Positions 1 through 37,189 of a stretch of 37,189 bases of DNA are shown piece after piece; positions within the stretch are counted from its first letter, which is position 1; every line of letters begins with the position of its first letter. Below the pieces are notes generated by a model that saw only the letters and a program-made list of their open reading frames with translations, searched no databases and was not told the DNA's origin. The position numbers and the translations under genes are program-made. The DNA is from an uncultured Desulfobulbaceae bacterium (GTDB lineage: Bacteria; Desulfobacterota; Desulfobulbia; Desulfobulbales; Desulfobulbaceae), in NCBI GenBank assembly GCA_945787305.1, contig CALZIH010000001.1, forward strand, positions 1 to 37,189, read 5' to 3'.

Positions 1-99
1 CTGTTTATGGGCTATTACCTGCTCAGTGGCTGGAGCTCAGGCAATGAGTTCCAGGAAAAAATGAGCGCCCATCAGGAAAAATTTTCCCAGAGCAAATAA
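1..99 (+). CDS. C-terminal end of an unidentified membrane protein (partial)
   Basis: An open frame runs from the window edge to a TAA at 97-99 and gives 32 residues. It starts with a hydrophobic stretch (LFMGYYLLSGW) followed by a short polar, charged tail. This looks like the last membrane helix and cytoplasmic tail of a small membrane protein. It lies upstream of ccoG on the same strand, so it may be the last gene of the cbb3 oxidase structural cluster. The fragment is too short to assign, and it has no cytochrome c motif that would point to CcoP. Confidence 0.45.
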   Translation: MFMGYYLLSGWSSGNEFQEKMSAHQEKFSQSK

Positions 100-152
100 G
101 ACAACTCATAGCCGGTTTATAATATTATTTGCTCTAATTCAGAATATGGAGC

Positions 153-196
153 GTAACATGTCTGTAGTCGGTGGCGAGGCATTTTGCGGTACCGAT
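153..196 (+). repeat. Dispersed hairpin repeat, copy 1
   Basis: The core GTCGGTGGCGAGGC is at 167-180. It is followed by a T-rich stretch and then ACCGA at 191-195, which pairs with TCGGT at 168-172. The same core and layout recur at 2070-2115 and, on the other strand, at 13592-13651. This copy lies 115 bp upstream of ccoG. Confidence 0.6.
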
Positions 197-280
197 AAGT
201 AAGGCGTTGTGTAACCAATTGCAAGAGAAGGGAATTCTTCATATTGCTCTGCTCTTGTCTTAACAGTTAACGGTTTGGTA

Positions 281-311
281 CCGGGCGGGATTCTTCTCGC
301 CCGGTTTTTTT
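281..311 (+). terminator. Intrinsic terminator abutting the ccoG start codon
   Basis: A 10-bp stem (281-290 with 295-304, one G-U pair) closes a 4-base loop and is followed by seven T (305-311). The ATG of ccoG begins at the very next base. This is a textbook Rho-independent terminator. It most likely ends the transcript of the upstream gene, but its position means ccoG has no room for a normal ribosome binding site or its own promoter between the two. Confidence 0.75.
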
Positions 312-1553
312 ATGAAACAGAATAACCGACTCCTCGGTCCGTGGCGTCGACGCCTTCAATGGGCTTTTACCTTGCTTCTCCTGGGCCTTCCCTGGTTGGA
401 GGTCAACGGAAAAAGCCTGTTGCGCATCGACATCCCTGAACTCCGCCTTTTCCTATTCGGCCAGGTTCTGCGGATTGAGGAATTGTACCTTGTCCTGCTC
501 TTCACCTTAATTTTTATTCTCGGCTTCCTTCTGGTCACCGTTGTTTTTGGCCGAGTCTGGTGTGGTTGGTTCTGCCCACAGACCACCTTGTCGGATGTTG
601 CCGAATGGATGGCCAGGCATCTTGGTCTCAAGGTGCGACACCACAAGTTACATGGTTCTCTCTGGAGCAAAGTTCTGCTGCAGGGGGGCTATCTTTTGCT
701 CGCAGCTCTGGTGGCCTCCAATCTCCTCTGGTACTTCATCCCACCGAGACTGTATTTTGTTCGTCTCTTCGCCTTTGATTTACACTATGCCAGCTGGATC
801 ACCCTTGGCGTAACCGGCCTGATTGTTTACCTTGATCTAGCTCTGGTGCGGCGAATGATGTGCAGAGATTTCTGCCCTTACGGACGCTTCCAGACCGCTC
901 TTGTCGACAAGTCGACATTGACCTTGCATCTCCCGGAAACTGAATTGGAGCATTGCATAGAATGCAGTTCGTGTGTGCGCACCTGCCCGATGGGAATCGA
1001 CATCCGACACGGTTACCAGGTGGAATGCATCAACTGTGGCCGTTGTCTTGATGCCTGCCGCAAGGTAATGGAAAAACGTAACCGACCGGGACTCATTCGC
1101 TACACCTTTGGCTTGCATGGAGAGAGCGTAAAAGGGCTGCTGAATCCACGGACCCTCCTCATAGGTTTGGCAATGCTAGCTTTGCTGGTGATTTTATCCA
1201 TCGCCTTGGTCGAGCGCCCGGCTGCATCCCTTAAGGTCGCCGTATCGCATACAGTCCCATCACGAGAACTGGCAGATGGTCGAATGGGCACCTTTTTTAA
1301 TGCATGGGTAAATAATCGCAGCCAGGAGACAACGGTTTATACCCTGCATGCCCGTCAAAAAGATTCAGGCGGTGCACTTCCTCTTAAGGGGCAGGTACGG
1401 GCCGAAATGGGTGCCGGGGAGAACCGGCGCCTCGACTTCGTCTTGGTGGCGCCGAACGCAGAGCCTCTGACTGTTGAATTCGTACTGGTCGATGGAGACG
1501 GGCAAGAGTTATCGGTTGCCGAAGCATATGTTGGAATAACTCATTCAAAGTGA
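312..1553 (+). CDS. ccoG: CcoG/FixG/RdxA-type polyferredoxin for cbb3 oxidase assembly
   Basis: This 413-aa membrane ferredoxin matches the CcoG (FixG) family, which reduces copper for delivery to the cbb3 cytochrome oxidase. Hydrophobic helices lie near residues 17-28, 55-80, 120-145 and 160-180, and one follows the ferredoxin part at about 283-300. Two CxxxC sites (WCGWFCPQ at 83-90, CRDFCPYG at 184-191) are typical of the family. Two [4Fe-4S] clusters are predicted from C215/C218/C221/C225 and C239/C242/C245/C249. The C-terminal 100 residues form the periplasmic Ig-like FixG domain. fixH follows after 4 bp. No Shine-Dalgarno is visible because seven T precede the ATG, and the upstream in-frame sequence back to a stop at 261-263 has no ATG, GTG or TTG. 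Confidence 0.93.
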   Translation: MKQNNRLLGPWRRRLQWAFTLLLLGLPWLEVNGKSLLRIDIPELRLFLFGQVLRIEELYLVLLFTLIFILGFLLVTVVFGRVWCGWFCPQTTLSDVAEWMARHLGLKVRHHKLHGSLWSKVLLQGGYLLLAALVASNLLWYFIPPRLYFVRLFAFDLHYASWITLGVTGLIVYLDLALVRRMMCRDFCPYGRFQTALVDKSTLTLHLPETELEHCIECSSCVRTCPMGIDIRHGYQVECINCGRCLDACRKVMEKRNRPGLIRYTFGLHGESVKGLLNPRTLLIGLAMLALLVILSIALVERPAASLKVAVSHTVPSRELADGRMGTFFNAWVNNRSQETTVYTLHARQKDSGGALPLKGQVRAEMGAGENRRLDFVLVAPNAEPLTVEFVLVDGDGQELSVAEAYVGITHSK

Positions 1554-1557
1554 CAGT

Positions 1558-2019
1558 ATGACTGAACCCAGAAAAAAGAATGTCTACCCGCTAATGATAC
1601 TGCTGATGATCGGCGGGTTTATCCTTTTCTTAGCCTGGTCTGCATTTCAGGCCGCCGGCCTTGGCAGCAAAGTCACCGATCCCGACTATTACAGCAAGGG
1701 GTTGAAATACAATACCACACAGGTTGAGAAACGGGCAGCAGAGGTCCTTGGCTGGAACGTTGAGACCCGGCTCAAGGGACGTAAGCTTGAAATTCGTCTC
1801 ACTGACCAGAAGGGTGAGGACGTTACAGGTGCGGGCGGTTCGCTCTATCTGGCAATTCCCGGTACAGCTGAGAATATTCACCTGCCCCTGCAGGAGGTCA
1901 CTTCCGGCCTATACAAGGTCAGTTTCAAGGACAACATTAGCGGCTCTATCCAGGCTCGTCTTGAACTGGAGCGGGAAGGCGCGCGGCTTTATCGGTTGTT
2001 GTTGCTCAACCTTGATTGA
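1558..2019 (+). CDS. ccoH: FixH/CcoH family protein
   Basis: The 153-aa protein has one N-terminal membrane helix (about residues 11-32) and a soluble periplasmic beta-rich domain. The sequence just after the helix (DPDYYSKGLKYN) is characteristic of FixH, with its conserved YY and the following KGL. CcoH is needed for stable assembly of cbb3 oxidase. The gene starts 4 bp after the ccoG stop, so the two are surely cotranscribed. The short N-terminus (MTEPRKKN) before the helix suggests a cytoplasmic N-terminus. The family and order ccoG-ccoH-ccoI-ccoS are standard for this cluster. Confidence 0.9.
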   Translation: MTEPRKKNVYPLMILLMIGGFILFLAWSAFQAAGLGSKVTDPDYYSKGLKYNTTQVEKRAAEVLGWNVETRLKGRKLEIRLTDQKGEDVTGAGGSLYLAIPGTAENIHLPLQEVTSGLYKVSFKDNISGSIQARLELEREGARLYRLLLLNLD

Positions 2020-2069
2020 CTCTTAAGAAATTCAAAACGCCCTCTGCACAGTACTGAAATTCAATGAAT

Positions 2070-2115
2070 GTTAACCTTTCCGCAGTCGGTGGCGCGGCTT
2101 TTGTGACACCGACAA
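2070..2115 (+). repeat. Dispersed hairpin repeat, copy 2
   Basis: GTCGGTG at 2085-2091 pairs perfectly with CACCGAC at 2107-2113 around a loop that begins GCGCGGCTTTTG. The flank TTAACCTTTCCGC before the stem matches the flank of copy 3 at 13592-13651. The copy sits in the fixH-ccoI gap and ends about 50 bp before the probable ccoI start. There is no T-run after the stem, so it is not a normal terminator. Confidence 0.65.
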
Positions 2116-2163
2116 TCTTTGATAGCTGGAAATGACCATGATTTCCGTGATGCTTTATATCGA

Positions 2164-4521
2164 ATGAACCTTCCAGAGACCTGCATTCACTGTCAGGGGT
2201 GCCGGGGAGCGTATGCCGTAATCACAGGAGCCGGGCTTGATGCATTCTACGAGAAGAGGGCGTGGCAAGAACCGGGAATACCTGACGGTGCCTATGCAAC
2301 GATCTACACCGATGAATACCTTGAAACCTTTACCCTTGACTGCAATGATAACAGTCGGGAAATTTCGTTTATTGTCTCGGGTATTCGATGTGCCGCCTGC
2401 ATCTGGCTTATAGAGTCCATTCTCGGTAAACAATCGGGGGTTAAGGACGCAACGGTCAATTATGGAACCCATAGGGGACGCGTCCGTTTTGATCCGGAAC
2501 ATACATCACCGGCTCTCATCTTCAAAGCTATCATCAGTTTGGGTTATGTTGTAAAGCCTTTCACCCAGGATGAAGCACGTCGTATGCAGGAACAGGAAAG
2601 CAGGGCTCTGCTCATTCGTTTTGTCACCGCCGCCTTTCTGTCCATGCAGCTCATGGGATTTTCACTGGCGCTGTATGGTGGCTATTTTAAAGGAATAGAT
2701 CCGGAGACAAAGGCGTTGATTCAGTACTTTGCCGCCCTGGTGGCTACGCCGGTGGTCTTTTTTTCCGGGGCGCCGTTTTTGCAAGGCGCTTGGCGCAGTA
2801 TCCTGAACAGGTCGCCGAACATGGATCTGTTGATAGCACTTGGCGTCTTGACGGCCTATTTTTACAGTTTTGTCGCCCTTTTTGTTGGCGGTGAGGTGTA
2901 TTTCGAAACCTCGGCAATGATTATTACCCTGATCTTGCTTGGTCGAATCTTTGAAAACGGTGCCCGCCGGAAAGCCCTTTCCGGCGTAGACAGTCTGCTC
3001 CAGCTTGCACCCGATACTGCTCATCTTGTCCAGGGAGATGAAACGATTCCGGTCCCAAGCAGCCGTTTGCAGGTTGGAGATACTATTCTGGTCCAACCGG
3101 GGGAGCGATTTCCTGTTGATGGGATACTGATGAATATGGAGACCGAAGTCGATGAATCGGTTCTCACAGGAGAAGCAGCATCGGTTCTCAGGAAGCCGGG
3201 GGAAACAGTCTGTTCAGGAGCAATGAATATTTCTACCGCCATACGGGTGGAGGTGGTACAAACTGCTGCCACCTCGTTTATGGCCCGTATTGCTCGAATG
3301 GTTGAGGAGGCGCAAAACAGGAAAGCACCGGTTCAGGGCCAGGCCGACAGGGCAGCAGGGATATTTGTCCCCTCGGTGATACTCATCGCGCTGGCAACCG
3401 GTATCTTCTGGTTTTTCTTCTCTCAAGATCCTGTTGCACCTTTTTTATATGCCGTGTCGGTTCTTGTTGTTGCCTGCCCATGCGCACTGGGTTTGGCAAC
3501 GCCCACTGCAATCCTTGTCGCAACAGGTGTTGCGGCTGAAAAAGGGATCCTTTTTCATGGAGGAGATACTCTGGAGGAAACCGCCCGTCTAACAGTTGCC
3601 GCCTTTGATAAAACTGGCACCTTGACTGAAGGTGACCCGCAGGTGGTAGCAATTGATTCAAACCAGGGTGATGAACGGTCGCTGCTGACCTTGGCGGCAA
3701 GAGTTGAAAGTGGCTCGAGTCATCCCATTGCCCGTGGAATTTTGCGAAAAGCCCGACAGGAAGGAATATACTCAGGTGGCGAGGGAGGGAAGATACTTCC
3801 AGGTAAAGGCGTGGTTTTGGAAACAGCCGAGGGCCTTCTCGCTGCTGGCAACCGTGATTTTATGAAAATAAATGAAATAGCCATGCCGGAAACCGAACCG
3901 TCCATTTTTTCCGAAGTGCATGTAGCTTTGGCCGGGAAATATCAGGGATGTGTATTTCTTGAAAATCGGTTGCGACCGGAAGCAGCCGAGGTCGTCAGAA
4001 AAATCAAACAGTTTGGCTTGCACACCCTTCTCCTTACCGGCGACCATGCACTTTCAGCTAAGCGAGTTGTGGCTGAGACAGGTATTGATCGATATACTTC
4101 CGGCATGAGCCCCCAGGGAAAAACTGATCGGATACGGGAAATGGCTCACAATGGCGAAACAGTACTGATGATCGGCGATGGTGTCAATGACGCTCCAGCC
4201 CTCTCGGAGGCGGCCGTAGGCTGTGCGATGGGGAGTGGGACCGATATTGCACTTGAAACCTCTGACCTTGTTTTAATGCGCAACAATCTTGAGCAGTTAC
4301 CCATGGCGATTGAGCTGGCAAGGAAAACAATGCGGATTATTCGTCAGAACCTGTTCTGGGCTTTCAGCTATAACTTGGTGGCAATACCTCTTGCGACCAC
4401 GGGAAAGCTCGCGCCGGTCTACGCTGCTGCGGCAATGGCTGCCAGTTCCATTCTGGTGGTTGTCAATTCTCTCCGGCTCAAAAGAATTGGCGTGGTGAAA
4501 AACTCGTCAGAGGGTAGGTAA
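2164..4521 (+). CDS. ccoI: CcoI/FixI-type copper-translocating P1B ATPase
   Basis: This P-type ATPase moves copper across the inner membrane for cbb3 oxidase maturation. In order it has an N-terminal CIHCQGC cysteine motif, a heavy-metal-associated domain (GIRCAAC), membrane helices, the actuator motif (LTGEAA), the copper-site ACPCALGLATP in a helix, the phosphorylation motif DKTGTLTEG and the hinge GDGVNDAPAL. Length from this ATG is 785 aa, normal for CcoI. The frame is open further to a TTG at 2119, giving 15 more residues. Neither start has a clear Shine-Dalgarno. The ATG at 2164 overlaps, as ATGA, the stop of a 9-codon open frame beginning at 2138, which would allow translational coupling. 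The context between fixH and ccoS confirms the role. Confidence 0.92.
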   Translation: MNLPETCIHCQGCRGAYAVITGAGLDAFYEKRAWQEPGIPDGAYATIYTDEYLETFTLDCNDNSREISFIVSGIRCAACIWLIESILGKQSGVKDATVNYGTHRGRVRFDPEHTSPALIFKAIISLGYVVKPFTQDEARRMQEQESRALLIRFVTAAFLSMQLMGFSLALYGGYFKGIDPETKALIQYFAALVATPVVFFSGAPFLQGAWRSILNRSPNMDLLIALGVLTAYFYSFVALFVGGEVYFETSAMIITLILLGRIFENGARRKALSGVDSLLQLAPDTAHLVQGDETIPVPSSRLQVGDTILVQPGERFPVDGILMNMETEVDESVLTGEAASVLRKPGETVCSGAMNISTAIRVEVVQTAATSFMARIARMVEEAQNRKAPVQGQADRAAGIFVPSVILIALATGIFWFFFSQDPVAPFLYAVSVLVVACPCALGLATPTAILVATGVAAEKGILFHGGDTLEETARLTVAAFDKTGTLTEGDPQVVAIDSNQGDERSLLTLAARVESGSSHPIARGILRKARQEGIYSGGEGGKILPGKGVVLETAEGLLAAGNRDFMKINEIAMPETEPSIFSEVHVALAGKYQGCVFLENRLRPEAAEVVRKIKQFGLHTLLLTGDHALSAKRVVAETGIDRYTSGMSPQGKTDRIREMAHNGETVLMIGDGVNDAPALSEAAVGCAMGSGTDIALETSDLVLMRNNLEQLPMAIELARKTMRIIRQNLFWAFSYNLVAIPLATTGKLAPVYAAAAMAASSILVVVNSLRLKRIGVVKNSSEGR

Positions 4522-4524
4522 ATT

Positions 4525-4695
4525 ATGCTTCAATCTACAGTCATACTCATTGTCCTGTCGCTCTTTATAGGTGTTGGGGCCTGGTTGGTCTTTCTCTGGG
4601 CGGTAAATAAAGGCGAGTTTGATGACATTGAACGTCCGAAGTACCGGATGCTTGACGATGAAGATATCCAGGATAGGGACAGTGAAGAAAAGTAA
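4525..4695 (+). CDS. ccoS: CcoS, cbb3 oxidase maturation protein
   Basis: This 56-aa protein starts 3 bp after the ccoI stop. It has one membrane helix (residues about 5-26) followed by an acidic tail with WAVNKGEFDD, in which the aromatic-A-V-x-x-GxFDD pattern is the signature of CcoS. The tail continues with a proline and a short run of charged residues (DDEDIQDRDSEEK). CcoS is a small membrane protein required to load heme and copper into the oxidase. The ATG follows an AGGGTAGG stretch that can serve as ribosome binding site. Length fits the family (about 50-60 aa). Confidence 0.9.
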   Translation: MLQSTVILIVLSLFIGVGAWLVFLWAVNKGEFDDIERPKYRMLDDEDIQDRDSEEK

Positions 4696-4712
4696 GCATA
4701 AGGTGGTTGTTA

Positions 4713-5390
4713 ATGATTGATCCGGTTTACAGTATCGTCTTGAGCACGGCCTTTTTAGGTTCCGGGCATTGTATCGGTATGTGCGGTCCGATTGTGGCGG
4801 CTCTTTCCCTGTCGCCCCAGGCCAAAAGAAAAGGAGTCCTGTTTCACCTTTGCTATAATACCGGTCGCATTACAACCTATGTCTTCATTGGGGTTCTGGC
4901 CGGCTGGCTGGGATCACTGCTCAACAAGACGGAAACATTTTCAATGGTGTCCCACTCCATTTTGTTGCTGACAGACGTGTTTATTATTGCCCTGGGGCTG
5001 GCAACGATCGGGATATTTGAGCGAATCCGCATCATACCGCTTGAGTTTCCAGGCATTATCCGGGCAATGACCAACTCAGTTTCGCGATTACAGAAGCTTC
5101 CTGTAGTCTTTTCTGCCTTCCCGATCGGCTTGATAATGGGTTTTTTACCCTGCGGATTCCTCTACGCGATTGCCCTTGCCGCTGCAGGAAGAGGATCTCC
5201 GTCAAAGGGCGGGCTTATCATGCTGGCCTTTGGTCTCGGTACGCTTCCGGCGCTGTTTCTCTTTGGCAGCGCCGTCCACTGGCTCACAACAACGGTGAGA
5301 AGGGAAATGCTGCGCTGGGCAGGTGTATTGGTGGTATGTATGGGATGCTACAATCTGTATCAGCATATACAACTGATGGGGTCGCTTTAA
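4713..5390 (+). CDS. TauE/SafE (UreH/DsbD-like) family membrane protein
   Basis: The 225-aa integral membrane protein has about six helices. The first carries the motif GSGHCIGMCGPIV and a later one contains GFLPCGFLYA. Both cysteine-containing motifs are typical of the SafE/cytochrome-c-biogenesis transmembrane family that often accompanies ccoGHIS. Its role there is probably in metal or thiol handling for oxidase assembly, but the substrate is not known from sequence. The ATG at 4713 has AAGGTGG six bases upstream. A TTG at 4707 in the same frame lacks such spacing. The start is 17 bp after ccoS, so it closes the operon. Sulfite export, as the family name suggests, is less likely in this context. 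Confidence 0.8.
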   Translation: MIDPVYSIVLSTAFLGSGHCIGMCGPIVAALSLSPQAKRKGVLFHLCYNTGRITTYVFIGVLAGWLGSLLNKTETFSMVSHSILLLTDVFIIALGLATIGIFERIRIIPLEFPGIIRAMTNSVSRLQKLPVVFSAFPIGLIMGFLPCGFLYAIALAAAGRGSPSKGGLIMLAFGLGTLPALFLFGSAVHWLTTTVRREMLRWAGVLVVCMGCYNLYQHIQLMGSL

Positions 5391-5529
5391 CAAATTGATA
5401 CCCTGTAGTTACAGGCTGCGCGGGGTGTGTGGCCAGCCAGTTCGTTGCCACTTCGTTGTTCAAGAAACAAGCGGTTGAATTCCTTAGGCACCTTGAAAGG
5501 CGGAGGCGCTTTTTCATGGGAAGTATTAC

Positions 5530-5571
5530 GCGATGCTGCAACAGCTGGATTACTGGCTGGTGCAGCATCGC
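5530..5571. repeat. Long hairpin between convergent genes
   Basis: Perfect 11-bp arms at 5530-5540 and 5561-5571 enclose a further 7-bp stem (5542-5548 with 5553-5559, two G-U pairs) and a 4-base loop. It lies between the stops of the SafE-like gene (+) and the chemoreceptor gene (-). Neither strand has a T-run after the stem. It could act as a bidirectional transcript end or as a 3' mRNA stabiliser. Confidence 0.55.
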
Positions 5572-5589
5572 TTACCGGAAACTAGAGGT

Positions 5590-6535
5590 TCAGCTCACAT
5601 ATAGATCATCCAACACCGTAAACAGCTTGACTCTGGCATCTTCAAACTGTACCATTTTCGCTTTCGCCTCATCCGTCCGTTCCCTGTTGTACAGGTCGAC
5701 AATTTCTCGGGCAGTGGTATGTACCTTTTCATGATGCAGGCCAAGCGTTGCATATAATGGATGAGCTGTGATTTCCGGCCCAACATTGTCATACCAGCGA
5801 CCGAATTCGCAATCGTGGTGACCCACCACTTCGGAAGCCTGCAACTTCTTCAGTCCCTGCATTACTGCTTCAAGACGTAATTTCCAGTTCAGGTGCGCCG
5901 TCTTAACCGCTCCGATGTCAAACGGCACTTTCCGGAGAGTAAACTGGAGGGCTTCTCGATCGAGCTTGCCGGCGATTGACTGTAACTCCTTTGAAAATTC
6001 GCGGACTTCGATGCTGTGAATGGCAATTTCATTGGCAGTGCCGCTTACCTTGGCAATATCCCTGGACAATTCGTCGTTCACTGTTGCGGCCTGGGCAATG
6101 TTCTGATTGACCTCCTCGATACCGGCTGCGGCCTGGGCAACATTGTCGGCTATCTCCTGGCTGGCCCCGGATTGTTCTCCAACGGCCATGGCAATACTGT
6201 CGACAACTTCACTTGTTTTGTTAATGGTAGCCGTAATGCTGTTGATGACTTTGACCGTCTCATCGGTGGACTGTTGGACGCCGTCAATGCGATCTTTTAT
6301 TTCCCTGGTTGACGCTGTAGTCTGCAGGGCCAACTCTTTAATCTCGTTGGCTACAACGGCAAAACCCTTGCCGGCTTCTCCGGCTCGAGCTGCTTCAATG
6401 GTTGCGTTGAGAGCCAGAAGATTTGTTTGATCAGCGATTTCATTGATTGTTTCGGTCACCTTGTTAATTTCCTCGGCCGATTGCCCTAGTGCAACAACAC
6501 TGTTCGACGCATTGGCAGCTTCTGGAACTCGCCTG
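5590..6535 (-). pseudogene. 3' part of a frameshifted methyl-accepting chemotaxis protein (signalling tip plus CZB domain)
   Basis: This is the downstream half of the chemoreceptor that starts at 8131, now in another reading frame. It encodes the conserved signalling hairpin ([21 protein letters not shown]), the descending coiled coil and, at the end, a CZB zinc-binding domain with the expected pattern: H in AHLNWK, C in HHDCEFGRW, and H residues in HPLY and HHEKVH. CZB domains sense zinc or hypochlorous acid in other receptors. The frame is open from 6558, but the homology starts near 6535 at [10 protein letters not shown]. No plausible start codon or ribosome site for separate translation is seen. 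Together with the 5' part it would make a receptor of about 880 aa. Confidence 0.85.
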
Positions 6536-8131
6536 ATCGGTGTTGGATGCAATTTCACCGATGGTCGATGTCATCTCTTCGGCTGCCGTTGCAACCATGT
6601 TGACGTTGATGCTCGATTCTTCCATGGCGGCAGCGATGGCGTTCATGTTGGTGCTCATCTCTTCAGCTGCATATGTTGTAGTACTTGCCGTTTGCTGCAG
6701 GTCCTCTACGCCGGTTGCCAGCTCTTTAGAGAGTTGGCTCAGGCTATTGGAGGAAAGGTTGAGGGTTCCTGCATCTCCTTTTATCCCAAGGAACAGCCTG
6801 CCAAGTTTTTCACTCATACCGCTAAGAGAATTGGCAAGTTCCCCCACTTCACCATTGGTTTTGCTGGTAAGACGACTGGTAAAATCACCGGCTGCAACAG
6901 TTTCTGCAAAGGAGACGGAATCCTTTATTCCGTTGACGATGAAATAATTGCTAAAAAACCGTACTGCAAAGACAAGGAAAAAGAAGACGACTGTTCCCCC
7001 CATTAAGGCATTAAAAAAGAGCTTGTAGGTGGTGGAGGCAATCTGTTCGGCTTTGGCGGCAGCAGCGGTATCAATAGAATCGATATATACTCCTGTTCCC
7101 AAAATCCAGCCAAGGGGTTCAAAGTAGCGCACGTAAGAGAGCTTGGGCTGTTCCTTGCTTAAACCGTCCGGTGTCGGTTTCGGCCAGTGGTAATCAACAA
7201 ATCCTTCGCCGCTTTTTTCACTGACCTCAACAATTGCCTGGAACAGGTTCTGCTCTTTTCCCATTGCACAATCGTATTTCTTGTCGTCCAGCACCTTGCC
7301 TTCGAGTTCCGGGGCGGTGGGGTGCATTATCATTGTTGGGTATGGTGTTCCTATATCGTTGATCCAGAAATACCCCTTATCGTTGTTATAACGCATTGTT
7401 GCAATATCATGTTTGGATTTTTCCACCGCCTCTGTCAATGCGTCATCTACATAGATTCCTGTGCCAATTATCCAGTCCCATCCTGGGATTAAACGCACAT
7501 AGGAGAGCTTGGGCTGCTCCTTGGTCAAACCGTCCGGTGTCGGTTTCGGCCAGTCGTAATCAACAAATCCCTCGCCGTTTTTTTCACTGACCTCAACCAT
7601 TGCCTGGAACAGGTTTTGCTTTTTTCCCATTGCACAATCATATTTCTTGTCGTCCAGTACCTTACCGTTTAGTGCGGGAACGGTGGCATGCATTACCATT
7701 TTCGGGAATGGCTTGCCGGTATCGTTAATCCAGACATAGCCGGTGCCGTTACTGTAACGCAACTCGCCAATAGCATTGGCGGAACGGGTCCTGGCTTCCT
7801 CCTCGGTGATAGTCCCCTTGAGGGCAAGTTCCCTATTTTTTTCTATGATACTCTGGGCCAGGTCAATGATATTCACCAGGACTGGTCCATATTGCTTTTC
7901 CAGCCACTGTTTATCCTGGCTGTTATTGTAATTGGTCTCTAGGGCTTGATAGGCGATATCTAAATAATTTTTCAGATTTTGCTCGACCTGGATATGTTGT
8001 TCCTTTTTAAAGGTGCTCAGGGAGACTTGTCTGTCTTTTGAAATAATGATATATTGAACAGTTCCAACTGCCAGTGAAAATATAGTCAGCGCCGTGCAAA
8101 TCATGATAAAGAGTTTCGTTTGCAGTTTCAT
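6464..8131 (-). CDS. 5' part of a double-Cache methyl-accepting chemotaxis protein, truncated by a frameshift
   Basis: It encodes an N-terminal membrane helix (residues about 6-29), two tandem Cache modules in the periplasm, a second helix, a HAMP domain and the first part of the MCP helical bundle. The frame then shifts near 6525-6535 and ends after a nonsense tail ([10 protein letters not shown]). The Cache modules are near-duplicates: both read [15 protein letters not shown] and [10 protein letters not shown] or [10 protein letters not shown] with the same order. Such modules usually bind small organic acids. The ATG at 8131 has AAGGA six bases upstream, and an in-frame TTG at 8146 lies before it. 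The rest of the receptor continues in the neighbouring frame down to 5590. As it stands the product lacks the CheA/CheW contact tip. Confidence 0.85.
7130..7696 (-). repeat. Intragenic duplication with 366-bp period in the Cache region
   Basis: The stretch from about 7130 to 7330 recurs at 7496 to 7696 with an offset of exactly 366 bp (122 codons). Most positions are identical at DNA level, including silent positions. The two copies encode corresponding parts of the two Cache modules of the chemoreceptor. Confidence 0.8.
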
Positions 8132-8385
8132 TTTCTTTCCTTGCAAAGTTTATTTGATTCTAAACGGTGATATGTATTTCTCTAGTGGCTTGAGAAAAGG
8201 TTGCCACATCTAAAACATCTTTCAAATCAACAGTTGTACACCATGATCACGGTATGTTTTCATGGCATGCGGTACAGAAAACTGTGATTTACAGTGGCCT
8301 TGTCGTCGGTTTGCCAACATCAACAATTTTCGATAAAACCACCCTGGAGTACACACTCCTTGTGTATGTTCTGTTCTGGTCCATA

Positions 8386-9459
8386 TTAATCATCAGGGTC
8401 ACGAAACCGTTCCCTGACATGTAAAACATCTTCCATGTTGGCCAGGAAAATATTGACAAGTTCCGGGTCAAAATGATTTCCTTTACCCTGGCGAAGGATT
8501 TCCACCGCCGAAACAACCGACATGGCCTCCTTGTATACACGTCTGCTTGTCAGGGCATCAAAGACATCCGCCACCGAAGCAATTCTGGCCTCTATAGGAA
8601 TTTTCTCTCCGATAAGGCCATCGGGATAACCGCTGCCGTCATATTTTTCATGGTGCCCACGGGCAATAACCGCCCCGACTTGTAACAAGGCGGCCTTTGA
8701 ATCGGAAAGAATACGATACCCAAAAAGAGGGTGCTCCTTCATGAGGGCAAATTCATTGGGGGTTAGACGCCCTGGCTTAAGTAAAATTGCGTCGGATATG
8801 CCTATTTTTCCTACATCATGCAGCTGACTCGCCAGGCGAATCAACTCGGATTGTTTTTTTTCATAACCCAATCCCTTGGCGATAATCATGCAATAATGAC
8901 TCATGCGCAACGTATGTTGAGCGGTCTCGTCATCACGAAATTCTGCGGCCTTGGCAAGGCGCAGGACCGTTTGTTCGCTGGCAACCGCCAGTTCCTGTTT
9001 GGCCTCCTCCAGTTTCAGCGTACGATGCAGAACAAGCTCTTCAAGCTTTTCATTCTGTTCCTTATTGGCCAGTTCAAGATAGCGCCACCTGAGAGCGTTA
9101 AAAACATTTATCAACAGTTCGTTACAACTCACCGGCTTAATCACATAGGCATAGGCACCCATTTCCAGCGCCTGTACCGCAACCTTACGATCATCAATGG
9201 CCGACGCCATGATCACGGCCAAGTCCTCATACTGCCTACGAATCTCTCGTAACAAATCGATACCAGTGATCCCCGGCATGTTGACATCTGTAACCACGAG
9301 AGAAAAAGGTTCCTGTTGCAGCAGTTCCAAGGCCTCTTCACCACCGGCGGCCGTCTGGCAGGAGAAGTTTTCATTCTCAAGAAAGAGACTGAAAACATGT
9401 CGCACATTGGGCTCATCGTCTACTATCAGAATGTTATGTTCGGCTGTCTGGAGGGCCAC
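8386..9459 (-). CDS. Response regulator with HD-GYP c-di-GMP phosphodiesterase domain
   Basis: This 357-aa protein has a receiver domain (residues 8-125) with acidic pocket DDE (14-16), phospho-acceptor D58 in VVTDVNMPG and the conserved K108. A short coiled linker (130-165) leads to an HD-GYP domain with HDVGKIG (214-220), HHEKYDGSGYP (269-279) and the later D-x-x-D-A region (ASVADVFDAL). HD-GYP proteins hydrolyse c-di-GMP. All key residues, including the GYP triad, are present, so activity is expected. The start is GTG at 9459, preceded by a purine-rich AGAGAA. No cognate kinase is adjacent, but a diguanylate cyclase follows to the right on the same strand. Confidence 0.92.
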   Translation of the reverse strand: MALQTAEHNILIVDDEPNVRHVFSLFLENENFSCQTAAGGEEALELLQQEPFSLVVTDVNMPGITGIDLLREIRRQYEDLAVIMASAIDDRKVAVQALEMGAYAYVIKPVSCNELLINVFNALRWRYLELANKEQNEKLEELVLHRTLKLEEAKQELAVASEQTVLRLAKAAEFRDDETAQHTLRMSHYCMIIAKGLGYEKKQSELIRLASQLHDVGKIGISDAILLKPGRLTPNEFALMKEHPLFGYRILSDSKAALLQVGAVIARGHHEKYDGSGYPDGLIGEKIPIEARIASVADVFDALTSRRVYKEAMSVVSAVEILRQGKGNHFDPELVNIFLANMEDVLHVRERFRDPDD

Positions 9460-10363
9460 AATATGTTCTCTTTGAAATTTTTCTCTTAATCGCTGAAAGG
9501 TATATCTTTCTACACCGGGAACAGAATAATTTTCACCATAGCCAACTATTCAACAAGCTGTATCGTGTTTACATAAATAGAAAAACTTAATCTGTCTCCC
9601 GGATTGGTGAAAAAAATCAGTCCCCTACTTCGGGCCGCATTGGAATTTTCTTTCAAGCTGAGTTTTGATGGTAATCACATTTTTCTTTGTCTATTTTCAG
9701 AGGCGAACAATCCTTATCCACTATTTTCAAAACGTTTTGAAACCTCCCTTACAGAGCAAGATGTAAGCCAGAGAAACAACTTCGAGCAAAAAACACGGGA
9801 ACAGCACTTCGGTAAGGTTTTCTCAAAAAAATGGTCTGCAAAAGGCGCGTTTAAGGAACGGTTTGCATGTTGCTTCAATAGTGCAGTTGTTCGCAAAATG
9901 GAACAGATGTGCTGGTGTAGCTCAACGAGGTTTTAGGCCACTGGAGCAAATCCTGATGAACATCCATTTGAAACAATACACTGCGAGACAAGGTTTAGGG
10001 ATGCCGCCATGGCTGGAAGGAATTTACCAGGCACAACAAACCACAGCTCTGATTCTAGGACTTTTTGATAACAAAGGGGTATTTTAGCGAAATCAACAGA
10101 CAGGAAGGCAAGAGCGGGGATAGAAACAGGGGGGAACACCTCAACGAGATACTATATTTTTAAGGCTCTGCGCACTTTCTCGAGGTACATACTACAGCCC
10201 CTTGGGTATACGGCTCCGACTATATTTTCGAGTCAACAGGGTGAGGGGGCAAACTCCGTAACCACGTACCCTTGGCCTGATCTGTGCTCATCGGCCCTGG
10301 TGTCTGGGTAATTACCTGGAAACTGGAGGAAGAGAAGAGCACTTTGTAAACAGGGGCAAGCGG
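9460..10363. other. 904-bp region without a convincing gene
   Basis: A 110-codon open frame on the + strand (9604-9936) and short ones on the - strand show no recognisable domain and atypical composition, so none is called. The DNA is more AT-rich at its left end. There is a weak inverted repeat near 10142-10190 (ACCTCaaCGAG with CTCGAGGT). The promoter of the HD-GYP gene should lie at its left end. I see no tRNA, insertion sequence or clear terminator. Confidence 0.5.
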
Positions 10364-10804
10364 CTACGGGCGGACGGCACGGACATAGCCCGTCTTGCCT
10401 GTTTCATATCGCCTTTCCGGTTCGCATTGATCAGAAATAGCCCAGGCCCCGATCATGCCAACGCCATCCTTTTCTCCCGACCAATAGTTGCCCTCTCTAT
10501 CCAGAAAAATATCCCCATTTTTATGGAGGTCAAAAAGAAAGTTGAGGTCATACAACTCATAGATGGTTGGTAACCGCCAATCATTATAGCCGCCAAGGGT
10601 TAATTTTTCAGCAAAGGCATTGGCTTCCTCAAAGCTCTTGAAGCGAACAGTCTTTTTCAGCTGCCACATCCGGCCGGTATGTGTGTCCTGAAAAATACCC
10701 GGCGCAGAAATGATAAAACGGTTGTTCTCTCCATACTTGCCGGCGCATCCGAACATGGCGAATAACAGAATCGGCAGCAAACAGGTAATTATTTTTTTAT
10801 ACAT
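10364..10804 (-). CDS. DUF1566 (Lcl C-terminal type) lipoprotein
   Basis: From ATG 10804 the product is 146 aa, with a signal sequence ending in a lipobox (AMFGC, lipidated C20). A DUF1566-like domain follows: GRMWQLK, the hallmark GGYNDWRLPT at 71-80, then YWSGEK and a closing GYVRAVRP. These domains occur in secreted and surface proteins of unknown function, often in Desulfobacterota and Bacteroidetes. The frame is open upstream to 11029, but that extension overlaps the cyclase gene and lacks coding character. The start is 82 bp after the stop of the diguanylate cyclase on the same strand, so both may be in one transcript. Confidence 0.8.
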   Translation of the reverse strand: MYKKIITCLLPILLFAMFGCAGKYGENNRFIISAPGIFQDTHTGRMWQLKKTVRFKSFEEANAFAEKLTLGGYNDWRLPTIYELYDLNFLFDLHKNGDIFLDREGNYWSGEKDGVGMIGAWAISDQCEPERRYETGKTGYVRAVRP

Positions 10805-10886
10805 TATTGGTTCTCTTGTCGGTAAAATTTGGATGGTAGATAAGGGGGTAATGCAAAAGATAGATGTTGACGGTGACGGCAGCTGA

Positions 10887-13058
10887 TTAGTCTCCGTCTT
10901 TCGCTTGGGTGTTGGTAGAGTCCTCAGGGACACTTGTCTCCTTTTTGGATCTGTGCAAGAGGGCATGGTCAAATTGAACAACACGGTTACGTCCTTCCTC
11001 TTTGGCGTGGTATAATGCAATATCGGCAAGCTTAAATGCTTCCCATATTCCCTGGTCCGGTGCTTCCGGGAAATTGGCGATGCCGATAGACATGGTCATT
11101 CGGATGGTGTGACCAGGGATTCGGAATTTATACTGTTGCACTTCTTTTCTGATTCGCTCCGCCATTTCCCGCGAGGTTTCCTGACCACTGTCAAGCAAAA
11201 GAATCATAAATTCCTCTCCACCAAAGCGAATCACCATGTCGGCTTCACGAACGGCATTGAGGAGTATTTTTGCCAACTGTATTAACACTTTGTCCCCGGC
11301 ATCGTGACCGTAGGTGTCATTAACGTCTTTGAAGTGGTCCAGGTCACACATCAAAACGCAAATGCTGCTGTTTCTTCGTTTAATGCCGGAGACCATCCGG
11401 TCAAGGTTGTTTTCAAGATAGTGCCGGTTGTAGAGGCCGGTCAGTTGGTCTTCCGTTGCCATGATCTTGAGTCGATTGGCGAGGCGCTTGGCCTGGAGGA
11501 CAGGCAGTGCTTCGGCAATGTAATGGCGAGCCTGGGTAAGGGCTTGCAGAGCGTTTCGTTGTTCCTCTTCGCTTAAACCGGGCAGAAAGACAAATTGAAC
11601 AATGCCTATTATCTGCCCGCTGACCTGCATGGGAACACAAACATAGCGTATTTGTTCCCCAAGGGGAAAAAAGGAGCAGGTGTGGGGATCGGAAAAGGAA
11701 GAGACCATTGCTCCTGTGCGCCTGGCTCGGCAGTCTTCATTGAGGCTGACTTCAGGGATTCCCTGGAAGTTGTCTTCAAGGTGCCGCAGGATGGAAACCA
11801 TCTCTTTCTTGTTTTCCAATGCTTCAAAAATAATGAAGTTTTTCAGGTGGAGTTTGTAGTAGAAGGTCCGTGCCAGACGTTGGTAAATTTCATCGCTGGT
11901 ATCATCGGCTTCGACAGCCTGACGAAAGACTGCCAGCTCGCGTAAACGTTTTAAGAGGTTTTCAATGGCGGTGGCGACCTGGCCGATTTCATCCTGTCTG
12001 CCATCGGTCATGGAGGTAAGCAGATCGGAAAATTCTCCTTCAAACTCACTCTCTTTACGCAGGCCTGTCAAGATGCGAGTCATCTTTTGCAGCAGATCAG
12101 AAAAAGCTAACAGGGGCTTGACCATGGACTGGTTAAGAAGAAGGGCAATCAGTGCCAGCATAAAGGCCGCTAGCACAAGGCTGATGGCCATGAAAATCAA
12201 GTTGTTTCTGGCTAGTCTCAGAACCGAATCCATTGTCGTTGATGACGATTCGGCTTGGGTAATCGAAGCGGAAGCAATATTTGTCTTGATGTCGACGATT
12301 ATCTTTTCGATTTCATTCTTGGTTGCCAGCGTTTCACCGCGGATGTTAATAATGGCGGTAACGGTTTGCTTAAGATCGGAGAAGTTTTCCAGAATGTTGT
12401 CGATGAATTTTTGCTGTTCAGCCGGAAGTTGCTGGGCAATGTTTTTTAATTCGTTTTCAGTGGCGTTAAAAAGCGCTTCATATTCCTGGACAGTCCGTTG
12501 CAGCTTCTTGGGTTCACTGGTCAACAGAACCGTATTGTAGAGATGATGATGCTTCAGGCAGGTGTCGGAGGTCAGGTTCTGGATCTGAAAAATGAATTGC
12601 GCACCTGCAGATTGTAGTAATCGATCGGTTGCCTGGACAATATTTCGTTCTGCCCGAAATATCTCATCGTCTTTACCACGCAAGTCACCTGTTCGTTTTT
12701 GCAGGATCAGCAGTTTTTTTCGAAACGTTTGCACTTGATCCTTTATTTCTGCAGACAATGTGTGCTGTAGTGTGTTGATCTTGGAAAGAATATTGTTGAA
12801 GGTATCAGTTTTGCCTGAGTGCATATACAGGGGGAGGCCTGCTTCAATTTCTCTCAGGAGCTGGGTGTTGGCAAAATTATTTTTCAGGTTGTCCTGCAAA
12901 TCGATGGCCGTTTGTTGCAGGGCATTTTCCCGCTGGTTGAACTGCCGGATACGCCATGTACTCAAACCGCCCAGCAGAAGCATGGATACGGTAGCGCTGA
13001 TAATAATTGCCCGTAGCTGAGTACGTAAGGTCCAGCGACCTTTTCGTTCAACAGGCAT
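10887..13058 (-). CDS. Membrane diguanylate cyclase (sensor-HAMP-GAF-GGDEF)
   Basis: The 723-aa protein makes c-di-GMP from two GTP. It has a membrane helix at about 18-36, a large helical periplasmic sensor region (37-285), a second helix (about 287-308), a HAMP domain (309-370), a GAF domain (about 385-515) and a GGDEF domain (540-700). The active site reads RFGGEEF (611-617), with metal-binding CDLDHF (571-576). The inhibitory I-site RxxD is present as R604-D607, five residues before GGEEF, so product inhibition is expected. The GAF domain contains several cysteines (C443, C461, C474) that could bind a cofactor. The start ATG at 13058 is preceded by a pyrimidine-rich stretch with no Shine-Dalgarno, so the start is less sure than the frame. 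Confidence 0.92.
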   Translation of the reverse strand: MPVERKGRWTLRTQLRAIIISATVSMLLLGGLSTWRIRQFNQRENALQQTAIDLQDNLKNNFANTQLLREIEAGLPLYMHSGKTDTFNNILSKINTLQHTLSAEIKDQVQTFRKKLLILQKRTGDLRGKDDEIFRAERNIVQATDRLLQSAGAQFIFQIQNLTSDTCLKHHHLYNTVLLTSEPKKLQRTVQEYEALFNATENELKNIAQQLPAEQQKFIDNILENFSDLKQTVTAIINIRGETLATKNEIEKIIVDIKTNIASASITQAESSSTTMDSVLRLARNNLIFMAISLVLAAFMLALIALLLNQSMVKPLLAFSDLLQKMTRILTGLRKESEFEGEFSDLLTSMTDGRQDEIGQVATAIENLLKRLRELAVFRQAVEADDTSDEIYQRLARTFYYKLHLKNFIIFEALENKKEMVSILRHLEDNFQGIPEVSLNEDCRARRTGAMVSSFSDPHTCSFFPLGEQIRYVCVPMQVSGQIIGIVQFVFLPGLSEEEQRNALQALTQARHYIAEALPVLQAKRLANRLKIMATEDQLTGLYNRHYLENNLDRMVSGIKRRNSSICVLMCDLDHFKDVNDTYGHDAGDKVLIQLAKILLNAVREADMVIRFGGEEFMILLLDSGQETSREMAERIRKEVQQYKFRIPGHTIRMTMSIGIANFPEAPDQGIWEAFKLADIALYHAKEEGRNRVVQFDHALLHRSKKETSVPEDSTNTQAKDGD

Positions 13059-13706
13059 GGCAGGGGAGGGTGGCAGACATGGTATTGTTCATAGTATTCG
13101 CAAGTGATGCATTCCGATAAATATGCTTGCACGCAAGGGATAGTTATTGTTTTTCGTGTTTTTGAGTGGCATTGGACAATGCAGATTACCAATTGCTACG
13201 GCTTTTTACCCCTGCAGCGCAAGGATTACTGACCCTGTGCACAGGTTTAACTATACCACGCCGAAGAAATAATTAGAATGGTTAGGGGTGAAAAAAAGGA
13301 AAAACAGTGACGCTGTGTTACCTTGGGGCGACAGGTCGGGCTTTGTGCAACTGGTAAAGGGCTTGTTTTAAAAGAAGAAAACCTTTCCGGCAGGGAGTTT
13401 GAGCTCGATTTTGCAGGTTGTTCTTTTTTGTTATGACAGGTTTATGTCAATGATCAATGGGGGCGGCATAAGGTGAATTCAATCTTGGTATAGTGGTCAT
13501 ATACTTTCTAATTCAAGGCACCCTCCATCGTAGTCAAAATATATCCTGAGTAATCGATCTAAATTTTGACGCGTGTTTATCTGCATGATATGTCTGTCGG
13601 TGTCGTAGTGTCGTACAAAGCCTCGCCACCGACGGCGGAAAGGTTGTAACTTTTTGTGTTTTCGTAGATTGCGAACGGCGATTTGGATTTTTTACGAGTC
13701 CATCAA
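13059..13706. other. 648-bp intergenic region holding repeat copy 3
   Basis: This lies between two - strand genes. It contains one copy of the dispersed hairpin repeat (13592-13651). The rest, including the expected promoter of the cyclase gene, shows no open frame with recognisable content. A purine run near 13290-13305 (GAAAAAAAGGAAAAAC) stands out, but I cannot assign it a role. Confidence 0.5.
13592..13651 (-). repeat. Dispersed hairpin repeat, copy 3
   Basis: Read on the - strand, it has the flank ACCTTTCCGCC, the core GTCGGTGGCGAGGC (13633-13620) and the closing CACCGAC (13602-13596). It is the same element as at 2070-2115, with a longer loop and a 2-base difference in the flank. It lies 50-110 bp downstream of the Sel1 gene, in the same orientation relative to transcription as the other two copies. 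Confidence 0.65.
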
Positions 13707-14309
13707 CTATTCCCGTCTTATTTTTTCGACATCTGTGGTGATCTCGATTTGACCGACGAGGTGATTGTACATTTCTGAGAGTTGATCGCCTTCACCGGCA
13801 TTCAGCATCTGTACTATCTCCTGTAGTTTTTCTGCTGCACCGGGATAATGTTGTTTGCTTGCCAGTTGCAGCCATGCTGCTGCAAGAATCTGTTTGTCTC
13901 TTTCTTTTTCATTGTCCAGGTACAGGATGGCCAGGAGGTACTGAGCCATTGCCCAACCTTGTCTTGCCGCCTGCCCGTACAATTTTTCGGCCTTCTGTAT
14001 ATCTTGTTTTACACTGTTGCCAAAGGCATATTTCATACCGAGATACAGACAAGCTGCGGGTAAGTTTTGCTGAGCCGATCTGGTGAGCCAGAGAATCGCT
14101 TGTTGGCGGTCACCTGCAATGAGGTTGCCTTCGTCATACATCATGGCCAGGCTGAATTGGGCTTGCGCATCCCCCTGGTTGGCAAGAGCAATAGTTTCGG
14201 CGATCAGGTCATCATATTCGCCATTGCTCGTGTAGCCATTCGTCACAACGAGACAGAAGAGGAAGAAGACTAATAAGATTCGGTTTATGGTTTTTGCCAG
14301 GGAGTTCAT
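13707..14309 (-). CDS. Secreted Sel1-like/TPR repeat protein
   Basis: From ATG 14309 the product is 200 aa, with a signal peptide or membrane anchor (about residues 8-24) and three to four Sel1-like repeats (GDAQAQFSLAMMYDEGN, LPAACLYLGMKYAFGN, AMAQYLLAILYLDNEK). Sel1 proteins act as scaffolds in the periplasm or envelope. Alternative starts in frame are ATG 14318, ATG 14354 and a TTG at 14396 that overlaps the stop of the ParB-like gene. A perfect 40-bp palindrome covers the 14309 and 14318 starts. In mRNA it would fold the start codon into a stem, so the real start or its control is uncertain. It is the last gene of the run beginning at the transglycosylase. Confidence 0.75.
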   Translation of the reverse strand: MNSLAKTINRILLVFFLFCLVVTNGYTSNGEYDDLIAETIALANQGDAQAQFSLAMMYDEGNLIAGDRQQAILWLTRSAQQNLPAACLYLGMKYAFGNSVKQDIQKAEKLYGQAARQGWAMAQYLLAILYLDNEKERDKQILAAAWLQLASKQHYPGAAEKLQEIVQMLNAGEGDQLSEMYNHLVGQIEITTDVEKIRRE

Positions 14310-14337
14310 TTTTCGCATGCGAAAAATGAACTCCCTG
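14298..14337. repeat. Perfect 40-bp palindrome over the start of the Sel1 gene
   Basis: Bases 14298-14337 equal their own reverse complement with no mismatch. Each half is 20 bp and the centre is GCATGC. It contains the two nearest ATG starts of the Sel1-like gene on the - strand. As RNA it would form a stem of about 18 bp with a 4-base loop. Confidence 0.9.
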
Positions 14338-14392
14338 TGGGATCGGTTTGTCATTTGATTTGGTGAGTGAAGAACGTTTGCTGGACCGAAAT

Positions 14393-16129
14393 TCAATTAA
14401 GCAGTTTGAGCAATTCGTCAAGGTGGTGTTTGTCGTTAAGCAGCGTTTTCAGGTTTGCTATTGTTTGCTCTGCATTTGCCTCTTGTAAGCGTACCTGGAG
14501 GGTAACTGCTTTTTTTGTTTTTTTGCCTGTCGGCGTAATGTTGAAATCTTGCTTGTTCGCTTTTAGGCCAAAAATATCGTTGCGTAATTCCTCTACCTTG
14601 CTGTTGAAGGCATGGATATTTCCCTGGGGTTGTTTTCCCTTTTGCTGTTGAAGCAAACGGATGAATGTACTGGCCTTTTGTTTTGAATCGATAGACTTCT
14701 CCAATACACTTTGAACCACTGTTGAACCGATTGCCTTTTTCAGTTGTGGGTGAATATCTGATAATAATTTATTGATCTGTAACAGCTGTGGTCGTGTTGG
14801 AGCAAGAGGCTTGATGATTTCCAGATACAGCGCGTCCCGGTCAGAGGGGTCTCGCAGGGGGGCAAGTATTTCTGCTGCAATGGAGAACTGTAAGGTATCA
14901 TTAATTACATCGGAGAGCATCTCGGCTGATTCTCCCCGTTCTCTGATTTGATTAAGTTTTCTGTATTTATGGATGGTGGACTGTGAGACTTTTTTTCCCG
15001 GTTTTCCTATGCCCAGGGTTTCACCAAACTGATCGGCCAGGCGGGCATTATTCAACCCCATGTCTTTGCTTGCCGATTCTAGAAAGTTTCCGATCTCAAT
15101 GGGGTTAAGGTTACGGCGTTTAGTGTTCTCGGCAAGAGAGATGTTGAAAAAATCTTCGGTGGTAAAGTCTTCCTCATTATAGACCTTTGCCTCTATCCAT
15201 TGCCAGCCCAGGCGACGGATTGCCTGGTATCTCCGGAACCCACAGAGGATTTTGTATCTGCCATCTGTTTTTTGTAAAAGCACCAGCGGGTGGAGGAGGC
15301 CATTTTTCTTTATGGAACGGGATAGTTCATCGATATAGGCTTCTCTGGTTAAATCATGTGAGGTATCGTCACCATGAAGGCGGAAAATATATCGCAGATC
15401 CAGCTTACTGACCGTATCAATACCGTTTGTTGCAATTCGTCTGACCAGGGGCATGGATTCGGCAAACAGTGAAAAGACCTGCGCAAGTTTAATAGCTGTC
15501 TGTCCTGCCTGTTGCTCATCGATGAGTAACCCTCCGTTAAGGGTGAGCAGAAGAGAACGGACACTTGGATCAAAAAAACCATCGACATGGTTTTTTTGTC
15601 GAAACACCTGGTTCAAGCTGTAAGATTCGCGACCACAGAGAGGTGATGCTGTATCGGCAAGAGCGGTTGTAAGTCCTTGATCTTCTGTGGCCACGCGTAT
15701 TTTGGTAAGAAGTGATGGCGCAATGGTAGGGCGATGCGGTCTATCATCCACGCCACGCTCACCCTGTCCATAGCCGAAAATGATGTCTGCCTGGGGGGCG
15801 TTATCCTCTGCTCTCTGGAGAATCAGGACAAGCGGCAAGAGATTGTTTTGGCTGATTTCTTTTTGAAATTGTTGTATTCTCAATAGAAAATCATTGGTCA
15901 CTTTTTTCCGTTGTCGTATTGCCCTGATATCTGCCATGTCAACAATGCGCTGTTTATATTTGGCATTAATGACGGTGTAGCAATGGAGATGCTCAGCAAG
16001 AAGGCGTCCGAGAACGGCCAGTGGAGAGGCTGTTTCTGTTGCATTCTCCCTGTGGGCGCAGGGTGCAATCACAAGGAGATTATTTGTTCCAAGCAGGGTG
16101 TCTATTGCCGGTTTATGTGGCTGATTCAA
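14393..16129 (-). CDS. ParB-like protein with an unusual N-terminal domain
   Basis: The 578-aa product starts at TTG 16129, which has AGGGGG six bases upstream and overlaps the YihY gene by 17 bp. The frame is open to another TTG at 16207. Residues about 265-345 form a ParB N-terminal nuclease/CTPase-like domain with GFRRYQA (usual form GERRxRA) and ENTKRRNLNPIE. A helix-turn-helix-like part follows (355-395), with KVSQSTIHKYRKL. The C-terminal 180 residues are helical and unassigned. The first 220 residues are not part of any usual ParB. They weakly resemble the N-formylglutamate amidohydrolase fold (LLVIAP near 18-23, FGYGQ at 118-122, CGRESYSLNQ at 165-174), but the usual PHGG motif reads PCAH, so activity is doubtful. 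No ParA gene is nearby, which argues against chromosome segregation. Confidence 0.75.
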   Translation of the reverse strand: MNQPHKPAIDTLLGTNNLLVIAPCAHRENATETASPLAVLGRLLAEHLHCYTVINAKYKQRIVDMADIRAIRQRKKVTNDFLLRIQQFQKEISQNNLLPLVLILQRAEDNAPQADIIFGYGQGERGVDDRPHRPTIAPSLLTKIRVATEDQGLTTALADTASPLCGRESYSLNQVFRQKNHVDGFFDPSVRSLLLTLNGGLLIDEQQAGQTAIKLAQVFSLFAESMPLVRRIATNGIDTVSKLDLRYIFRLHGDDTSHDLTREAYIDELSRSIKKNGLLHPLVLLQKTDGRYKILCGFRRYQAIRRLGWQWIEAKVYNEEDFTTEDFFNISLAENTKRRNLNPIEIGNFLESASKDMGLNNARLADQFGETLGIGKPGKKVSQSTIHKYRKLNQIRERGESAEMLSDVINDTLQFSIAAEILAPLRDPSDRDALYLEIIKPLAPTRPQLLQINKLLSDIHPQLKKAIGSTVVQSVLEKSIDSKQKASTFIRLLQQQKGKQPQGNIHAFNSKVEELRNDIFGLKANKQDFNITPTGKKTKKAVTLQVRLQEANAEQTIANLKTLLNDKHHLDELLKLLN

Positions 16130-17525
16130 GGGCGTCCCCCTGGCTGGTGCTTGAAAAGAGCGGTTGAGGAATTCCTGTTCCTGCGGCGGTGATGACCTTG
16201 TTTGCAAATACAGCTCCTTCGGAATCGAGCCTTTCGTCTCCCAGAATCAGTTTCAGGATATCCTCTGTCTTAAGCTGTTCTACCGGCTGGGCCGGTGTCA
16301 TTGTCAATTCATCTTCCCCCTCTATTTTATGGAGCAGCTTACCGCCAATCAAGGTTTCACTCATGGCGGAAATCTCTATTGTTGGAATATCGGCAAGAGC
16401 TGTCCGTAATGTCTCCAGGGTGGTTGTTTGTTGAAGGGAAAAATCGATATAGGCGAGTTGTAACATGTCGTAAGCAAGTTGCAGGCGGCGTTGTGGAGTG
16501 AAAGAGCTGCTTAACAGGGAAATGTGTCTGTCTCTGTTTTGTACTGCATAAGCAAGAGCTGCGCCAAGAAGAAGAAAGATCCAGCCGAGATGCAACCAGA
16601 CCAGAAAGAGGGGGACTGTGGCAAAGGAACCGTAGATGGCATTGTACCTGGAGACGCCGATTTGCAGCGTAATATATAACTGCTGGACTGCAAACCAGGC
16701 AACTGCAGAAAAAAGACCACCTATAAAGGCCGCAGAGGTTTTAACTTTGGCATAGGGGAAAAATTGATTCATAAAGGTCAGGCTTCCGACGATGAATACA
16801 AAGGGAAGACCTTTAAAAAGCATCTTCACCAGCCACTCAGAAGGGATGACAGTTGTGATATATCCCATCATTTTTTGACTTTGCAGGATCGCATCCCCTG
16901 CAAAGGCTACATTCAAGGAGATGGGCAGGAGGATCAGGAGTGCAAGGTAGTCCATGATTTTCCGGCCAATGGGACGGTTTTTCCTGCTTTGCCAGATGGC
17001 ATTCATTGTAATTTCAATATTGTGGAGCATCATGAGAACGACAACAATCAGGCCGACGACGCCAAAGGCACCGAGGGCTGCAAAATTGGTCCGATCCACA
17101 TAGTTAAAGATTATCTCAACACCATTACGGAGATGCACCGTGGCCGGAGTAGGGGCTTGCCGGTCCGTAATATCTTTCTCGGGTTGCTGCACGTCCGGAG
17201 GCGTCGGGTTATCGGTTGGTTGATACTGTTGTGCTCCGGAAGGGTCAATGTTATCAATTAAGCGATAGACTGCTATTTTGAGGTCGTTATCACTGCCCAA
17301 TCCTTTGAGGATGGCTGTACTCATCGCCAGCATGGGAACCAGTGACAGTATTATGGAGTAGGTCAGGGCGGAGGCGCGAAGCGAGATGTCGGACTTGAAA
17401 AAGACGTGAACCACTATCAGGAGAATCCGGACCGCTGACCGGCCACAGGCACGGAACCCTGACTCATCAATACGTTGGGTATCAACCCAATCCATGAGCC
17501 GTTTAGGTAGCATTGAGTTTATCAT
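16113..17525 (-). CDS. YihY/BrkB (UPF0761) family inner-membrane protein
   Basis: This 470-aa protein of the YihY/virulence factor BrkB family has about six membrane helices (in residues 30-75 and 145-345), with [15 protein letters not shown] near 53-67 typical of the family. A proline-rich extramembrane insert (about 98-130) separates helices 2 and 3. The C-terminal 125 residues are soluble and resemble the winged-helix tail found in longer family members. The molecular function of the family is not established. An RNase BN assignment was shown to be wrong. The start ATG 17525 overlaps the kinase gene by 23 bp, and ATG 17513 in the same frame overlaps by 11. It overlaps the ParB-like gene downstream, so the three are probably translated together. 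Confidence 0.88.
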
Positions 17526-19674
17526 TTCTTGTTCGATTAACCCATTTCTCTATAATTTCAAAAACAATTTCGCGTTTTATGGGTTTGGTAATATAGTCGT
17601 TCATGCCTGCATCGATACAGATTTCACGATCCCCTTTCATGGCGTTGGCGGTCATGGCGATAATAGGGATCGTGTTGAATCCACGATCCCTGAGTGCTTT
17701 AGTCGCTTCAAGACCGTCCATTTCTGGCATCTGGATATCCATAAGGATAAGGTCTATGTTGTGGGGCGCGGCGGTGAATTGCTCTACGGCCTCCCTGCCG
17801 TTACCACTGCTTTCTACCTTGTAACCGGCCTTGGTCAGAATCAGGGTCGCCAGTTTCAGGTTGACGGGATTATCCTCAGCCAGCAGTATTCGTACCGACT
17901 GCTTCATCTCTTCCCGTACCGAATATTGGGTAATCAGCTTGCCCTTGTCTTGTTGATCCTGCTGCATTGCCACTGGTGCAAGCAGTCTTTCCATGGTTTT
18001 AAAGAGTATTTCCCGTCGGGCGGGCTTTGTAAGAAACGCGTCGAAACCCGCCTCTTTGCAACGATGCGCGTTGCGTTCACTGGAGGAGGTATAGGCCAGA
18101 AGTGGAATGGTTGTGGTGACCGGGAGTTCTTTTTTTAGTCTGTTGGCTAGAGAGTAGCCATCCGGTGTGGGCATTTGAATGTCAAGAATGATCAGGTCAA
18201 ACAGGTCGTCTTGTTCGATGGCCCGTTGAATGATTCCCTCCACCTTACTGCTTTGCTGGGTAGCCGTGACCTTGAGATCTGCAGATTGCAGAATATGCTG
18301 TAGGATACTCAGGTTTGTTGCGTTATCGTCGACGATAAGAACGTGTTTATCGCGCAGTGAAACTCTTTTAAAATCCTTGACCTCCTGTTGTTTGGACTTT
18401 TTCATTCTAGCGGTGAAATGAAAGGTGGAGCCTTTACCGGCAACGCTATCGGCCCATACGTTTCCATTCATCAGGACCGCTATTCGTCGACAGATCGATA
18501 ATCCCAGGCCGGTGCCCCCGTATTCGCGGGTTGTTGACCCATCCGCCTGTTGAAAGGCCTGAAAAATACTCTCCAGCTTGTCTTCGACGATACCTATCCC
18601 CGTATCCCGAACCGTTGCGTGGAGGATGATATGCTCATCGCTCTCTTCTTCAACCTGGATTGCAAGTTCCAGTTCTCCTTCTTTGGTAAATTTGGCCGAA
18701 TTACCCATCAGGTTGACCAACACCTGGCGATAGCGTCCCGGGTCTCCCATGACGTTGGCCGGCAGGTTGTCGTCAATTCTGCATAATACCTCTATCGGGA
18801 GCCCGACAACCTTTGGTCTGATCAAGTCACAGACGTCCTGCGCCGTAATTTCCGGGTCAAAGTCAATGCACTCCAGATCGAGTTTGCCTGCCTCAACTTT
18901 CGAAAAATCAAGAATGTCATTGATGAGTGAGAGTAACGCATCGGCACTACGCTTAATGGTTTGGGAAAATTCTATCTGTTCATCGTTAAGCGTGGTGTCA
19001 AGGAGCATATCCGTAAAGCCGATAATACCATTCATTGGCGTTCGAATTTCGTGACTCATGGCGGCCAGAAATTCGCTTTTCGCAACATTGGCTGCTTCGG
19101 CAGCCTTTTTGGCAAAACGCAGTTCTGCGGTCTGCTGTTTGATTTCCTCCTGCAGTCTTTTGGAATAATTGAGTTGTTGTTCCTGTATTTTGAGATAGTT
19201 TTGTTCGTTTTCCGCCATAATGTCCTGGAACTTTCTTTCCAGAACACTGGCCTTACGGTCAAATTGCTTTTTCTGGATGCGAAGACGGGATGCGGTTGCG
19301 TCTATTTTTTTATTGGCAAGGAATAGACGAATGGCAAGACTAAGGATAGAGACCTCGCCTTGTAATTCCGTTGTCGATTTTGTCGGAGAACCCAGAGTGG
19401 TCAACAGGGAAAGTTGCAATTCGGGTACGAAAAATAGAATATATTCCTGATCCTGGTAGGAAATCAACCCCTCGGGAACCTCTTTCCCATGTTGGAGAAT
19501 CAGTCCTATTGCCTGATCGCTTTGTAATGGAAATCGGGGCGAGGCCAGGTGATTATTTTTTTGATCATAGAGGAAATATTGCCGGTCCTTGGTTTCCTGC
19601 TCCAGGTGAGTAAGCAGATCGGTTAGTTCTTGGTTGGTGTCGACTATATCTGAAAAGAGCGAATGCAATGCCAT
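17503..19674 (-). CDS. Hybrid sensor histidine kinase with two receiver domains
   Basis: The 723-aa cytoplasmic protein has no membrane helix. Residues 1-125 are an N-terminal sensor region of unknown type, 120-195 a coiled coil, then the dimerisation domain with phospho-acceptor H208 in [11 protein letters not shown]. The ATPase domain shows the N box ([10 protein letters not shown]), G1 (DTGIGI) and G2 (GGTGLGLSI). Two receiver domains follow, with D498 in LIILDIQMP and D646 in LILMDIQMP, each with the downstream conserved lysine (TKP at 549-551 and 696-698). There is no Hpt domain, so phosphate would pass to an Hpt protein elsewhere. The start ATG 19674 comes 8 bp after the HDOD gene stop, so the two are one operon. 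Confidence 0.93.
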
Positions 19675-19682
19675 GGGGTGCC

Positions 19683-20525
19683 TCAGCTTCCGTAAAGATT
19701 ACGTACCCGTTCAATTTCTTCAGGAAGATCTTCTGCAAGAACTTTGTACTCCTCAACGCTGTGTTGAATATGTTCCGTTAATTGGCTGGAGAGGTGGACA
19801 ATAACCCCCTCTTTCACGGTATTTTCCAGTTGGCTGATGATGTATTCGCTTAGCTGTAAAATGCCGGTGGGTGATTCCGGAGAAATATCTTCCCTGGCCG
19901 TATGGTGGTCACGGATAGCCTCGCATAGCGGTTCCGGCATCTGCCATTCTTGAGCCATCAGGTAGCCGATTTCACAGTGATCTGTGCCTATATGCTCCTG
20001 TTCAAGATCAATGATGGATGGCCCGCCATTTTCAAGATCGTTGTACATCGCAAGGAATGGTTCCTGAGCGCCTTGCCATTCAACGATTAGTCCAATATCA
20101 TGAAGTATGCCGGAAAGATACGCATCGTCGCCGTTGATGGAAAAGATGCGTTCAGCAATCATTTTGCTACAGATTCCTGCAGCCGCACAGTGGATCCATA
20201 ATCGGTCGTGGGAAAAAACAGTATGTTTTCCACTGGCTGTAAACATACCCTTCAGGGCATCAGTCACAGCAATGTTGTGAAGGTTTCTCATCCCAAGGAG
20301 GGCAATGGCACGGGAGACGGAATCAACCTTGTGGACCAGACCATAATAGGAACTGTTGACAAGGGTGAGTAAGCGACCAACGAGGGCTGGATCCAGACTG
20401 ATGATTTCTTCAAAATCGGCCAAGGTTGAGTTTTCGTCATTAATCAGTTGGGCCAGTCGGGTAACGATATGAGGCAGGGTGTTGCCTCTTTTGTATTTTT
20501 TTATCAGTTTGGCGGCGGTGGTCAT
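19683..20525 (-). CDS. HDOD domain signalling protein
   Basis: This 280-aa protein is almost entirely an HDOD domain, which starts near residue 15 with [20 protein letters not shown]. It continues with the typical [20 protein letters not shown] and [16 protein letters not shown], then [11 protein letters not shown], in which HD is present, and [17 protein letters not shown] proteins are non-catalytic relatives of HD hydrolases that connect signalling steps in chemotaxis, c-di-GMP and cell-cycle control. The ATG 20525 lies 57 bp after the MoaE-like gene. The kinase starts 8 bp downstream, so the HDOD protein and kinase probably work together. Confidence 0.9.
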
Positions 20526-20582
20526 GGGTCTAGTTTCTCCCTCTTATGGCAAGTCCGTCATGGAGCAGGCAGGGCCTTAATA

Positions 20583-20921
20583 TCACGTAGCGGTTACTTC
20601 GTTTTTTCTGATGGCTTCTGCTTTGACGCGGTCTAGGAGTTCGGAAAGTACAGGCTTGATATGTTCGCGTAAGTCTCCGGCAACAATAATAAAAAGGAGG
20701 TCGTCGCCGGGGAGAAATCTGCCGGAATGGGCTTCGATAAGAATTTCATAAATACCAGGCTTCTGTTTGTATTCCTGCCGCAGTTGCTCAAGCACGTGTT
20801 CGTCCACAGTGGATTCCAGTAATGTAACATGGCTGTGATCTTTGCGTGACCAATTGCGTACCGTACCGTTATGGATAAGGATCATGCCGACGTTATCGGT
20901 AAAGTCCGGGCGTTTTTTCAT
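20583..20921 (-). CDS. moaE: MoaE-like protein (molybdopterin synthase catalytic subunit family)
   Basis: The 112-aa product resembles MoaE, which with MoaD converts cyclic pyranopterin monophosphate to molybdopterin. Recognisable parts are GMILIHNGTVRNWSRKD at the start of the fold, GIYEILIEAHSGRFLPGDD in the middle, and the C-terminal LLDRVKAEAIRKNE, which matches the lysine-rich end of MoaE. The usual HR near the end of the fold is replaced (GDLREHIK), so full catalytic competence is uncertain. From ATG 20921 it is shorter than typical MoaE (about 140-150 aa). The frame remains open upstream with no ATG, GTG or TTG, but AAGGGG lies six bases before an ATC at 20948 where a longer start would be expected. 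No MoaD or other Mo-cofactor gene is nearby. Confidence 0.7.
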   Translation of the reverse strand: MKKRPDFTDNVGMILIHNGTVRNWSRKDHSHVTLLESTVDEHVLEQLRQEYKQKPGIYEILIEAHSGRFLPGDDLLFIIVAGDLREHIKPVLSELLDRVKAEAIRKNEVTAT

Positions 20922-20975
20922 CTCGGCTATGGTTTTGGAAATATCGATGGCGTTCCCCTTGATGTCATGGCTCTA

Positions 20976-22373
20976 TTACAGTGGTTTGCGTTTGGATCTA
21001 TCCCGCAACACGATGATGGTTCTTTGTTGTTCTGCTGTTTTCCCTACCGGCAGTACCAGCTTTTGGCCAACTCGGATAGTCGCTTTGCGGTTCAATTTGT
21101 TTGCTCGAATAAGGTCTCGAGCAGAGACATCAAATTTTCGAGCGATTGAACCGACGGTGTCTCTTTTTCTCACCGTATAGTGCCGGCCCTGGAGTTGTTG
21201 AGCGTGGTAAAATTGTGAGCCCATTTTTCCAACCCGCTGTCGGGTCAATTTTGTGGCCGGCAAGCGCAGGAGGTAGCCCTTGGGAATGAATTTCTTCCCG
21301 TTGAGCACCGGGTCGCGAAGGGCCGGGTTGAGAAGGGCAAAGTCTTGGCGGGAAAGGCGGAAATAGCGGCGAACCCCTTCGGTTTCAGCATAGTTTTCCA
21401 TTCGTAAGCTGATGGTTGCTGAAGGGCGATCCCGGATGAGAGCAGGGTCTTTTTCCAGTTGCCTGGCGACCCGAAGTGCTGCTACAAATTCGGAGTAAAA
21501 GTTGCGGGCAGCAAATTTGAAAATTTTTGTTCGGTGATTTTTAAATATATTTTCATAGGTTTTCTGCTTGCCCAGTGCTCGAACCATGCCCGGCCGACCG
21601 TAATTGTAGGCTGTCAATGCCAACGGCCAGCTCCCTAACTGATCGTAATTGGTTTTTAACAGCCTTGCTGCGGCCTGGCTGGCAAGCATGGGGTCATAGC
21701 GTTCATCGATTACATTGTCGATGGTCATGTACCTTTTTCCTGTCGCCCGGGTAAACTGCCATAGACCGATTGCACTGGCTTTGCTGTGGGCTTGCAGATT
21801 GAAGGAGGATTCGACATGGGGTAGATACGCCAATTCTATCGGCAAATTATGAGCAAGAAAAATTGCCTGGATATCCTGCATATATCTTCCTGAACGGATG
21901 ACCCCCTGGAGAAAGCGGTCCTTCTGACCAATCTGGAGCCTGATGTTATCTTTGGCTTTTAAATATTGAGGATGTTTTTTTTGTGAAAAAAGAGCGGCTA
22001 ACTGTTTTTCTTCCTTGGTCCGGGGTGGTTTTCCGTGGCCGAGGTCGGCCATGATTTTTTTGTATCGATGGCGGGCCAACTTGATCAGCTTTTTATTGAT
22101 ACGACCAGATCCCGGAGTGTTCCAGTCGACAAGGTCGATTACTCCGTATACGAGGCTAAGGTCGTTTTTGTCGTGGAAAATTCCTTGGCGGCTGGTGTAG
22201 GTGCCGTATACTTCTTCCCAGAAATTGACGTTCGGTGCAATGACAGGATATACAGGGAAACGAACGGGTTGTTCCGCCTGTCCTTTTGTCGCTGTGAAAA
22301 GGAGAAACAGACAGAGAAAGGTGATGAATATTCTGTGGAAAAGGACTATGTGTTTCGGGTGGATAATCACCAT
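20976..22373 (-). CDS. MltD-type membrane-bound lytic transglycosylase with LysM domain
   Basis: From ATG 22373 the product is 465 aa. A signal peptide or anchor covers residues 10-32, a linker region follows, then an SLT catalytic domain (about 160-290). Its glutamate E188 lies in LPHVESSFN, and the family motifs AIGLWQFTRATGKRY and LTAYNYG are also present. A LysM peptidoglycan-binding domain closes the protein (399-443, HYTVRKRDTVGSIARKF). It cleaves the glycan strand of peptidoglycan with formation of 1,6-anhydro ends. The frame is open upstream to 22538, but the extra residues would sit before a good signal sequence and are unlikely. No strong ribosome site precedes 22373. The gene is the first of the left-going run. 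Confidence 0.9.
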   Translation of the reverse strand: MVIIHPKHIVLFHRIFITFLCLFLLFTATKGQAEQPVRFPVYPVIAPNVNFWEEVYGTYTSRQGIFHDKNDLSLVYGVIDLVDWNTPGSGRINKKLIKLARHRYKKIMADLGHGKPPRTKEEKQLAALFSQKKHPQYLKAKDNIRLQIGQKDRFLQGVIRSGRYMQDIQAIFLAHNLPIELAYLPHVESSFNLQAHSKASAIGLWQFTRATGKRYMTIDNVIDERYDPMLASQAAARLLKTNYDQLGSWPLALTAYNYGRPGMVRALGKQKTYENIFKNHRTKIFKFAARNFYSEFVAALRVARQLEKDPALIRDRPSATISLRMENYAETEGVRRYFRLSRQDFALLNPALRDPVLNGKKFIPKGYLLRLPATKLTRQRVGKMGSQFYHAQQLQGRHYTVRKRDTVGSIARKFDVSARDLIRANKLNRKATIRVGQKLVLPVGKTAEQQRTIIVLRDRSKRKPL

Positions 22374-22697
22374 GTCGGTCTTGACGATCCGATGGGTTGC
22401 TGAGGGTTTCCGGCATGTTGAAAATATCCTAAAGGTTGTTCGAAGAGGAGGTTGGAAAGCTGCACTTTTTCCCATTGCATTTACGCGAAGTTTCGGAGAT
22501 CCTTGTAGCCCGTATGAAGTTTTTGTTTTTGAGATCAACCGGATGTTTTTTAATTATTATATAATGTGAAGGGGTTAGGGCTGCATGGTCTTGAGGATAA
22601 ACTCTCCAGTAGCCTACAATGATAATATCTTATCACAGAGCAGACAAGAAGAAGAAGGAAGTTTTCCGTATCTTTCAACTATTTTTTTTGCGCATTG
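22374..22697. other. 324-bp divergent intergenic region
   Basis: This region lies between the start of the transglycosylase (-) and the Nudix gene (+) and should hold both promoters. No consensus -35/-10 pair stands out. A run of eight T ends at 22689, directly before the Nudix start. No RNA gene or repeat was recognised. Confidence 0.4.
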
Positions 22698-23183
22698 ATG
22701 TATACACCAATTATCGGAACCCTTGGCTATGTTCTCTCGCCAGACTGCAAGCAGGTTTTGCTTGTCCATCGTAATGCCAGGCTCGATGATCAGCACCTCG
22801 GGAAATACAATGGACTTGGCGGGAAAATGAAGGCAGATGAAGATGTGCTTACCTGCATGCGTCGGGAAATATTGGAGGAGGCTGGCCTTGATTGTCATGA
22901 TATGACCCTGCGCGGGACAATTAACTGGAGCGGTTTTGGCGAAAATGGTGAGAATTGGCTCGGGTTTATTTTTTTGATTACCCGTTTTACCGGTACACCT
23001 GCCGCCCATAATAACGAGGGCAGGCTTGCCTGGTATGCTCTTGAGGTACTGGAGACCTTACCGATGTGGGAAGGGGACCGCTATTTTATTCCTTTGGTCT
23101 TTGATCATGATCCTCGCATATTTCATGGGTATATGCCTTATCGTGACGGTCGGCCCTTGAGTTGGGCCTATTCTCGGATCTAA
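22698..23183 (+). CDS. Nudix hydrolase (MutT/8-oxo-dGTPase-like)
   Basis: The 161-aa protein has a complete Nudix box, GX5EX7REUXEEXGU: G42 then E48, REILEEAG at 56-63. The Nudix family hydrolyses nucleoside diphosphates linked to another group, and the opening TLGYVLSPDCKQVLLVHRN and the N at GKYNGLGGK are typical of 8-oxo-dGTP/2-OH-ATP-type members. The ATG at 22698 directly follows an in-frame TTG (22695). The upstream sequence is T-rich and without a Shine-Dalgarno, so the mRNA may be leaderless or poorly translated. It stands alone on the + strand ahead of zapB, with 351 bp and a promoter in between. Confidence 0.88.
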   Translation: MYTPIIGTLGYVLSPDCKQVLLVHRNARLDDQHLGKYNGLGGKMKADEDVLTCMRREILEEAGLDCHDMTLRGTINWSGFGENGENWLGFIFLITRFTGTPAAHNNEGRLAWYALEVLETLPMWEGDRYFIPLVFDHDPRIFHGYMPYRDGRPLSWAYSRI

Positions 23184-23278
23184 AGATGTGCAATTATAAA
23201 CCTCAATGCATTGCCGGTAAAAGGTAACCAGTCACGCGTGGCGGTAACTATCCGTTTTTGATCGTTTATAGTTGTTGC

Positions 23279-23416
23279 AAGCTGGCACAGGTGGCCCATG
23301 TTTCCACTCTCTGCGTCTGCGCTTACCTGCTTCCAGCCGCTATGGCCTCTTTAGGTGGGCAGGAACAACCGCGTGAAGAGGTAAGCGAAGACTCCGTGTG
23401 GTACCTGTGACGGCTT
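23279..23416 (+). ncRNA. Candidate structured RNA upstream of zapB (strand assumed)
   Basis: Three nested long-range pairings lie in one non-coding stretch: AAGC 23279-23282 with GCTT 23413-23416, CACAGGT 23286-23292 with ACCTGTG 23403-23409, and CGCTTACCT 23320-23328 with AGGTAAGCG 23379-23387. A 3-bp extension (23331-23333 with 23375-23377) continues the inner stem. The result is a long rod with a closing stem, a large central bubble and a terminal stem. This general plan resembles 6S RNA. There is no signal-recognition-particle or RNase P core. No promoter for it was found. Confidence 0.35.
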
Positions 23417-23428
23417 ACGGTAAAAGAC

Positions 23429-23457
23429 TTGCACTTGGTGCTTAAGGTCTGTATAAT
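23429..23457 (+). promoter_or_regulatory. Sigma-70-type promoter for zapB-zapA
   Basis: TTGCAC (23429-23434), a 17-bp spacer and TATAAT (23452-23457) form a near-consensus promoter 75 bp upstream of zapB. It is the best-matching promoter in the window and lies directly after the candidate structured RNA. Confidence 0.65.
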
Positions 23458-23534
23458 AATAAGTCAGTTAAGTTTTCTTTAATTTCAATAGGTTATCCGG
23501 CTTTGATAGAAAGCTGTTAGGTAGGGAGGAAATG

Positions 23535-23843
23535 ATGGAAGGAAATAGCGAGTTGGCTCGACTGGAGCAGTTTGTTGACAAATTGCTTGTGAAGTATAAT
23601 GAACTCAAAGATGAGTATCATACTGTAAAAGCGACACTTCAGGACCGGGACAGTGAATGTGCCGATCTCAAGGATCAGATTGCTGATCTTTCCAGTGAAC
23701 GAAGTCATGTCGGTGAACGGGTGGCCGGCCTCATTGGTCGTATTGAGCAATGGGAGACTGAGGAGGATGTTCATGTCGAAGGGGAGCAAGAACACGGTGG
23801 CGAGCAGGGCTCCTTGTTTGATGCGGAATCCGAAACCACCTGA
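23535..23843 (+). CDS. zapB: ZapB-like coiled-coil cell division protein
   Basis: The 102-aa, highly charged product is predicted coiled coil over residues 5-75, with heptad-spaced leucines and valines, and ends in an acidic tail (QGSLFDAESETT). It resembles small ZapB proteins, which link ZapA at the Z-ring to the chromosome terminus. The annotation rests mainly on being 23 bp upstream of zapA on the same strand. Two ATGs are adjacent in frame (23532, 23535). GGGAGG ends five bases before the second, which is therefore preferred. The near-consensus promoter at 23429-23457 drives it. Confidence 0.7.
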   Translation: MEGNSELARLEQFVDKLLVKYNELKDEYHTVKATLQDRDSECADLKDQIADLSSERSHVGERVAGLIGRIEQWETEEDVHVEGEQEHGGEQGSLFDAESETT

Positions 23844-23866
23844 AAAATCGCATATAGCGGTCTGAC

Positions 23867-24151
23867 ATGGAAGAGCGTCTGGTCAGGTTTGCCTTGTTTG
23901 GTCAAGAGTTTACTTTTTATAGTAATGCTCCAGAGAACGAGGTTGAAGAAGTTGTCGATATTTTACGAAGTGAACTCGAGGGGGCTGACGGTGAGTATGC
24001 CAGTACCATACCTTCAAGTAAGCTGCTGGTACTTGGCTGCCTGCGTATAGCAGCCAGGTATGTCAGTCTCAATAAGGAGTTTGACACCTACCGTAACAGT
24101 CAGGGACGGTCCATTGATCATTTGATTGATAAAATGTCTGATCTTGATTGA
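23867..24151 (+). CDS. zapA: ZapA, FtsZ-associated cell division protein
   Basis: The 94-aa protein matches the ZapA family. The N-terminal strand RFALFGQEFTFYSNAPENEV is followed by the helix with VVDILRSEL and the core LLVLGCLRIAARYVSLNKEF, which in ZapA forms the coiled dimer interface. ZapA bundles FtsZ filaments at midcell. It starts at ATG 23867, 23 bp after zapB, with no clear ribosome site, so coupling to zapB is likely. The sequence to the right is non-coding for almost 1 kb before rny. Confidence 0.85.
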   Translation: MEERLVRFALFGQEFTFYSNAPENEVEEVVDILRSELEGADGEYASTIPSSKLLVLGCLRIAARYVSLNKEFDTYRNSQGRSIDHLIDKMSDLD

Positions 24152-24153
24152 AC

Positions 24154-24264
24154 GGAGTTGTGGGTACCTTGGGGGTGCCTTGAACCTATGATGGGGTAGC
24201 CCATTGGCTTGAATACACCTGGCCCGTTTACCTGACATATGGTGTTGTAAGGTAAAAAAACTCC
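24154..24264 (+). ncRNA. Candidate structured RNA immediately after zapA (possible 6S-like RNA)
   Basis: GGAGTT (24154-24159) pairs with AACTCC (24259-24264), TACCTT (24165-24170) with AAGGTA (24249-24254), and an internal hairpin is made by ATGGG (24191-24195) with CCCAT (24200-24204). CACC (24216-24219) can pair with GGTG (24241-24244). The element begins three bases after the zapA stop. In gammaproteobacteria the 6S RNA gene ssrS directly follows zapA, which is the main reason for the suggestion. At 111 nt the visible fold is shorter than a usual 6S RNA. It could also be a 3' UTR structure or part of the rny leader. Confidence 0.4.
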
Positions 24265-25128
24265 ACATGGTACTCGATTTGTGCACAGGCTTTGCTTACG
24301 GGATCGTACAGGATTTTGCGGATAATTTGAGTGATCTCATGTAATTTATAAATATATCATTTTGTTTCGATTTGACATCTGCTATACTCATAGACGGAAA
24401 GGGGGCAGTATCCTTTTCAGGTTGGACAAACGAATACATTTCGTTGCCGAATCCAGATGATCTCTTGCAAGTCATTGGCATGGCTTGAAAAGGAATCTTG
24501 GTCCGGTGAGCGTGCTGACTCGGAATATAGAGTCGTTAGATAGATTTTTTTGGGTTCCCAGCGCAGTTGGTGATTAATGAAGTATTGAGCCAACTCTCAT
24601 GATGAGGGCAGCCATAGTGGCGGAGAATGGAAATCTTCATTGATTACCAGGAAACGGCACGGGCATTGCCCACCTAATTATATTAGGTTTAATCATTTCG
24701 TTGACACGGCAGGGCGGGGATTCTTTTGCAACAACAGTGACTTATCGCTGTGTTTATATAGAGCCGAGCCGGCATCTCGAAGTTAGGGCTACGGGTGAGC
24801 ACTTAGGGCGTAAGTAAGCCCGGTGAATGAAAGAGAATACTGATGCAATCAGGTTTGCCATATATGAGTAATCCACCAGGTAGGCTGTTTGTCGGGCAAT
24901 GGCTAATGGGTGTAAATCCCGTTATACATTCCGACTGTTGATAGCCTGTCGTTGAACAGTCCCGGGCCAATGAGGAGATTTCTTGTCTCCTGCTTCTCCG
25001 GTTCCGGACAATCAGACCACATCCCTCTTTGTCACCGTACCGTGTGAACTGGCTCGGCCTCTCTGTTTTTTCTCGCAGATTTTTGACCGGAGTACTGTGT
25101 CAGCTGCATAACATACAGGTGTCCACCA
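24265..25128. other. Long non-coding region before rny with several hairpins
   Basis: There is no credible coding frame in 860 bp. Inverted repeats seen: GGGCA/TGCCC (24661-24671) directly followed by ACCTAAT/ATTAGGT (24672-24688); a nested pair GGGCT 24786-24790 with AGCCC 24817-24821 around ACTTA/TAAGT (24801-24815); GACTGTT 24933-24939 with AACAGTC 24955-24961; and AGGAGA 24973-24978 with TCTCCT 24986-24991. TTGACA at 24701-24706 has no good -10 partner. The region may be a long structured rny leader or may contain another small RNA. I could not match it to a known riboswitch, tmRNA, RNase P or tRNA. Confidence 0.4.
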
Positions 25129-26694
25129 ATGAATATAAGCGCTACTAGCCTGCTTTTTCTGGGGGTTGCCCTGATTGCCGGTATGGTTGTCGGGTACGTT
25201 CTTCGTAAAAAGCTGGTTGAAGAAAACCAGGAAAACGTAGAAGCTCAAGGGCGGCAGATTGTTGAAAATGCTATCCAGGATGCTGAGAAAATTAAAAAAG
25301 AAGCCCTGTTACAGGCAAAAGAGGAGTCCTATCAGGTAAAACAGGAGGCTGATCGCGAGGCCAAACAGAGTCGGCAGGAGGTTAAAGACGAGCAGCGGAG
25401 ACTGGATAGAAAACTTGATGAAGTGCAAGGAGAGTTGGAGACTCTGGAGCGACGTTCCAACGATCTGCAACAACGTTATGACAAGGTGACTGACCAGGAA
25501 CGGCAGATAAATACCAGGGCAAAAGAGCTTGAGTCCCTTATTGATGAACAGCGGTATAAACTTGAGAAAATTGCTGGTATTGACAGGGAAGAAGCGAAAA
25601 AAGAACTGATGGCCTCTATTGAAAGTGAGGCACGTATGGATGCCGCCAAGCGGCTGAATCGTATTGAAAACGAGATGAAAATCGAGGCGGATCGTAAGGG
25701 GAAAAATATACTTGCCCTTGCTATTTCACGCTATGCTGGCGATTATGTCGCTGATAAAACGGTATCCATGGTTCCGTTACCCAGTGACGAAATGAAGGGG
25801 CGGATTATTGGACGTGAGGGGCGAAATATACGAGCCATTGAAGCGGCAACCGGCATTGATATCATAATCGATGATACTCCGGAAGCTGTTATTCTTTCTG
25901 GGTTCAACCCTATTCGCAGAGAAGTCGCCCGCCTTGCCCTTGAGCACCTTATCTCCGACGGACGTATTCATCCTGCCCGTATCGAGGAGGTGGTTGCTAA
26001 AGTAACCGAAGAGCTCGAAGTTGAAATCCGTGAGGCCGGTGAGCAGGCTACTTTCGATGTCGGGGCCCATGGCATGCATGTGGACTTGATCGAGTTGATT
26101 GGTCGGCTGAAATATCGAACCAGTTACGGGCAGAATATTCTCCAGCATTCTCTGGAAGTTGCTTTTCTTTGTGGGGTTATGGCCGCAGAGCTTGGGCTGG
26201 ATGTCAAAAAAGCCAAGCGAATGGGTTTACTTCATGATGTCGGCAAAGCCGTTGACCATGAAGTTGAGGGCTCGCATGCTATTATCGGCAGGGATTTAGC
26301 TAAAAAATATGGTGAAGCCGAGGATGTAGTGTATGCCATCGGCGCTCATCATGAAGATCAGCCGCCGAAAAGTGTCCTTGATATACTGGTGCAGTCGGCC
26401 GATGCTCTTTCCGGCGCCAGGCCCGGTGCCCGAAAAGAAATGCTGCAGAGTTACGTAAAACGCCTTGAAGATTTGGAAAACATAGCTAATAGTTTTAACG
26501 GTGTGGAAAAATCATACGCTATTCAAGCCGGTCGAGATTTGCGGATTATCGTTGACAGTCAAAAAGTACACGACAATGAAGCAACATTGCTGAGTCGTGA
26601 TATCGCCAAAGCAATAGAAGAGCAGTTAACCTATCCGGGGCAGATCCGGGTTACAGTTATCCGTGAAACTCGGGCGGTGGAGTTTGCCAAGTAA
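25129..26694 (+). CDS. rny: Ribonuclease Y
   Basis: The 521-aa protein is a full-length RNase Y: N-terminal membrane helix (residues about 5-25), long coiled coil (30-195), KH RNA-binding domain (about 212-275, with [19 protein letters not shown]) and an HD domain with H340 and the HD pair 369-370 in LLHDVGKA. It is a membrane-tethered endonuclease that starts mRNA decay. The ATG at 25129 starts directly before the hydrophobic helix. The end overlaps no other gene. tyrS follows after 13 bp, so the two are probably cotranscribed. The 977-bp non-coding region upstream is unusually long. Confidence 0.96.
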
Positions 26695-26707
26695 AATGGA
26701 GAAGAGG

Positions 26708-27925
26708 ATGAAGACCGTTGAGGAACAGATAGCGCTGATTGCCAGGGGAACCGTCGATCTGGTTTCCCGTGAAGAACTGGTAAAAAAGCTGACTCGATGC
26801 CAAGAAACCGGGGAACCAATGGTTATTAAAGCGGGTTTTGATCCAACCGCACCGGATCTGCACCTCGGGCATACTGTTTTGTTGCAAAAACTTCGTCATT
26901 TCCAGCTCCTTGGCCATCATGTACATTTTCTCATTGGCGATTTTACAGGTTTGATCGGCGACCCCACAGGTAAGTCCGACACCCGCCCACCGTTGACCCG
27001 TGAAGACGTGGAACGTAACGCTGAGACATATAAAGAGCAGGTGTTTAAAATTCTTGATCCGGAAAAAACCAAGGTGGTGTTCAATTCAACCTGGTTGGGT
27101 GAATTAAGCTCCTATGATATGATCAGGCTGGCCTCAAAGTTGACCGTGGCAAGGATGCTTGAACGTGATGATTTTAAAAAGCGATTCGAGTCGAACCGGC
27201 CCATTTCCATCCATGAATTTCTTTATCCCCTCATCCAGGGGTACGACTCCGTTGCACTTGCCGCTGATGTAGAGCTCGGCGGAACCGATCAACTGTTTAA
27301 TTTGCTCATGGGGAGGGATTTGCAGAAAAGTCGGGATCAGGAACCCCAGGTGGTCTTGACGATGCCGCTGCTCGAAGGTCTGGACGGGGTGAATAAAATG
27401 AGTAAGTCGCTGGGCAACTATATAGGCATTTCCGAGTCTGCCGATGACATTTTCGGCAAGGTGTTGTCTATCAGTGATGAATTGATGTTCCGTTATTATG
27501 AGCTGCTCAGTGACCTTTCCCTTGCCGATATCGAAACACTTCGTCAGGACATGCAGGCAGGGAAGATTCACCCCAAAGCGGTGAAGATCCGACTGGCAAA
27601 AGAGTTGGTGGCACGTTTTCATGATCAGGCAGCTGCTGATGCGGCAGAACATAATTTTGAGCAGGTGTTTAAGCGGCATGAGTTGCCCGGAGATATTCCT
27701 GAGAAATCTTTTACTACAGACGATACCGCTATCTGGTTGCCTAAATTGTTAGTTGAGGCTGACATGGTAAAATCAACTTCCGATGGTCGGCGGATGATAA
27801 AGCAACGTGCTGTTTCCGTTGACGGGGAAAAGATTGTGAATGTTGATACCGATATTCCTGCTCAGGGCATGGTTCTCCTGCAGGTTGGCAAAAGGCGTTT
27901 TTGCAGGGTGACGTTTGGCCAATAG
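26708..27925 (+). CDS. tyrS: Tyrosyl-tRNA synthetase
   Basis: The 405-aa class I synthetase charges tRNA-Tyr. It has the HIGH motif as HLGH (52-55) in [12 protein letters not shown], a Rossmann fold with [19 protein letters not shown], and KMSKS (230-234). A C-terminal S4 RNA-binding domain (about 342-400, [20 protein letters not shown]) completes it. The pattern with HxGHTV and [14 protein letters not shown] is that of the TyrZ-like group of bacterial enzymes. The ATG 26708 has GGAG six bases before it, and a second in-frame ATG at 26696 lacks a site. The frame is open back to 26663, inside rny. Confidence 0.95.
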
Positions 27926-28027
27926 GGACAAGAGCCGGATATTGATTGCCCAGAGGCTGAGCTTGTAGGCAGGGTAAGGTTGCTTACTCCCCTATAGAGT
28001 AGAGGACTAAATTTCCTTTGTATATAG

Positions 28028-28061
28028 AACGGTTATTCCGTAGAGGGATAGCCGTTTTTTT
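28028..28061 (+). terminator. Intrinsic terminator after tyrS
   Basis: AACGG with CCGTT closes a stem (28028-28054) that also pairs TTATTCC with GGATAG through one bulge. It is followed by seven or more T (28054-28061). It lies about 100 bp after the tyrS stop. Confidence 0.65.
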
Positions 28062-28111
28062 GATGAAATCAACAGGGTAGAAGAATTTGACCAGAAGATC
28101 CGGGTGATGAA

Positions 28112-28156
28112 ACAAAACGGAATTATAGCCCTCTCAATGGTGGAGCTATAATTCCG
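28112..28156 (-). terminator. Intrinsic terminator after the Fur-family gene
   Basis: Perfect 12-bp arms at 28118-28129 and 28145-28156 (CGGAATTATAGC and its complement) form a hairpin. On the - strand it is followed by TTTTGTTT. It lies 19 bp past the stop of the Fur-family gene. Confidence 0.65.
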
Positions 28157-28174
28157 GAGCCTTGCGGCAGGTAC

Positions 28175-28594
28175 TTATTGGATGGAAGAAATACCTTCTT
28201 TCTGCTGGCATTCCACACAAACGCCAGTGAATTCAACATGGTGACCAATAATCTGGTAAGCAGAGCTTTCTGTAGCAGCACTGACAAGCGATTCGATAAC
28301 AGGAATATCGATATCATCTACCTTGCCGCAACAGGAGCAACGAATATGATAATGGGCATCGGTTGTGGCATCAAAACGTTTCTGGGTGCCGCCGACCTCA
28401 AGCTTTAAAATCATACCGTTTTCAGCCATCAGCTCTAGATTACGATACACCGTCCCCAAGCCTATCCTTGGCAACCGTTTGCGGACCATGTCATACACTT
28501 CACTGGCGGTTGGATGTGATTTAACTTTGGAGAGTTCTTCCAGGATAATTTGTCGCTGCGTTGTCAAACGAATCATCGGTGTAGGGGCATTCAT
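28175..28594 (-). CDS. Fur/PerR-family transcriptional repressor
   Basis: From ATG 28594 the product is 139 aa. An N-terminal winged helix (residues 8-75, TTQRQIILEEL, GLGTVYRNLELMAENG) precedes the dimer and metal domain with HYHIRC. Structural zinc motifs are CSCC (86-89) and CVEC (126-129). Fur-family proteins sense iron, zinc, manganese or peroxide. The GTVYRNL helix and the HVEFTGVC ending resemble PerR-type members of sulfate reducers, but the metal cannot be decided by eye. The open frame extends to 28807, overlapping the dus gene, but that extension is non-coding in character. The divergent gene dus starts 144 bp away. Confidence 0.88.
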   Translation of the reverse strand: MNAPTPMIRLTTQRQIILEELSKVKSHPTASEVYDMVRKRLPRIGLGTVYRNLELMAENGMILKLEVGGTQKRFDATTDAHYHIRCSCCGKVDDIDIPVIESLVSAATESSAYQIIGHHVEFTGVCVECQQKEGISSIQ

Positions 28595-28625
28595 CTCTTG
28601 CTCTTCGTTGAAAGGGTTGCGGTTC

Positions 28626-28660
28626 AATGAGAAATTCTGTACCAGGTAACCATTCTCATT
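28626..28660. promoter_or_regulatory. Inverted repeat in the fur-dus divergent promoter region
   Basis: AATGAGAA (28626-28633) and TTCTCATT (28653-28660) are perfect inverted copies, 19 bp apart. They lie just upstream of the Fur-family gene. The half sites resemble half a Fur/PerR box (TGAGAA), so autoregulation is possible. Confidence 0.35.
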
Positions 28661-28738
28661 CGTTAATGATACACTCTTATTTTTATTTGTCAAGAACGTT
28701 GAATCACGCTTCAGTATTTTTTTAGGTATGTATGACAA

Positions 28739-29755
28739 ATGTTGAAAGTTAGAAATACAATACTTGCATCCCCCCTCCTTCTTGCGCCAATGGCCGGTCT
28801 GACCCATTCGGCCTTGCGTACTTTGCTGCTTTCGTTTGGTGGTATAGGGCTGTTGTCGACTGAAATGCTTTCGGCAAGGCGATTACCGGTGGAAAATAAT
28901 AAGATATCCCCGTACCTGATTACAACAGAGGCAGAACATCCGCTTTCCTATCAGCTGCTGATTACCGACGTGCAGGAGGTCATACCTGCCATAGAAGCGT
29001 TGCATCGTTTTGCGGCAGATTTCATAGATATAAATTTTGGCTGCCCTGCACCGAGGGTTAGAAAGTCGGGTGGCGGGAGTTCGCTCATGTCGAATCCGGA
29101 ATTGGTGCGGGATATCATTCGTACTGCCAGAAAAAGTACCCACCTCCCTCTGTCGGCAAAGATTCGCCTTGGCGAATGTCTTGATGAGTCAACGCTCCGT
29201 GATTTTTGTCTGATGCTACAGGACGAAGGTCTTGACTTGCTTACAGTTCATGCCCGTTTGCGCGGTGAATCGTTTGCCAGGAAACCACGGTGGGAATGGG
29301 TGGGAAAGGTTAAAAAATGGCTGGATATTCCAGTGGTGGCCAATGGCGGGATTTTTTCAGTTGATGATGCGGCCCGCTGTTTGTCGCTTAGCGGAGCAGA
29401 CGGCCTGATGATTGGTCGAGCAGCGGCGCAGAAGCCTTGGCTTTTTGCCGAAATAGCAAGAGCACTCTACTCCGTTGATGTACAGGGCGTATCAATCTGC
29501 CTGCCGCAAATCTATGGGCAATTTGTTGTAGGGCTTAGTCGTTTTCGACCGGAACGTCGTTTGGGCCGTCTCAAGGAGTTCAGTCATTACTTTGCCCTCA
29601 ACTATGCCTTTGGTCATCATTTGGCCATGTCTGTTCAGAAAAGCACGACTGTTGAGCAGGCTTGGCAGCAGGCTACTGATTTTTTTGCCAAAACAGATTC
29701 GAATGGCTTGGCGCAGGTTGCAACGAATGATATCCTGAATGCCATTTCCTCCTGA
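28739..29755 (+). CDS. tRNA-dihydrouridine synthase
   Basis: The 338-aa FMN enzyme reduces uridine to dihydrouridine in tRNA. It has the TIM-barrel opening LLLAPMAGLTHSALR, the catalytic C102 in INFGCPAPRV followed by KSGGGSSLM, the HARLR segment, and the phosphate-binding VVANGGIFSVDDA and GADGLMIGRAA. This is the Dus family, and whether it is DusA, B or C type is not decided. The ATG 28739 has no strong ribosome site and may be read from a short leader. The converging radical SAM gene ends 34 bp downstream. Confidence 0.92.
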   Translation: MLKVRNTILASPLLLAPMAGLTHSALRTLLLSFGGIGLLSTEMLSARRLPVENNKISPYLITTEAEHPLSYQLLITDVQEVIPAIEALHRFAADFIDINFGCPAPRVRKSGGGSSLMSNPELVRDIIRTARKSTHLPLSAKIRLGECLDESTLRDFCLMLQDEGLDLLTVHARLRGESFARKPRWEWVGKVKKWLDIPVVANGGIFSVDDAARCLSLSGADGLMIGRAAAQKPWLFAEIARALYSVDVQGVSICLPQIYGQFVVGLSRFRPERRLGRLKEFSHYFALNYAFGHHLAMSVQKSTTVEQAWQQATDFFAKTDSNGLAQVATNDILNAISS

Positions 29756-29789
29756 CTTGTACCATCACTTGTTTTTCTTTTCCAACCGC

Positions 29790-31085
29790 TTAATGCAGCG
29801 CCGGATTAAAGTAGCCGAAACGCAATGAAGGAAACCGTTTCTTTAATCGTTTGTGCCAGTTTGCCATACCCATAGCCGGTCCGCTCGGTGCAAATTCAAT
29901 GGTTTTCAGGTAATACTCCGGATCCATGTTCAGGTTACGGAGTTGAATGAGATCAGGGCGTTCGTTGGCGATCAATTCGCACAGAGCATTATACTCGGTC
30001 GGGTCATCAGTAAAACCTGGCAGTATAAAGTAATTCAGCGAAACATGACGGTTCCTGGCCTTCATGACCGTAATCGACCGGCGAACATCGCCCAAATCGA
30101 ATCCCTTTGGTTTATAATAACGGTAATGGTACTCAGGGCGGGCGCTGTTCATGGATATTCGGATGGAATCCAGCCCGGAGTCGGCTAGCTGTTGAACAAC
30201 ATCGGGTAAGGAACCGTTGGTATTGAGATTGATTGTACCCTTATTGGTTCCAAACCGGATACGTTGAATTGAACCAGCGATGGTTTCCCCCTGAAGAAGC
30301 GGTTCGCCCTCGCAACCCTGGCCAAAACTGACCACAGGTTTGTCGGCATGCTGGAGATGGGGTATGGCTACCTCGGCAATTTCATCCGGGGTAGGGACAA
30401 ACTGGATACGATCCTGAGTGGATTGGCAGCAACCGGATGGCTGTAAAGAAATACAGCCGACGCAGGCTGCGTTGCAAATCGGAGAACAGGGAAGCGGTGC
30501 TTCCCAGCGACCGAGGAAGAAATTGCGGGCTGCCGGGCAGCCATAGGTCAGGCAACATTTTCCTAGATGCTGGATCAGGCGGTTGTGAGGAAATGCCTGG
30601 AGTTTGTCTTTGGTGTTTTTGTTTATGCGCTTCTGGTCAAACTGCACCGGGTCTTGGCGGCGATCAAGATCGCTTCTGAATGCGGCAACATAAAATTTAC
30701 CATCAAGCCAGCCTACGGCCGTATAGGCAAACAAAGGCAACAAGGGGGCATGGTTGGACTCCTGCTGATACGCAGCCGTATAGATCGCTGTGTGGGCCGG
30801 GGCCATAAAAGCTGCGACAGCCTGGACATCCCCGCCTGGGGCATAGGGATTGGCATCGAGCAGGGCCGGTTCCCCGGTTGCAGGTTCAATGCCCACCGGC
30901 AGGCGGCCAGGCAAGGTAAAGAGTTCGCTCCCTTCAGGAAGCTCTATAAGTTCATCAGAAGTTGGACTGCAAAAGATCCCTGCACTACTGCCGGCCATGG
31001 CAAGGCCTTCATATTCAATGATTTCACCTTTGCTGTCGGAAAAAATCAGGTACGGGGTTTTATGCCTTGAAGGCGGGAAAGACAT
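29790..31085 (-). CDS. Cysteine-rich radical SAM protein of unknown target
   Basis: The 431-aa protein has a radical SAM core from about residue 195, with the cluster motif CNAACVGC (C204, C208, C211, CxxxCxxC). The core continues with VSFGQGCEGEPLL and LNTNGSLP. Extra cysteines flank the motif (C177, C178, C183, C200, C219, C220) and could hold another cluster. The N-terminal 170 residues are a separate domain, not recognised. The C-terminal part has SIRISMNSARPEYH and VSLNYFILPGF, usual for the family. It resembles unassigned radical SAM proteins of Desulfobacterota. The gene is followed upstream by a small protein, whose stop is 30 bp before this start. Confidence 0.85.
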   Translation of the reverse strand: MSFPPSRHKTPYLIFSDSKGEIIEYEGLAMAGSSAGIFCSPTSDELIELPEGSELFTLPGRLPVGIEPATGEPALLDANPYAPGGDVQAVAAFMAPAHTAIYTAAYQQESNHAPLLPLFAYTAVGWLDGKFYVAAFRSDLDRRQDPVQFDQKRINKNTKDKLQAFPHNRLIQHLGKCCLTYGCPAARNFFLGRWEAPLPCSPICNAACVGCISLQPSGCCQSTQDRIQFVPTPDEIAEVAIPHLQHADKPVVSFGQGCEGEPLLQGETIAGSIQRIRFGTNKGTINLNTNGSLPDVVQQLADSGLDSIRISMNSARPEYHYRYYKPKGFDLGDVRRSITVMKARNRHVSLNYFILPGFTDDPTEYNALCELIANERPDLIQLRNLNMDPEYYLKTIEFAPSGPAMGMANWHKRLKKRFPSLRFGYFNPALH

Positions 31086-31115
31086 CGGCTTGGTTTATAT
31101 TTCGGTTGCCTCGTG

Positions 31116-31538
31116 TTATTTGGGCCTGATTTTAGACAGGATTGAGTCGACGGCCTTGTAGACATCAAGGTCATCACCGAATACATCTTGGATATTGGGA
31201 TGATCTATGAGATCTTCAATGATATATTGGGTAATAAATAGGCTGATGAGGTTCGGATCCTGGGTCAGGGAGCGGATTGGGGCAATTTTAAACTGCATAT
31301 CAAATTCTTCCATATCACTCATGGATATTAATTGCTTTTCCATGGATTCCCGGATTGCCTGATCGGAGTTGGTCTCAATGATATGGTGGTCGAGCAGTCG
31401 TTGCACAAGAGCCATTGCTAATTCGGCAGCATTATCCCTGGCCTTGCGCAGCATAAATCGGCGCTCCCTTTCCCGCTTGCGGTCAATGGCATCGATGGTT
31501 TTATTTGTTGAACTACTTGGGTTCATATGGCGGGCCAT
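31116..31538 (-). CDS. Conserved hypothetical protein, 140 aa
   Basis: The 140-aa soluble protein has a basic, arginine-rich helix (about residues 14-35, DRKRERERRF) followed by an alpha-helical body and an acidic stretch near the end (IQDVFGDDLDVYKAVD). No known domain is recognised and there is no signal sequence. It lies between the alpha-glucan phosphorylase and the radical SAM gene on the same strand, 30 bp before the latter, so the two may be cotranscribed. The ATG 31538 is preceded by an AAGGAGTAGG stretch, a good ribosome site. Confidence 0.7.
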   Translation of the reverse strand: MARHMNPSSSTNKTIDAIDRKRERERRFMLRKARDNAAELAMALVQRLLDHHIIETNSDQAIRESMEKQLISMSDMEEFDMQFKIAPIRSLTQDPNLISLFITQYIIEDLIDHPNIQDVFGDDLDVYKAVDSILSKIRPK

Positions 31539-31706
31539 GTTCCTACTCCTTGAAATAAAATGTATCAGTTCGCCGGGGTAATGAGAATTGAATCTACCCT
31601 GAATGGGTATGCATTCGTTCGTACTCCGGGAAAGAAAAAAATCCGTGTCGTATAAGACAACATAACAATCCGGCTTAGGTGCAATGTCGGTATTATGCAG
31701 TGTTCA

Positions 31707-33893
31707 TTAATCGGCATCACTTGTATAGAGTTGGCGAAAGGTTTCCACTGTGGCGGCGGTATCGCTGTCCAGTTGTAGGTCATATTTTTTTACATATTCC
31801 GCTGCCATGCGGTGTGTATTAAAAATCGGTATGTTGAATCGAAGATTGTTAACGGCCATTTGCAAGTATTGCTCGTGGTTATCGTAAAAGAGGTCAAGTA
31901 TTTTTGGCAGCAAGGTGTAAAAAGAGAGTGAATCCTCTGCATAAAGCAGTGAACCTGGATCTTCACTCAAGTTGGCCTCTTCAATCGGGCCTTCAAAACC
32001 GAACTTCCATCCTGTCTGCCCTTCGTGATAACCCTCTACCCACCACCCGTCCATGACACTGATGTTGGGTGCTCCATTCATGGCGGCTTTCATGCCACTT
32101 GTACCGGAAGCTTCAAGAGGTCGCTTGGGGCTGTTGAGCCAGGCATGGACGCCGCAAACCATCATTTTGGCTACCAACATATCATATCCGGGGATAAAGA
32201 TCAGCTTCGCCAGGCCATTGCTCTTTTGGTACAGTTCCTCCTGGTTATCGAGGATAAGCTTGAGTACCGATTTGCCAGGCTCGTCTGCCGGGTGGGCTTT
32301 GCCGGCAAAGACAAAGTTGACCTTTCTGTTTCCCTGGATAAGGATGTCGGCCAGGGTGTTTATATCATCAAAAATGAGATCCGCCCTTTTGTAGGTTGAA
32401 AATCGGCGGGCAAAACCAATGGTAAAGACTCCTGCTTCAAGTTCTGGACTTTCCGGAAGACGGGAGAGATAGTTGGGGGGATCAATCCAGGTCTCCAGCA
32501 TTTGATTGCGATGGCTTGCCAACATGGCATTTATATAGCTGATCAGGGCAAGGTTATCTTCTTGCCAAGCGTTATCGAGATCTTTCGCAAGCTCAGGTGC
32601 TTTATTGGGTATTCCGGTAAAAATCCCAGGATTGTCTCGCCAGCCATTGAGTTGCGCGTGGTTGTCAAAAACTCGAGCCCGGTTTTCACTGATCCATGTC
32701 AGGTGGTGAACTCCGTTTGTTACCGCAGTAATTTTTTGGGCAAATTTAGGGAATTGCCTACGGGTGACATCTCGATGCAGGCGGCTGACACTATTGACAG
32801 CCCGATTTACCCGCATGGCCAGGGCTGTGAAGTTGTAATCGCCAGGAGAGTCATCATCATCTGCCAGCAGGTCAAGGACTTTTTGACAGACCCGGTGGCT
32901 TATTCCGGAATACAGGTCTCGGGGGAAACGGTCGTGGCCGGCTTTGACCGGGGTGTGAATGGTATAAACAATCCGTTCGGCAACTGTGTTGACTGCCTGC
33001 AGGATGTCATCTTCACTCATTTTATTAAAAAATGCTTCACCCAAATTACTTTTTAATTCCTTGAGGATGAGATGCAGGGAAACGGCAACGCCATGTTGTT
33101 CGTTCAAGTGGATGGTGTGGGCGGTAAAACCGAGCGTTTGCATCAGGGGAAGAACACAGGAGCCGAGCATTCGCCTCTGATTGGCTTTCATGGCCGTAGT
33201 TTTAGCGTTGTACAGCTGTTCGGCAGCCTCGATAATCCAAGGGGGAGAGGTTGGAAGGCTATAGTCAATAAGAAACTCAGGTACAAAATAATCAAGTTCT
33301 TCGGAGATCTCCATTTTCATCCAAACCTGCGCCTTGATTTCTTCCGGTTCATCTTTCTGGTTGAAAAATGGAACTGATATTTCAAGGGGAATATCCGGGT
33401 TAATGGGGTCCCGGAGTTGAAACAGTGTAGGGGTTTCCTCCGGGCTCCAATGCGTAGCCTGGTCGATCTGGCCTACTTGAGAATCAACAAACTGGGAAAA
33501 ATATCCCTCTCTATATAGAAGACTGACGGCTACAACAGGGACATGCATGTCAGCAAAGCTTTTCAGTGTGTCACCGGCAAGCACACCGAGTCCGCCGCTG
33601 TAATTCGGTATTTTTCTTGGCCCAAAGAGGTATTTATGAATCATCTTCCTGGCAAGGTCGTCATCACTGTCGCTGATTCCCTGTTCCCTGAGAAAATCAA
33701 GAAGGGGGTGAAAGACATCCGGATCCGCTCCTATTTCCATTGAAATGTAGGCTACCGAGTTGCCATCAACGGCCTGGAGTTTTCCCCAGACCTTGTCGAA
33801 AATGTCTTGGGGAATTCCAAAAAATATTCCGAACTTATTATGTGATATCAGCTCTTTTTCAGTCTGTATGGAGATAGCTTTTTCTGCAGTCAC
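31707..33893 (-). CDS. glgP: Alpha-glucan (glycogen/maltodextrin) phosphorylase
   Basis: The 728-aa enzyme releases glucose 1-phosphate from alpha-1,4-glucans. It is the shorter alpha-glucan phosphorylase type. Seen are PNYSGGLGVLAGDTLKS (97-112), TIHTPVKAGHDRF (311-323), VTNGVHHLTW (391-400), GFARRFSTYKRADL (493-506) and the cofactor lysine K602 in SGTSGMKAAMNG. The length is shorter than classical glycogen phosphorylase (about 800) and fits the archaeal/bacterial GT35 branch. The ATG 33893 follows an intergenic region shared with pal. No other glycogen gene is in the window. Confidence 0.93.
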   Translation of the reverse strand: MTAEKAISIQTEKELISHNKFGIFFGIPQDIFDKVWGKLQAVDGNSVAYISMEIGADPDVFHPLLDFLREQGISDSDDDLARKMIHKYLFGPRKIPNYSGGLGVLAGDTLKSFADMHVPVVAVSLLYREGYFSQFVDSQVGQIDQATHWSPEETPTLFQLRDPINPDIPLEISVPFFNQKDEPEEIKAQVWMKMEISEELDYFVPEFLIDYSLPTSPPWIIEAAEQLYNAKTTAMKANQRRMLGSCVLPLMQTLGFTAHTIHLNEQHGVAVSLHLILKELKSNLGEAFFNKMSEDDILQAVNTVAERIVYTIHTPVKAGHDRFPRDLYSGISHRVCQKVLDLLADDDDSPGDYNFTALAMRVNRAVNSVSRLHRDVTRRQFPKFAQKITAVTNGVHHLTWISENRARVFDNHAQLNGWRDNPGIFTGIPNKAPELAKDLDNAWQEDNLALISYINAMLASHRNQMLETWIDPPNYLSRLPESPELEAGVFTIGFARRFSTYKRADLIFDDINTLADILIQGNRKVNFVFAGKAHPADEPGKSVLKLILDNQEELYQKSNGLAKLIFIPGYDMLVAKMMVCGVHAWLNSPKRPLEASGTSGMKAAMNGAPNISVMDGWWVEGYHEGQTGWKFGFEGPIEEANLSEDPGSLLYAEDSLSFYTLLPKILDLFYDNHEQYLQMAVNNLRFNIPIFNTHRMAAEYVKKYDLQLDSDTAATVETFRQLYTSDAD

Positions 33894-34064
33894 GAGTTTG
33901 TTTTTATCCAGCTTGTTGAAGGGATTTGTTAGTGGCGCGCACTTTTATATACTGTTTGTTCTATTATGGTTCGATGCTAGCCCGCAAAATACGTATTCAA
34001 GATATCCGAATTTAGAAGGGCTGGTGAGGTTTTGCAAGCTAATTCCTTTTGTCTGAAAAAAATG

Positions 34065-34092
34065 TTGTATTCCTTTTTCGTTGGAGTAGAAT
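34065..34092 (+). promoter_or_regulatory. Possible promoter for pal
   Basis: TTGTAT (34065-34070), a 16-bp spacer and TAGAAT (34087-34092) lie about 70 bp upstream of the pal start. It is a moderate match to sigma-70 promoters. Confidence 0.35.
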
Positions 34093-34160
34093 CGCTAACC
34101 GTTGAATAGATGCAGGCTTTTTACTTGCTGGCCGTATTTTTTATTCTGCGGGAGGATGAC

Positions 34161-34682
34161 ATGCGGAAAAACAGATCATTGTGGAAATTTTTTGTCCTGG
34201 TTTTTTTTGTCGGCGTATTGGTCAGTGGTTGCGGGGATAAGACACCGAAACCGGCTAAAACTACAGCTCCAACAGATGGCTTGGGTCCAGAGGAGTCTCT
34301 GGAAACCGAGGCGCCGTCAGTTGCCGCTCTGGTGGAGGGGAGGACGTCCGGTCCAATGTTACCTGTATATTTCCCCTTTGATTCTGACATGATAGGCGGT
34401 GAGCAGGTTGTGCGGGTTGAGAAAAACGCTGATTTTCTAAAAGGGCAGCCCAGTGTTAAGGTGCGTATCGAAGGAAATTGCGATCCCCGCGGCACGAGGG
34501 AATATAATTTAGCTTTGGGTGAAAGAAGGGCACAAAGTGCCAAAAAATATTTGGTGAATCTCGGCGTTGACGGTGGACACCTGACAACGATCAGCTGGGG
34601 TGAAGAAAAGTTACTGTTGTATGGGCACGACGAGTTGTCCTGGGCCCAGAACAGGCGGGCTGACTTTGTGATAATACAATAA
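34161..34682 (+). CDS. pal: Peptidoglycan-associated lipoprotein (Pal/OmpA family)
   Basis: From ATG 34161 the product is 173 aa. It has a lipoprotein signal with lipobox LVSGC (lipidated C24), a low-complexity linker, and an OmpA-like peptidoglycan-binding domain. The diagnostic segment NCDPRGTREYNLALGERRAQ is close to the Pal consensus (GHTDERGTREYNIALGERRA), with NCD in place of HTD. Pal is the outer membrane part of the Tol-Pal envelope system. A GGGAGG ends five bases before the ATG. An upstream in-frame ATG at 34110 lacks this and would precede the signal sequence. tolB and the other tol genes are not in the window. Confidence 0.88.
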   Translation: MRKNRSLWKFFVLVFFVGVLVSGCGDKTPKPAKTTAPTDGLGPEESLETEAPSVAALVEGRTSGPMLPVYFPFDSDMIGGEQVVRVEKNADFLKGQPSVKVRIEGNCDPRGTREYNLALGERRAQSAKKYLVNLGVDGGHLTTISWGEEKLLLYGHDELSWAQNRRADFVIIQ

Positions 34683-34707
34683 GAACGTTCCAAGCACCGG
34701 GCACTTG

Positions 34708-34741
34708 CCGGATAGAGTGTAATGCTCTGTCCGGTTTTTAT
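34708..34741 (+). terminator. Intrinsic terminator after pal
   Basis: CCGGATAGAG (34708-34717) pairs with CTCTGTCCGG (34725-34734) with one G-U pair and a 7-base loop, followed by TTTTT. Confidence 0.8.
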
Positions 34742-34911
34742 TAAGGTCACCTTGATATTTCGTATAAACGCCTTACCTCTATGCCATGTCTGGTCAGCGG
34801 TGATATTTTCTGCAGCCATTGAAGTCTGCGCTTACCTTTTCTCGAATTAAAATTATAATCCTTCAGTGTTCCTTAGGGTAATCCCCCAGTATAGTTCAAA
34901 TTTATTTGTAG

Positions 34912-34941
34912 TTGCCTATGGGTAGGGTTCCCGGCTAGAAT
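34912..34941 (+). promoter_or_regulatory. Possible promoter for the skp operon
   Basis: TTGCCT (34912-34917), an 18-bp spacer and TAGAAT (34936-34941) lie about 75 bp upstream of skp and after the pal terminator. Confidence 0.4.
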
Positions 34942-35014
34942 CAAAAGAGTGATTGCAACTGGTTGCCGGTTGCTCTGAATTGATATGTTGTTAACTAATA
35001 ACAAGGAGAGTGTT

Positions 35015-35548
35015 GTGAAAAGTAGAGTACGATTGAGCAGTCTATTGCTGGTTGTTTCGTTTCTGTTGATATCGTTGATGTCCGTGGGTGCTGCTGTTGC
35101 AGCTGAAACAAAAATTGGTGTGATTAATATGCAGAAGGTGCTGGCAAATTCCTCTGCGGGAAAAAAGGCTCAGGAGGATTTGGAAAAAAAGATGAATGAG
35201 CTTAAAGTAACCTTTAAAAAGGATGAGGATGTTCTGTTGGCTCTGCAGAAAGAAATAGAGAAAAAGAGTTCTGCATGGAGTGATGAGATAAAGCAGGAAA
35301 AGGCTATTGAATTTCAAAAGAAACGAAGAGACCTTGGAACCAAGCAGGAAGATGCCAATCTGGAGTTGAAACAACTGCGGGAAAAACATCTGGCACCGAT
35401 TTTGAAAAAACTCGAGCAGGTTGTCAAGGATGAGGCCAAGAAAGGCGGCTACACCATTGTTTTGCCAAATAATGCAGTCCTCTACAATGCTGATGGTGTA
35501 GATATTACTGCCGCTGTTACTGAAGCATTAAATAAGCAATTGAAATAG
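35015..35548 (+). CDS. skp: Skp/OmpH-type periplasmic chaperone
   Basis: The 177-aa protein has a signal peptide (residues about 5-30, cleavage after AVAA) and the Skp/OmpH domain: KIGVINMQKVLANSSAGKKAQ at the start, a long charged helical hairpin (about 50-135) and a closing strand segment (GYTIVLPNNAVLYNADGVDIT). Skp holds unfolded outer membrane proteins in the periplasm. The GTG at 35015 has AAGGAG six bases upstream. An upstream in-frame ATG at 34985 lacks a site and is less likely. Downstream, the Fe-S/DUF3786 gene starts 19 bp after the stop. Confidence 0.9.
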   Translation: MKSRVRLSSLLLVVSFLLISLMSVGAAVAAETKIGVINMQKVLANSSAGKKAQEDLEKKMNELKVTFKKDEDVLLALQKEIEKKSSAWSDEIKQEKAIEFQKKRRDLGTKQEDANLELKQLREKHLAPILKKLEQVVKDEAKKGGYTIVLPNNAVLYNADGVDITAAVTEALNKQLK

Positions 35549-35567
35549 GATAATTTCGGTTGCTAGA

Positions 35568-36389
35568 GTGAATCCGCTTGAACTTATTGCCCTGACCCCT
35601 AAGAGCAACTGCGGAAAGTGTGGGCACCCGACCTGCCTGGCCTTCGCCGTTGCCGTGACCAAAGGAGGAGCGGCGGCAACCGGCTGTCCCTTCCTTGATG
35701 TAACAGCGTTGCCCGCCGGAATTGGTGGAGGAAGTGAAGAAGGTGGCCTGCCGGCAGTGGAGCGTGGGCAGGATGAACGAGACATGGCCCTGGTGGCCCA
35801 CCTGAAATCCAAAGTCAGAGATCTGGATTTTCAGAAGTTGGCGGCAAGGCTTGGTGCCCAGTGGTCACCTGATGAGCCTGATTGTTTGCGCTTTCATTAC
35901 CTTGGGCGCCGGGTAGTGATGGGGTGTGATCAACTGGTCGTCGATGGCCGACAGCTTGTAGACCCCAGGGATCAGATTTTACTCTATAACTATGTTTCCT
36001 TTGGTGGTGGTCAGGTGCCTGATGGTACTTGGGTAGGTATGGAAAGTCTGCCTAATTCCATTTCAAAAATTCGCACACTGGCCACCTATTGTGAGCAGCG
36101 GATTGCAGAGCGCTTCTCCGGTCGTGGTGGACGACTGCAGGAACTCTGTCGGCTGACTGGGGGAGAGCAAGGTCCAACCGATCAAAGTGCTGATACCGGT
36201 ATGATCATACCGGTATTGCCCTATGTACCGTTGTATCTTCTTTTCTGGGACCATGAGCCGGAAGACGGGTTTGAGGCAAAGGTAAAGGTATTGTTTGACC
36301 ACAATGTTATGGATTTTTTAGACCTAGAATCGTTGGTTTTTGCTGCCGAGCGGCTGGCTGATCGGTTGGCGGAGTTGGACCAGGAATGA
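35568..36389 (+). CDS. Fe-S motif protein with DUF3786 domain
   Basis: The 273-aa protein has an N-terminal four-cysteine motif C15-x2-C18-x4-C23-x16-C40, as in the iron-sulfur domain of corrinoid Fe-S proteins and related redox proteins, which predicts a [4Fe-4S] cluster. The rest (about 80-265) resembles DUF3786, with DCLRFHYLGRRVVM and the conserved LYNYVSFGGG. The domain is of unknown function and found mostly in anaerobes. The GTG at 35568 has no strong ribosome site. Its stop overlaps the next start as ATGA, so it is translationally coupled to the heptose kinase gene. Confidence 0.85.
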   Translation: MNPLELIALTPKSNCGKCGHPTCLAFAVAVTKGGAAATGCPFLDVTALPAGIGGGSEEGGLPAVERGQDERDMALVAHLKSKVRDLDFQKLAARLGAQWSPDEPDCLRFHYLGRRVVMGCDQLVVDGRQLVDPRDQILLYNYVSFGGGQVPDGTWVGMESLPNSISKIRTLATYCEQRIAERFSGRGGRLQELCRLTGGEQGPTDQSADTGMIIPVLPYVPLYLLFWDHEPEDGFEAKVKVLFDHNVMDFLDLESLVFAAERLADRLAELDQE

Positions 36390-37189
36390 ACAGAGAAAAA
36401 TTATTACAGGCTGTAGCTCGTTTTCAGGATACCAAAATATTGGTCATTGGCGATGTTATTGTCGACCATTTTGTCTGGGGAAGTGTTTCCAGAATCTCTC
36501 CTGAGGCACCTGTGCCGGTAGTGAATGTCCGTAGAGAGGAGTTGCTTCTCGGTGGCAGTGCGAATGTCTTACGCAACATCGTCTCCCTTGGTGGCAGCGG
36601 TGGCCTCTGTGGTCTGATTGGTGCAGACACTATGGGAAAAGAGTTACTGCGTCTGATGGAGGACTTACCAGCCTCTGCATCCGGATTGGTTGAAGGAATG
36701 CGGCCAACAACAGTAAAAACACGGGTCGTTGCCCAGGGGCAACAGGTCGTTCGTTTTGATAGGGAAAAAATCGGTCCACCAACGGCAAAATCGCTTGATA
36801 AACTCGAGGGATATCTTGAGAAACACCTTGCTGATTATGATGCGGTCATCGTTTCTGATTATGCCAAGGGAGTGGTCAATGAACAGCTGATGATCCGCCT
36901 GCATCAACTGCTGGCGGAAATACGTTTACGGGATAACTGCCCCTTGCCCCTGATTGTTGACCCCAAGCCGGAAAATCTACATCGGTTTATTGGGGCAACG
37001 ATTATAACCCCAAACCATCACGAAGTTGAAAAAATGAGCGGTATGGCGGTCACCGACGACCAGAGCCTGCTGGCTGCGGCCCGCCAGATCAGTGCAGATA
37101 TAGATTGCCGGGCGGTTCTTGTTACTCGAGGTTAGGCTGGAATGGCCCTTTTGCGTGTAGACTATACCCTGGTGACCATCCCGACAATG
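36386..37189 (+). pseudogene. hldE: Heptose 7-phosphate kinase (RfaE1/HldE N-terminal type), interrupted by an in-frame TAG; partial at window edge
   Basis: The PfkB-family kinase phosphorylates D-glycero-D-manno-heptose 7-phosphate in the ADP-heptose pathway for lipopolysaccharide core. Seen are VIGDVIVDHFVWGSVSRISP, GGSANVLRNIVSLGG, VSDYAKGV and VDPKPEN. After residue 249 (VTRG) the frame hits TAG at 37133-37135. The same frame then continues with AGMALLRVDYTLVTIPTM to the window end, exactly the expected family sequence after VTRGE. A single base change (GAG to TAG) thus explains the stop, with no frameshift. The catalytic GAGD motif lies after the stop, outside the window, so a product ending here would be dead. 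The start ATG overlaps the upstream stop. Whether a nucleotidyltransferase domain follows is not visible. Confidence 0.85.

Follow-up and report, generated by a model that had tools for sequence, protein, structure and literature searches.

A probable 101-bp MITE family with an IS1182-like partner accounts for hairpin repeats beside cbb3 assembly genes in an uncultured Desulfobulbaceae bacterium

The hairpin repeats that lie before ccoG and ccoI in the window (the whole stretch of 37,189 nucleotides analysed here, from an uncultured Desulfobulbaceae bacterium) are very probably copies of a 101-bp non-autonomous MITE, which is probably moved by an IS1182-like transposase supplied in trans and which lies beside the cbb3 assembly genes incidentally. 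As expected of a MITE, the element is short, non-coding and multicopy, with terminal inverted repeats, a target-site duplication, an insert-free relative (an approximate one) and a partner IS with the same ends. It represents a MITE family that is new to the sources searched, with a probable IS1182-like mover; the family was not described in the literature searched by its end sequences and on MITEs with IS1182 or Desulfobulb. It should be noted that we infer from sequence both which transposase mobilises the element and any roles that its hairpin and central IHF-like motif may play.

The earlier note described three hairpins with a common core, and a pattern search of the window located GTCGGTGGCGMGGC with 0 mismatches at each of the three places, 167-180(+), 2085-2098(+) and 13620-13633(-). 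The closing ACCGA(C) arm is likewise as described there, and the ACCTTTCCGC flank said to be shared by two hairpins is found in the second and third copies. Across the draft assembly of this genome (3.61 Mb, 461 contigs), GTCGGTGGCGMGGC with at most one mismatch occurs at 147 sites, compared with 6 for a reversed control pattern, indicating that its recurrence is not due to chance and that the window's three hairpins are just a few members of a large family. The hairpins are real, but their extent had been missed, each being only the 3' end of a repeat of about 101 bp: reading the flanks of 30 copies placed the core in the 3' part of a 101-bp repeat with the full consensus GATGGACTCGTAAAAAGTCCAAAACGCCGTTTGCACTGTACGGAAATACAATGAGTTATAACCTTTCCGCC-GTCGGTGGCGAGGCTTTTTACGACACCGAC. 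A sequence-only model of the repeat (R1) was built from 24 copies, which were picked by their core, so that core conservation within the seed set is partly circular; later copy counts take in all model matches and not just the seeds. R1 gave 153 matches across the window's genome (about 153 copies), 3 of them within the window, and this whole-genome count bears out the suggestion of a mobile hairpin family. The left end of the element is the inverted repeat GATGGACTCGTAAAAAGTC and the right end, read inward, is GTCGGTGTCGTAAAAAGCC; by inspection the two are identical at about 14 of 19 positions, and both carry TCGTAAAAAG in the same register. The third window copy, which sits between a GGDEF gene (10887-13058) and a Sel1-repeat gene (13707-14396), has an 8-bp internal repeat, CGACACTA, close to its right end.

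Copies of the 101-bp element in the window, with their right-end hairpins and flanking duplications
Feature	Position	Strand	Remarks
Copy 1, left target-site duplication AAATAA	94..99	+	Holds TAA stop of preceding gene; 5/6 match to 197-202
Copy 1, decayed full-length, 97 bp	100..196	+	Gap between preceding gene and ccoG; R1 105-195, 28.8 bits, E 3.7e-8
Copy 1, right-end hairpin	167..196	+	
Copy 1, right target-site duplication AAGTAA	197..202	+	Read from sequence
Copy 2, left target-site duplication AACCTT	2008..2013	+	TC precedes (target TC|AANNNT); 5/6 match to 2114-2119
Copy 2, 100 bp	2014..2113	+	Between ccoH and ccoI; R1 2015-2113, 81.8 bits, E 1e-24
Copy 2, right-end hairpin	2085..2113	+	
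Copy 2, right target-site duplication AATCTT	2114..2119	+	Read from sequence
Copy 3, 109 bp	13596..13704	-	R1 13608-13704, 89.4 bits, E 4.6e-27; end read from sequence
Copy 3, right-end hairpin	13596..13633	-	
Copy 3, left duplication ATAGTT (minus-strand reading), decayed	13705..13710	-	3/6 match to 13590-13595 (AGACAT)

To characterise insertion, 0.96 Mb of the window's genome was sampled, yielding 123 full copies, 119 of them with both flanks. Length is exactly 101 bp in 98 of these 119, and 47 are bordered by a perfect direct duplication at k=6, other values of k lying near the shuffled level with little or no signal; when one base of tolerance is allowed, 53 of 119 have perfect 6-bp duplications against 3.5 expected from shuffles. 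The 62 non-tandem copies define the insertion target as TC|AAWNWT (A1 95%, A2 98%, T6 77%, T5 just 40%; left flank T 58%, C 58%). This target is polar, with A at position 2 in 98% of cases while its mirror position, 5, holds T in only 40%, and the perfect duplications occur in the forward form only in 19 cases and in the reverse form only in 1 (p=4e-5). Perfect AANNNT duplications were also found in G001, G003, G039, G081 and G203. Insertion by a tyrosine recombinase with a fixed 6-bp core was considered and rejected, since the 6 bp differ between copies.

Adjacent copies form arrays in which all 20 pairs are head-to-tail, with one common 6-bp duplication serving as a spacer of 6-7 bp. Tandem neighbours share 80.0% mean identity (12 pairs measured) and random pairs 79.7%, showing that neighbours are independent insertions; their origin as recombination duplicates was rejected on the same grounds. 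In the mechanism that we propose, an IS1182-like DDE transposase acting in trans would cleave both ends of the element and join them to TC|AAWNWT, duplicating 6 bp, and the polarity of the target would cause the element to land one way round relative to it. Insertion would leave AAWNWT at both edges, where later copies could enter in the same orientation, and repeated insertion at an edge would yield head-to-tail arrays that repeat every 107 bp. Such arrays require no further assumption beyond a polar target and its presence at both edges after each insertion.

The distribution of the element was surveyed with a two-end pattern, leaving a free gap of 55-85 bp, in 258 genomes of the order, 12 of which matched. 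Among the matches listed from these 12 genomes, 51 of 57 are exactly 101 bp long, and length is constant although interior identity is as low as 61-66% in G081, G061 and G039. The single match in G256, 110 bp long and with another interior, is doubtful, and outside the order just two of the sampled genomes of the phylum matched, again with different interiors. Several near-identical subfamilies with perfect duplications are present in G081, which suggests recent activity. Named records with the exact core come from metagenome assemblies of Desulfobulbaceae and other Deltaproteobacteria, and the plasmid, phage and viral collections contained no match to the element. The simplest inference from the fixed length is that the transposition complex requires a particular geometry.

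The window's genome encodes one intact transposase of the presumed partner family (575 aa, PF05598+PF13751, contig C255), which scores 164.8 bits (E 3e-48) against the IS1182 family NF033551; this is below the curated cut-off of 270, hence the name IS1182-like. D152, D355 and E478 are invariant in 8 transposases and, judging by position and local motif, are the putative catalytic DDE residues. The C255 IS has ends GATAACCTCGCGAAAAG and GATGATATCGCAAAAAC, several bases different from those of the element, and a copy of the 101-bp element lies at each of its outer edges in opposite orientation (G000:C255, L073 800-2900), each copy having a 6-bp duplication in common with the adjoining IS end. 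Homologues of the transposase occur in 29 of 243 genomes of the order, and intact IS copies of 1.88-1.96 kb were found in G169, G162, G032, G206 and G242, with ends like GATGG..TCGTAAAAAGT and 6-bp A....T duplications that include ATATGT, AAAATT, AACCTT, AACTTT and AAGGTT. In G169 the left end of the IS is identical to that of the element over 19 bp, in G081 the end variant GATGGTCTCG is common to IS and element, and G006 holds a degraded IS with a GATGGACTCGTAAAAAGT end. Sister species have other MITEs, of about 161-189 bp, with related ends and 6-bp A....T duplications; those of G006 and G007 (e.g., L052 201-390, L053 189-351) end in GATGAACTCGTAAAAAGTCC / GATGGCGTCGTAAAAACTTCGATC, and each of these genomes has dozens of matches to the ends. 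An inverted end pair 2.5 kb apart in G007:C222 was rejected as an autonomous element, as it encloses metabolic genes that seem ordinary when read from their translations.

The alternative that survives best, though we consider it unlikely, is a MITE moved by a different, unseen transposase that has asymmetric ends and a polar target and is not IS1182-like. Consistent with this, the polar TC|AAWNWT target and the hairpin right end are found in the element and not in the IS copies, the ends of the sole intact IS in the window's genome differ from those of the element, and many copies reside in genomes that lack an intact gene of the IS1182-like type: no such transposase was detected in G003, which has 18 right-end hairpin matches, and the only one in G081, where right-end matches number 127, is broken. 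Against it stand the G169 left end, the shared register of TCGTAAAAAG at both ends and the same 6-bp A....T duplication as in the IS; moreover, among the 29 G081 loci read (L262-L290) there was no longer element with these ends or with a hairpin right end. AA polarity was not seen in the IS copies or in the sister species' 161-189-bp MITEs, which indicates that the 101-bp element may use the IS1182-like enzyme differently, or may use another enzyme. Constant length, a polar target and a self-regenerated insertion site are the unusual points of the element, and we tentatively raise the possibility that it is an order-wide MITE lineage whose architecture is itself selected, comprising two non-equivalent ends, one of which bears a terminal hairpin, a spacing fixed at 101 bp around a central site of DNA bending, recognition of TC|AAWNWT in one direction, a self-regenerated target and head-to-tail stacking. 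If true, such a lineage would exemplify a separate, polar form of DDE transposition, whether by an IS1182-like or an unseen enzyme.

At the right end of the element GTCGGTG can pair with CACCGAC, the last 7 bases pairing about 23 bp inward. The seven stem pairs are 96% kept across genomes (shuffled 90%, maximum 95%), with two-sided changes at 77-96 (T-A to C-G) and 78-95 (G-C to T-A), and the hairpin is retained across genera; within the window's genome, stem changes are mostly confined to one arm. Retention across genera together with one-arm decay within a genome suggests that the hairpin plausibly belongs to the active master copies rather than serving every copy after its insertion. The earlier note had held that a structured family would be unsupported if the genome contained just three copies or if the stems varied without compensation; the copies number about 153, while the stems divide, one-arm decay in the genome speaking against such a family and the few compensatory changes across genera speaking for it. 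As single-strand DNA the consensus folds better than its shuffles (z -2.8), whereas the three window hairpins as RNA fold no better than theirs (z -0.75, -0.55, 0.03), and at the three places no Rfam covariance model matched even at E<=5. The element also has, at a fixed position near its centre, an IHF-like motif, WATCARNNNNTTR, which is perfect in 7 of 19 copies from other genomes, 5 of these from G081; it is suggestive in G081, where it is perfect, and in G001 and G003, where some copies have it perfect, but most copies from the window's genome have 2 mismatches, a level equalled by shuffles and thus not significant. We regard this predicted IHF site as a hypothesis.

The right-end hairpin, the high copy number and the intergenic placement also recall REP/BIME sequences, in which a REP-associated Y1 transposase copies a single-strand hairpin without target duplication, and the earlier note had called the repeats REP-like. 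Y1 transposase genes do occur in the window's genome (G000:C183, C56, C107 and C165; L291-L294), at least one of them RAYT-like (231 aa). A check for a REP-associated transposase returned these 4 Y1/RAYT hits, none with the element at its edges: two loci lack the element, and the other two have, respectively, a fragment and a copy of it at distances of about 0.9 kb and 0.8 kb. Exact 6-bp target duplications, paired terminal inverted repeats of DDE type and arrays that are all head-to-tail rather than alternating also argue against a REP origin, which we consider highly improbable.

The remaining evidence concerns the placement of the MITE copies. Of the 134 longer matches, 127 are intergenic, 7 partly overlap genes and 0 lie inside a predicted gene, although the gene caller was a simple custom one based on hexamers, by which a gene split by insertion would count as intergenic. 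With 3 copies in 37 kb, the window has nearly the average density of the genome, one per 23 kb. Two insertions occurred at stop codons, those of ccoH and of the gene before ccoG: the TGA of ccoH (2017-2019) lies inside copy 2 and is supplied by the element's first bases, GATTGA, and the TAA of the other gene lies within the duplicated AAATAA (94-99). In the relative G004, ccoH ends CTCAACTTATAA, whereas the window has CTCAACCTT followed by the element; G004 is a divergent relative, so its use as an insert-free site is approximate. The spacer from ccoG to ccoH in G004 (G004:C170 7507-7704, L085) is about 160 bases longer than that of the window. Elsewhere in the window, 24553-24724 (+) gives a 6S RNA-like match of 37.7 bits (E 2.6e-4) against a gathering threshold of 46.4 and is probably the genome's 6S RNA.

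The three window copies do share one orientation relative to transcription, as had been noted, but this does not hold genome-wide, where copies in tandem gaps are randomly oriented relative to their flanking genes (28 co-directional, 32 opposed). A regulatory RNA or DNA element of the cbb3 assembly genes (an attenuator, processing site or operator), as the earlier note had also entertained on finding copies directly before ccoG and ccoI, is the least credible reading, for although the stem is stable in isolation, this random orientation, the roughly 150 copies at unrelated loci, the absence of the element from the G004 ccoG-ccoH-ccoI cluster both upstream of ccoG and at ccoH/ccoI, the window hairpins that fold no better than shuffles, and a stem that in most of the genome's copies has decayed without compensation leave it without support. 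The cbb3 location of the copies is thus incidental, a matter of chance. Insertion nonetheless replaced the ccoH stop and lies in the cco cluster, and it may affect expression, though only as a secondary matter.

Explaining a regulatory-looking hairpin as a transposon insertion avoids a false account of cbb3 regulation and adds a high-copy Desulfobulbales MITE family with a probable IS partner and a target rule. With its constant length, polar target and self-regenerated insertion site, the element is also well suited to studying how target orientation is recognised by a DDE transposase and what keeps certain MITEs at one size.

Among known systems, RUP of pneumococcus (107 bp, 108 copies, intergenic, inserting near IS elements) resembles the 101-bp element as a short, intergenic, multicopy repeat whose terminal repeats are common to an autonomous IS, in that case IS630-Spn1, which is proposed to move RUP in trans (PMC2229807). 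RUP uses a TA target and an IS630-type enzyme (PMC2229807), whereas the element described here has a 6-bp AAWNWT duplication and a probable IS1182-like partner, and differs further in its polar target, order-wide fixed length and head-to-tail arrays of 107-bp period. The Correia/NEMIS elements of Neisseria are also short, multicopy MITEs with stem-loops, of about 107/155 bp, with many copies, stable stem-loops and an IHF site in the long form (PMC2229807, PMC10969869), and with terminal inverted repeats of 24 bp and TA at the termini (PMC2229807); in contrast, our element has two ends of unlike sequence, a 6-bp duplication and an IHF-like motif whose perfect form is confined to some lineages. 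The Chunjie MITE of Geobacter uraniireducens, from a related lineage of sulfur/iron reducers and likewise inserted in an operon, has terminal and direct repeats and is set apart by its description as longer and variable in length (178-235 bp) (PMC10969869). REP/BIME sequences share the hairpin and a number of copies above 100 per genome, but REPs alternate in orientation within BIMEs and are tied to Y1 transposases (PMC2817692), whereas the 101-bp element is arranged head-to-tail with a target duplication. Finally, the IS1182-like IS (NF033551, PF13751) has the same terminal repeat, register and 6-bp duplication as the element, and differs in being coding and 1.88-1.96 kb long, with no hairpin right end seen and no AA polarity.
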